The notes under the pieces: model-generated | What the model was told of the DNA's origin: nothing | Database searches by the model: none | What the model saw: only the letters and a program-made list of their open reading frames with translations | Made by a program: the position numbers and the translations under genes | Part shown: positions 1 to 64,000 of the stretch, one piece after another | Numbering within the stretch: position 1 is the first letter of the stretch | Layout of the letters: every line of letters starts with the position of its first letter | Source: Cepaea nemoralis | Lineage: Eukaryota; Mollusca; Gastropoda; Stylommatophora; Helicidae | Assembly: GCA_014155875.1 (NCBI GenBank) | Contig: JACEFZ010027761.1 | Location: forward strand, 50,001 to 114,000 | DNA: 64,000 bases | Reading direction: 5' to 3'

Positions 1-1
1 T

Positions 2-2812
2 CAGTGGCTAAATAAAAATGGTCTATATATAAGCCATCTCAACATCTTTCATCTGCTCAACAAATTACCTGAGCTCTCGGTAATACTGTCCAAACAGTTC
101 CATGTGTTTGGAATCACAGAAAGTCGTCTTAACGACAAAATAACCGACTCTGAAATCTCACTTAAGGGATTTAAAGTAATTCGGAAAGATGCAAATCAAA
201 AATTAGAGACAGGTATTGCTGTATACATTTCCAATTCTCTCAACTGGTCCCGTAGAAGTGATATCGAGACAGTAGAGATAGAATGTGTTTGGTTAGAGGT
301 GAAGCCAGCCAGCCAACAACCGTTTCTCATTGGATACCTATATAGGAATCCTTGTGCCGGGTACAGTTGGTATGACTGCTTCACTACAATGATGGATAGA
401 GTGTTTACAGCAGGTAGAGAAGTTATGATACTAGGTGACTTCAACATAGATATTAGTAAATCCAACCAGACATGGGACGATATCATTCTTTCTTACAATT
501 TCAAACAACTAATAAACCGTCCTACAAGGGTTACTGACACATCCTCAACTATAATTGATCATATATATGTTACTTGTCCAGATAATATTATTGAATGTTC
601 TGTTCCTGTTTGTACAGTTAGTGACCACTACCCGGTATGTTGTACATGGTCAAGAATTGGGTTCAAACCTCTTAAACATAAACATGTAAGTATCAAATTT
701 AGGAATTTTAAAGCATTCAACCAAGATTTATTTTTGCAAGACTTAAGAAAAGCAGCCCTTGATCACGTTTACCAACTTCCTGACCCGGACGATGCATTAG
801 CTTTCTGGACGAGGACAGGCTACAATGTGTTCGATAAACACGTGCCAATCAAAGAAGTTCGAGTCAAAAATCAACATAAATCCCCATGGGTCACTAGAGA
901 AGTGCTGGAAATCATGAGAGAGCGAGATACAGCACACAAAAATAAAGACTTCATCAATTACCGCAGACTAAGGAATAAAGTTAAATATGAAATTCGTGGG
1001 ATAAAAAAAGATCATTTTAAAAATTTGATTGTAGATAATTCAAACAGTACAAATATATGGAAGGCTATTAACTTGCTAACCAATAAGAAACGCCCTACAG
1101 AATCAGCAATACCAAATTCTATAACATGCGACGAATTCAGTTGGTTTTTTCAATCAGAAATAGAGAATCTAAAGTCTTCAATACCAGACTCATCGTGTAA
1201 TTTAAGTTCACTGGCATCATTCTGTGAGGAGAAGTGCACCAGAAATATTCCCCCTGAGATTCCTTTAATGTCTGTTGCAGACGTTTATAAATATCTCTTG
1301 AACCTCAAATCAACAAACTCACACGGCCTAGATGGTATCAGTAATAGAATTCTTCGTTGTGCTGCACCAGTCATTAGCGAGTCCTTAACGTTTATATATA
1401 ACCAGTGCCTGGCCAAAAACTACTTTCCATCTGCATTTAAAATTGCTAAAGTGTTTCCGCTAATTAAAAATGGCTCAATCGATAATAGCGTTTTGGGTAA
1501 TTATAGACTTATTTCCTTACTATCGTCGCTATCAAAACCACTAGAAAAACACATTCATAAAATAACGTTACACCATTTAATTAACAATGATCTAATAATT
1601 AACAGTCAATCTGGGTTTCGACCTAAATATTCTTGCCATAGTGCTCTAACAAAAATGACCGATAACTGGCACTTAAACATCAACAACGGTAGAATTTGTG
1701 GAGCGGTGTTTGTAGACTTTAAAAAAGCTTTTGATATGGTAGATCACGATATTTTAATTAGAAAACTAAAGCAAATGAAGACAAGCACCAACATGGTGAA
1801 CATAATTACGTCATTTCTATCCGACAGGCAACAAGTCATGTCATTCAACAACTGTCTATCAAGACCCACACAGCTTAATATTGGTGTGCCTCAGGGCTCA
1901 ATACTAGGTCCGCTGCTGTTTGCAGTTTATATTAATGATCTTCCTTTATATATCAATACAACTTGTGATCTATTTGCAGACGACTGTACTATATATACTA
2001 GTCAAGAAAACCGTAGTGAATTAGAGAATTCTTTACAAAAGGAACTTGATAATCTTACTAGATGGAGCAATGAAAACCGCATGCAAATTAACATCGACAA
2101 AACCAAATCCATGCTAATAACGACCAGACAAAACCTACAGACACTAGCCATAACTGGATCACCGCTCGAACTCTGCATGGGCATGTTACCTATAGTTAAT
2201 GTGACTGAACATAAAGCACTAGGGCTGTTAATAGACAGCCATTTGAACTGGAGCTCTCATGTTCACGCTCTTACCAAGAAAATAGCACAAAAAGTTTACC
2301 AACTTGCTAAAATTCAGCACTTCCTGGACGAAAGCACACGAAAAATATTCTACACATGCTATATCCAATCACATCTCGATTACTGTTCCACAGTTTGGGA
2401 TGGTTGCCCTAAATCTAATTTAAAACGACTATGTTCTCTACAAAACCGCGCTATTCGTCTGGTTTCTGGCATAAAGCACGTTGAAAGTAATAATTTGTAC
2501 AGTCATCTAAGACTTCTACCACTACAAAAGCGCTTCCTTTTCAACAAAGCCAAATTAGTGAATAAAACTATATCTCAAAATACCCCAGAGTATCTTCTGC
2601 CGCTGATTCAATCTAATGCAATGAACAGCAAGCGCCTAAATTTGTTACATGTCTCAAAGCCTAGATTGGACCTATACAAAACATGTTTCGCCTATTCTGG
2701 TGCTCACTTATGGAATTATCTGCCTCCAGATCTGAAAACTCCAATGAGTCCCTACACATTTAACCGAAAACTCTTTCAATACTTAATCCATACCGACTAT
2801 ATGCCACCATAA
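2..2812 (+). CDS. Non-LTR retrotransposon ORF2 (endonuclease + reverse transcriptase), 5' end beyond window
   Basis: The frame is open from base 2 to a TAA at 2810-2812, so the true start lies left of the window; a GTG at 104 and later ATGs are internal. The N-terminal third is an apurinic-type endonuclease domain: ITESRLN holds the catalytic Glu, GDFNID the Asp/Asn pair, and SDHYPVC the terminal Asp-His. The reverse transcriptase follows, with FVDFKKAFDMVDHD near 1711-1752, GVPQGSILGPLLF near 1884-1922 and the active-site FADD at 1973-1984. There is no RNase H domain. This arrangement and the PQGSILGPLLF signature fit the Jockey/CR1 superfamily; the exact clade is uncertain. No internal stop or frameshift is seen in 2.8 kb, unlike nearly every other element here, so this copy is young. 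The product would nick target DNA and copy its own RNA there. Confidence 0.9.
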   Translation, partial: QWLNKNGLYISHLNIFHLLNKLPELSVILSKQFHVFGITESRLNDKITDSEISLKGFKVIRKDANQKLETGIAVYISNSLNWSRRSDIETVEIECVWLEVKPASQQPFLIGYLYRNPCAGYSWYDCFTTMMDRVFTAGREVMILGDFNIDISKSNQTWDDIILSYNFKQLINRPTRVTDTSSTIIDHIYVTCPDNIIECSVPVCTVSDHYPVCCTWSRIGFKPLKHKHVSIKFRNFKAFNQDLFLQDLRKAALDHVYQLPDPDDALAFWTRTGYNVFDKHVPIKEVRVKNQHKSPWVTREVLEIMRERDTAHKNKDFINYRRLRNKVKYEIRGIKKDHFKNLIVDNSNSTNIWKAINLLTNKKRPTESAIPNSITCDEFSWFFQSEIENLKSSIPDSSCNLSSLASFCEEKCTRNIPPEIPLMSVADVYKYLLNLKSTNSHGLDGISNRILRCAAPVISESLTFIYNQCLAKNYFPSAFKIAKVFPLIKNGSIDNSVLGNYRLISLLSSLSKPLEKHIHKITLHHLINNDLIINSQSGFRPKYSCHSALTKMTDNWHLNINNGRICGAVFVDFKKAFDMVDHDILIRKLKQMKTSTNMVNIITSFLSDRQQVMSFNNCLSRPTQLNIGVPQGSILGPLLFAVYINDLPLYINTTCDLFADDCTIYTSQENRSELENSLQKELDNLTRWSNENRMQINIDKTKSMLITTRQNLQTLAITGSPLELCMGMLPIVNVTEHKALGLLIDSHLNWSSHVHALTKKIAQKVYQLAKIQHFLDESTRKIFYTCYIQSHLDYCSTVWDGCPKSNLKRLCSLQNRAIRLVSGIKHVESNNLYSHLRLLPLQKRFLFNKAKLVNKTISQNTPEYLLPLIQSNAMNSKRLNLLHVSKPRLDLYKTCFAYSGAHLWNYLPPDLKTPMSPYTFNRKLFQYLIHTDYMPP

Positions 2813-2824
2813 TTCATTTACTGG

Positions 2825-2877
2825 TATAATTGTTCAGTATAATTGTTCATTATAATTGTTTAGCTATAATTGTTCAC
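2825..2877 (+). repeat. 3' tandem tail of the LINE (about 13-bp unit x4)
   Basis: Four near-identical units of TATAATTGTTCA plus one or two variable bases start at 2825, 2838, 2851 and 2865. They begin 13 bases after the LINE stop codon. Short 3'-terminal tandem repeats instead of poly(A) are usual in several LINE clades, so this is probably the end of the element. Confidence 0.8.
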
Positions 2878-2899
2878 TATATATGTGTGTGCGTGTGGG

Positions 2900-2902
<3 letters not shown>

Positions 2903-2984
<82 letters not shown>
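2903..2984. repeat. (GA)n microsatellite
   Basis: About 41 uninterrupted GA dinucleotides directly downstream of the LINE tail. Open frames on either strand here are artefacts of the repeat. Confidence 0.98.
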
Positions 2985-2988
<4 letters not shown>

Positions 2989-3309
2989 AGTGGGTGTCAG
3001 AGAGAGGGAGAGAGTGTGTGCGCACGTGCATGCGTGTGTGTGGAGAGAGTGATTGAGCGAGAAATGGTGGGGGAATGTGTCAGTGCATGCATTCGTACGT
3101 GTATGTGTGAGAGTGAGTGAGGGAGTGTGTGCGTGCGTGCATGCGTTCATGTGCATGTGTATGTGTATGTGTGAGAGAGTGTGGTTGAGAGAGTGAGTGT
3201 GTGTGTGTGTGAAGGATTGTGTGTTAGAGAGTGAGACAGTGGGAGAGTTGATGTGTTAGTGTGTGTGTGTGTGAGCGCGCGCATGCGTGTGAGTGTGTGT
3301 ATATGAAAG

Positions 3310-3362
<53 letters not shown>
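2985..3362. repeat. Degenerate GT/GA-rich tract ending in a second (AG)n array
   Basis: Interspersed GTGTG, GAGAG and GCATGCGTG motifs run to about 3312, followed by a pure (AG)n array at 3313-3362. The plus strand is almost free of C apart from the GC steps in GCATGCG motifs. No gene is visible. Confidence 0.9.
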
Positions 3363-3364
<2 letters not shown>

Positions 3365-3540
3365 GAGCAGATGCATGTCGTGTAACACGCATGTTATGTA
3401 ACACGCGAATCCTTATGTTTGTGTATTCTCATCTGTCATATTATCAGTTAAATACCATTTGATTGTATCATGCATAATATAAACTCATGTTCATTACTGT
3501 AGTTTGAGTGAGAGAGTCAGTGAGTGTGAATGAGAGACAG

Positions 3541-3670
3541 AACGAGTGAGCGTGAGAGTAAATGAGTGAGCGAGAGAGTGAATGAGTGAGCGGGAGAGTG
3601 AATGAGTGAGTGGGAGAGTGAATGAGTGAGCGTGAGAGTGAATGAGTGAGCGGGAGAGTGAATGCATGAG
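3541..3670. repeat. 20-bp minisatellite
   Basis: Units of the type AATGAGTGAGCGGGAGAGTG start in exact phase at 3541, 3561, 3581, 3601, 3621 and 3641, with a partial unit at 3661. Units differ by one or two substitutions. The stretch 3363-3505 before it is non-repetitive and holds nothing I recognise. Confidence 0.92.
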
Positions 3671-3709
3671 AGTGAATGAATGAGCGGAAGAGTGAATGTG
3701 TGAGAGAGA

Positions 3710-3710
<1 letters not shown>

Positions 3711-3782
<72 letters not shown>
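3711..3782. repeat. Compound (GT)n(GA)n microsatellite
   Basis: A GT array switches cleanly to GA near 3748. Unremarkable AT-rich sequence follows to about 3950. Confidence 0.97.
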
Positions 3783-3783
<1 letters not shown>

Positions 3784-3949
3784 ATCACTATTTTTACGTC
3801 ACATACATTTTATGTACACATTTTTCTCCATGTTTAACATTTTTATGAGACTGCTCATGACAAGTGTCAGTGTATGTGTGTGAGTAAAGTGTGGGAGTTT
3901 GTTCATACTAGTTTCAATACTAACGTGAGACATTTTGTATGTGTCTAGA

Positions 3950-5640
3950 TGTAAGGTAGTGTGAGTGTATGTGGAGGATATGTGTGAGTGTGGGGATATG
4001 TGTGGGTGGGGGGTGTGTGGGTGGGGGTATGCGTTTGGATGGGTTGGAGTGTGTGGGTTTGGTGGGTAGTGGTATTTGTGGGTGTTGGTGGGATGTGTGG
4101 ATGGATGTGTGGGGGTGAAAGTAGGGGTGTTGGAATGGGTGTGGGGGATGTGTGTATGGGTGGAGGATATGTGTATGGGACGGATGCGGGGGATGTGTGT
4201 TTATGTGAGTGGAGATGTGTGGATGGTTTGAGGAAGTATGTGTGGGAGGCGGGGTTGTGTGGGTAGGGGATTGTGTTGGGTGGATTGGGGATGCAAGGGC
4301 GGGTGGGGAGAAGTGTATGGTGTGTGAGTTTGAGATATGTGTGCGGTGTGTTGGTGGGGATTTGTGAATGATGTGTGGGTGGAGGGTATGTTTGTGGTGG
4401 TATGGGTGGAGGATAGTGTGTGGTGTGGGGGATGTGTGTGATGGGTGCGGGGAATGTGCGTATGGGTGGGGTATATGTGTGGGTGAGTAGGGGATTGTGG
4501 TGGTTGGGGGAAGTATGTGGGGTGTGTGGGTGGGAGATGTGTGTGTGTGGATGGGGAATGTGTGGGTGGGGGGTGTGTGAGTGGCTTAGGGATGTGTAGG
4601 TGGGTGAGGGAGTTGTATGTGTCGGGGTGGGATGTGTGAGTGGGTGGAGGATGTGTATGGGTTACTGGTATTGTGATCGAGAGATGTTTGGTTGGGGGTG
4701 TGTGGGTGCGTAGTGGAGGATGTATGCGTGAGTGAGTGTGTGTTGGTGGACGGGTAGGGAATGCGCGTGTGGGTGGGGAGAGGTGTGTGGTGTGTTGGTT
4801 GGGGATATTGTGTGGGTGAGGTATGTGTGGGTGGGGGATTTTTGTGGTGTGTGAGTGGGGGTATGTGGGGTGGATGGGTAAGGGTATCTGTATGGGTGTG
4901 GGTGGGACTATTGTGTGGTATATGGGTGGGGGACATGTGTGTAATGTGTAAGTGGGGATGTGTTGGTGAGGGATATGTGTGTGTGTGGTGCATGGGTTGG
5001 GAATAGTGCGTGGTAGGGGGTGTATGTGATGTGCGGGTGGGGGATTGTGTGGTGGGGGATTAGGTTATGGCGTGGGTGGGTGGAAGTTGTATGTGTGGGT
5101 GGTGGGGTGTGTGTGTGAGTGAATTAGGGATGTATGGGTGGTTAGGGAAATGTGTGTGTGTGGGGGGGGGGGGGGGGGTGGGGGGGCGTAGGGACATGTC
5201 AGTTGGTGGGGATGTGTGTGTATGGTTTGGGGATGTGTGAGTGGATGTGCGATGTGTGGGTTGGTGGGGGATTGTGTGCATGGGTGGGGAATATGTTGTC
5301 GATGGAGATGTGGCTGGGGGATGGGTGGTTTGAGGTGTGGGTGGGGAGAGGATGTGTGGGTTAGGATGTGTATGTGGATGGGCGTGGGATGTGTGGGTTG
5401 GTGGGGGAATGTTTGTGGGTGGCGAGTGTGTTTTGGTTGGGGGATCAGGTGAGGGCAGTGTGTGTGTGGGTGGGGGATGTGCGGGAGGGGGATGGGTCGG
5501 TTGGTGGGGTATGTATGTGTCCCTTGGTGTGCGTGTGTGTGGGTAGGTGGGGGTGTGTATGTGTCCCTTGGTGCGCGTGTGTGTGGGTAGGTGGGGGTGT
5601 TGTGTGGGTGGGGTGATGTATGGATAGGTGGGAGATGGGC
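3950..5640 (+). repeat. 1.7-kb C-poor GT-rich degenerate minisatellite
   Basis: The plus strand is built from imperfect copies of GTGTGGGTGGGGGATGTGTG-like units with very little C. Many closely spaced runs of three or more G (for example 5159-5178) could form G-quadruplexes on the plus strand. The open frames here (for example 3988-4266 and 5368-5616 plus, 4586-4993 minus) encode only biased Gly/Val/Trp or His/Thr/Pro strings and share no domain with any family, so I do not call them genes. Confidence 0.9.
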
Positions 5641-5836
5641 CTCATAACATGGTAATTACAATTAACCTTGTTTATGTTTACAACATTCATTTCACAATGG
5701 TTATTTTTCTTCCTATGTAAATGTATAATGCTCATGATGAACGAAAGACGAGTGATTGGAAGGGCCGAATGTAAGACGGGCCTGCGCGCCAAATTTGTGA
5801 CCCTAATAAAGTTGATTTGATTTGATTTGATTTTGA
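5641..5836 (+). mobile_element. 3' end of an unidentified retroelement with TTGAT tail
   Basis: Unique sequence leads to AATAAAGTTGATTTGATTT at about 5806, followed by several TTGAT units that run into the TCTA array. An A/T pentanucleotide tail after a short non-coding segment is typical of a heavily 5'-truncated LINE or SINE. No coding part or matching target duplication was found. Confidence 0.45.
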
Positions 5837-6718
<882 letters not shown>

Positions 6719-7040
6719 TTAACCAGTCCGCGCTATTCAATATTGATAAAAGTTACTGGAAAAAATGTGAGGACCATGTGTTGAAAGAGGAAGATGACTA
6801 TTGGAGATAGGATGGATTGAATTTTATGCAACCGAGAGCAATCATCAACCTACTGGAATCGTCCGACACAGATTAAGGCCTGAGATATTTTGCTCCAACT
6901 ATTCAGACGAATTGCAGGCCCTAAACATTACAGCATCAGCATAATGTCAATGGCAACAGTTTGTATTCCACAGTGATGAATTTTCAATTCCGCAAGCCCT
7001 CAGCGATGACAAACAACTGTATTGAAACACACACACACAC

Positions 7041-7089
<49 letters not shown>

Positions 7090-7722
7090 CACACTAAACG
7101 TATTAACTACCAACAGAAGAGTAATATTGCGGTGGAAACTGACATATTGTGGCATAACAAGAAACGTGAGAGCAAACACATTGTCAAATTAGGGGACAAC
7201 ACACGTGCATGCGAATCAATCTATAAAATTCAATGAAAAGAGGACCAACATCTTGGTCGTTAAGAAGAAAGCCCACTACAGAGACACTGACAACTATTGT
7301 CATAGTGAAAAACAAGTAATCATGTTCCGTCTCTGAACGGTAAACAGCAGAGTAGACAGTCTTTCACGAAGACTCAAAGCGGGTCTGTCACCCATGTGTA
7401 CGTGTGAACAAACTACACAGACATCTGAACAGATCCTTAAAAATGGAAACATGATGACTAAATTGCGGTATCATTTCTGGTCATTCCATACGCACATTAA
7501 CGCACAGCTATTTGGAAGCTTTCACGAACTCAAAATAAAAAGCTAACATGAATACTTGTGTACACTTTATTAACCAGCAGCTGAAGAAACAAGAAGGAAA
7601 TGAAAAAAATAAGGTAAGAAATATTTTCGTTCTACTTTTCTGTTAATTTACAAATTATTTACCCCGTGCCTCTGTAAATTCTCTGTCTTTACAAATATTA
7701 CACATTGCACCCCTCTCGGGAT
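6719..7722. other. No gene recognised; contains a (CA)n array
   Basis: Unique AT-rich sequence with one (CA)n microsatellite at about 7025-7083. No domain, repeat family or RNA gene was recognised. Confidence 0.7.
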
Positions 7723-7966
7723 TCTCCGTGGTGAAGTGGTCAAGCCGTTTGACTCGGACTCCGAAGGTTGTATGTTCGATTCCGGGCCGCGTCCTTCATT
7801 TCACGAGTGTATTTTTTTTCAGAGACTCTCGAGGGTCGTCGCTGGAGCTACGGAGTTCGTGCTTTGTGCGACGCTTTCTGCGCTGCGGAAAGAAACTGAG
7901 CCATATGGGATAAAACCCGGTGCAATGCAGCCGACCCTGTCGATTTTAAGTTACTTCTTTCATTGC
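7723..7966 (+). mobile_element. tRNA-derived SINE, family 1, copy a
   Basis: The head CTCCGTGGTGAAGTGG resembles a pol III A box, and GTTCGATTCCGGGCC about 50 bases on is a good B box. A conserved body follows, containing GAGCTACGGAGTTCGTGCTT, a conserved AAAACCCGGTGCAATG and ACCCTGTCGA. The same head and body recur at 57132-57366 (plus) and, on the minus strand, at 56431-56668 and 53901-54055. A shared tRNA-like head and conserved unrelated body define a SINE. Confidence 0.88.
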
Positions 7967-8871
7967 ACCCACTCCCATACGAATCCGGATTCGCCTTTGT
8001 GTGTCATCTGAATTGGCGGGTCTCCCATTACTGTAAACATAAATTTGTTAGCGAGAAATCACTAGTTGTTCAGCAAAACATCAAAGGAATGTCGCCGCTT
8101 TCGATGATTTAAGTTGTTTTTGGACCTATCAAAGACATATTCCTTGGGTGGGGGTAAATATAAGACTGCTGGAAAAATTTCATAACGATGCAACAGTTTT
8201 CAAAATAATTGATCGTGACTGAAGGCATTCTTTGTGGGACATACTATACTGATAAAATTTGGCGCTTCTTAGGCAAGCAGTCCCTGTCCGCATCCCCAAC
8301 CAGCCATCTTTCTTCCATGAGTGAATCGACAAAAATGGAACATTGCAACTGTACAGAATGGAAAAGTAATTAGTTATGGTAAACTGGGAAACCTTGAAAA
8401 TAAGAATGAAACATTCGCGCTACATCTGCAACAGGGGGAAGGGGGGAGACGAGGGAAGTGACATTACGAGTAAAAAACAAAATCCCGCCATATTACTTCC
8501 ACCAATCGTCGTCGCGGAGCTAAAGCAGATGTCTACAGACTCATTGAGGAAATGCGCCAATCTGCCGGTGTAGACACAAGTCACAGTTACGGCATTTGTT
8601 CTTTCTTACTAAGAGAATATTCTTACTAAGAGAATGGGTTTTACATGGCAGTAAATCTTATCATAGTTGTCGGCGTTCGCCGATAGGATAAGTGCGCTCA
8701 CTCTACAACTTCTGGTGCACTGATGTTGGAATAGATTGTTCAGTCTGAACACCAGCGATAAGTGGACTTAGTCGCTGATTTCTCATTCAGAAAGCAGTGG
8801 CAAAGTACTAAAAGTAAAAAATCGCCTAGAAAATTAACCAGAGGTTAATCGCAATGTAATGCAAAAGGACA

Positions 8872-8876
<5 letters not shown>
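7967..8876. other. No gene recognised; short SINE-core match
   Basis: Mostly unique sequence. The segment 8785-8815 (CAGAAAGCAGTGGCAAAGTA) matches a core repeated at 36243-36400, 53440-53510 and 54385-54420, so at least a SINE relic is present. The run 8377-8573 is open but has no recognisable product. Confidence 0.6.
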
Positions 8877-8908
<32 letters not shown>

Positions 8909-9065
8909 TGTGTGTGTGTGTGTGTGTGGGTGCGTGCGTGCATGTGGAGGTGCGAGTGGGTGCGTGCCTGCATGCGAGCGTGTGTATGTGTGTGTGTGGG
9001 TGCGTGCGTGCATGTGAAGGTGCGAGTGGGTGCGTGATTGCATGCGTGCGTGCGTGCGTGCGTGC

Positions 9066-9096
<31 letters not shown>
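8877..9096. repeat. (TG)n array with a duplicated 70-bp variant block
   Basis: A TG array to about 8927 is followed by two copies of a block beginning GGGTGCGTGCGTGCATGTG at 8928 and 8998, then GTGC and GT repeats. It is low-complexity sequence. Confidence 0.92.
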
Positions 9097-9330
9097 CTAT
9101 CGACATTTCGGTACATTCGGTATTCCCAAGTGTGCCCAGTACTCCGATGCAGCAGTAATCTCACTGTTCCCATGAGGAGGTGGTTGTGTTTTAAACTAAT
9201 TCACAATAATTGTCTGCTGTAAAGTTACCCAGAAAGTTGTGCACAACTAAAACAAACGTTGACCAGGGTGTGAACTCTGTTTTGGTCGTCGAATAAATGC
9301 AATTTGGGTCGTTTATTAACTTTCTATATT

Positions 9331-9368
9331 TTTTTTTTGGGGGGGGGGGGGAGGGGGGGGGGGGGGGT
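9331..9368. repeat. T-run followed by G-run
   Basis: About ten T then more than 30 G interrupted by one A. A very similar T-then-G tract in the same orientation lies at 17206-17248. Confidence 0.9.
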
Positions 9369-9460
9369 GAGCTCGCCCACTTTGAACTAAAGCATAGTTC
9401 ATACACACTATTTATTGCAGTGATGGACTTAATTTTGCATGAGCATTAGCTTTCCCTATT

Positions 9461-9656
9461 AACAGTGTCCCTCGCCATCAGGCGAACCCACTCCGACTTC
9501 AGAAGTTCTTGTAATTTACGTCCCCAAGTCAAGGACGATAGGTCAACATTTTAGTCCAGCTGTCCGGTGTAGGAGTTGAACCGCTTACCTCGGCATCAGC
9601 ACAAAGGGATGTTTAAGAACAGTCGTTCTTACCCATTCGGCCATGCGGAGCTGCAC
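9461..9656 (-). mobile_element. tRNA-derived SINE, family 2, copy a
   Basis: Read on the minus strand it starts with a tRNA-like head (CATGGCCGAATGGGTAAGA) and carries GGTTCAACTCCTACACCGG as B box, followed by a conserved body around CTTGACTTGGGG and CGCCTGATGGCGAGGGACA. The same order is seen at 29985-30275 and 38740-39060 on the plus strand. Confidence 0.85.
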
Positions 9657-9889
9657 TTTATAATTTGAGGTCCATCAAACATTCCAGCTTTACGTTTGTC
9701 TATGCTCATTTCCGACAACTGTCTGCATCGTTGTTCACCGCCTTTACATATTGCTTCATCAAGCCAAGCTTTGTGTGTGATGGTGGCAGCAGAACTCTTA
9801 TCGATCAATGAGAGGCTTGATGTAATGTCCCACAGTGGCGATTCATCATATTCTCGAATATGACAACTGCTATCTACTGCCTGTCTCTA

Positions 9890-10065
9890 GTACCTTGCGG
9901 TGTAGCACAGGTGGGTCTTGAGCCTGAGTGCAATCGCCGCGAACTGTGCATGTTACGGATTTTCTCTTCGCCTCCAACAAAAAAAAACAAAACCACACCT
10001 TACCGAGGATTCTAACCCGGGTCTCCCGAAGGAGAACCCAGCATTCATGCCACTCGGCAGTTCGC
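9890..10065 (-). mobile_element. tRNA-derived SINE, family 3, copy a
   Basis: The plus-strand order ACCTTGCGGTG, TCTTGAGCCTGAG, CGAACTGTGCA, A-rich tract, ATTCTAACCCGGGTCTCCCG, CACTCGGCAG is repeated at 53553-53756. On the minus strand the right end reads as a tRNA-like head with a degenerate B box. Two copies with identical architecture support a dispersed SINE. Confidence 0.8.
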
Positions 10066-10249
10066 TTCAACAACTCTAAATTGATCATGTATAAAACTCT
10101 AAAATGCGCATGTATAAAAACTATCAACAATATATTATGTAAAGTAAGTAACAGACTCTTGTCAACACATTGAGGCTTATTACGTATACAATGATACCTC
10201 CATGTTGTTATAGACCAATCGGCACTCGATATGTGATGCAGTTAATATT

Positions 10250-10395
10250 ACCCCCGCCGCCTGTACACCCCTGGCTTAGAATGGATCGAACTAAGAGCCC
10301 AGGTCATTGTGAAAATAATAACCGCTGTGAGTACACGACCACCGGCGCAGCAGGCAAGTATCCTAGTCACTGCGCCACCTGCGCTTCCTGGTATA
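10250..10395 (-). mobile_element. tRNA-like SINE head, single copy
   Basis: On the minus strand GCAGGTGGCGCAGTGACTAG looks like an A-box region and TTAGTTCGATCCATT a B box, but their separation is longer than in a tRNA. I read it as a SINE or decayed tRNA-like retrosequence. Confidence 0.5.
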
Positions 10396-10434
10396 GTATG
10401 TAATGCATACACATTCATTGATACTCAGCGTATC

Positions 10435-10728
10435 AAGAAGATGGAAAATCAGAAATGATTAAATCAGGACTAAAATGGGGGCAATAGCAGATCTAGATTT
10501 CATTAGAAAACAGCAAATGAAATGGTCTGGCCACATTATTAGGCTACCAACTGACAGTATACCACAAGCTATGATGTACAAACGAAACGCAACCTGAAGA
10601 AGAGGCCGACCATGTAAACGATGGATAGAGGGAATTACAGAGACCAAGGGACTCTCGATATGCGAAGCCCATAAACGGGCACACTATCGCTGTTTATACT
10701 TCACCTCGACACCGTAAGACACATAGGG
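10435..10728 (+). pseudogene. LINE 3' fragment (C-terminal end of ORF2)
   Basis: The frame reads FIRKQQMKWSGHIIRLP and later RGRPCKRWIEGITE and CLYFTSTP. This matches, segment by segment, the C terminus of the LINE inserted at 40948-41487 (FIRKQQVKWFGHASRLP, RGRPRKRWTEGITE, SLYFTSTP). One TGA interrupts it at about 10599. The non-coding tail stops in GGAACAAGAT, where the hAT element begins. The tail seems to resume at 36063 (see findings). Confidence 0.85.
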
Positions 10729-11107
10729 AACAAGATCAGTGTTGCTATTTTAGTGCTTTTCGCACTAAATTCAGTGCTTTTTCAAGTAATTTAGTGCGAA
10801 AATTTTGCTTTTAGCGCGGCCGCGCAAATGTAGTGCTTCACAAAATTATTTTGGTGCTTTTTTGGGGTGGGTAAAAATTACTTTAAAAATCATTTTGGGA
10901 ACACTAAAAAGCCGAATTTGAACTGAAGCGAGGGAGTAAAACAGCCTTAGTAGGTTACCGCGCAATATTCAACTAATTTAACTCCCTTTAATACGATTTA
11001 GCTGAAAGCGAGCGTCATCTTGCAGACAAGTTCAAACGTCAATACATTAGCTTGTAATCGAGTTCATAATTTTGTGGTGTCTACATTATCCTTTCATTTA
11101 AGCTTAT

Positions 11108-12185
11108 TTGTATTTCACCATGAGCAAGAAATATTGTCAACATTTCAGAGAACAGTGGCTCAGTGACACGAGATTTCAAAAATGGTTGTTAAAAGTAGAA
11201 GGGGATAATACTAAGTGTTTTTGCAAATATTGCAAATGTTCAATTGCAGCCAGGTTAAATGATATTGAGAGGCACAAGAATACAACGAAACATCAGAAAG
11301 CCGAACAACCATTCAGTACACAAAAGCAAACAACAATTGCATTTGACAAACTGAAAGATGATGTCAAAGAAACAGAAGGATGCATGTCTTTGTTCATAGC
11401 TGGCCATTGTTCGCTTCGCGTTGTTGACCATGTAAGTGAACTCTGCAAGGTACACTTTGGTGACAGCAAAGGTTGCAAGAACTTTAAGCTTAGGAGAACT
11501 AAGTGTAGAGCAGTTATTTCAAACATACTTGCACCATATTTCACAACAGACTTGACAGCTGATATTGGCAAAAGTAAATACAGCTTATTGATTGATGAGA
11601 GCAATGACATTTCTGAAACTAAGCTACTTGGAGTAGCTATTAGGTGCAATTCAGAGACAAGAAAGCAGTTTGTGGTTACTTACTTAGATTTAGTTGAACT
11701 GATCGACTGCAACGCACAGGCAATATGCAATGCGTTAAAAGACTGTTTAAACAAGAATGGATTTGAGTTGCAAAGACTAGTTGCACTCGGCACTGACAAT
11801 GCGTCTGTCATGACAGGTGTAAACAATGGAGTATATACAAAATTAAAATCCGAAGTTCCTCATCTGGTACTAATTAGGTGTGTATGTCATTCCCTTCAGC
11901 TGGCAGTGTCACAGGCTGCAGCTGCTTGTCTGCCCAGGAACATAGAGTTCATGATAAGAGAAACATAAAACTGGTTTTCTCACTCAAGTCTTCGTCAAGC
12001 AAAGTACGGGGAGCTTTTTGCTTCAATAAATGATGGACAACATCCGCTGAAGATTGTTCAATTAAACCAGACACGATGGATGTCCATTCATTCTGCCATT
12101 GTCAGAATTGCAGCAGTGGGTCGAGCTCAGAACTCATTTTGATGTAGCAAGACTCAACGAGCGCTGTTATACAGCAGAACTTCTA
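11108..12185 (+). pseudogene. hAT transposase, N-terminal two thirds (copy A)
   Basis: The frame opens before 11108 and encodes a BED-type zinc finger (CKYC, then HKNTTKH), then the hAT RNase H-like core: LLIDESNDI carries the first catalytic Asp region and GTDNASVMTG the second. The CHSLQLAVS motif is typical of hAT transposases. A TAA at 11966-11968 replaces a probable Tyr codon and the same frame continues to about 12105, where a one-base shift moves the reading frame. It is cut at 12186 by the LINE insertion and resumes at 14999. The protein would have excised and inserted the element; it is not functional now. Confidence 0.85.
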
Positions 12186-12458
12186 CATTCTATGTTTCCA
12201 TCCATCATGTGCCAATGCCGGTAAGCGTGGGACTGTCATGTTCTGCCATCTCACTCGATCACCAGAGTCGTGGATCAGCTCAGTGTTTCTGTCTTGACCA
12301 TGCCACGAGGCCAAGCCATCCAGGTATTTGCTTCTAGGTCTTCCTCTTGGTCTGTTCCCTTCGATCTTACCAGTTGTCACCAAGTTCTCCAAATCCATTT
12401 CTTCTCATAACATGCCCAAAAAATTTTGACTGCCTGCGTCTAATCTCTCTGAATCAGT

Positions 12459-13691
12459 TTACCGATCTTCATTTGTTTCTTGAAGGACTTGTTCATTGGT
12501 CTTTCTGGCTCTCCGTGGTATTCTTTGCATTTTCCTCAAAAACCACATTTCCACAGCCATCAGATGTTTTCCAGCTCGACTGCCCACTGTCCAAGCTTCA
12601 CATCCATATAAAAGTACAGGTCCCATGCAGCATCCGAACACTCTCCTTCCCGTCTCAATCGACATCTCTCCATTGGTCAGTATGTCTTCCATCCTGCCAA
12701 AGGCCACCTCTGCCATGGCGACTCCTGTTCCAATCTCTTCAAGGCATCTCCCATCAGATGCCACTACTGTTCCGAGATAATTGTACCTATTCACTCGCTG
12801 AAGAATATTCCCATCCACTTGTATATTACATTGTGGCATTTCGTTCCTCCTAGTGACGACCACAATCTGTGTCTTTTTACAATTTAATTCTAACCCTCGT
12901 TCACTGTGTGTAATAACCGCATCTACTAAATGTTGCAGATCCTGTTCATTGTCTGCAATCAAGACTGTATCATCTGCATATCTAATGTTATTGATGCATC
13001 GTCCCCCAAAGTTGATTCCTTCAATACCTTCAATATTTTTGAAAATACTTTCACTGTACAGGGAAAACAGATCTGGAGACGTTACACATCTCTGTCTCAC
13101 ACCTCTCTTAATAGGCTGATATTGGCCTACTTCATTATCAACTCTTATGGCAGCTTGTTGTTTCCAATATATGTTTTTTACAAGTCTAAGGTCTTTTCCT
13201 TCAATTTGTAGATCTTCAAGCATCCTTATCATGTCGACATGTCTCACTTTATCGAAAGCTTTTGTGTAGTCAATAAAGCAAAGGTGTAGATCTTTGTTTT
13301 CTTCTATAGATCGTTCGTTTACGGTTCTCGGTAAATACACTGCATTTACTGTACCCTTTCCTTCTACAAACCCACATTGTTCTTCTCCTATTTCAGGTTG
13401 TATTTTCCTCCTAATTCTTTGCATGATAATTCTTAGCAAAATCTTCGTGATGTGACTCATTATACTAATTGTTCGATGTTGATCACATTCCAAAGCTCCT
13501 GATTTCTTTGGGATTGCAATAAATACAGAGTTACATAATTCATGAGGTATATTTCCATTATTAAGCAGACTGGTAACTTTATCTATTCCATATTCTTCTA
13601 AAGCATTAATCATTTCTGTTGTGACGCTGTCTGAAACGAGGGTCTTGCCAGATTTCATATGGTAAAGAGCATTCTGAACCTCCATCTTCAA
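12459..13691 (-). CDS. RTE-like reverse transcriptase segment (410 codons open)
   Basis: This open segment covers the reverse transcriptase of the inserted LINE: HLCFIDYTKAFDKVRH, GVRQRCVTSPDLFS and NIRYADDTVLIAD, followed by the thumb and LLYGCEAWT. CFIDYTKAFD is characteristic of RTE-like elements. The usual Gln-Gly of the RQG motif is Gln-Arg here, while the copy at 61.8 kb keeps Gln-Gly, so even this open segment may be inactive. Upstream parts (14314-14105, 14001-13747) are in other frames, and downstream the C terminus continues in another frame (12398-12183, RGRPRSKYLDGLASW). The LINE as a whole is a pseudogene. Confidence 0.85.
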   Translation of the reverse strand: MKMEVQNALYHMKSGKTLVSDSVTTEMINALEEYGIDKVTSLLNNGNIPHELCNSVFIAIPKKSGALECDQHRTISIMSHITKILLRIIMQRIRRKIQPEIGEEQCGFVEGKGTVNAVYLPRTVNERSIEENKDLHLCFIDYTKAFDKVRHVDMIRMLEDLQIEGKDLRLVKNIYWKQQAAIRVDNEVGQYQPIKRGVRQRCVTSPDLFSLYSESIFKNIEGIEGINFGGRCINNIRYADDTVLIADNEQDLQHLVDAVITHSERGLELNCKKTQIVVVTRRNEMPQCNIQVDGNILQRVNRYNYLGTVVASDGRCLEEIGTGVAMAEVAFGRMEDILTNGEMSIETGRRVFGCCMGPVLLYGCEAWTVGSRAGKHLMAVEMWFLRKMQRIPRRARKTNEQVLQETNEDR

Positions 13692-14518
13692 AATTGCTGG
13701 TCCTTCATTATTATTTTGAACATCCTAGTGTTCGTCTCTGTTGTCGTCATAAAGGTTTTTCACGTAATCTGACCATACATGTAAGATCTGATCTTTTTCT
13801 ATTATGACTCTTCCATCTTTTGTCTTTAGGTAGCCTGCTGATGTTACGTGTTCTTTGATTAGTAAGCTCCTGGATTCTTTTGTGCATTAGTTTCGCATTT
13901 TTACTGTTGTGTTGTTTTTCAATTTCCTCCGCAATTTTTCTCAAGCCATGTTTCTTTTGCCTCCCTACATAAGGTTCTGACTTTTCTGTGAATTTCTTCA
14001 TATTTGGCAGGATAATTTTTGTTCTGTCTTCTTGTTTCCATTAGTTGTAAAATTTCTTCAGTCATCCATGTCTTACGGCCCACTTTCTTTAATTTTGGAA
14101 TAGTTTATTCTGCTGCATAACTGATTGAATTCTTCAGCATTTCCCATTGATCATCTACATCTTGAAATAGGATCTCTAGATCAGACAATATATCAAATTT
14201 GTTCTTTACTTCTATGTTAAAACTATCTTGTATTTCTTTGTCAGTTTTCAATTTGCACAAGTCATATTTAGGGTTTCCTGCTATATACTTGACTATCTTT
14301 AACTTTACCCTCAATGTGCCTGTAATTAATCTGTGATCACTGTAACAGTCTGCATTTGGAACTGTTTTTACGACTGTTAACTCATTTCGAAACCTTCCAT
14401 AATCAGGATGTAATCTATATGGTTTTTAATCCTGCTGTCTGGACTCCTCCATGCCCATAATCTTCTAGGATGCTGTTTAAACCATGTGTTTCCTACAACA
14501 ATTTCTTGTTCTTTTACT

Positions 14519-14871
14519 CATTCTTCTTCTTCTTCTTCTTCTTCTTCTTCTTCTTCTTCTTCTTCTTCTTCTTCTTCTTCTTCTTCTTCTTCTTCTTCTT
14601 CTTCTTCTTCTTCTTCTTCTTCTTCTTTGTTGACCGGGTTAACCTTCCCGGGGGTTTCTTAGGACGTTTGACTCTCACTGTTGTGGTGTTATCCCCCATC
14701 CCAGCTGGCCCATATAGACGAGCCAAAGATCCTGGTCAGCCCTCAAGGGAAGGCAGGGGCAGACCATGGGCATTCCCTGCCATCCAAGGAGGCTTCCATA
14801 CTTGCAGAGCCGATACATAGTGCTCTGGTACTGGGCTCACCCAAGGAATCGTCACGTCCTGCACATGGCTG
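14519..14871 (-). mobile_element. GAA-tailed short element nested in the LINE
   Basis: On the minus strand it begins near GCAGCCATGTGCAGGACGTG, runs through GGGTGAGCCCAGTACCAGAG and ends CCGGGAAGGTTAACCCGG TCAACAAA followed by about 36 GAA triplets (14519-14627). The flanking LINE sequence is continuous around it when compared with 60430-60470. The head matches 30440-30600 and the CCGGGAAGGTTAACCCGG motif recurs at 48188. No clear target duplication was found. The apparent 70-codon minus frame is mostly poly-Lys from the GAA tail. Confidence 0.7.
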
Positions 14872-14998
14872 CAAGTCTGTATCCTCTTTCATTTCTCTCT
14901 CCCAAACCATGGTTGCCTACACTGCATCCATCGCCTTGCTTTCCTATTTTTGCGTTATTTTTGCGTTTTTTGCGTTGTAGTTTTTGCATTCTATGTTT

Positions 14999-15938
14999 AG
15001 CGACATGAAAAACTATGTGTATCTCATATTTCTCAAGCATATTCTCGGAGAAGTTCAAAGTGTGAATAAGAAATTCGAAGCAGATATACAGGATCCAACA
15101 AAACTACTCAGCGATCTTGTCCAGCTCACTGATTCTATCAGTTCAAAGATTGCTATTCCTGGGGGAAAATAACAGAAAGTGATGCTATTCAAGATTATTT
15201 AGATCCTAATCCCAATCTAGGTTATCAGTTTGAGAAAGAAATAGCAGACTACAAGTTTCCCGATGAGAAAGAAATTCGTGGAAGGTGCATCCAGTTTTTA
15301 ATAGAGCTATTGACACAGCTGCGTTTACGTACATCCGATAACGTTCGAGTGTTGCAGTCCATCTCATGTCTTAGTGGAAGTGAATGTCTACAGCCAATGA
15401 AGCCCTGTATATTGGATCTTGCTAAAATGTTTGTAGAAGATGCAGCTACTCTCACCCGCATCGATTTCCAGTGGAGAGAACTTTATCATATGCAGTGGAC
15501 ACAGACCTCTGACATACTTGGACTGTGGGCATATGCAGGCTTAATATAGCCTCATACAGGGATGCCACCGGTGAAAATCCTTTCCAAGATCTTACAGATT
15601 TAGCTTTATCTGTGCTCATTTTACCTCATTCTAATGCGGACGTGGAGCGTATTTTCAGTCAGATGGGAGTTATAAAATCAAAATTGCGGAACAGACTGAG
15701 CATCAAGAGTTTGACAGCTGTTTTGACTATTAGATATGGAATGAAAAGATATGGCAAATGCTGTCATGATTATAAACTACCTAAGGATATTTTGCGAAAA
15801 ATTGGATCACAGGGGGCATATACATGTTTCTTTCAATCATCCTCCTCATCCTCATCATCGCAGGGGCAAACACAGCAGGAAATAGCTACAGAAACTGAAG
15901 AGGAGTTGTTTGACTGGGATTTGGCAGATCTGGAATAA
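14999..15938 (+). pseudogene. hAT transposase, C-terminal third (copy A)
   Basis: Coding resumes with SDMKNYVYLIFLKHILGE. A frame change occurs near 15170 and another near 15535. The end carries the hAT dimerisation motif HSNADVERIFSQMGVIKS, then a Ser-rich stretch and an acidic tail ending DWDLADLE at 15938. About 850 bp are nearly identical to copy B at 35089-35720. Confidence 0.88.
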
Positions 15939-16277
15939 ACTTCATTCTAATATTCAGTGATAATAATAAATTATAATGTGCTACTTTATAACATTTTGAA
16001 TGAATACCACCAGTGCTTGTTTTAGTGATTTCCCAAAAAATAGTATTGCAATTTGGTGCTTTGCTCGAAAGTAGTTCTGATGGATTTGGCGGATCTGGAA
16101 TAAACTTAATTGTAATATGAAGTGATAATAATAAATTATACTGTGCTACCTTGTTACATTTGTAATAAAAAACAGTTGGTGCTTTTTTGTGTGGTGATTT
16201 CCAAAAAATTTGGTGCTTTTTGGCGCTTTTTTGGATCGATTTCGGTGCCTTTTCATCAAAGGGAGATGGCAACACTG

Positions 16278-16963
16278 GAAGCTGTTACATCAATAACATT
16301 AGATCAACACCAGCAAAGGAGCTTTTAAATTTAGTTGTTTTTTGTTGTTGTTGCCATCCTTGGGTTTATTCTCTTAAAGGTGAAGGCAGTTCAAAATAAA
16401 ACATTGAATCAGATGAAGTACAAGTGACACGTTGGAATGCAATCCAGTACATCCAACAATATACATTTATGTCACAATGTACATTTATAGGACACCTCAA
16501 ACAATAGATAAGAGGAATGGGACTGTTTGGAGGAGGGTGGGGTTGGGGCAGTGGTGTCATTTTCTGAAGTACAGTACATAGATGATAGCGTGGGTGTCAG
16601 AGATGAATTGAATTACTTGTTCATTTGTGGTGTTTCTTGAACATCAATGTGAGGATCAATTTATGAATGTCGCCCTATGTCAAATGCATATTTGTGTTGA
16701 AAATTTGTTTTCATTAAGCCCCACTTTTTTTTTTCAACATTTATTTCATACAAAGCAATGTATATTTACAAGGTTTAATGCGTGTTTCTTTGTTTGTGTA
16801 TATTACAGAACGTTGCCGTTTATTAGTGTTATGTGTCATAATGTAATAAAACAAATACATGCATATACAGTTATGATAATATGACATTTATGGCATAGTG
16901 CATGTAAACACACATTCCTCGTTTTCTTTTCCATCTCCACAAGTAGAATGCATGTTACACCTG

Positions 16964-17045
<82 letters not shown>

Positions 17046-17046
17046 A

Positions 17047-17079
<33 letters not shown>

Positions 17080-17100
17080 TTTCTGTCTTGATCTATCTCT
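16278..17100. other. Non-coding stretch with (CT)n array
   Basis: AT-rich unique sequence, then a long (CT)n array at 16969-17063 and a few CA repeats. No gene is recognised; small open frames here show no domain. Confidence 0.8.
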
Positions 17101-17205
17101 TGCTTTCTGTAGATAATAGTACATGGATTTCCGTGATCTTGGGCAATGACCTTTACATTTTCATTCTATTTAAATTGTGGCTTCCAAATTTATTTTTTAT
17201 TTTTT

Positions 17206-17248
17206 TTTTTTGGGGGGGGGGGGGGGGGAGGGGGTGGGGGGGGGGGTG
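17206..17248. repeat. T-run followed by G-run (second copy of this pattern)
   Basis: About 12 T, then 16 G, A, 5 G, T, and a further G run. Same layout and orientation as 9331-9368. Confidence 0.9.
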
Positions 17249-17589
17249 TATATCAACACAAAGCCATAATTATATTTACATAAATACCCACACGAATTCA
17301 CCCATACATAACTACCCGTATATAAATACGATACATGTTAGCCTTTTGTATTCTACAACAATGTTTATATTCGTGCTGGGGAATCGTGTTGAATTTAGGC
17401 AAAGGGCAAACCGCTGAACGCAAATTGCCTAGTGACCACCAGCCACTAGAAACACCAGGGCCGGTCGCCGGGTCTTACGGCGGATACGCAGCCAGTTTTC
17501 AAAAAGCCTTTGTGTACCTAGGCCAGAGGAGCTATATATCTCTCTTTAAAGGTGTTTGGGGGGAGGAGAGGTGTGGATCTGTGAGTCAA

Positions 17590-17840
17590 AGCACCCTGGG
17601 GAAGAATTTGCGGCGTGTACTATCTGCGCTCTCCAATGCTTGTTACCACCTAGTGAGAAGTGTTCCCAAGTATTAACAAAATAAGCCACACACAGGGCTC
17701 GCGAGACGCACACACGTTCTAAAATTTTCCACAGCAGGGATTGGTCTGGGACAGTCCCGTTCACCACTGCTATAGGTTTTAGATTTTATGCCTTTCAGCA
17801 GAAACCAAATATCGTCTGTCAAGATGATCGGGTGTAAATC
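17590..17840 (+). pseudogene. Short LINE fragments related to the element at 28-29 kb
   Basis: GTGTACTATCTGCGCTCTCC near 17615 matches the segment after the FADD motif at 28467-28500, and ATCGTCTGTCAAGA near 17812 matches the 3' end of that LINE at 29350. The segments are short and the region between them is not colinear, so this is a mosaic of LINE scraps. Confidence 0.5.
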
Positions 17841-18064
17841 ATCTTAGATATTTTTGATATTATTAACATTTTTTTTTAAATTAATAATAATGGCATTTTT
17901 TCTATTTGCAAGAGTAAATGAAATTAACGAAATTTACATGTTTCAGTCAGGAAAAATAGTAGCTAGTTTGTATTTGAACATTAGTAAAAATGAGTTTCTG
18001 TTGTATGTAAGGGAATTGAACCTTGCCTTGATTCTGCAAGTCCAAACTAATTTTCTGTATTCCG

Positions 18065-19240
18065 CTAGTGTTTGAAATAGTTTTGTGTGTGTGTGTCTTC
18101 GGATGTTTTAGGAAGATTGTTCAGAACGATTTCCTTGTAAATGTCTGTTTGTTTGCCTGTGTGTGTTTGTATTATTTGTTGTAGAGTTTCCACTGCATCT
18201 GTGACTGTTTGACATGTGAAAAATGTGTGTTCTTCTGTCTCTTTTGTGTTGTTCCTGCATAATTGGCATTTTCCTATTTGCCTGGATCTGAATGCTAATT
18301 TGGATATTATGGGAGTTATATTCAAAATCAGTCTGTAAGTTACTTCTTTCGCCTTAGATGTGATGTGTTTGTTGTGTAAGTTGGAAAAGGTGGATGTGTA
18401 GTCTGACATAAAAATTTTTTGTCCTCCTTTGATTCTCAGTTTAAGCGATGGTGCTTGTTTACTAACCAATTGTTTGTATATTTCTCGTGTTGTTTCATTT
18501 ATTAAAAGTTCATGTCCTTGTATTGCCTGTATACATGTGTGATAGGAAGATGGTGGTATGCCCTGATAATGTGCTGCTGCATTGTTTAGTTTTGTGATAA
18601 GTTTTATTTTGTGTGCTATATAATATAATGCTAATCTATGTTGTTCTGGATGTCTGATAATATTACCTATGAGGCTGATTCTAAGTGCTTGTAGTTTTGT
18701 TTGTATGTCCTGAAGTGCTATTCCTTCTTGTTTCTTATCCTGAATGAGAGTTTTATGCTGTATGTTATGTATTGTCTTACTAAATATGAAATGTCTTATC
18801 TGTTTATTTATGTCTGTGATTGTCTGTTTTGGAGGGTTTAACACTGTAACTAAGTATATTATTTTTGGTATGATGTATGTGTTAACTATTATGCTTCTAC
18901 CAAATAATGTTGATGTTTTGTATTTATACCTATGTAGCATGTCTGTGATTTGGTGTGTTAGTTGTAGCCATGTTTCTCTGTGTGTTGTTCTGGGGTCACA
19001 ACGTAGCTGTTAGATCTGGAGGGAAATCAGACTTTTGTTTCCACTTTCCCAGGCCCATAATTTGTGATTTTTGTATATTAATTTTGGCTCCTCAAAGTGG
19101 GAGAAGGTGTGCAGTATGTTTCTGATGGATGTGTTGCTTGAAGGGAAGAATGCAGTATCGTCTGCATAAGCAATGACCTTTTGCTCTCCTATTCCCTATA
19201 TGAAAGTGCCTTTAATGCTGGTATCTTGTCTGATCTTTTC
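18065..19240 (-). pseudogene. L1/Tx1-like LINE fragment: end of reverse transcriptase plus C-terminal domain
   Basis: A 291-codon open segment (18940-18065) has the connector GRSIIVNTYIIPKIIYL typical of L1-like ORF2 after the polymerase, and a C-terminal CCHC-like motif CQLCRNNTKETEEHTFFTC. Upstream on the same strand, in a broken frame, the active-site motif AYADDTAFF is encoded at about 19145-19171, with at least two stops between. The 5' part is missing and the ACTAA-tailed LINE starts within about 15 bases of the left-over end, probably having inserted there. Confidence 0.75.
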
Positions 19241-19254
19241 TAATAATGGCTCTT

Positions 19255-21105
19255 AGTTAGTTAGTCTTAGTTAGTCTTTCCTCTTGAGCCTAAGGCGGCG
19301 CATAGGGCAGAAGTCCTGACTCTCCATGCTTGGCGGTTCACTGCTATCTGTTGTAGATCTTGGATATTTACTTGGCCATTGAATGAGCCTTCTCTAATGA
19401 TGGTTCTACGCAGGGTCCCTCATGGTCTTCCCCGTTTTCTTTTCCCTACTGGTGACCATATGAGGGCTTGGTAGGGGAGTCTTGTCTTGTCCATTCTGTG
19501 AACATGGCCGATGTAGTTCCAACGGCGTCTTCTTATGAAATTGGATACTGTATTTTGCTTAGTCTCTTGTCTTATTTGCGTATTGGTTCTGAAGTCTGTC
19601 CAGTGGATGTTTAGAAGTCTTCTAAGACATTTGTTCTCAAAATTATCTAATTTTTTATCTAAAGCTACCGTTGATTTCCAACTTTCACATCCATACGTTA
19701 ACACTGGAATCACACAAGAGTTGAAGATTTTAAGTTTTGTGTGTTTGCTGAGTGTCTTTGACTTCCAGATGTCTGACAGTTTATTGAAGGCACCAGATGC
19801 CAGTGCGATTCTAGATGATATTTCTGGTGTTGAGTCCCCTGTAGATGTCATTTTGCTTCCTAGGTATGTGAAGCTGTTGACTTTTTCAAGAACGTAGCTG
19901 TTCAATTTGGTGTCATCTGAACTGTTGGTAAGATCAATAGTCTTTGTTTTTGTGGTGTTAATTTGGAGACCAATTTGCCCTGAAACATTTTGGAGGTGGT
20001 TTATTTTCTCTTGGGCATCCGGGTGTGTTGAACTCTAAAGCACTATATCGCTGGCAAAGTCCAGGTCTTCTAGAATTTTGTCGACCCAATGGATACCCAT
20101 ATTTGTGTTGTTTGTGCATTTGCGCATGACCCAATCGATAGCTATTCCAAAGAGCATCGGTGATAAGACACAACCCTGTTTCGACTGAGAACCAGTCAGA
20201 GTTTCCTGTTTCTGTTCTTACGCAGCAACGTGTCTCTTTGTAGAAAGATTTTATGACGTTGGTATATTTGATAGGAAAACCATAGATGTTAAGTAGATTC
20301 CAAAGTGATGGACGGTGCATACCGTCGAAGGCTTTTTGAAAGTCGACAAAGTTGGTGATTAATTTCGACTGGAATTCTACGGAGTCTTCAATGATTATTC
20401 TGAGGGTGAAAATGTGGTCTATGCATGCCCGTTTTTGTCTGAAGCCTGCTTGTTCTTCTCTGAGCCTTTCATCTACAGCCTTTTTCAATCTCTCAAGTAA
20501 CATGCTACAAAAAAGTTTTCCTGGTACTGACAATAGAGTAATAACACGCCAATTATTGCAATCAGACATATCGCCCTTTTTAGGCAGTTTGAAAATTACA
20601 CCATCTTTCCACTGTTGTGGTGGGGATTCGCTTTGCCAGATTTCATTGATCAGCTGTAATAAACGTTGTAAGGTGAATTCATCTGCTGCTTTGAGCATTT
20701 TTCCTGAGATGTCATCTTCACCAACAGCTTTGTTGTTCTTAATTTTTTTATGGCTGATTTAGTCTTTTCCATGGTGAATGACTCGCAGGAGGCATCTAGT
20801 GGGGGAATAGTAATTTCTCCATCCAGGTTTGGAACAGTGTCAGGCTGCGGTCTATTTAATATTTCTTTGAAATGTTCTGCCCATCGTTGCTTTTGAAGGT
20901 CATCGGATAACAATTGATTACCTTGTTTGTCTTTGATGGGTATATTTGGTGTAGGTGAGTGATTGCATAGTTGCTTCATGATATGGAATACGGCTCTGTT
21001 GTTTCCAGTTCTGGCAGCTGCTTCGGTGTCAGAGGCCAGGCTGTGAATAAAGTTCTGTTTGTCTTTTCGTGCGCTTAATTTCACCTCTTTATCCAACATA
21101 GAGTA
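19255..21105 (-). pseudogene. ACTAA-tailed LINE, 5'-truncated, copy a
   Basis: Minus-strand segments in order: a pre-RT region (21099-20650), reverse transcriptase fingers and palm with NFVDFQKAFDGMHR (20698 onward), then after a frameshift the LSPMLFGIAIDWVMRKC region, and the C-terminal part KVNSFTYLGSKMTSTGDSTP to HVHRMDKTRLPYQAL (19905-19420). The polymerase site is FASD (20047-20058) where related elements have FADD, and a stop follows soon after. The 3' tail is ACTAA repeats at about 19250-19285. The second copy is at 63109-63797. Confidence 0.88.
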
Positions 21106-22020
21106 TTTGCCATTTGCTTAACAAAGCTTCCTACTTTTGATAAGTTTGGGTGAGATTTGGTCAAACTTTTCACAACTGGACAACAAAAATTTTCCCACTT
21201 TTCATAAGTTTGGGTGAGAGTTGGTCAAACTTCTCACGTTTGGTTAACACCTTTTCTTACTTGGCCAAGATTTTTGCCATTTGGTTAAAAAAGTTACCTA
21301 CTTTTCATAAGTTTGGGTGAGATTTGGTCAAATTTTTCACATCTGGACAACAAAATTTCCCACTTTTCATAAGTTGGGTGAAAGTTGGCCAAACTTTTCA
21401 CGTTTGGTTAACAAATTTTTTCTACTTTTCATATGTTTGACTGAGATTTTTATAAGTTTGGTTTGAAATTTGGCTAGACTTTTCACATTTGGTTAACACA
21501 TTTTCTTACTTGGCCAAGAATTTTGCCATTTGGTTAACAAAGTTTCCTAATTTTCCTAAGTTTGGGTGAAATTTGGTCAAACTTTTCACATCTGGACAAC
21601 AAAATATCCCACTTTTCATAAGTTGGGTGAAAATTGGCCAAACTTTTCACGTTTCGTTAACAAATTTTTCCTACTTTTCTTATGTTTGACTGAGATTTTT
21701 ATAAGTTTGGTTTGAAAGTTGGCTAAACTTTTCACATTTGGGTAACACATTTTCTTACTTGGCCAAGAATTTTGCCATTTGGTTAACAAATTTTCCTAAT
21801 TTTCCTAAGTTTGGGTGAAATTTGGTCAAACTTTTCACATCTGGACAACAAAATATCCCACTTTTCATAAGTTGGGTGAAAATTGGCTAAACTTTTCACG
21901 TTTGGTTAACATATTTTTCCTACATTTCATATGTTTGACTGAGATTTTTATAAGTTTGGTTTGAAATTTGGCTAAGATTTTTCACTTTGGTTAACAAAGT
22001 GTCATACATTTTTATAAGTT
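21105..22020 (+). repeat. Nested satellite with a 249-bp higher-order unit
   Basis: TTTGCCATTTGG recurs at about 21105, 21273, 21522 and 21771, giving one 168-bp and two 249-bp spacings. Within each unit the block CAAACTTTTCACxTxTGG recurs about every 60 bases with variants (ACATCTGGACAAC, ACGTTTGGTTAAC, ACATTTGGTTAAC). The array is AT-rich, without a coding frame. Confidence 0.9.
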
Positions 22021-22131
22021 TCGTTGAGATAATTATAAGTTTGAATGAGCATTCTTGTGTGATATTGTACGTGTCTCTCTGGTCCAATATGTTTTTGTTC
22101 TTGTGTGACTTTGGTCTTTTCTCACTGTTCC

Positions 22132-22132
<1 letters not shown>

Positions 22133-22218
<86 letters not shown>
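22133..22218. repeat. (GT)n microsatellite
   Basis: About 43 uninterrupted GT units. Confidence 0.98.
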
Positions 22219-22219
<1 letters not shown>

Positions 22220-22624
22220 AATTTTTACACAGCTTTGCGCCACATTCAACATGAAAAACAAGCTCGTGCAGCAGTCAACATGAAAATAAGTAAAGACTAG
22301 AAAGACGAAAACAAGAAAAATAAATCAGAAAGACGAAAACAAGTCAAGCATACCACTGAAAAACCAACAAACAAGAAATTTTCGTTTTCATAACTTTTAT
22401 TTTTTCCAACAAAATCAGTATTTTCATGTGTGCAACATTCAATATTTTTTATTGTCAATACAAAAAACATTTTAATGATCAGTGAAAAAAAAATGTGACA
22501 GACATTGACACACAATATTTAGTCTTTTATTTTCAATGATATAGACAATTCACTGCACCACACATACAAGGATATCACACATATGACCACTTTACCTTTT
22601 AATAGAGCATATTATAGACAGCAA

Positions 22625-23441
22625 TCAACTTAGCGGGTGTTCAGTGATGTGGTATATATAAAAACTAGTCGTGGGGATTGTCTCTACCATGTACTTAGTG
22701 TCAGGTCTGTTGTGTAGGACGTAATTAAACATGTCGCTGTCTTGAACTATTTCTATAAAATCGTCAAAGTCTTTTTCGTTGTTAACTAGGTGGGGGACGT
22801 TGAGTTCACATGCATTATTTGAGGATGAGTGGACAAATCTAAGTGTTTTTTGTCTCCTTATGACGTAAGATCATGTGATGAAAATAATTTACCTTAAACC
22901 TGGATGTCTGACTAGCAAATATTGGTTTTAAAGTCTCGGTCCAGTCAATTGGTTGTGTTGAGTCTGGTCAATGAAATAAATTGTAGGTCGATACATATTT
23001 ATGGGTGTTCTGATGTGTCCTAAGATAGGGCCAAACGTCTCTATATTTCTGCTGGACTTCCTCGTCGCGGATGGTGTCTACGGTCTTTAGTTCCTCATCT
23101 ACTTCGTAAACTATGAGGGCTTCCTCTGATTCCACGTGATCAAGTTTAGGTTTTTTAGCTGTTTGTGTGTCTACTGGTGCTTTTCTTTTTCTTGATGCAG
23201 GTGCAGTATTTGATGGTGTAGTGGTTGACGGTGTAGTGGTAATAGGTGTTGGTGTTGATGTCTGGTATCAGTTTTAATGTGTCGTTGTAATGCATCTTTC
23301 CTACTGTATAAGTTGCCGCAAATGTGGCATGTGTGAGTTTCGGTTTTGTGTACGGTGTTAATGTGTCGTGTAAGACTGCGCATTTCTGTAAATACTTTAC
23401 CACAGATAGAGCAGAGATAGATATTATTCTGCCCAGTTGCA
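22625..23441 (-). pseudogene. Virus-like (Polinton/adintovirus-like) zinc-finger protein relic
   Basis: On the minus strand two C2H2 fingers come first: CSICGKVFTEMRSLTRH and CHICGNLYSRKDALQRH. After a one-base frame change near 23265 the frame continues through a Thr/Pro-rich linker, a basic stretch (KRKAP) and a Trp-containing segment (YRDVWPYLRTH). It meets a TGA at 22968-22970, shifts again near 22860, and ends at a TGA at 22625-22627. The order fingers, linker, then a conserved domain ending in an HP motif resembles proteins I associate with Polinton/Maverick-type or adintovirus-like elements; that family assignment is from memory and uncertain. It is broken by one stop and two frame changes. 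No other gene of such an element is visible nearby. Confidence 0.5.
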
Positions 23442-25339
23442 ATAATGACAGAAAAATGTAGTGGTTAAGAAGACTGGCTTTAGATAATGGCTTGGTGATA
23501 GCTCAGTAATATTTTCAACACGCTTGTACCTTCGGTTATTACATAATCTCTCGTGTGTGTAGCTCCACTGGATAAGGTATAGTGACCCCTATAAAATTGT
23601 GTAGTCTTCCACTAGTTCCAGACTTTTACAATCGTTGTATATACTGAGTGTCAAACAACTGTGAAGAAAAGACAACATCATTATAGACCGACACAAAACA
23701 TGCGATAGTCATGCTGATACCATATCTACAGAAAAAATTATTTCATTTCGCATACATTGTTAGGAAATATCAAAAGAAAAAAAAAGAAAAAAAAAGGATT
23801 TGAGGTTTATGATGTCGCACCTAGTAAATTATTTCATTTTCTTTGTATCCTTACAGAGGGTCTTCTCCGTGACTATATTTTTATGGTGCTGGTTAGCAAC
23901 GCCTTGGTTCGTAATTCTTTTCTTTGTGTTATTGTATATTGTATGGCACAGAGTTGTACTATATTAGTGAGAAATGGTGACTACCTTTAATGATCCCCAC
24001 ATCTTAGGGGTGAAAATATTTAGTGATGACCGATAGTTAGTGAGAAATGATGAAAGCATACACACCAATATTTTGTGCTAGATCGCTCGGTGTCTTCTTT
24101 TGTTATACATCGCTCAATACCTTCGAGCTTTCACCCCTTGTAAGCAATGGTCTCGAGATTTCACTTCTTGTAAGCAATAGTCTCGAGATTTCACTTCTTG
24201 TAACCACTCAATATTCTCAATAATTTTCCGTGTCTGCAAATTTTCAGTCTGGAGAAAGGATAAAGATGCTATAACTAGGGACAGTAAAAATTTTACATAC
24301 TGAATTTGACACCGCATAATTGACTTTTATATAGATTTGACACATTTTGAAGAGAAAGAGTATTTTGAGATCGTATACATTAGTGATATACATTCATTTA
24401 TTACATTAGTGACCACAGAGCATGACTATAGATTCTCCTGTGTCAGCACATTATTCTTCCCTCAGTAGAGTGAGCGGGATAATGTTCAGTACTGAATGGC
24501 TGAATACAGCATGTTTCCATACACTGCATAGAAAGAGGAGATGGTCGTAGACGCCTATATATTACACTACAAATAGTGGAGACCCTGCTATGTACACATA
24601 CGTTTGTGCGTTCCAGAATCGCTGTGGGCCACGTGTCAGTGAGGGACTGGTCGTCTTGGTTTGAATCTGTAGATGGACAAAATCATAATACATTTTAGTG
24701 AACATAGAAAGTATGGTTTAATGAAAAAACATGTTTCATATGACACAATTGGAATACACCACAGCCGCTACCCTACCGGATTACAGAAGATGACGTCTGA
24801 GAGTACAGACAATCACCCGGCATAATACTACTCAGTACCACCCATCGAGCTGTGAGGCGTCATTTCTCCCCACGTCACTCAACGACAAATGTAAAGTTGA
24901 TGCTGAATACAACCGTCATTAGTATCTGTATTAGTATTCCTATACCTGGCGGCTATACCTTGCGGTGTATTCTTGTTAGTTGCCTCATGTAGCTTTTGAG
25001 ATATACACTAGTGACAACACTATACCGACTTGACGACCTGTAACGAGACAATAAAGCATACACACAGTGCTACTTACCACTGTGGTCTATTCGCTGAGGT
25101 GTTTTCGATAGGTCTTTTTGCAAGCGTAGCGTCTTAAACCCGCCTCTACGGTCCTTTTTATACAGAATGTGTGGCTGATGCAACATAGAAAACATGTCTA
25201 AGCATGTTCAAGCAGGTTTACCCCGATCAGTACACTCTGAGTCATCCTCCGTTTTTTCCCCAAAGGCATGTCTGAACACGTTCACTCCTTTGACATAGCC
25301 CCGTGATGAGTAACCCAGTCGGTCACCCTCAGATGATGC
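23442..25339. other. No gene recognised
   Basis: AT-rich unique sequence. A 30-bp direct duplication containing TCTCGAGATTTCACTTCTTG occupies about 24139-24200. Nothing else repetitive or domain-like was seen. It could be the decayed remainder of the element that supplied the neighbouring zinc-finger relic, but there is no direct evidence. Confidence 0.6.
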
Positions 25340-25382
25340 TGGTGATGATGAGCTGATGATGATGATGATGATAATGATGATT
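25340..25382. repeat. (GAT)n-rich short array
   Basis: About a dozen GAT triplets with interruptions, in a wider GAT-rich stretch 25323-25430. Confidence 0.85.
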
Positions 25383-25439
25383 TGTTTATTGGTGGTGGTG
25401 GGTGATGATGTTGGTGGTAATCCTGATGACAGACACTAC

Positions 25440-26580
25440 AGAAGATCATGGCTGTCGGTCGTTCAGAAAGACATCGAAAACCTTGCCCAGGAAGCATGAA
25501 TGTTGGGTCTGAATGCGACGTCGTGTAATGTAATGCATTAAAGCTTTAGAGTGCTATGTGAATGATAGCCACACATTTATAGCACGGGGCATAGCTTTGG
25601 TCGTGACACGGCATATGATGATGGCACACGTACAATCAAACGATGTTGGGGTTGACTGCGACGTCCAGTAATGCGATGCATTACATCTTGACTGGAGTAT
25701 GTAATAGATAGACACCTAATTATAGTACGAGGCATAGTTTTGGTCGTGTGATGACCCTGCAAATTGTGGTGGCACACGAACATCCCAAAAATGCTGGGGC
25801 TGAGTCGACGTCCTGTAATGCAATGTATTAAAGTTTGAGTGTGATATGTAAAAGATAGCCACACAGCTATAGTACGAGGCCTAGCTTTGGTCGTGAAATA
25901 ACACGGCACATCATGATGGCACACTAGCAATCAAACAATGTTGGGGCTGAGTGCGACGTCCTGTAATGTAATGCATTACAGCTTGAGTGGAGTATGTAAT
26001 AGTTAGACACCTAGTTATAGAACGCGGGATAGCTTTGGTCATGAAATCACACGCCAAATCATAATAGCACATGAACACCCAAACAATTCTGGGGCTGAGT
26101 GCAACGTCCTGTAAATCCAATGGATTACACCTTGATTGTTATATGTAATAGATAGATGCATAGCTATAGTACTAGGCATACCTTTGGTTGTGAGATGACA
26201 CGCCAAATCATAATAGCACACAAACACCCAAACAATGTTGGGGCTGAGTGCAATGGCCTGTAAATCCAATGCATTACACCGTGACTGTGATATGTAAAGG
26301 ATGGACACACAGCTATAGTACAAGGCCTAGCTTTGGTCGTGAAATAACACGGTAAAGCATGGTGGCACACGACCAACCAAGCAATGTTGGGGCTGCACGT
26401 GCTGTCCTGTAATTGATAGCACACACACACGCATGTACATACACGCACGCACACGCACGTGACATGACTGCCGTTCGTTCAATAAGACAGCAGCAATCTT
26501 ACCCAGCAAGCACACCACTCCACCGAATGTTGAGACTGACTGTGATGTCCTGTAATTGATAGCACACCCGCGCGCGTGCA
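25440..26580. repeat. Satellite array, period about 147 bp
   Basis: The landmark GTTGGGG (or variant) occurs at 25505, 25648, 25796, 25943, 26091, 26240, 26389 and 26532, spacings 143-149. Each unit has TGAGTGCGACGTCCTGTAAT, a GATAGxCACAxAGCTATAG block and TTTGGTCGTGA. The first four units alternate between two types, giving a dimer of about 295 bp. Both edges carry another variant around CCGTTCGTTCA and CCCAGxAAGCA. The open minus frames across the array are by-products of the repeat. Confidence 0.93.
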
Positions 26581-26641
26581 CACATACATATACACACACA
26601 GACGCGCACACATATCCCGCGTGACCAAGTAATCAAGACAA

Positions 26642-27572
<931 letters not shown>

Positions 27573-27617
<45 letters not shown>

Positions 27618-27745
27618 CCAGTGGGACTCGAACCCAGGTGTGTGGCGACTATTTGGTCTACTTATCTAAGTATTTCACATACCCGAGGCTTGTCTCGTTG
27701 TCCGCCCCGCCCGCCCCGCCGCCGCCGCCCCGCCCCGACCATAGA
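27573..27745 (-). mobile_element. (CA)n, tRNA-like head and GC-rich tract
   Basis: A CA array (27573-27611) abuts a tRNA-like segment on the minus strand whose B box reads GGGTTCGAGTCCCAC; the A-box side is weak. Next to it is a CCG/CCGCC tract at about 27705-27740. I read the tRNA-like part as a SINE head, not a working tRNA gene. Confidence 0.5.
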
Positions 27746-27964
27746 CCGGAAGTGACGACCGGAAGTAGTCACCCAGACACAAGAAAATAACCACCAATTT
27801 TAGAAAAAAATGTGGTCCGATCTGGATCCGGTTTTGACGTTTCGCTTGTGGTGATAGACTTTTTATATAGTAACATATCGGTGGTTGCCACCACAAATGA
27901 TAAGTAATTACAAAATCCCTTACTACTAGTACATCCGATTTCGACAAACATTTTTTTGGGGGAT

Positions 27965-28135
27965 GCTTTCCCTAGCCTTTGACTGTCCCCAGTCTACCTA
28001 CAAGGCAGCAGGTTTGTGCGTCTCTTCGTCTGGTCCCTCTCCCTTGACCTGTCCGACATGGGTGACCCTACCAGTAGCTGTCCTACCGTCGGCATAGCTC
28101 TTGGGGGTCATTGGAACGCGCAAACCCCTCTACCT
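27965..28135 (+). mobile_element. Probable LINE non-coding fragment
   Basis: GGGTGACCCTACCAGTAGCT and CGGCATAGCTCTTGGGGTCA resemble 3'-end sequence that I recall from RTE-like LINEs. Here it lies directly upstream of an RT fragment, so the two are probably separately inserted or rearranged. The identification is by memory and weak. Confidence 0.4.
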
Positions 28136-28139
28136 CATT

Positions 28140-29385
28140 AAGGTGGACGCACGGCAGAGGGCACACATGCATGAAAGGTGTAATCAAGTTTGATGGCGCA
28201 ACTTCTGAAGAGTTTGAAATCAAGAGTGGAGTTAAGCAAGGTTGTGTACTAGCTCCCACCCTCTTTGGAATATACTTTTCACTTCTACTGAAATATGCCT
28301 TTCGTGATCAGGATGGTGGTATATACATTCACTCACGCTCAGATGGCGACCTCTACAATGCTCAGAGATTGAAGGCCAAGGCCAAAATTAGGAGGGTACT
28401 GATTAGAGAGTTGCTTTTTGCAGATGATGCTGCAGTTACGACCCACTCTGAGGAAGAAGTGCAATGTCTACTATCTGCATTCTCCAATGCTTGTTCTGAA
28501 TTTGGTTTAACAATTAGCAAAAGGAAGACACAGATTATGTCACAAGGTACGCCGAACTAGAGATGGTAGACCATTTTACATATCTAGGATCAGTGGTAAA
28601 TAGCAAATTATCCCTAGATCAGGAAATCTACATCCGGATTGGTAAGGCAGCAACAACAATGAACAGGTTAAGAAAAAAGAGTCTGGGAGAACAGGAAGCT
28701 CACTGCCAAAACAAAAGTCCTTGTCTATCAAGCCTGTTGTGTCCTTAGTGCTCTTCTTTATGGCAGTGAAACCTGGACACCTTACTCACACCAAGAGAAA
28801 CGTTTAAACAGCTTTCATATGCGGTGTCTGCATAGAATTCTTAGCATTAAGTCGCAAGACAAAATCACAAATACTGAAGTATTGGAAAGATCAGTTTGTG
28901 TGACGGTTTATTCCATGCTCAGTGTTCGTAGACTTAGATGGATAGGACATCTTAGGAGGATGGCTGATGGTAGAACACCAAAGGACATCTTTTTTGGTGA
29001 ATTACAGATAGGTAAGAGATCTCAGGGTCGGCCTATACTACGATACAAAGATGTGGGTAAGCGGGACATGATTAACACAGGCATTGATAATGCACATTGG
29101 GAGCAAGTCGCCGCTGAACGTGTTGCATGGAGGGCAAACATCAGACATGGAATAAAGACAAAGGAGAAAATTATTGCAGATAAGTCACACACTGAGCGTG
29201 TGAGACGTAAGATGGTGTATGATGGTGGAAATTACTACGTGGTCACATGCACCTTCTGTGAACGGACATTTACAGCGCGAATAAGCCTTATCAGTCGCAT
29301 TCACTACTGCCATAAGTAAAAGTTATTATGTCTTTTTATAGTACAAACTATCGTCTGTCAAGACGGCAAGGTGCCAGTGAACACA
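28140..29385 (+). pseudogene. LINE reverse transcriptase C-terminal half
   Basis: The first open part contains IKSGVKQGCVLAPTLFGIYF and the active site ELLFADDAAVTTHSEEE, ending at TAG 28558-28560. The second (28563-28748) starts MVDHFTYLGSVVNSK. After a frame change near 28735 the third (to 29319) has LLYGSETWT, RRLRWIGHLRRMADGRTP and a C-terminal CTFC motif. The QGCVLAPTLF/FADDAA signature is common in invertebrate LINEs. A 3' end CTGTCAAGACGGCAAGGTGC follows at about 29355, shared with 62870. The N-terminal RT and endonuclease are missing. Confidence 0.85.
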
Positions 29386-29796
29386 CTTGAAAGTTGATAA
29401 AAAAAAATACTTGAATAATACGTCACAGAGAAAATCTTTGTCCTTAGAGGTTCTTTTTGTCTGGTATGTTTGCGTTTGTGTTTTTCAGCGAGCGTTAAAA
29501 ACGCCAACAGAAAGCACAGAGGCGTTAGGCGAGAAGGGGCGAAATTTTTTTTTGTTTTTAACTTTCTCAACATGTTTTATTCTGTTTGTTACAAGATAAT
29601 TAGTGAATACTCAAATGAGACATTGTTACTGGAAGACTAGATATTGTAAACTATACACTGAAATGCAAAGCTTTGTAAAACACACTGTAAAAATATACAC
29701 TGCAATTAGAAAAAAAAAAGGCATTCACAACGCTGAAAATTTGAAGTTGTGTGGAGTGAGTAAAAGTCACTTGCATATCCTTAATGGGACATCGAA

Positions 29797-29896
29797 TTCA
29801 ACCCCAGTATTTATTGGCTTTTTGTGATTTCTGGGAAAGTTTACAATCAGTAGTTTGCCTTTGCTCTCTGAACGAAGGGCACACATTCCACTGCAT
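29797..29896 (+). repeat. Duplicated 100-bp block (source 1 of a patchwork)
   Basis: TTCAACCCCAGTATTTATTG through CACATTCCACTGCAT recurs almost unchanged at 31428-31525, the only clear difference being a 4-base gap. It contains the SINE core AGTAGTTTGCCTTTGCTCTC also seen, more diverged, at 36330. Confidence 0.9.
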
Positions 29897-29984
29897 GAAA
29901 ACCAACGCAAGGTAGTCCGTTACCAAATCATCCGCAGCTGTGTTTCGTACCCGGTAAAAATACTTCAATTATAGAAACATATAT

Positions 29985-30275
29985 GGAGGTCAGCATGGCC
30001 GAATGCATAAGAGCGCTTGCTCTTAAACTTCCGGTATGCTGATGCCGTGGTAGTGGGTTCAACTCCTACAACGGTAAGTTGAATGAACATTTTGACTTCT
30101 TGTCCTTGACTTGGAGATGTAAATTACAAGTACCTCAGAAGTTGGAGTGGGTTGGCCTGATGGCGAGTGACACTGATAATAGGAAAGATAATCCACACGG
30201 AAAGATCCGTCCTGTGCACTAGAAGTAGTAGCACATATGTAGAGCCATCTTGTGTTCAAAGAGATCGAATGCATT
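29985..30275 (+). mobile_element. tRNA-derived SINE, family 2, copy b
   Basis: Begins GGAGGTCAGCATGGCCGAAT, with GAGCGCTTGCTCTTAAACTT and B box GGGTTCAACTCCTAC, then body motifs CTTGTCCTTGACTTGG and GGCCTGATGGCGAGTGACA. Plus-strand counterpart of the copy at 9461-9656. Confidence 0.88.
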
Positions 30276-30439
30276 AAAAAAAAAATAATAATAAAACCCA
30301 AACATATATAAGCACGACCAAGCCAACGTGTCAGTTTGTATGAGTGTTAGTATATGTTGTTTGTACTTCTTATTTCCCCGCAGATCAGAACATATGTGTT
30401 CTCTCTATGTTGTGCTAGTCAGAACAGCCACATGCATAC

Positions 30440-30600
30440 CGTTCGCCAGACATCTAGAAAAGCAGGGGTAACACATGGGTATTACCCATCATCCAATGAT
30501 GCTTCGATCAATGCAGCGTCAACACACGATACTCTGGTTCTTGGCTCACCCAAGGAATCCTCACCTTGTGCACATGGCTGCTTATCTTCACTTCAGTGTA
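30440..30600 (+). repeat. Match to the head of the GAA-tailed element
   Basis: The run from GGGTATTACCCATCATCCAA to GTGCACATGGCTGC parallels 14760-14870 base for base with scattered differences, including GGCTCACCCAAGGAATC in both. No GAA tail or CCGGGAAGG motif is present here. Confidence 0.7.
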
Positions 30601-31369
30601 TTTGACAGCCCATCAAGGCCTGCACAGGCTCAGTAGTATGGGGTCAGACTCACAATTCACAGATCGCTAGTGCCCAACTGGCCCGGGTCAAGCCACTTCT
30701 ATACAGTTGTAAGTAAAAACAGATGTAAAATATTGTGGTTTTCTCATATAAGATTACTCATTAAGGAAACAGAAAAACAAGACAAATACGATTTACATCA
30801 CTGTCAACGAAACCCATTTACTCCTATCTCTCTTTTTCTCCCGCCTTGAATATTACAACTACCACTGCCACTACCACCTTCTTCTAACTCTTTTTCTAAG
30901 GCACATCCATGACATTGTTTCTCATGTAAGCCCAAAGTCTTATGTCTTAGCCTGCAGCCAATAACTTTGGATTCAATTATTCCTCCCTAACACAATGCCA
31001 ATCTGTCTAGAATGCCCTCTCTAAATGTAACCCCCTCTGAAGTACCCGGTAAATCCTCAGTTATCGCAACAAGTTCGAGATTACACTTCCTAATGACCTG
31101 TCAAAGAATGTGGATTGTCTTTCTCTGTTGCCAGTAATCATTTTTCTTTGTGAGCTGGTTTTCTTGACGTGTGTCTTGCACTTCTGATTTGCTTTTGTAG
31201 TTCTCCACATTCTTATTTAAAACCACATAGCAGGTACAAAAAAAATGATACATAAACATGTTGTTTGTCCATCAAGAATGATGATGACCATTCAATTCAT
31301 CCAGTGGGGTTGAAGGTGTGGAGCCGTGGGTTCTAAAATGGCTGATAAGGCCTATTTTGGCTCGAAAAG
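30601..31369. other. No gene recognised; holds a patchwork source block
   Basis: Unique sequence except 30862-30920, a 59-bp block CCACTGCCACTACCACCTTC to CATGACATTGTTT that is repeated without change at 31370-31428. Confidence 0.75.
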
Positions 31370-31525
31370 CCACTGCCACTACCACCTTCTTCTAACTCTT
31401 TTTCTAAGGCACATCCATGACATTGTTTTCAACCCCAGTATTTATTGGCTTTTTGTGATTTCTGGGAAACTACAATCAGTAGTTTGCCTTTGCTCTCTGA
31501 ACGAAGGGCACACATTCCACTGCAT
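31370..31525. repeat. Patchwork of two nearby sequences
   Basis: Bases 31370-31428 are identical to 30862-30920, and 31428-31525 match 29797-29896. The two source blocks are about 1 kb apart and in the opposite order in the neighbourhood, but they are fused directly here. Confidence 0.9.
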
Positions 31526-31569
31526 ACATACAATACATAAACATAACACTACAATCAATGTTAACCATC

Positions 31570-31810
31570 AAATCGTGGTAGCGCATGGCTAGCACGCTTG
31601 CCTGTCAATCTTGTGACCTAGTGTTCTAATTCCCCTCCAGAAGGAATGTTTACAAATTAACCTGGGCTCTTATGCGACGCTGGCAAAATGGGTACCACGT
31701 GATGTTGACCACATGACCCATCGAGTGACGATTGGTCTACACAAAGAGACTACCACTGTAAGCCCCAATAAGACTTTAGAGAAGGGCGAAAGATTTATAC
31801 GTTGTGAAGA
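31570..31810 (+). mobile_element. tRNA-derived SINE, family 4, copy a
   Basis: TGGCTAGCACGCTTGCCTGT is a tRNA-like head and GTTCTAATTCC a degraded B box. The body motif GTTGACCACATGACCCATCG is matched at about 32295-32320 in the second copy (ATTGACCACATCACCCATTG). Confidence 0.65.
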
Positions 31811-32159
31811 GAAAATAGGGTAACAATGTTAGTGAGTACATTGGGGAGGGGAACCATCTTTAACATCGTGCACGGAGCTTGCAGTGTTGAAACATTGTAT
31901 ATATTGCATTAACAAGTACATTTTATTCATTTTTAGCAGTAAAAGTATTTGAAACTTTAGGATGTCAAATTATTGTGTTAACTGTAATAAATGGTGTCAT
32001 TATATTAAATATTTAACAATTAATGCAACTAATTACTTCTATAGAGAAAACGTTGGCGAGTTATGTTCCTTGCAAACAATAAAATAAATATTATGTTCCC
32101 ATGAAAAAGAGGTATTTGTTTCCCCTTAAATTTCGCTTACCAAGTGCACAGGCCGTCGA

Positions 32160-32400
32160 GAGCACGCACGATAGCTAATGGTTAGCCCGTAGATCATGTA
32201 ATTGAGTCCCCACTATTGCTCCCGGGTTGACTCAGCCGAAACTAAGCACCATGAAATGTTCTGGAAAGTCAAGGCGCAGTGTGCGCTATTGACCACATCA
32301 CCCATTGAGTGCCAATCGTTTTACAAAAATGTGGCACTGCCAGCTGAAGGGAATAACATACACACCTAACCAGTACTAGATGAGGAGCTTCGGATTTTAA
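32160..32400 (+). mobile_element. tRNA-derived SINE, family 4, copy b
   Basis: Starts around GCACGATAGCTAATGGTTAG with a B-box-like AATTGAGTCCCC, then the family body including CCACATCACCCATTGAGTGC. More diverged than copy a and in the same orientation 590 bp away. Confidence 0.6.
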
Positions 32401-34447
32401 TGTTGTATATACTCCTGTCGCGAAACGCAAGTGGGTCTCAGAGGGACAACACAGTACCCACTCTGCCCCACCCCGTCTCGGTGGCTAGTCCACATTTTAA
32501 GGCGGGTGAGGGGGATTTCCAAGTTTAAAAAAAGAGTTAGGGCTGTCTTCTGGGTCCTTGAGATGTTAATTGTTATGTATCGGGATTGTCATGAACTTCA
32601 CCGGTCCCGAGAATCATGACTCAACTCTCTGTTGTAAATCGCACATTCAGATAAAACTCGGGGAATGCTGTGTTGCCATCACTTTCGTGAGGTAATGAGC
32701 GGAGATCTTCGGCAGGTTCCGTGAGTGTGTCCTTCCGGGACCTGACACGAAGAGGCCATTCGGTTGCAAGTCATCAAGGAGGGAGGCCGCTTCTATAGCC
32801 AGCTGTATAATTGGCATCACAGGGAGCCGGAGAATGTTCTACAGCGGAAGTTGTTTCTGTTGAAGCTATCCTTTCACGGCCGTCTCCTATGCAACTCTTA
32901 TGGAATCAGGGATTGATCTACAGTGGTGACATTGTTGTCCTTGAGACGAGAGGCCGTGTCTTTGACATCATGTTGTACCTTTGGGGATCCAGAGAGTGGA
33001 CCTACAGCCCAAAGCTTGATGAACCTACCGGGTCGCTGTCTGTTGTAAAGTTGTTCCTAAGTTTTAATGGTAACACACTTTTATACTTGGCGTCGCTTAA
33101 CTAAAGTTTGTATTTCAGTTGTGGGTAATTCTTGACCAGGCCGGGCGGTTGCGCCGTAGCGTGTGTTCTGACCGAGATGTACAAGTTGACCTTGGGTCAG
33201 GGGTCGCCAGCTGTATGTTAAGTATTGACCATGCAAGCTAGCCAGTGTAGTGAGCCTGTGTTTTGACCTAGATTAAGCGGAGGTCAGTGTTCAGCAGACA
33301 AGACGGAATGTATTGTGCGAGCCAGCTCAGTGCAACAGTCTGGTTGAAGCGAATTATTAATACATTCGACGCCCTATCTCAATAATTGGGTACATGAGGG
33401 AATTATTGTTCTCACAGAAGAAAAATCCTCTTGAACAGCGCTTTAATTTGATTCCCTTAATAGATGAGGTGACATTAGTACGTTTCAATCATCATCAGGT
33501 GGCTTAGGAAACAAGTACTTGTCAGTCAGCCTCTTGTGACGCGCTAGAACCACATGCGTTTCTCGTTAAGATGAAACCCAAATATGTAGGAGGCTATAAG
33601 CGGTGAAGTAATTATCGCCACATAGGCCTGTTGTTATTTAACTGGGCTTAGTCTGAAGGGGGAAAGATATCTTGACACTTACTAGGGATTTAACATGGGC
33701 CAGTGTAGCGGTGGGGAGACATCCACTCATGTAACGCGTGGGTATTTCATCAATGTTGTCTGACTCCATTCTTCCTTTGATGAGAATGGAATAATTGTCA
33801 GGCGGGTCTATCTTTCTATTGTCTCTATACTGTCATCGGAACCAGATTGCTTGGGATGGTGAATTTGACACAATTCCTAAGCAGCCAAAGGAATGTAATC
33901 ATGTGATGATTGTCTTTATGTATACATAACCCATACGCAACAGAAATCCAGGTATCCGAGGCAGAAAGGCGGAAAGCGACAAACACAAGAACACTAAACT
34001 CTTTTGTTGTTTGTCTGGTCTTTAATTCAGTATTTCAGATTAGTTACCATTGCAGTCTGAGCATCTTCCATTAACCTTGGAGCTGGCATATAATACTTAC
34101 CTGAGATATCCTGATATGCCTATCTACTTTTCTGATGAGACAGATTGTTATTAAGAAAGATGATCTAGACCATTACACTTAAGGATCTTCATAGGATGTA
34201 TGGAACTTTACCATCCTTAGGAAGGGACCTTTCCTATATCTACTATCTACTAGATATGAGATGGTAGGGAATGTGTCATCCTATCTACTATTTATCAGGG
34301 ATGAGACGCTGGCTGAAAAGCTACAAGACTTAAGTTTTTTTTTCGCTTTTCCATCCTGTTTCAGGATATTGCGGTCAACACCTGCATCTTTCAGCTGTAT
34401 GTTGATTCCTGGGCTAGATTGCGCTCATCAGCACGCCACGACTTTTT
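32401..34447. other. No gene recognised
   Basis: Two kilobases of apparently unique sequence of average composition. Open frames such as 32811-33104 plus show no domain. No repeat shared with the rest of the window was seen. Confidence 0.6.
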
Positions 34448-34540
34448 GAGCGACCGGCTCCATACTCTTGTAAGTCACTGGCGCGACTCGAACCCCTTCA
34501 AGTTCTCGTGCGCTCACGTCAACCACGAGAGTATTTGGGG
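34448..34540 (-). mobile_element. tRNA-like segment (SINE head)
   Basis: Minus strand: TCTCGTGGTTGACGTGAGCG then GGGGTTCGAGTCGCGCC, the latter a good B box. The arms do not form a full cloverleaf by eye. Confidence 0.45.
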
Positions 34541-35088
34541 TTACGGAGAAAGCTGCTAACTCCTCAGCCAGGGAGACCGGACTTAAGTTAGGATTACTAA
34601 ATGTTGTAACCTAACCTGTCTATGAGATATGTCTGGGAGTTCTGACATACGATAGTGGTCTGAGCTCGAGGGGCTGACCACTGAGGGGTGAGAAATCTGT
34701 GCTGAGAATTGATGGAGTATGTTTTATAGGAGTTGTACACCTGTCTTGTTCTTGCTTGCAGGAATCCCTTTGCTGTTAACTGGGAGCAGTGGGCGACTGG
34801 CCTTTGCTGTGACTGATTCCTGTGTGCTATGGCTGAGTGGGCTTTGCTGTCGGCTGGTTTCCTAGCTGCTAGTGGTTGACGAGTACTGTGGTCAACCTGA
34901 AGTGATCTGAGAAGTCCTTTGCTATGGGCGGGGTGCCTATTTGCGGTTGACGAGTGCTGTGGGCTGTTGCTGTGTGGAAGAGCCCGAAGGCATTATACAG
35001 GATCAGGTGACTGTGTCATTGCCCTGCAATGCATGGACAGAACTCCCGTGGGATGATGAGATCGTCTACCAGACTACTCTCACCCAGT
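34541..35088. other. No gene recognised; sequence left of hAT copy B
   Basis: Contains two similar segments GGTTGACGAGTACTGTGG and GGTTGACGAGTGCTGTGG about 95 bp apart. The junction to hAT sequence is abrupt, at CAGTTTTTAATAGAGC. Confidence 0.6.
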
Positions 35089-36062
35089 TTTTAATAGAGC
35101 TATTGACACAGCTGCGTTTACGTACATCCGATAACTTTCGAGTGTTGCAGTCCATGTCATGTCTTAGTGGAAGTGAATGTCTACAGCCAATGAAGCCTTG
35201 TATATTGGATCTTGCTAAAATGTTTGTAGAAGATGCAGCTACTCTCACCCGCATCGATTTCCAGTAGAGAAAACTTCATCATATGCAGTGGACACAGGCC
35301 TCTGACACACTTGGACTGTGGGCAGAAATAGCCTCATACAGGGATGCCACCGGTGAAAATCCTTTCCAAGATCTTACAGATTTAGCTTCAACTGTGCTCA
35401 TTTTACCTCATTCTAATGCGGACGTGGAGCGTATTTTCAGTCAGATGGCAGTTATAAAATCAAAATTGCGGAACATACTGAGCATCAAGAGTTTGACAGC
35501 TGTTTTGACTATTAGATATGGAATGAAAAGATATGGCAAATGCTGTCATGATTATAAACTACCTAAGGATATTCTGCGAAAAATTGGATCACAGGAGGCA
35601 TATACATGTTTCTTTCAATCATCCTCCTCATCCTCATCATCGCAGGGGAAAACACAGCAGGAAATAGCTACAGAAACTGAAGAGGAGTTGTTTGACTGGG
35701 ATTTGGCAGATCTGGAATAAACTTCATTCTAATATTCAGTGATAATAATAAATTATAATGTGCTACTTTATAACATTTTGAATGAATACCACAAGTGCTT
35801 GTTTTAGTGATTTCCCAAAAAATAGTATTGCAATTTGGAGCTTTTTTGGCTCGAAAGTAGTTCTGATTGGGATTTGGCGGATCTGGAATAAACTTCATTG
35901 TAATATGAAGTGATAATAATAAATTATACTGTGCTACCTTGTTACATTTGTAATTAAAATAGTTGGTGCTTTTTTTGGTGCTTCCTAAAAAAAATTGGTG
36001 CTTTTTAGTGATTTCTTGGGTCGATTTTGGTGCTTTTTCATCAAAGGGAGATGGCAACACTG
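35089..36062 (+). mobile_element. hAT copy B: 3' part only
   Basis: Starts inside the transposase at the position equivalent to about 15290 in copy A, carries the dimerisation motif HSNADVERIFSQMAVIKS, ends the reading frame DWDLADLE at 35720 and finishes at the terminal repeat GCAACACTG. One TAG at 35265-35267 replaces the Trp codon of copy A, but copy B lacks the frame disruption seen near 15535 in copy A. The same 3' tandem duplication is present. The right flank AACAAGAT (36063-36070) equals the left flank of copy A. Confidence 0.9.
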
Positions 36063-36242
36063 AACAAGATGAGATGAAATTATGAGACATAGCCGTGCTA
36101 TAGCTTAAGGGAAGTGAACTCGTGTCACAATTCCCGGACACAACAAGTCGATGGTTTAACTTCAGCTGCGGGCGATTTGGAAGCAGACCGCTTCGCGTTG
36201 ATTTTGTAGATATGAAGCGACGGTTATTCAAAATGCAATGGT

Positions 36243-36400
36243 AAATTAGTTAGTTAGTTGCATATCATTTACAGGACGTTGCAGACAACACCAGCATTTT
36301 TTGCTGTTGTGATCTCTTGGCAAGTTTACTTTCAGTAGTTTGCCACTGCTTTCTAAATGACCAGCACCCATACCATTTCGTAAAAAACCAACGTCCGTAA
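36243..36400 (-). mobile_element. SINE core and tail, minus strand
   Basis: On the minus strand: TTCAGAAAGCAGTGGCAAAC-type core, TTGCCAAGAGATCACAACAG, AATGCTGGTGTTGTCTGCAA, CGTCCTGTAAATGATATGC and a (CTAA)n end. The same core appears at 8785, 29860, 53440 and 54385. The segment TGCAACGTCCTGTAAAT is identical to one in the 25.4-26.6 kb satellite. Confidence 0.75.
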
Positions 36401-36727
36401 CACTTCGCCACGGAGTCGGCTTAATTGTAAACTATTGAACGTAAAAAATTGCCCCATGCATCACAAACAGTCAAATAAAAATTGCCTTATTTGATTGCGG
36501 CATCCTGTAAAAGTCAAGCAGCTAAATTTGAAAAACAAAACAAAACATGCATATCTTTTGCCGCTATCAAGGGGAAACCATCGCATTAATTTGTTAACAA
36601 ATCTATCAGGAGTCACACAGCTAGAGTTATAATAAAAGAGGGTGGTAGGGGTGCGACAAGCTATAAACGTAACCACAAACCAGACTTGGGATTGAGCTAT
36701 GATTTACACACAGTAGCCACAAGCAAT

Positions 36728-38196
36728 TGAAATTGCTGCTGAATTTATAAAGGCAGGTGGCCATGCATTACATCTAAAGCTATACGAACTAATAATAAAA
36801 ATCTGGAGGACAGAAGAATTACCCCATGACTGGAAAGAGTCATTATTGATACCTATCTTTAAGAAAGGAGACAAGTTCCAATGTGGAAATTATAGAGGAA
36901 TATCACTACTGTGCACAAGCTATAAGATACTATCCGCAGTATTACTAAATAGACTAAAACCATATTCAGAAGACATATTAGGTGACTACCAGGCAGGTTT
37001 TAGACAAAACAGATCAACAATAGATCAGATATTTATCTTACGACAAATAGCCGAGAAACATTGGGAATATAAAAGAGATCTCCATAACATTTTTGTGGAT
37101 TTTAAAAAGGCTTATGATAGTGTCTATAGGATTAGTCTATGGAATGCTATGCAGGAATTTGGAATACCAAGGAAGTTAATCAACATGACCAGACTATGCA
37201 TGGAAGATACTTATAATATAGTAACATATAAAGGCAGGAAATCAGACCCCTCCCAAATAGCATGTGGCTTGAAACAGGGTGATGCACTATCACCGCTACT
37301 CTTCAATCTGGCTCTAGAGAAAGTTGTAAGGAAGATAAAGGAGGAATGTGATATTGGAGGAACATCCAAGCTGCTTGGTTATGCAGATGATATAGATATT
37401 ATAGGGCAAAGTGAACAAAAGACATTGGAAATATTGACTCACTTAAAGCAAAAAGCCCAACAGATGGGGCTGGTTATCAACCAAGATAAGACAGAATATA
37501 TGGTAATTTCAAGAGAAGGAATGGCTAAAAACTCTGGCCACATACAAATAGATAATATGACCATTAAAAGAACGGAAACATACAAATACCTGGGTACAAT
37601 CTTCAACTGCTCCAACATCATAAGGGAAGAAATACAAACTAGAATCAACTCTGGAAATAAGATATACTATGCACTACAACATCTACTAAAATCAAAGGCG
37701 CTATCTCGTAACACCAAAATCACAATATACATAACACTGATCAGACCAATTGTGCTGTATGGCTCTGAAACCTGGAGTACAACCAAAGGAGACGAAGCCT
37801 TGTTACAAACCTTTGAGAACAAAATTTTAAGACGCATCTTTGGACCCATTAGGGATACACAAAGTGGAGAGTGGAAAAGAAGAAGTAACAAAGACAATTA
37901 TGATCTGTTTAAGTCCCCGCTAATCACTGGTATCATGAAGGCTAATAGACTACAATGGCTGGGGCATATAGAAAGAATGGAAGATAATAGGGAAACAAAA
38001 CTCGCTTACACTCAGGAAATAAATGACCGTAGACCCCTAGGTAGACCAAGAAGACGGTGGAGAGATAATACATGTACAGACCTACAAGCACTTGGAATCA
38101 ACGACTGGCAAGAGAAGGTCCACCAGAGAGACGAATGGAGAGGGATTGTATTTGCAGCAAAGAACCTCAATGGCTCGGAAAGCTGAAGAAGAAGCC
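36728..38196 (+). mobile_element. 5'-truncated LINE with GAA tail and 13-bp target duplication
   Basis: AGCCACAAGCAAT occurs immediately before the element (ending at 36727) and immediately after its short tail GAAGAAG (from about 38195). The insertion begins inside ORF2. The tail of GAA triplets is the same as that of the short elements at 48188-48331 and 14519-14871. Confidence 0.92.
36729..38186 (+). CDS. Non-LTR reverse transcriptase, 5'-truncated but otherwise open
   Basis: The frame is open from the insertion boundary to TGA 38184-38186; a TTG at 36846 or later ATGs are not genuine starts because the element is truncated. Motifs in order: LIPIFKKGDKFQCGNYRGIS, NIFVDFKKAYDSV, CGLKQGDALSPLLFNLAL, LGYADDIDIIG (37373-37405), YLGTIFNC, VLYGSETWST and GHIERMEDN near the C terminus. 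Polymerase residues are all present. No frameshift or stop in about 485 codons suggests a recent insertion. The endonuclease domain is absent. It could be RTE-like or I-like; I cannot decide by eye. Confidence 0.9.
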   Translation, partial: EIAAEFIKAGGHALHLKLYELIIKIWRTEELPHDWKESLLIPIFKKGDKFQCGNYRGISLLCTSYKILSAVLLNRLKPYSEDILGDYQAGFRQNRSTIDQIFILRQIAEKHWEYKRDLHNIFVDFKKAYDSVYRISLWNAMQEFGIPRKLINMTRLCMEDTYNIVTYKGRKSDPSQIACGLKQGDALSPLLFNLALEKVVRKIKEECDIGGTSKLLGYADDIDIIGQSEQKTLEILTHLKQKAQQMGLVINQDKTEYMVISREGMAKNSGHIQIDNMTIKRTETYKYLGTIFNCSNIIREEIQTRINSGNKIYYALQHLLKSKALSRNTKITIYITLIRPIVLYGSETWSTTKGDEALLQTFENKILRRIFGPIRDTQSGEWKRRSNKDNYDLFKSPLITGIMKANRLQWLGHIERMEDNRETKLAYTQEINDRRPLGRPRRRWRDNTCTDLQALGINDWQEKVHQRDEWRGIVFAAKNLNGSES

Positions 38197-38524
38197 ACAA
38201 GCAATAGGCTGCATGATTTATTGCCTGGAATATTTCGCTACATCTAGTCAGAAGCATACTATATATACATATTATATGAAGTGAATGGCTAATTCAACTT
38301 TTTCAAGCCATTACTCTCTTGGATAACAATCGCGTTCAGATTAATTCCCTTTTGTGGCTGTCTCAGTCATTGGATTATTAATATGAGCCAGGATGGACCC
38401 TAATTTACTTCTCTTCTGAGATTGAACGGAGTAGGGGTAACTGTATAATCGAATTTTTAGAAATTCAAATTCTGGCTGAACTACATGACACACATAGTCT
38501 CTGATACTGTTCACACTTACAGAG

Positions 38525-38672
38525 TGTATTTTTAATGGCTTTGCGTGTGTTTGAAAATATTTTCGGTCCAAGTTTTGTATTCACCCTCTGTAAAGTTCAT
38601 GCAACATAATATGTAAATACAAAACTTGGACCGGCAATATTTTCAAACACTGCAGTCATTAAAAATAACCTT
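38525..38672. repeat. Foldback (inverted repeat) sequence
   Basis: TATTTTTAATGGC and GTTTGAAAATATTTTCGGTC on the left are answered on the right by GACCGGCAATATTTTCAAAC and GTCATTAAAAATA. Arms of about 55 bp surround a loop of about 35 bp. This may be a small MITE. Confidence 0.85.
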
Positions 38673-38739
38673 ATACAGCGATGTTATCACCACGACAATC
38701 ACAGTATCACTGTGACATCTTTCTGTCGGCACAAACCCA

Positions 38740-39060
38740 GGAGGTCGGCATGGCGAGTTAATCAGAGCGCTCGCTCTTAAACTTACGGTGCGCTGAGTGC
38801 GAGGTCAAGGGGTTTAATCCCTATACCAGTCATTTGGACCAAAATGTTGACTTCTCAGCCTTAACCCAGGGACTTAACATTTCAAATACCTCAGACTTGG
38901 GTTCGCCTGATGGCGAGGGACACTTGTAACAGGGAAAAACTAATCCATACGGAAACACTAGCCCAGTGCACTCACCATTAATAGCAACTACTTCTAATAG
39001 TAGTTCATGGGTATGGACTACGCTCGAGTTCAAAGCGGGCGAATGAGAAAACATGTAACA
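38740..39060 (+). mobile_element. tRNA-derived SINE, family 2, copy c
   Basis: Begins GGAGGTCGGCATGGCGAGTT, has GAGCGCTCGCTCTTAAACTT, B box GGGTTTAATCCCTATACC and body motif CGCCTGATGGCGAGGGACAC. The longest family 2 copy here. Confidence 0.88.
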
Positions 39061-39180
39061 ATTGGCTATAAATACCACAGATATTGATTGGGACATATTG
39101 TTTGATTGAAACTTTTTTATTTAAAATTGATTGGCACTTATAAAACTAGAGGAAATAAGTAGAGATTAGACACCCTATAC

Positions 39181-40566
39181 CAGCGGTGGCCAACCTTTTC
39201 AGCAGGGGGGCCAAATTTCAGAAATAATATTTCCTGAGGGGCCACGTACCTATTGTTTTTTGTTATTAAAGAAAGCAAGCAAGCGTGCTACAACTTCGAC
39301 GACATCGTCGCTTCCCAGTAGGTGAGATCGTGGTCAAACGCTTGCCTGGTGTAAGGTTAAAAAAATACATCTTATTAATTAATTGATCCTTCCCTTTTAG
39401 ACGAGTATTAACGTCATTTATGTGGCTAGTTATATCGACCAGAAATGCAAAGTCAAACCAACGCTTTGTCTTCAAACTCTGTGATATGTTTTTACTTTCT
39501 TGCAAAGAATGATTGTATTTCTTGTTGCAAATCAAACACTCTTTTCAACACTTTGGCATGGGTGCTTACTTCTGCATAAAATATAACGTCATTATAATCT
39601 TAGTCCAAAGACTTTAGAAATTCTTGGAACTGACGGTGATTCAACCCGTTCGACTTAATGAAGATCACTATTTTTTTCGATCACTTTCATGACATGGGCC
39701 TTCGAACATAAATTCTCCTCTTGAATAATGTAATGAAAATTTACCATAGAAGTATTACCAACTTTGGAGGCCTCATTTTAAATCAAATTTACTAAACCTT
39801 CGAGTTTACCAACCATTGCCGGAGCACCACCCGCTGTTAAGCCCGATAAGTTGTTAAGTTGTAACGAAAAGCGATTCAATGTCGATGTAACTGCTTCTAA
39901 CAAATCTCGTGACTTAGTAGTGTCCTTAAGTGGATACAGTGCCGCTAATTCTTCTGTCTTTTTTAAAATGGACATCAACACCCCTGATAAAAATTGTCAG
40001 TTGGGCACTAATTGCCATATTTGTGCTTTCATCCACTGCTAGAGCATAAAATATAAACTTGGATGCTCGAATTTTCAAATTATCTTCTTTATGTTTTCCA
40101 ATGTCGTCCACACGCCTAATAATAGTCTGACGAGATATAACTATTTTTTAAGAAATCCTTCTTTTCTGGACACAGAAATTCAAGGACGCTCTCCAAACAT
40201 TCCTTAACCATTTCACCATCGGAATATGGCTTCGATTGTTTGCTAGTATCCTGGCTACTGCATAACTAGCTTTTACATAGCATGTTGACTCTGAACCCGC
40301 TCTAGTAAATATCCTTTGTTGCGAAGAAATTTTTTAAAAAGTAATTTACTTGGTCTTGTCGAAATTGCCCTTTGTACTTATAAAACTTATTTGCATGTTT
40401 AGTCTCGTAGTGCCGTTTGATGTTATACTATTTCAAGACAGAAACAGATTCATTGCGCTACCAAGCATATCTGGGATTTGTTTTAATTTCCACGAAACAA
40501 AAAAATCGTTTATAGTCCACCTGTCTTGAAAACCTCTTAATTCTTCTGTGATTCTTCTCTTATTTG
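39181..40566 (-). pseudogene. hAT remnant related to GTF2IRD2/EPM2AIP1-type transposases
   Basis: The left end CAGCGGTGGCCAACC followed by GGGGCCAAATTTC is a Charlie-like hAT terminus. On the minus strand coding pieces appear in order: KPYSDGEMVKECLESVLEFL and CPEKKDF (about 40225-40160), ALAVDESTNMAISAQLTIFI (about 40060-40000), LKDTTKSRDLLEAV and LSGLTAGGAPAMVGK (39981-39778), and RWFDFAFLVDITSHINDVNT (about 39460-39400). Several frame changes separate them. The right part is not found beyond 45831; the element was split or truncated by the hAT insertion at 40575. Confidence 0.82.
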
Positions 40567-40947
40567 GTCCGACGCAGGGGCGTCACTAGGGGGGTGCGGG
40601 GGTGCGGGCCGCACCGGGTGACACCATCAAGGGGTGACACCAAAATAAAGAAATTGCAAATTTGACAAAGCAGACATAGCTCTGTCTAGTCGGGTTTCAT
40701 AACCGTTCATTGTTAAATACATGAGCAGGCACAGGGTGCCACCATGCAGAGCGTCTGGTGCTTAAATGAATAAAACTCAGAGCTCAGAGCTGCTCGGGGC
40801 CTCGGAGTCGGAGTAGAATCGTGGGTCATTTGCAAACGCGCCAATTAATGACGTGTGGAGTCACGTGGTTGCAGAAAATGACAGACGTTGTTTACAGGTT
40901 CGTTTTTTATGTAAATAATTATTTTTTCGAAATTTTATAATTTTATC

Positions 40948-41487
40948 TCATCTCATCTCATCTCATCATGTTCCTCTTGTACCTTGCGGTGTCGAGGTGA
41001 AGTATAAACTTCGTGAGAGTGCCCGGTTATGGGCTTCGTATATCGACATTCCCATGGATTCTGTTATTCCCTCCGTCCAACGTTTACGTGGTCGGCCTCT
41101 TCCTCTGTTTCCATCTGGTCTGTACATCATTGCTTGTTGTGGCATGCTGTTGACTGGTAACCTACTTGCATGGCCAAACCATTTGACTTGCTGCTTTCTA
41201 ATAAAATCTAGAGCAGCTTTAACCCCCACTTTAGTCCTGATTTCTTCATTTCTGATCTTATCTCTTCTTGATACGTTGAGTATTCTTCTCAGGAACCTCA
41301 TTTCTGTTGTTGTGATTTTTCTTTTCTCTTTTTCTGTCATTGTCCAGGTTTGGCATTGGTAGCACAGAGTTGGTAGGAAGATTGTGTTGTAAAGTGCTTT
41401 CTTAGTAGTTATTGATACATGTTTGTTCTTTAGTATTGGTGCCATTTGTCCAATGAGTTGATTTGCCTTATTGCACCTATTTTCGAT
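40948..41487 (-). mobile_element. 5'-truncated LINE inserted in the hAT, with 12-bp target duplication
   Basis: TATAATTTTATC lies at 40936-40947 and again at 41488-41499. The tail is a run of (GAGAT)-type pentanucleotides at the left end. The minus-strand frame 41445-40966 is open for 159 codons and gives the ORF2 C terminus: LCYQCQTWTMTEKE, RRILNVSRRDKIRNEE, GHASRLPVN, RGRPRKRWTEGITE, SLYFTSTPQGTRGT. It is the family of the fragment at 10435-10728. Between this insertion and 42400 the hAT holds only AT-rich non-coding sequence. Confidence 0.93.
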
Positions 41488-42868
41488 TATAATTTTATCA
41501 ATATCACTAAAATATAAATATTTTAAAGTAAATTAATTAGGATAAGGCATAAATATTAAAGGAGAAAAACAGCGGCAGGCTTCCACTTAAAAAAGTTAGT
41601 ATTACTATACTATAGTATACTAGTAGTTTACTACTACAATAAATTAATAACTACGGCATACACACGTTTTTCTATCTGTCTGAAAAATATATATTTTAAT
41701 TTTTTAATTTAATTTTTTAATTAAAAAGATAGAAATAGAAAAATAAATAACGGTTGTGTAATTTTTCGAACCAACGAGTCACTGTTGAGACTGCCACACG
41801 CAGATCCCCCCAATAATTGATGCGGTTACTGACATTCGCCAGCAATTCGCAATATAAAATAATAAATATATGTCATGAAATGACAGTCGTGCATTGGCGA
41901 CAAAACTTCCTGATAAAAGTTAAGAAGAAGTGTTGCAACGAATATTGTTGACCGCCGGTTACATCTTACATTTGTATATGAATCCATTAATTGTGCCTTG
42001 CAGCATTTGCCATCCGCATCGTATGCAGGTTGGTATGTTCAATACTCCATTAGCCAGTAAAAAAGTTACAATCCACTCAAACTTGTTACAATGAAATAAA
42101 AAAGTTGTAACTTCCATGGACAATATTTTAAAAAAATTTAATATTTTGTATGACAAGTTTTCTTTTTTAGACGGTTCTTTTTAGTGTACATAATCATTTT
42201 TTAATTACATTTTAATTCTACGGTAAACAACGCAATTTAACCTAAATAACTATATTTATTAAATTATGAATAAATCATAAATGTTTGGATTATAATTATT
42301 TATACAGATTTTATATATTTATATTATATCTTTTTGTTTAGTTGTATATTTTTAAGTCCCTAATTTATTATAGATTTATTATTTTAGAATATTCCTATCA
42401 TGCCACATGGAGTGCACAAATCAAAGAGGCCTAGTGGATGCGAGCAGCGAAAAGCAAAGAAAAAAAGATGTGAATCACTAAAGTCACTACCTGGATTCAT
42501 GCTTCAATATGTCAAGAGACCAAGTGATGGACAAGGTTCATCAAAAGACGTTCTTCCTCAATCTACAATTGATAAGGATTCCTCCCATGCTGACAGCATG
42601 CATTCTTCAAAAGAGCAACTAGAGCCAGAAATGGAAGAGAATCACGAGATTGATGCAGAAATACATAATGAAATAGCAGTGGATGAATTTGAAACAGAAA
42701 TGCATGCTGAAAATGATTCACGTCATGATACTGTAAATGTGATGAGTCAAGTGGATGAGAAAAATTGGAATATTTTATCTGATGCTTCTTTCTGGAATGC
42801 ACCTGTTCCAGATCATTTTCGAGTTGAAATTATCAAAAGAGGAAGTTGTTCTTTTCAGAACAAGGATG

Positions 42869-43379
42869 GTATGATTTTCGCTTGGGGTGCGAGAGGTCCC
42901 GGGTTCAAATCCCGGACGAGCCCCCACGTCCACACATGTCAGGATCTTCTATTAGGCTCGTTGGCTAACACATGTGAGACAGTACAAGTACAACGTAATT
43001 CGACGTAAGACATAGCAACACAAGTTCAATGGATTTATTACCACATTAAATACATAACAATAGTTACAGCAATGTACAACATATAACTCACAACCACAAT
43101 ACAGCTCATAGGTCTGACGCTCACGATATCAGTCGGTCAGCTCACAACCACGGAGATTCACACAAACGCCTTGCTCTCGACACACACGTCCGTTCAGATG
43201 TCCAGTCCCAGCTTGGTCTGAGATTAACACACACACTCTCCACTGCCTCTCGTGGGGTCACGTGGCTTTGCGTGCGTCTGTCGTCAGCGCTGGTCGCGTG
43301 TCAGGTAAGAATCTCGCCAGCCGACAACTCTTGTCCGCCGGGTGCCGTAACGATGTTGCTGCACACTTAGGCTCTGACA
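42869..43379 (-). mobile_element. Single LTR plus tRNA-Pro primer site and tRNA read-through, inserted with GATG duplication
   Basis: GATG occurs at 42865-42868 and 43380-43383. On the minus strand the insert begins TGTCAGAGCC and its LTR ends CCTGACA (43379 down to 42937; 443 bp; terminal inverted repeat TGTCAG/CTGACA). An AATAAA lies in the LTR at about 43038. Then come ten spacer bases, the 18-base primer site TGGGGGCTCGTCCGGGAT (42926-42909) and 40 more bases complementary to the body of tRNA-Pro through the anticodon arm into the D loop (42908-42869). There is no internal retroelement gene. The LTR owner could be a Ty3-like or retrovirus-like element; the family cannot be told from the LTR. 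Confidence 0.9.
42909..42926 (-). promoter_or_regulatory. tRNA-Pro primer binding site
   Basis: Eighteen bases complementary to the 3' end of tRNA-Pro including the non-encoded CCA. The site follows the LTR end by 10 bases, as expected for an LTR retroelement. Confidence 0.92.
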
Positions 43380-45831
43380 GATGGGCCTTTCAGTACTGTG
43401 ACAAGGCAAGGTGCAAAGACTAAAGGAGATGTGCGCCAGCTGTCAAAAGAATGGTTCTACAAGACGATGCCAAATGGTGAGAAAATACTGCGGTCATGGA
43501 TGGTTTACTCGCTCGTCAGTGAGAAATTATACTGCTTTTGCTGCAGACTCTTTGCTGTTAATGTAACAGAACAAACATCAAAATTTGTCACTGGGTTTCA
43601 GCAGTGGTGGAAGCTGAGCCCAAAATTACATAATCATGAGATATCGGATGGCCATCTAGGTTGCCTTGAAAAATGGAAAACATTGGCAGCAGGCCTTAAG
43701 CTGCACAAAACAATTGATGCCGACAGTGTTGCTTTAATGGATAGGGATAAAAAAAAAATGGAGGGATATCTTGCACAGGTTGCTTGATATCACATTGTTT
43801 CTTGCTAAGCAAAATCTGGCATTTCGTGGCCATAAGGAAGATGCATCTTCGTTGAATAAAGGAAACTTTCTTGAGATGGTTGAGATGCTTTCTAAATATG
43901 ACCCTGTGTTGAAAGAGCACCTAATGAGATTAAAGCGAACTACATCTGTAACAGTAAAAGCATCCGTATCTTATCTTTCACCAGAAACTCAGAATGAATT
44001 TAGAACTGTTCTGGCAAATCATGTGAAGGAAATTCTTGTAAATGATATAAAGGCTGCAAGGTATTTTGGAATTATGTTCGACAGCACACCTGACATATCA
44101 CACACTGACCAGATGTCTGAGGTGATCAGATATGTGAAAATCCACAATGGGGAAGTTGAAGTGAGAGAAGTGTTTCTAGGATTTTTCCCTTTAAAGGGGA
44201 AAAAAGCTGATGACCTCAGTTCAGACATTTAAAAAAATCTAGAAAGTGATGGACTTGACATAATGATGTGCAGAGCTCAAGGTTATGATAATGCTGCCAC
44301 AATGTCTGGAATTCATGGAGGTGTTCAAGCCATTCTGAAAAGAAAGAATAAGAAAGCTATTTTTAACGGATGCGTGGACCATTCGCTTAAATTATGTGGT
44401 CAACCCTCTTTTGCTGAAAATGCTTTATGTGTAACATTTTTTGGAACTCTTGAGAGAATGTATTCCTTCTTTGCTGCTTCCACCCATCGATGGGATGTTT
44501 TAATTGAACACACTGCAATGTCGATTAAAAGGCTATCAACAACACGCTGAAGTGCACATCATGCTGCTGTTAAACAGGTGAAAGATAAGTTTGATGAATG
44601 TGTGGCGGCGATTGAAGCTTTATGTGATCCTCGTGAAAATGTGGAAACAAGAGGTGCAGCACAAGGTCTTTTACCTGCTGTCTGTGATTTCACGTTTCTG
44701 TGCTATCTTTACTTTTGGGCTCCTGTACTTGAGGAAGTTAATTTGACACAGCAGTATCTGCAGACTAAAGGCTTAACTCTTGACAAAGTAGTAACCAAGT
44801 TAGAAGCATTAAGACTTTTTCTGCAGGAGAAGCGCAGTCACTTAGTGGAGCATGCAATTGAACAGGCACTTTTAAAAGCAGACCAATTCGGAATAACAGT
44901 AGAGAGAAGATTAAGGTTCAAGAAGAGAATGGCAGGGGAACAACTCAGAGATGCTTCAGATGCTGGACTCACTATGCAAGAAGAAAACAATAGGGCGATG
45001 CTGGAGTATATTGATCGTTTTCATTCTGAACTCCAGACCAGATCAACAGCGATCAAGGAAGTAGCAAATATGTTTGAGGCTGTTCAAGCCAAGAGTCTTC
45101 TATCAGCAACTGAAGAAGAGTTGCTGGTGTCAGTTCCAAAATTGACCACTTTCTATGATGAGCTATCCGAAGTAGAGCTTTTAAAAGAAATACTAAGGCT
45201 GAGAAGACACCTGAAGGCAGCAGATATTGATATCCACAAAGCCAAAGACTGGTCAATATTTGATATTTTAAAATTCATAGTTGACTGGGATTTCCTTGAA
45301 TCTCTCCCAATACTCTCATTAAGACTACAACTATATCTTACGATCTGTGTGTCTGTGGCTTCATGTGAGAGGAGCTTTTCAAAACTGAAACTTATAAAGA
45401 ACTATTTGCGATCAACCATGGGACAGTCAAGACTTTCTGATCTGGCTATATTATCAATTGAAAGTGATATGGTGAAAGATATTGATTTTGATGATGTGAT
45501 TGACAGGTTTGCAGCTTTGAAGACCAGGATGGGAAACTTTTAATTTTAAATAACAGAAATTTTAATGTTAAATAACAAAAATTTAACTTTGTCCGAGTTT
45601 GTCGAAGTTCTTTATTTATGTTTTACCTGAAGTATTGAAGTTATATTGTTCAATTTGTTTTCTTTCTTATGTCCTTATTAACTTTTTGACTTATTTTACA
45701 AACATTACTATATGCGATTATATATGGTACAGGAACACTCGGAAGAAGACCATGGTGAAAGTCTAGAGGGGTGACACCAAGAGTTTACCGCACTGGGTGA
45801 CACCAACCCCAGTGACACCACTGGTCCGACG

Positions 45832-46209
45832 TCATCATCTAGTTGACGCCACGGTTACGTAATACCTCAAATACACATAATGAATATTCACATAATAAAA
45901 ACCCACATCAAAATAATATATAATATTATATAATTATATAATATATAATATTATATTATTATATTATTATATAATAATATTCTATATTAATCATACCTTT
46001 CTCACTGATGTTCTCAGCCAGTATCCAACCAATATGATCTCTTCCTTCAACAACATCCACTCAGAGAAATATCAGGAACACAGAGTTCATACCTAATACC
46101 ATAAAGTCTTTTCACAAACTAAAACACTATGGTTCCTACAGTCTATGGTCCATAATATTCCCTTTAAAAATGTTCGTGTTCAAGTCACTGGAGTAGAACT
46201 AGCCAGGTT
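45832..46209. other. AT-rich stretch with AT palindromes
   Basis: The block 45920-45985 consists of overlapping TATTATA/TATAATA motifs able to fold back. No terminus of the GTF2IRD2-like hAT was found here. The ATG-like start at 46145 belongs to this flank and not to the LINE downstream. Confidence 0.65.
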
Positions 46210-46223
46210 AATAAGTTCCCAAG

Positions 46224-47027
46224 TAGGCGAGGAGAGGAGTGGGTCAAGAGTGCTAGCGGAGCAGTCAGACTTGTGCAGAGTTATAATCACATTGGGCCAG
46301 GAGTGCAGGGAGTGGCCAACAGGGGCCACGGAAGTGGAAATCCAGCAACTGATTCAGGATAATGCTCGCCTGGGTGATGTGATTATCTACACAGATGGTT
46401 CGGTGTTGAGAGGTAGGAGAAGTGCTTGGGGATTCGTAGCAAAAGCTAATGGTCGATGTTTGGTGCAGGAGAGGCTGGCGTATGATACTACAACATCCAG
46501 CTTAAGAATGGAGGTGGAGGCAGTCAGTGTAGCTTTCCGCTGGATGGAGAACACGATACTTACTCACACCGTGATTGTAACTGACTCAGAAAGCATGCTG
46601 AGGAGGGTGAGGACAGGCAGGCTTCGTGCAGAGTGGCTTGCTTCGCTTCGGAGGTCACGGGTTGCAAGCATCACCTGGATCTTTTCTCCGGGGCATGCCG
46701 GTGTGCTGGGGAATGAACAGGCGGACAGAGTGGCTGGCTCGGCAAAACGTGGTGGAGTATTGATGCATGACAAGGCAGACGTGGTTGTGGCCTTGTGGGA
46801 GCACGTGTACACCTCGGAGGAGCAAATGGATCACCATAGTCTGGCAAGAATGAGGCAGCGAGGAGTGACGAGGGGACCTCGCCGACGCGAGACGGACATA
46901 TAAACATATTGCTACTGGAACTATTGGTGTTGGAACTCTTCGCTGGCTGCTAAGGATGGGGACGGAGCGCTTATGGGAATGCCCCGAATGCTGTGATGTC
47001 GGTTCCTAAATCAATCAATCAATCAAT
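46224..47027 (+). pseudogene. LINE 3' fragment with RNase H domain and 14-bp target duplication
   Basis: AATAAGTTCCCAAG precedes the fragment (46210-46223) and recurs right after its ATCA-repeat tail (about 47026-47039). The coding part is an RNase HI domain: IIYTDGSVLRGRRSAWGFVA, SLRMEVEAVSVAF, VIVTDSESML and FSPGHAGVLGNEQADRVAGS give the complete Asp-Glu-Asp-Asp set. The first frame ends at 46903 after a frame change near 46870; in the other frame the protein ends LWECPECCDVGS at 47009. RNase H after RT is found in I, R1 and related LINE clades. The same last residues and tail appear on the minus strand at 56779. Confidence 0.88.
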
Positions 47028-47099
47028 AAGTTCCCAAGGTGCACATAGCCATTCGGCTAAATGTTCCGGTATTGGGAGTATCCGGTGCAACATTTCTCA

Positions 47100-47500
47100 A
47101 GCGGTGAAATATCCCTGATAATAAATTTCCTCAGAAGTTATAAATATCCACAATGCAGATAAACTTCAGGAGTTATAAATGTCCATCGTTCAGATAAAGT
47201 TCAGACATTATAAATATACACTGGTAAACTTCAAAAGTTATAAATTATACATATCCATAGGGCAGATAAACTTCAAGAGTTCTAAATATCCATAATGATA
47301 CTAGTCAAGGATGGAAATTATCCATAAATGATAAACGACGGGCAGATATCTATGGTAATAAGTTTCAGGCGGTGAAAAATATCCACGATGATAACCGTTC
47401 AGGTTTTAAAAATGTCCTCATGGATAAAGTTCAGGTTTTAAAAATGTCCAAGTGGAAAAAATCCAAGTGTTGTAAATGTCCATTTCGATAACTGCCAGGA
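47100..47500. repeat. Degenerate minisatellite of about 35-40 bp
   Basis: Units built from CAGATAAACTTCAGGAGTTATAAAT-like sequence, split as GATAAACTTCA and GTTATAAATxTCCA, occur repeatedly between 47137 and 47290 and more loosely up to 47500 (TTCAGGTTTTAAAAATGTCC twice). Confidence 0.75.
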
Positions 47501-48187
47501 TTTGATAATTTTCATAACCCTTCTCCTGACCTTAACAACTAGTCATGAAGGTAAGACTCAGCCAGTGCATTTACTTGAGTAGTAGATACATTGGTGTTGG
47601 CCAGGCCATCCTCATATATACATTGATCAGTCACTCAATGGAGTTCTATAATGTTGAGGTTGTCTTAAACTTGGAGAGCAAATAATATTAAGGAAACTCG
47701 GCTCTTACATTAATATGAATCCTTTTCATCCTGTGCCGATGAATCAGCCACTCCAAATGAGAACTAGAGCATTTGTACTATGCTTCTGGTTCGGCGAAGT
47801 TTCAGTCCACCATCCTGGAGTCAAAAAACTCCACTGTATCCATTACGGAAAGTAAAGCTGGTCGCTAGAAAAACATTTCTCATACTCCTTACAGTTCCCA
47901 ATTTCACCCCTTAAAAACTTCTCAGTTCAATCCACCCACTCGATTTATCCTAGGCACACTTTTGGCACAGAACGCGACACAGCTTGATGGGGATTGCGTC
48001 GCGGACAGGGCCGGGCTGGAGAGGGGGGGGGGGGGGCAGTAGTGTTTCGTCTTCTTGTCACCCACCAGACGGTCGCACGTCTTCATATGTCGTATGGACG
48101 CAGTTTCAAACTCCTGTCAACTTCAAACGCCCCGGCGGCTTAAGTGTTATAGTTAGAAAATTGGGCTTGGCCTTGAATTAACATTGT
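47501..48187. other. No gene recognised
   Basis: Unique sequence with a G-run at about 48007-48021. Nothing else identifiable. Confidence 0.6.
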
Positions 48188-48331
48188 CCGGGAAGGTTAA
48201 CCCGGTCAACAAATGCCCGCAGAAGTCGGATGTGTCGGCATAACGGCGCAAGAACGCAGCTCTGCTGTAAACAGGCACAACGCAGTCACATCCGAAGAAA
48301 AAAAAACCGGATGAACGCAGAAGAAGAAGAA
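48188..48331 (+). mobile_element. GAA-tailed short element (SINE candidate) with 12-bp target duplication
   Basis: GAATTAACATTG lies at 48175-48186 and 48332-48343. The 144-bp element starts CCGGGAAGGTTAACCCGGTC and ends with four GAA triplets. It has no coding frame. The opening motif and tail are shared with the element at 14519-14871, and the tail with the LINE at 36728-38196, which could provide its reverse transcriptase. Confidence 0.8.
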
Positions 48332-48552
48332 GAATTAACATTGTGATCTCTGAATACACAGTTTAATAGGGAATCCAAGTGTCGTTGATAGGCAGACAAT
48401 ATTGGAAATATGTCACAACGACTCATGATGTAATATTCTTTTGGTGATATGTACAATAAAGTTAACATGTATGTTCATTTGACCTAGCTCCGCGGACCGC
48501 GCGTTGGCCCCCTGCCCTAGACACTAAACAATTGGCTGTATACAGTATATTT

Positions 48553-48610
48553 ACAACATCAGGATTCGAACCTTTTACAGCATAATGATGACAGCGTGTA
48601 ACAAGTTATG
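48553..48610 (-). mobile_element. tRNA-like SINE head, family 6, copy a
   Basis: Minus strand: ACACGCTGTCATCATTATGC then AAAGGTTCGAATCCTGATG, a near-perfect B box. A related segment is at 56318-56372. Confidence 0.55.
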
Positions 48611-50656
48611 TGGAGGGTTCCAAATACCCCTGTCACAATGCTTCAATATTATTCTTTAGCCCTGGCTGGGATAGGTCTTTGCCTGCCAACCCTCATCCGT
48701 TCCCCGGACTCACTGTCACTCTCTCATTTGACCTCGGGGTCTACTCCCTGAGATGTCTTTCTGGCTGACAACATATAACATTGCGATCGTCAGAGTAAAC
48801 GATAACTTCAATTTAATAACTTAATACAGGACATCACAGGAAAATATCAAGGCAGTTGAAACAGATAGTTCTCTACAAACAAACAGGGATAAGGTTTCCA
48901 GTCCAGACACAGAGCCTCATATGGTTTTCATAATAGACCCAAGATTACGATACTGTCATGTCAGTCCACATCCACCTCACCGAGTTCAGTTCCTTCCTTC
49001 CAGGTAGGTTGTGCGAACAACAGGGCGCTGTAGAACCAGGCTTTCAGGTTTGAGTGGACCTCTCTACCTATTCAGTATATTGTTCTTCGAAGCCCCGAGG
49101 TATCACTTGGCACGATGTTGGGTAGGAATAGATACAATGGGAATAGTTCGTGAATAGGGAAGGGGTATGTGCCTTTCACTGTCACTGACAAGGATGGGTA
49201 TGACTGAGAATTAGGCGTAGGTCCAGCCAGGAACATAGGGTCAGCTACTCCTATGTTGACAATGTGATTTGCGTTGAGCTGGTACTGAAGAATGCCACTC
49301 GTTCAGGACTAATCGGACCTATATCCGTTGATTGCAGTAATTGGCCTGAGGCCGTCCTGAAAGTCCATGGTTCACCTGAGAATGGCTTAAGATGACTATC
49401 TCGTGGCCTTGAAGATCCCTTCTGCTCCTTTCACTTCTAGGAGCACCCTGGAGATGACAGAGATTAGTGAGCGACTGGGCTGACTCAAGTACCACAATCC
49501 TGAGGACCAATAGGGCCTCAGTTCAATAAATTTGACATACACCTCACCAAAATAATTAAATAGGAGGCCCGAGTGAATGGGCCTGACCTGTCAGGTAGCC
49601 CCTGGATTGGCTACGTCCTTTCTAGACTAGGCCTCCAGCTTGTATAGGTCCGATTGTTTGACCCTATGCACATTACATATTCTCTTCATACAAGATTCAC
49701 TCTCTTCTCTCATGCCATGCCTTTATTATTACTGGGCACATTCGTTTCCCGGCTTCCCTCTCACTTGAAAACCCTGCCTTTCTCACGACAACGCTCTTGT
49801 GGTGTTGTGTGGGTAATTATGTGTGTTCCCCCCCCCCTCTCCTTTAATATGTGAAGGGGAACGTGTAGATCATACCCATTGTTCTCGGGACCCATCTTCC
49901 GTGCCCTACTGAATAGCCTCTTTTTGGCTTATACGGTTCGGTATTTCCCGCTTAACTAATATTATAGTAGTGGGTCTGTATGTAACGAAGTGTAGTTTCC
50001 TATCCCTAGCAAGAATAGGAAAGAAGATACTACCCCTTCCGGGCGCTGCTCTCGTCTGAGCCGTCGCCGCAATGCACAGGCAGTGCCTCGCATAACACGT
50101 ATGTTTAGATGAGTTCAGGTCCTTTCCAGTGAGATAAAGAGGTCTATTTATATCTCTATCATCATCTTAACGACCAGTAACTATTCGGTCCACTGGGTTA
50201 CCCTATTTGCTAAAAGACGAAAGAGATAGCACAGTGTAGACCCTCTTCCGCCTCAAGAAGACAGAACATAGATGGTTGGAACTCGTCCCCACGGAGCGCT
50301 CCCCTCCTTCCGGCATACCATAGATCTGTCATGTTTATATTCAGATTAAAGATGACACTATGCAGAGTTCAGGCCGTAGGATGAAAGATAGCACCCGCCC
50401 ATCTGCTGCCCAGAACAAGCGAAATCATCTGAGGAAATATATTGCTCGGATTAGTTCCAAGGCAATTCCAAGAATAAGATGCCTAGCTGGATTGGCCAAC
50501 TGTCAACCCCCTCTCGATATGGCCTGACTGGCTTTTCGTCAATTCGTAACACCAGTCGAGACAACAGAGATTTGAAGTCCCAGGTCTGGCAGGACTAATT
50601 AAAACCTACTCTTACCTTTCTACCACCAGAATGCTGCACCTAATCTGTCCCAATCT
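48611..50656. other. No gene recognised
   Basis: Two kilobases of unique sequence of mixed composition. A short C-run occurs at 49829. No domain-like frame or shared repeat seen. Confidence 0.6.
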
Positions 50657-50660
50657 TTAA

Positions 50661-51784
50661 CCCTACCAGACCCTACTTTAACCCTAACCCTAACTGTCCC
50701 CTATATCTGGGCTCCTGAGCATTAAAGAGAAAAAACCAACATGATATAGAAAAATATTAGTTACATGCAAACAAGTGGTTAGAATAAGATGGAACTTGGA
50801 GACACTGTAGAAAATAGGTCTACCTTTCATCTAGCGCCAATATTCCACCTGTGTATGCCAATCAACCTAGCAGAATGAGCCTTGTTTCACACAGAGGTAC
50901 TTCTTGCAAAGTGAGCACCAGATGTTGCTCTTCACCTTCTTGCATGGATTGTCTTTGTAAGACACTCAGGGATTTTGCTTGTTGTACCTGGAGTGCTTTT
51001 CCATGCACACAACATAGATATGATTAGACGATGTCCCATGGGGAATCTCTGGAAAATGATTGCCAGGGGTCATCCGGTGAGGGCAGGGTTCCTTTTGTGG
51101 GTGGCGGTGGGCTGATGTCCTGTATCTACCAATAAATTGCAGGCACAGTTTCTGAATATATCTGGTGAAATAATCTGGCTTCTTTGAAGCAGCTTGCTGC
51201 TTTGAAGCATACGAGATATAAGAATTATAAATAGCCCACACACAAATTTTTTTATAAAAAGCCGCCGGGGCCAGCGGTAATGACGACGAGACCTAGTCAT
51301 TTTTGTCACAGCCACCCATATATATTTATTAGTCTTTCGCCAGCTGTGGCATCTGTATCTCTTGCACACTGCCATCTTTATTTCTTATCTTTATTACAAC
51401 ATTTTGGGTTGGATCGTGGTAGTTTGAAATAAATGTGATGGGCTTTCTATCCTGCCCAACTAAACATGTTACACTTTCTTGACATAGATAGCGACTGTCA
51501 CCCCTAGCAAGGTTTTTTTTAACACTTTTCAGCTTTTCACTTTTTCACGTTAAACCACACAAAGTCAATTCAAATACATGGGGGCAGACATTTGCAATGA
51601 CTAACAATGAGATTTGACCACGATTGGTTGGTTATTTTTAGTTTGTGGCACATTTTTTTTCACGTACTAGGCAAAATACCGAAAATTAGGTTCAGCAGCA
51701 ATTAGGGTCTAGCAGCAGAATAGGAAATTCCCGAAGAATGGGTACAGCGGTCACCTCTAAGCCACGAAGCCGGCTCTGGTAGGG
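50661..51784 (-). mobile_element. piggyBac-type element remnant with TTAA target sites
   Basis: TTAA flanks both sides (50657-50660 and 51785-51788). The left terminus CCCTACCAGACCC and the inverted right terminus CCCTACCAGAGCC share a 10-base perfect terminal repeat. Inside is the C-terminal end of a transposase on the minus strand. At 1.1 kb it is far shorter than an autonomous piggyBac, so it is an internally deleted copy. Confidence 0.85.
50867..51241 (-). pseudogene. piggyBac transposase, C-terminal part with Cys-rich domain
   Basis: The frame begins around MWAIYNSYISYASKQQAASK and continues FTRYIQKLCLQFIGRYR and MTPGNHFPEIPHG, as in piggyBac-derived proteins between the catalytic core and the Cys-rich end. 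A TGA at 50966-50968 interrupts it. In the same frame the terminal Cys-rich domain follows (NPCKKVKSNIWCSLCKKYLC), ending at TAG 50867-50869. The catalytic Asp residues are not encoded here. Confidence 0.75.
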
Positions 51785-52846
51785 TTAAATTGTTAAATTG
51801 ACATGATGCAGTATATAACGGTTGTTGAGACGTTCCGTGATTGCCAACAAATTGCACGAATGCTTATTCCGTGCAAGGCACGCCATTGGGTTTTCCCGAA
51901 GAAGGTATGATGTTTCATAGTTCTCTTAAGAAGATCGGGTGTACAGTATCTTCCCAGGGAGTTGAGCGGTTAAGTGAACTGAGGGTTCCCGAAAGGGGTT
52001 TCCCTCTGTTCCCAAACCCAAAGAAGGCATGAGGACATGGGCCACTGGCCGTTTTGTTAAACAGCGCCTCTTTGAGGGAACATGTGTACTACGGTACACA
52101 ATTAATACTTTGGACCGAATAACACAACAGGACATTTGTTGTTCTGTCTAGCGGACGTTTCTCGTGAGTTGTTTCCCGCTAATGAAGTCTGGTGGGAATT
52201 GTGGGCCCAGCTGCACAATTCACACATTGTATAAGAAATAATAACACGTCAACAGATGTCCCTTGTCGATTTATTTTCTATTACCTTGGTCTACAATACT
52301 CATGTTTCTTTGTCTGTATCGTCCATTGTCCCTAATTTCACATTGTCTGTTTGTTTTCTTTTCAAAATTAAGCTCTGTTGCTCTCTTTGATGAGTATTTA
52401 CTCTCAGATGTTCATCAAATTGTTCATTTTAGAGAATTTCAGTGTTCCCCTTCTTCAGCGATCAACGCTTGAGATGCGCCTTTCGCGGCCACGAACAGGG
52501 TTGTTCGCTTCAGTCCTTCACACGTACCTTAGAGTTTGTCTCGTTTGTTCGGTCCAGTGGGCCAGATTTTCTCTCTTTGTCCGAATTTTAATACTACCAT
52601 TAGAGACAAGGTCGAGGATTTTTTGCTGGTACGTTAGCGCAGTTGCTAGGGAGCTGCACTGACATTGCCATGGACTTGGACGAATGAAAGTTCGACACTT
52701 GCGTTCGGCGTCCGCTGAAGTGAGGACAGGACCGGCCACCTATACTTCCGTGCATTCTGACCTACAAGGTGCGATGGTTCTAGCACATCACAGACTCAAT
52801 CTAACAGGTTTCCTTCTTCTGGATATGTTTGAAGTTTTACCGGGAT
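51785..52846. other. No gene recognised
   Basis: Unique sequence. Open frames on both strands are short and show no motif. The right end holds the left target duplication of the next SINE. Confidence 0.65.
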
Positions 52847-53226
52847 TAGTTTAGTTTAGTTTAGTTTAGTCGATGGATCAACATCACGGCACCCATAAGT
52901 GCTCCGTTCTCCTGCTAACTCAAACCTGAGTCTGGAGAAACTCTCAGTGCACGAACTCCATAGCACCGGCGACTATCCTGAAATACTTTGGGTAGATTTT
53001 TAACACGAAATTTTGCCTGGGCAGCGCCGTTAGGCTACTCTTTTTCGATTTCCAACTGCCAAGGGATTTTTTACGTGCGCAATAATACACGCGGGCGTCC
53101 GATCTCACTACCCAGAGACCAGGGAAAATTTTATTTTAGAAGCCCTGGAGAAAAAAAACCCCACTCCTCACCCGGGACCTCTAGAACTCTAGGCAGACAC
53201 TATACCGCGAGACCACGCAGCCCCCT
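52847..53226 (-). mobile_element. tRNA-derived SINE, family 5, with 14-bp target duplication
   Basis: GTTTTACCGGGATT occurs just left (ending about 52846) and just right (from about 53227). On the minus strand the element starts GGGGCTGCGTGGTCTCGCGG with a tRNA-like head and TCCCGGGTGAGG in the B-box position, and ends in a (CTAAA)n tail at 52848-52870. It is the most complete SINE of the window at about 380 bp. Confidence 0.88.
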
Positions 53227-53439
53227 AGTTTTACCGGGATTGTATTTTATCACTCAATTGGGCTTTCATGTCGGTCAGAATAAAATATCTACGCTGTGAC
53301 GAAGGGGTTATGGATGCAATTCGTAATCCCATATACCGCGTTCGAAACACTGCTGCGGGAGATTTGGAGACCACCTTGCGCCCGTTTTCCTACAGTGGTA
53401 CGTGTGTCGATCGTTCGGAAACCATGGTCATACTACTGA

Positions 53440-53520
53440 ACGTAAACTTGCCAAGAAATAAACAGCCAAAATGGCGGGATTGACTGCAACGTCCTATAAA
53501 GGATGTGAAAGTAACTGTAA
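53440..53520 (+). mobile_element. SINE core and tail fragment
   Basis: ACTACTGAACGTAAACTTGC, CAAGAAATAAACAGCC and GGGATTGACTGCAACGTCCT correspond to the core and 3' part of the sequence at 36243-36400 in the other orientation. Confidence 0.7.
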
Positions 53521-53552
53521 AAACACCTTGTCCTTTACTACCTATATAATAT

Positions 53553-53756
53553 ATAGTACCTTGCAGTGTATGGCAAGGGTGTCTTGAGCCTGAGGAATTA
53601 AGGCCGCTTGGCTAGTGCAGTGATAGTCGCTGCGAACTGTGCAGGTTAGGGGTTTCTTTTTGACCCCGACAGAAAAAAATCCACATCTTATCAAAGATTC
53701 GAACTCGGATCTCCCGAAGGAGAATCCGGCGTTCTATCTACTCGGCCAGCCGCTCC
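53553..53756 (-). mobile_element. tRNA-derived SINE, family 3, copy b
   Basis: Same layout as 9890-10065, with a better tRNA-like head: on the minus strand GGCTGGCCGAGTAGATAGAA and GAGTTCGAATCTTTG, the latter a clear B box. Confidence 0.82.
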
Positions 53757-53900
53757 TCATGAAAGTAACTAACAGCCTAAAATGGGCAGCAGGAAATGTC
53801 ATACGTTGTCAAGTGGCCTAGGTAATAATAACCACAACATCTATGGTGTGCCTGTCGGTCTGACTGAAAGCATGAAGCTATTTACAGGGCACAAGGATTG

Positions 53901-54055
53901 GCTTCGTTGCACCGGGTTTTATCCCATATGGCTCAGACTCTTTCCGCAGGGGGGCCTGTCGGTAGTATCGCATAAAGCACGAACTCGATAGCTTCAGCGA
54001 CGACCCCCGAACCGAACGACATAGCCCGGAATTGAACCCACCCACTTGGCCATGA
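53901..54055 (-). mobile_element. tRNA-derived SINE, family 1, copy d (degraded)
   Basis: Plus-strand order TGCACCGGGTTTTATCCCAT, GCACGAACTCGATAGCTTCA, GCGACGACCC and CCCGGAATTGAACCCACC is the reverse of the family body and B box. The head is incomplete. Confidence 0.7.
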
Positions 54056-54169
54056 AAAATTCCGGGCTAACTCCATACACCTAGCAGTCTCAAGGCTTGA
54101 AACATGGTTATTTACTGGTTACTTTTACATACAAGACAAGCAGCTGGATACACATTGGGGGATAGATTA

Positions 54170-54460
54170 GCGTGTGGTCGAGTGATAAGAACGTCTACCT
54201 CACGGTGTTCACTGGTAAGACTGAGAGAGTTTTTAAATTGAACATCCTATCCTGTACTCCAGCAGTCGATGTGACCGAAAGAATAAGAGAGCTCGCTCTT
54301 ACACTTATGATGCACTGGGAGCGAGGTACAGAGCTCAGTCTCTGTACCAGCATTAAAGTTAGACCTAAACACTTACTTCTCGTTCTGAAAGCAGTAGCAA
54401 ACTACTGAAAGTAAAATTGTATAGATAATGAAACTGGGGTTCATAGCAACGTCCTGCAGA
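54170..54460 (+). mobile_element. Degraded SINE related to family 2 plus SINE core
   Basis: GAGAGCTCGCTCTTACACTT resembles the family 2 head, GAAAGCAGTAGCAAACTACT the shared core, and TAGCAACGTCCTGCAGAGG the 3' part. Confidence 0.55.
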
Positions 54461-55274
54461 GGGTATACACCATTAAAATCCTGTACACTACTCGGGCAAA
54501 TGGTTTTTATCTTCTCAGTAGTTCAGTAGTTTAATGGGGTTAAACCATACTAAAAAATCCGTGGAGTCGAGGAGGGAAAGACGGATGTATCTATCCCTTT
54601 TAAATGACCATTTACCATGCCTCGAGTCGTATATAAATAAACACTCAGAAGGAGGAGAAGTAGGAAGTAGAGACTAGAGCAGTGCTTCCCAAACTTTTCA
54701 CTTTCGCTGACCGGCATAAAATTTTCGCTTTGCACCAGGGACTGGTGCCGTTAAAACATTTTTTTCTCCTTGTAATCTGGAATTTTATACGACCTCAATG
54801 TACATTTTAATATAAGCATAAGATTTAACGTAATTGTGGGTGTTGTCCCGGTGAGCTAAGTACTGCTCCATAATATTATTGGATGACGGTGATTTGTTTA
54901 ATAGTGGTCCAATTTTCATGAGTAAAAATTTTATTGTAGAGAATTACAAATCAAAAAAATTTTCAAATGTCAGAACTACATTTAGGTCTTCTTGTAAAGG
55001 TGTATATACTCGTATACACTGACAGTAAAGAACACCAATATAAAATCAAAATTAAATATATCTTGGAAAACGATACCAAATCAGATTTTAAACAAGCTGA
55101 CTAAATTACAGTATGTTGTAATAAAAATGATTTAATGATCAGCTGCTAACAGTAACTATTTAATGCGAGGGGTGGGCCTGTTCATTATTTGCAAGCTTAT
55201 CAAATCGAGGCTCGATTGTAAACGGCGCTACCCGCAAAGCAGGACAAATTTCCATACTGTTTCTGTATTTTGTC

Positions 55275-55490
55275 TTAATAATGCTCATTGACGAAAAAGA
55301 AATACTCTTCTTTCAAGTTGTCTTTGTATCGATATCTCACACATACCATCAGAATCGCTAAGTTGGCAACGTCTGTGCTTTCGTCCAGCTGTAATGAAAA
55401 ATACTTTGCAGATGTATCTAATACCTTCACTCGCTCAGATGATGGCAAAAGCATTACAATCGTACAACGAAAATCACGTATGTTCTGCAT
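55275..55490 (-). pseudogene. hAT transposase fragment
   Basis: The frame includes YFSLQLDESTDVANLAILMV and VRYRYKDNLKEEYFF, the first catalytic Asp region of Charlie-like hAT transposases (LDEST). The rest of the gene is missing. Confidence 0.8.
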
Positions 55491-55623
55491 CTTATGACAA
55501 TCAGCAAATTATAATGTGCGTCTTTCTCACTTTTCGTCACATAGGAAACAAAAGACACGCACGACGACAACAAACTAATGTCGTCGACCGGGCCGGCCTT
55601 TAGTATCGGGCTTAGCTGGTTAC

Positions 55624-55990
55624 TACGAGGGTAAGTTAATAAGTAAGTTACAAATGGCTGTAGAATAATAACTAAATATGACAATAACTTGAAACCAGTT
55701 TATTTTTATACATACATTGTCCCTTTATTTCTCAACATAATTTCCACCAACATTGATGCACTTATCCCATCGCTTTATCAGTCCTCCCAAACTGGACGTA
55801 CAGAACTGCGTGCTCTGTTTTCTAAACCACGTTTTCACTTCACATTCAACTCCGGCGTCATGGTGGAAATTATGTTGAGAAATAAGGGGACAATGTATGT
55901 ATCAAAATAAACTGGTTTCAAGTCGTTATCATCTTTAGTTATTTGTCTACAGTCATTGTGACTTAGCCTACTTATTAACTTACCCTCATA
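55624..55990. mobile_element. mariner-like MITE with arms of about 130 bp
   Basis: The left arm TACGAGGGTAAGTTAATAAG is answered on the right by the inverse of TATGAGGGTAAGTTAATAAG. Both arms continue through AACTTGAAACCAGTTTATTT/GACTTGAAACCAGTTTATTT to AACATAATTTCCACC. The target duplication is TA. It lies inside the hAT at 54680-56271. The open frame at 55689-55910 spans the arms and is not a gene. Confidence 0.88.
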
Positions 55991-56317
55991 TCTTTAACTT
56001 TCCAATTGAACCAATGATTAGCTTATCCTTAAAAATAAATACCCCTACGGCTGCAGGTTCAATTTATTTTAAAATTAAATCACCATAAAAACGGTGTGGA
56101 TATCATGCTTTGAGAAAAGGACAATCTTGTTGTTTAAAAAAGTTCTAAAATAACCTCAAAGGAGAAAATATTTAACTTTTTTTCTTACCTTTTTCAACTC
56201 ACGTTGCGGACCGGCAAAGAAGGGTTCGTGGACCGGCACCGGTCCGCGGACCACCACTTTGGGAAGCACTGGACAAGAGGACGTACTAGACAACATACAG
56301 TTTGAAATCTATAGTCA

Positions 56318-56372
56318 CCGACCGGGATTCGAACCTGTCATCTCCAAATGACGACAGCGCCTCGCTGCAGGA
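56318..56372 (-). mobile_element. tRNA-like SINE head, family 6, copy b
   Basis: Minus strand CGCTGTCGTCATTTGGAGAT then ACAGGTTCGAATCCCGGTC, a perfect B box. Similar to 48553-48610. Confidence 0.6.
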
Positions 56373-56430
56373 ACAAGTGTACATCGACGGGTTCCCCAAT
56401 TGATTTCTTCGAGTCATATAGAATAAAAAA

Positions 56431-56668
56431 GTCGCTTAAAAGTCGACAGGGTCGACTTAATTGGACCGGGTTTTTATCCCATATGGCTGGGTCTCTTTCT
56501 GCAGCGCAGAAAGCGTCGCACCAAGCACGAACTCCGTAGCTCTAACGACGACCCACAGGAGTCTCCGACAAATTTAACTCGTGAACCGTAGGACACGGCC
56601 CGGAATCGAACCCACAACTTCCGGAGCCCGAGTCAAACGGCTTGAAAACTTCGCCACGGAGACTCACG
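56431..56668 (-). mobile_element. tRNA-derived SINE, family 1, copy c
   Basis: Reverse of the family 1 order: GTCGACAGGGTCGACTTAAT, GGGTTTTTATCCCATATGGC, GCACGAACTCCGTAGCTCTA, CCCGGAATCGAACCCACAAC, CGCCACGGAGACTC. The B box and head are well preserved. Confidence 0.88.
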
Positions 56669-56778
56669 AGTCGTATAGAATATATGCTTTTATCCCATAT
56701 TATAAGACTAATGGGTACTTAATGGATTCCCCCCCCCCCCCCCCGCATATCACATTACAGGATACCAGCATTTTACCG

Positions 56779-56895
56779 CTGTTGATTGATTGATTGATTT
56801 AGGAACCGACATCACAGCATTCGGGACATTCCCATTGATTTGTTGAATGACACTATCCAGTGCCGCCCACCGGGCGCTGGAACGGCAGAAGTGGA
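56779..56895 (-). mobile_element. 3' end of the RNase H-type LINE, ATCA-repeat tail
   Basis: On the minus strand the last codons WECPECCDVGS and a stop are followed by ATCAATCAATCAATCAAC, exactly as at 46970-47027. Only the final part is present and the upstream sequence differs. Confidence 0.75.
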
Positions 56896-56896
56896 A

Positions 56897-56951
<55 letters not shown>
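56896..56951. repeat. (GAT)n microsatellite
   Basis: About 18 GAT triplets. Confidence 0.97.
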
Positions 56952-56953
<2 letters not shown>

Positions 56954-57131
56954 GCAGAGGATCTTTTCAGAGACAATTGCTACGGTCACATATATAGGTT
57001 CGCCTTATGGCTGGGAACACTCTTATAGGAAAAAGCTGGCACACCACACAAATCAGTCCGTTGTGGAGTATGCTCGACTTCAATGCTAGCGTGGACTTTA
57101 AGAAAAAGAAGAATACGACAGTTGATTTGGT

Positions 57132-57366
57132 CCTCCGTGGCCAAGTTTTCAAGCCGTTTGACTCGAGACTGAATGTTGTGGGTTCGATTCCGGGCCGCGT
57201 CCTTCGGTGCACGTGTTAATTAAATTTTTCGGAGTCTCCTGTAGGTCGTCGCTAGAGCTACGGAGTTCGTGCTTGGTGCGACGCATTCCGCGCTGCCGAA
57301 AGAGACCGAACCATGTGGAATAAAACCCGGTGCAATGAAGTCGACCCTGTCGACTTTTAAGCGACT
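57132..57366 (+). mobile_element. tRNA-derived SINE, family 1, copy b
   Basis: Starts CTCCGTGGCCAAGTTTTCAA, B box GGGTTCGATTCCGGGCC, body GAGCTACGGAGTTCGTGCTT, GAATAAAACCCGGTGCAATG, end GTCGACTTTTAAGCGAC. With copy a it defines the family consensus. Confidence 0.9.
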
Positions 57367-57694
57367 TTGTAATTGATTTGTTCCCTTTAGGGGAATATAA
57401 GATGCGAATTGAATTATTTCGTTACAAGCATCGAACAGCGTCAATTTTTAGATTTAACTGCAAGTACAAAGTACATAATCATGAATGACAAAAGTGAAAC
57501 AGATAACAACATAGCAGGGTTAACTAACAGGACAGGCATAAATTTAGATGGTATGCCAGCCCGTTAGAATGTATTATCGTTAGTAGGCTAAGTTTGTGTC
57601 GTAAGAACATCTAGAAATTGAAACTAGGGATTACGTAAGGCAAGTTTCATAGATGTATTGGGATATAATATGGTAAAATGAAAAAAATGTAACT
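57367..57694. other. No gene recognised
   Basis: AT-rich unique sequence between the SINE and the triplet array. Confidence 0.65.
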
Positions 57695-57797
57695 GGTATT
57701 AGTACTATTAGTATTACTATTAGTACTAGTACTACTACTAGTTGTAGTAGACTACTACTACTACTACTAGTAGTAGTAGTAGTACTAGTTCTACTAC
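57695..57797. repeat. Palindromic TAC/TAG triplet array
   Basis: CTACTACTACTACTA directly meets TAGTAGTAGTAGTAG near 57770, flanked by further ACTAGTACTA-type units, so the array folds into a nearly loop-free hairpin. Confidence 0.9.
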
Positions 57798-59340
57798 TAG
57801 AGTCATGATATATGATTGTGACGTTTGTGATTTGTTGTTGGATTTTTGCAATAACAATAAATTACCGGTGTTTGATAATTATAACAACATTTGTGAGCGT
57901 GATCGCTGTTTCTTGAATCGTGCGTTTGGGACAATGATAATGAATGACGTACTTTGAATGATATTTGGTAAATAGGTAGGTAAGGCCTGGTACTGGTGGT
58001 AGTCAGTGGTTCTGGTAGTGGTAAGGTATACCATGTCCATACCATACCGTACACCGAACCTTACATTTCAGATTTCGGTTTCGTTGTTTCTGAAAGATGT
58101 GTTATTAATTAAATTAATAAATTATTATTGTGTTATTCATAAGAATAAATTGTGAAAGTTGTAGTAGTTATAGTTAGTTATACTTTAGTGGTTATACTGT
58201 TAAAGTTATATAGTGATATAGTCAGTACGATCATGATTTTAAAATTTGAGTATTTACTTTACTAACTAATGTCTATCTAATGAGACCACCACAGATAGAT
58301 AGCCTTGAAAAACACCAAATCTAATCTCAATGATGCCTGTATGTCAGTTCTAAGTAGGGATATTCACATGTGAGTGTAAGTGTCTGACTGTCTCTGGTTA
58401 AAATTTTATCATGAATCCTGTAATTTTTTAGCTCTTCAGTGTGTCGTCTCATTATCTCCGCTTCCGGTCCGTGCGAAATTGTCTCAAACAGGTCATAGAC
58501 GGATATGAAAACTGACTTCAGTAATCTTCTTCTTCTTCTTTCGTTCCCTTGAAATATGTCTATAACTGCAATGTTGTCGCTTGTATGAATTTAACTGTCT
58601 TTTTTAGTTCCATTGAGGTGAGTTTCTTGCAAGCAACATATGCTTACTTTTTCTTGGTACTTCAATAATTATAATAATATGTTCCGTCATGTTAAATGAT
58701 AAAAAAATAGTACAAGTGTACAAATAAATTATTAATGTGTACAAGTGTACTAATAAATTATTAATAATCTTTAAACTTGTATTCTCTTTAACTTTAGTAG
58801 TTCAAATTGTATGTTTTGAGCTGATTCCGTCAGTCGTCATCTTGAATTTCCATTCACAAAGAGGAAACATGTCAGCAGAAATAATTTTTTTTCTACCACC
58901 GTCCAGCGATGAAACTTTACAAATTTATGTCAAAGTGGATGCATAATCCAAAAATGAATCTAAAATTAATCTCTGATTTTTATGAACTGCACTAAAAAAA
59001 TAAAATTACTTACTTTGTCGCAAATAATTAAATTTATTTAAAAGCCATAATTTAAACCAAAAGCTGTGCTCAGAATATTTAGACTAATCTTTTCTGCAGA
59101 ACCTAAGATGGCGTCTGTTATTGTCACATGATATTTGAATGAATGAATGACGTAGGAAGCATGAATGGTCTTTACAGCAGCCATTTTGGGGACACAATCG
59201 ATCAGGCCAGGGTGGCTTGGTATATCACTTCCGTTTTCAGTTCGGGTCACGGCATGGCTAGCTATACTTTAGCTAGTTATAATTTATGTCAGGTCTTAGA
59301 TATTACTGAGCTACCGTTAGTTAGTTAGTTAGTCGCAGTT
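57798..59340. other. No gene recognised
   Basis: AT-rich unique sequence. A 30-bp direct duplication containing ACAAGTGTAC and AATAAATTATTAAT lies at about 58709-58770. A short run of TTAG units at 59315-59332 may be a retroelement tail. Confidence 0.6.
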
Positions 59341-60091
59341 CCAACTTCACAGCAACGGGTCGTCCCCATTATGCTCTGTTCCTGTGCCAGTGAATATCAC
59401 ACAGAACGCTCCACACTGCCCAATGTGAAAAGTGGAAAAGACAGGAATCTCGACAAACAACAGCCCGCACAGATACACTGTGCGTAATGCCGCCACCAGA
59501 ATGTCAACACAATATTCCCCCACAAAACACCCAGTAGACGGTACTACCTGCTTTCTGTTAGCGCTGAATGTTGGGCGGCGATTGCCAAACCCGATACCCC
59601 ACATTGTGCCAACGGCTTCGGGCAGAGGAGTGCAATTGGGAGGGTACAAGCCTTACCCTAGTGTGAGGAAATGCAACCTAAGGACTAAATCTCATGTCAG
59701 GGCAGACCAGGCCCTAAGCCTTGGTTGGCAGCTGGTCTAGGATCGAAGCTCTGACAGGCGGACAGTTAGAACATTGTTTTGCTGATCTGGCAGCTTCAGC
59801 AGCTTGTCTTGTTCCAGACATATTGATGTTACCTTTCCTCTGGAGTAAACTAGACACCCTTGGGCAAGGTGGAGTACCCGTTTAGCCCCCCGATCAGGGT
59901 TACGTGAAGCCATGGGTGCAGGTGGTGGATGAAGATGGGGAGCAGCCGACAGATAGTTATAGGTTATGGTATCCACCTTCACGACGATAGGCAGAGGATC
60001 TCTTTTTTTTAGAAGACAATGGCTACGGTCACTGACCAGTATGGTCACTGCTAGGAAGGAAAGCAATGGCAAACTACCTTCTTTACATATG
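59341..60091. other. Possible 5' region of the RTE-like LINE
   Basis: The part 59985-60090 (GCAGAGGATCTCTTTTTTTT to AAGCAATGGCAAACTACC) resembles the leader region I associate with RTE-like elements, and GCAGAGGATC with CTACGGTCAC recurs at 56957-56990. Open frames exist on both strands (59432-59740 plus, 60072-59737 minus) without a recognised domain. Confidence 0.4.
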
Positions 60092-62757
60092 CCAAGAAAA
60101 TCATGTTGTGTGGAACCATTATATTAGATAAGCAAACATCAAATTCTGTCAAAGGATATCGGGCTGTGTCAGACAGAGTTCTATTAGTAAAATTAAATGG
60201 AAGACCTTTTAAAATAAATGTCATTCAAGTATATGCCCCAACAAGTGAATGCAGTGAAGAAAGTATAGAGGAATTTTATAATGACATGGAGTCTGCTTTG
60301 AAGAACTGTAAAAAATCAGGAATAAATATCATAATGGGTGATTTCAATGCAAAAATAGGAAAGCAAAGCGATGGATGCAGTGTAGGCAACCATGGTTTGG
60401 GAGAGAGAAATGAAAGAGGATACAGACTTGTAGAATGGGCAAAAGAACAAGAAATGGTTGTAGGAGACACCTGGTTTAAACAGCATCTTAGAAGATTATG
60501 GACATGGAGGAGTCCAGACAGCAGGATTGAAAACCAGATAGATTACATCCTGATTAGCAGAAGGTTTCGAAATGCGTTAACAGTCGTAAAAACAGTTCCA
60601 AATGCAGATTGTTACAGTGATCACAGATTAATTACTGGAACATTGAGGGTAAAGTTAAAGAAAGTTAAATATACAGCAGGAAACCCTAAATATGACTTGT
60701 GCAAATTGAAAACTGACAAAGAAATACAAGATAATTTTAACATAGAAGTAAAGAACAAATTTGATTTATTGTCTGATCCTATTTCAAAATATAGATGATC
60801 AATGGGAAATGCTGAAGAATTCAATCAGTTGTGCAGCAGAAAAAACTATTCCAAAAGTAAAGAAAGTGGGCCGTAAGACATGGATGACTGAAGAAATTTT
60901 ACAACTAATGGAAACAAGAAGACAGAACAAAAATAATCCTGCCAAATATGAAGAAATTCACAGAAAAGTCAGAACCTTATGTAAGGAGGCAAAAGAAACA
61001 TGGCTTGAGAAAAATTGCAGAGAAATTGAAAAACAACACAACAGTAAAAATGCGAAACTAATGCGCAAAAGAATTCAGGGGCTTACTAATCAAAGAACAC
61101 GTACATCAGCAGGCTGCCTAAAGACAAAAGATGGAAGAGTCATAATAGAAAAAGATAAGATCTTACATGTATGGTCAGATTACGTGAAAAACCTTTATGA
61201 CGATAACAGAGACAAACAGTATGATGTTCAAAATAATAATGAAGGACCAGCAATTTTGAAGATGGAGGTTCAGAATGCTCTTAACCATATGAAATCTGGC
61301 AAGACCCCCGGTTCAGACAGCGTCACAACAGAAATGATTAATGCTTTAGAAGAATATGGAATAGATAAAGTTACCAGTCTGCTTAATACAATATATGATA
61401 CAGGACATATACTTCAGGAGTTATGCAATTCTGTATTTATTGCAATCCTAAAGGAATCAGGAGCCTTGGAATGTGATCAACATCGAACAATTAGTATAAT
61501 GAGTCACATCATGAAGATTTTGCTAAGAATTATCATGCAAAGAGTTAGGAGGAAAATACAACCTGAAATAGGAGAAGAACAATGTGGGTTTGTAGAAGGC
61601 AAGGGTACAGTAAATGCTGTGTATATACTGAGAACCGTAATCGAATATTCTTTAGAAGTAAACAAAGATCTACACCTTTGCTTTATTGACTACACAAAGG
61701 CTTTCGATAAAGTGAGACATGTCAACATGATAAGGATGCTTGAGGATCTACAGATTGATGGAAAAGACCTTAGACTTGTAAAAACATATATTGGAAACAA
61801 CAAGCTGCCAGAAGAGTTGATAATGAAGTAAGCCAATATCAGCCTATTAAGAGAGGTGTGAGACAGGGATGTGTAATGTCTCCAGATCTGTTTTCCCTGT
61901 ACAGTGAAAGTATTTTCAGAAATATTGAAGACATGGAAGGAATCAACATTGGGGGATGATGCATCAATAACATTAGATATGCAGATGATACAGTCTTGAT
62001 TGCAGACAATGAAAAGGACCTGTAAAATTTAGTAGATGCGGTTGTTACACACAGTGAACAACTAGGGTTAGAATAAAATTGTAAAAAGACACAGATTATA
62101 GTCGTCACTAGGAAGAACGAAATACCACAATGTAATATACAAGTAAATGGGAATATTCTTCAACAAGTGAATAGGTACAATTATCTCGGAACAGTAATAA
62201 CATCTGATGGGAGATGCCTTGAAGAGATTAGAACAAGAATCGCCATGGCAAAAGTAGCCTTTAGCAAGATGAAAAACATACTGACCACTAAAAAGATGTC
62301 AATTGAACGAGAAAAAGAGTGTTGAGATGCTACATAGAACTTGTACTTTTATATGGATGTGAAGATTGGACAATGAGCAGTCAGGCTGAAAAACATCTGA
62401 TGGCTGTAGAAATGTGGGTTCTGAGGAAAATGCAAAGAATACCATGGACAGCCAGAAAGACCAATGAACAAGTTCTTCAAGAAACAAATGAAGATCGTAA
62501 ACTGATTAGAGACATTAGACGTAGACAGTCACAATTTTTTGGGCATGTTATTAGAAGAAATGAATTGGAGAACTTGGTGACAACTGGTAAGATCGAGGGG
62601 AACAGACCAAGGGGAAGACCTAGAAACAAGTATCTGGATGGCTTGGCCTTGTGGCATGGTCGAGACAGAAATATAGTGCTGATCCACGATTCTGGTGATC
62701 AAGTGAGATGGCAGAACATGACCGCCCACGCTTACCGGCATGGCAGATGATGGATGG
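60092..62757 (+). pseudogene. RTE-like LINE, endonuclease to C terminus, decayed
   Basis: The endonuclease part (to 60798) has INVIQVYAPTSE, IIMGDFNAKIG, IENQIDYILIS and YSDHRLITG but lacks the N-terminal catalytic Asn/Glu region. After a frame change near 60775 the next part (to 61831) covers the linker and RT with SGKTPGSDSVTTEMINALEE and HLCFIDYTKAFDKVRH. A one-base change near 61805 is followed by GVRQGCVMSPDLFSLYSES, NIRYADDTVLIAD and at least three stops (about 61957, 62023, 62075). The C terminus (62319-62750) has LLYGCEDWTMSSQ and GHVIRRNELENLVTTG. It is colinear with the minus-strand copy at 12198-14986 and uninterrupted by the GAA element. Confidence 0.88.
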
Positions 62758-62907
62758 AAACTAGACAGGCCGAGAGAGTGATCATGCTGCAAGGGCAACA
62801 CATGGTCTGTAAATTCAACCCAGGCTTTGTCTTATGGAGAGGCATAACTCCATTTTACAAACTGTCATCTGTCAAGACAGCAAGGTGCCAGTCAGTCAGT
62901 CAGTTAT
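62758..62907 (+). mobile_element. LINE 3' end with CAGT-repeat tail
   Basis: CATCTGTCAAGACAGCAAGG at about 62870 followed by (CAGT)n. The same stem-like CTGTCAAGACxGCAAGGTGC occurs at about 29355 after the LINE at 28-29 kb. The RTE copy at 12-15 kb stops before this segment, so it probably belongs to a separate insertion. Confidence 0.6.
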
Positions 62908-63108
62908 AATTTTCGTAATCGTTTTAAACTAATTATTATAACTGGTGTTTTATTATTGTCGTTATAACTATTATTATTATTGATACTATTGTAGTTTTAG
63001 TAACAGACTTCACTAAAGTAAAGCCAAAGCAAAGTTGCAAAACTAACACAGTTGGTCAGTCAGTCACAAAGTCACATCATGTAGATAAGAAATGTTTATT
63101 AATACTCT

Positions 63109-63797
63109 TAGTTAGTTAGTCTTTCCTCTTGAGCTTAAGGCCGGCACATAGGGCAGAAGTCATGGCTCTCCATGCTTGGCGGTTCGCTGCTACCTGTTGT
63201 AGATCTTGGATGTTTACTTGGCCGTTGAATGAGCCTTCTCTGATGATGGTTCTACGCAGGGTCTCTCTTGGTCTTCCCCGTTTTCTTTTCTCTACTGGTG
63301 TCCATATGAGGGCTTGGTAGGGGAGTCTTGTCTTGTCCATTCTGAGTACATGGCCGATGTAGTTCCAACGGCGTTTTCTTATAAAATTGGATGCAATATC
63401 TTGCTTAGTCTCTTGTCTTATTTGCGTACTGGTTCCGAAATCTGTCCAGTGGAGGTTTAGAATTCTTCTAAGACATTTGTTCTCAAAATTGTCTCTTATC
63501 TAAAGCTACCGTTGATTTCCAACTCTCACATCCATACGTTAGCACTGGAATCACACAAGAGTTGAAGATTTTAAGTTTCATGTGTTTGCTGAGTATCTTT
63601 GACTTCCAGATATTTGACAGTTTATTAAAGGCACCAGATGCCAATGCGATTCTAGATGATATTTCTGGTGTTGAGTCCCCTGTGGATGTCATTTTGCTTC
63701 CTAGGTATGTGAAGCTGTTGACTTTTTCAAGAATGTGGCTGTTTAATTTGGTGTCGTCTGAACTGTTGGTAAGATCAATAGTTTTGTTTTTGCAGTG
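63109..63797 (-). pseudogene. ACTAA-tailed LINE, copy b, with 10-bp target duplication
   Basis: TTAATACTCT flanks both ends (63099-63108 and 63798-63807). The minus-strand frames give the ORF2 C terminus: NSFTYLGSKMTSTGDSTPEI, CVIPVLTYGCESWKST, then after a small deletion near 63495 the rest to MDKTRLPYQALIW and ALCAGLKLKRKD at 63116. Nearly identical to 19905-19300. Its tail of ACTAA units is at 63109-63121. Confidence 0.9.
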
Positions 63798-63807
63798 TTA
63801 ATACTCT

Positions 63808-64000
63808 GTTGTTTACAAATACAACCACATTGAATATTACATTAGTCTTAGATAGTGAATATTCTGACAGTGACTGCCATGAAAAGACAAAAGGAGTCAC
63901 TGAACAGTAACTAACTCACCATCTTTGTGGTAATTGTTGTCAGACTGTAAGTGTTAATTGTGCATGAATACAACAAAAACATTTTAGAAACATGAATCAT
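63808..64000. other. No gene recognised
   Basis: Unique AT-rich sequence to the window end. Confidence 0.6.

Follow-up and report, generated by a model that had tools for sequence, protein, structure and literature searches.

Copies of one LTR retrotransposon family in this genome carry, after the LTR and a short spacer, a long complement of tRNA-Pro that extends past position A58. Among the 40 best-scoring places in the genome, such extended copies stand at 10, which represent eight distinct junctions when duplicates are counted once, and the read-through is therefore recurrent. We put the probability of the following explanation as a whole at roughly 80%: reverse transcriptase repeatedly read through into its primer, mature tRNA-Pro molecules served as templates, and the products were rescued by a misplaced strand transfer or by one-LTR insertion. 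The copying is read directly from the sequence, and the mechanism is what we infer from it.

One of the eight junctions lies in a 511-bp insert in a hAT transposase within the window, i.e., the whole analysed stretch of 64,000 nucleotides. On the minus strand, all bases of the insert were accounted for: an LTR of 443 bp (43379 to 42937, TGTCAG...CTGACA) with an AATAAA polyadenylation signal (43034..43039, minus strand), a 10-base spacer, TGTGTGGACG, between the LTR and the primer site (42927..42936, minus strand), 18 bases complementary to the 3' end of tRNA-Pro including CCA (42926 to 42909, minus strand), and 40 further tRNA bases (42869..42908, minus strand) that run from A58 (42908) to G19 (42869), the plus strand being tRNA sense. 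Beyond this 40-base complement stands host DNA. The base-by-base check confirmed the composition given in the preliminary description. The tRNA copy was identical in 56 of 58 columns, counted by eye, to the human tRNA-Pro(AGG) sequence used for comparison, with C27 replaced by T (42877) and A34 by G (42884) as the two mismatches. The U5 region also contains CCAACGAGCC (42955..42964, minus strand), which is identical to the complement of the 5' end of tRNA-Pro in that human gene, and it is here, or right beside it, that two of the sister copies pass into U5.

No second copy of the insert was found within the window, and 145 kb sampled from the genome contained no further copy of the LTR. ARAGORN called no tRNA gene in the window and Rfam gave three weak matches at the locus, all below the gathering score, presumably because the tRNA copy lacks its 5' part; its folding was not better than that of shuffles (z of -1.08 and -0.44). 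The antisense ORF of the LTR, used as a protein query, found no relative. The primer-site 30-mer and 18-mer and the LTR-end 17-mer had no match in viral_contigs, and the insert had none among plasmids. Two matches of the primer-site 18-mer in genome_contigs, from Rhodobacteraceae MAGs and without further tRNA sequence, were taken as chance. Elsewhere in the window, two copies of one LINE-like reverse transcriptase frame share near-identical protein stretches (12459-13724, minus strand, and 60055-61831, plus strand), and long low-complexity tandem arrays with overlapping open frames in several frames occupy 3920-6810.

The insert interrupts a ZMYM1-like hAT transposase, the 5' part of which (42388..42864, plus strand) is followed after the insert by the remaining, frameshifted part with DUF4371 and Dimer_Tnp_hAT domains (43384..45543, plus strand). 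As had been claimed, the frame reopened once the insert and one GATG were left out. With the joined frame as query (one further frameshift skipped), 349 hAT relatives were found, the best 120 of the 349 were listed, and 11 were picked for alignment by score and coverage. All 11 were gap-free across the joint, in the motif QNx(D/N)GPF, and carried neither the insert nor any tRNA sequence; the tRNA part was therefore absent from the hAT before the insertion. A short exact target duplication, GATG (42865..42868 on the left and 43380..43383 on the right), brackets the insert, as expected of an insertion made by an integrase. Its length can be read as 3, 4, or 5 bases (ATC, CATC, or CCATC), a fifth base, G, being common to both sides, because the end of the tRNA copy and the target have letters in common. 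The only other site that gives a duplication, that of sister copy L019, has ACCA on both sides of the insert, within a host repeat and with an additional A; this favours the four bases originally reported, within the range of three to five that the alignment allows.

These data also bear on whether the tRNA part might have an origin apart from the LTR, as an ancient tRNA-Pro pseudogene or as a SINE derived from a tRNA. Such SINEs are common here: the B box was matched 10 times in the window, counting the one in the insert, against 0.59 expected, and three SINE copies were noted in 145 kb; however, the two best SINE matches reached 79-81% over 47 bases and had other flanks. The LTR-spacer-tRNA joint, moreover, was found at 10 places and 11/11 aligned hAT relatives were without tRNA, which refutes such an origin and leaves it almost no chance of being correct. 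The sampled SINE (GGTCTCGAGGTATGGTGTCCGCCTCGAGTGCTGGAGGTCCCGGGTTCAAGCCCCGG...) was located at L014:1486-1570, L007:5026-5090, and L006:324-390 (minus strand), and the B box of the L014 copy is duplicated internally. In the window, tRNA-like sequences with B boxes were seen at 9572 (minus), 30056 (plus), 54028 (minus), 56602 (minus), and 57181 (plus), representing at least two SINE-like types by eye.

A search of the genome (3.47 Gb, 26,579 contigs) with the insert gave 2,810 candidates, and the best 40 were scored, all of which matched over the LTR. Among these best 40 of 2,810, 10 carried the LTR and the extended tRNA part (1-511, in one case 1-509) at 96-100% identity, and 30 matched over 1-465 alone, i.e., the LTR, the spacer, and 12 bases of the primer site; a query that includes the tRNA part puts extended copies first, so that 10/40 does not represent the ratio in the genome and more copies of either kind are possible. 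Sequences were fetched for all nine other extended places and for 5 of the 30 short places. The spacer was present in all 15 copies read (the window copy and L018-L031), and the nine other extended places kept both the spacer and the 18-base start. In four of the five short copies, 12 bases complementary to tRNA-Pro stand 10 bases past the LTR (TGGGGGCTCGTC), and the fifth has the imperfect form TGGGTTGCTCGTC. Identity to the tRNA ended at base 12 in these copies (at base 13 in the variant of L029), where all five run on into a leader unrelated to the tRNA (TTTATTTAAGAACC...); the tRNA stretch is therefore no part of the normal element. None of the five had the 18 tRNA-derived bases, and identity past A58 was confined to the aberrant copies with their long tRNA-derived sequence (the 10 extended places, compared with the 5/30 short ones read).

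The preliminary description had assumed a classical 18-base primer site. From these comparisons, the normal element seems instead to have a short, at times imperfect, tRNA-Pro site, and bases 13-18 of the window's site, or at least the last six, are to be read as tRNA copy. Of the listed short places, 23/30 span 466 rather than 465 bases, as does the copy with TT, and judged by this span alone the TT form of the primer site may be the commoner one in the family. The genome search had been proposed with the expectation that tRNA similarity in the relatives would stop after 18 bases; it did recover other copies with tRNA extensions, and it placed that stop after 12 bases. The central claim, that reverse transcriptase passed A58 and copied the primer tRNA to the D arm, was upheld by the sequence and by the short copies. 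The two observations named in advance as speaking against it were not made, as the 58-base complement was absent from 5/5 non-extended copies and tRNA sequence from 11/11 aligned hAT relatives.

The family shows TG...CA ends, a poly(A) signal, repetition in the genome, and a tRNA primer site by the 5' LTR. A young multi-copy LTR retrotransposon primed by tRNA-Pro is the best explanation, with the class assigned from the LTR and the primer site. The first 3.8 kb of one copy comprise a 638-aa open frame and the beginning of another; neither had a Pfam match, and the name "gag" is therefore not claimed. At LTR positions 142 and 244, the window copy was unlike all eight extended copies compared (L024 was left out owing to an indel), and the window LTR may be a member of its own lineage.

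The eight junctions differ in where copying ended and in what follows. L025 and L026 have identical flanks and represent one site on two contigs, and L018 and L020 have the same continuation from the tRNA into the open frame but differ in their 5' flanks and by a one-base insertion. The last tRNA base copied was gene index 10 in L018/L020, L021, and L022, with endpoints at 9 in L023, at 13 in L019 and L024, at 14 in L025/L026, and at 17-19, in the D loop, in the window, where the computed value is 17 and the range reflects letters common with the flank; the endpoints thus fall at 9-10 in four junctions, at 13-14 in three, and at 17-19 in the window copy. With the 3.8-kb 5' part of one copy as a ruler, the strand was found to continue into the element's U5 or first long frame in six of the seven non-window junctions, with 1-5 bases shared. 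The continuations lie in U5 at 418 (L019) and 424 (L024) and in the open frame at 1847 (L023), 2000 (L018/L020), 2188 (L025), and 2519 (L021), all four internal ones falling within the 638-aa frame (1284-3197). By eye, the overlaps at the joints were five bases in L023 (AGACC), four in L021 (AGAC) and L024 (CCTA), two in L025, and one each in L018/L020 and L019. The preliminary description had seen a single dead-end fossil in the window; given the 10 extended places, the eight junctions, and the onward continuation in 6/7 of the others, read-through DNA is therefore not simply a dead end.

The L019 insert has a single LTR, a tRNA copy followed by a normal U5 end (CTGACA), and a likely 4-bp ACCA duplication. 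A second reading of its sequence is that five bases may have been skipped near A13 and the tRNA end copied, with passage to U5 over the shared AACGAGCC, because the complement of the tRNA 5' end (CCAACGAGCC) also stands in U5. L024 runs through U5, the LTR end, the spacer, the TGGGTTGCTCGTC site, and the leader; at L024:631-674 (LTR orientation), two primer-site regions stand in tandem, the tRNA-derived one and the element's own TGGGTTGCTCGTC form. In L022, the tRNA copy gives way to a 16-base piece of the LTR in inverse orientation (positions 421 to 406 of the LTR), beyond which the sequence could not be placed. The window copy showed no continuation and no match to the 3.8-kb ruler, and it is the only one of the eight junctions in which the tRNA copy was seen to meet host DNA.

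An established non-autonomous LTR-tRNA element, with all copies derived from one event, would agree with the 96-100% identity of the 10 places and with the one junction that L018 and L020 have in common despite different 5' flanks. The copies differ, however, at tRNA positions 27, 34, and 58, in their tRNA endpoints, and in six continuation places; a founder would have handed down the same state in each, and a single founder is therefore disfavoured and, in our estimate, improbable. For L018/L020, the aberrant form itself may have been copied on, or the same joint may have been made twice, and given their common junction some of the read-through events may not be independent.

In the mechanism that we propose for recurrent read-through, reverse transcriptase repeatedly misses the stop in the primer during the plus-strand step; the sequences show that it went beyond A58, traversed the variable arm and the anticodon, and entered the D arm. 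Extension past A58 was obtained in a cell experiment upon mutation of the m1A58 methyltransferase (PMC13191261). The resulting strand would be an LTR-spacer-tRNA copy with a 3' end unmatched to the element's own primer site. Being extended into the tRNA, it would pair poorly with the minus-strand primer site and so be extended from some other minus-strand site, which appears to be the simplest common mechanism. The observed junctions suggest that rescue came from a second strand transfer that landed in the wrong place, either in U5 or in the first long frame, the products of which would be 5'-deleted or rearranged copies. In the window, a one-LTR product would have been inserted as it was, with a 4-bp duplication, by an integrase acting on the proper U3 end at one side and on the tRNA end at the other.

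Solo LTRs usually originate by LTR-LTR recombination, and the window insert could be a remnant of this process in a two-LTR provirus whose right end carried copied, unremoved tRNA. Recombination also yields one LTR, a tRNA tail, and an exact duplication, and in HIV-1 the junctions of 2-LTR circles are known to show U5 left unprocessed and then primer-site sequence (PMC5618025). However, the tRNA copy was seen to meet host DNA in 0/7 other junctions, and in the six that were resolved it stands ahead of internal sequence or a U5 end; we judge such an origin unlikely, though a serious contender. Within the read-through explanation, direct one-LTR integration is the likeliest origin of the window copy, which we favour somewhat, as a judgement rather than a computation. 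L019 indicates that one-LTR inserts with a tRNA copy do occur, and it could have been reduced to one LTR later; no second example of an integrase using a tRNA end was seen among the copies read.

The junctions further record which tRNAs were copied. The usual animal tRNA-Pro isoacceptors are AGG, TGG, and CGG, of which AGG is the usual eukaryotic one, and A58 is near-universal in tRNAs. Over the eight junctions, A was never seen at position 34, which was G in four (the window, L018/L020, L024, and L025/L026), T in three (L021, L022, and L023), and C in the remaining one (L019). Five junctions have A58; the other three (L019, L021, and L022) have G58, in each case together with T34 or C34; T34 occurs together with A58 in L023. 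Position 27, which is T in the window, L019, and L025/L026, varies among the junctions, and this looks like the use of different tRNA genes. The pattern at position 34 fits tRNA-Pro(IGG), (UGG), and (CGG), with inosine read as G (PMC4446420; PMC11417395). G34 is best read as edited tRNA-Pro(IGG), encoded G34 being also possible, and the templates would then be mature tRNA-Pro molecules representing each of the three usual isoacceptors. For a mature, edited tRNA, the base at position 34 appears to be better evidence than the CCA cited in the preliminary description, an argument of little weight since the CCA complement belongs to every primer site of this kind. G58 is possibly a misreading of m1A58; G58 genes would explain the G too, and the confinement of G58 to copies with T34 or C34 could reflect distinct tRNA genes.

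The variants at positions 34 and 58 might also be genomic, derived from host tRNA-Pro(GGG) genes and G58 isodecoders, and carry no modification signal. Eukaryotes mostly spare G34 in such boxes, a pattern from which some large animal sets of tRNA genes depart (PMC5372738). The occurrence of T34 or C34 in all three G58 junctions points the same way. Against a genomic origin, A34 was found in 0/8 junctions though AGG is usual, L023 combines T34 with A58, and A58 is near-universal; we regard a genomic origin as possible but rather doubtful. In zebrafish tRNAs, misincorporation and some reverse transcriptase stops occur at positions 20-20b, and many tRNA clusters have m1G9 and nearly all m1A58, with high reverse transcriptase error rates (PMC11417395). 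Four of our eight endpoints lie at positions 9-10, the comparison with m1G9 being drawn from zebrafish. With the chances evenly balanced in our view, the genome may be an archive of primer tRNAs read by a native reverse transcriptase, in which I34 would appear as G, m1A58 as A where it was bypassed or as G where it was misread, and the endpoints would cluster beside positions 9-10, where m1G9 would block, with all tRNA-Pro isoacceptors used and ectopic second strand transfer giving rise to new 5'-rearranged copies.

The second strand transfer is taught to depend, as a rule, on the stop at m1A58. In the present family, this rule appears to have been repeatedly broken in an animal, and the genome preserves the extent of reverse transcription, the isoacceptors used, and the aftermath. 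Should the base changes prove to be imprints of modification, a genome sequence would by itself record tRNA modification in the cells in which the element moved. The junctions point to a source of one-LTR and 5'-deleted elements other than LTR-LTR recombination and, if our explanation is true, to a route by which LTR elements would gain new primer sites, tRNA sequence, and deletions. We found no report of an LTR element with inherited copies in which tRNA read-through recurs in a literature search outside which most subscription journals lay, which is weak evidence of absence.

Several known systems share features with these copies. Helenus TRIMs (PMC10886601) are likewise LTR elements with tRNA sequence and include animal families with 4-bp duplications; in contrast to their tRNA-like part, which is located within the LTR and lacks complementarity to the primer site, ours is an antisense primer copy past the LTR. 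Membership in that group was rejected, the tRNA part being antisense and placed after the LTR and spacer instead of forming an LTR-internal promoter. Reverse-transcribed tRNA-Gly beside an HIV provirus (PMC12220202) is also mature-tRNA cDNA adjoining an LTR, but its authors propose self-primed reverse transcription, whereas here the element's own primer tRNA was copied, in primer orientation. The junctions of HIV-1 2-LTR circles (PMC5618025) show the same order of U5, extra bases, primer site, and tRNA sequence at the end; those are circles from cell culture, whereas ours are genomic copies with up to 67 tRNA bases. Closest in the step concerned is HIV-1 plus-strand strong-stop synthesis on a tRNA lacking m1A58 (PMC13191261), in which reverse transcriptase also passes A58 without a block and the long products are likewise unfit for normal strand transfer; here, however, copies are fixed in an animal genome assembly at eight junctions, their products having continued into the element and been inserted.
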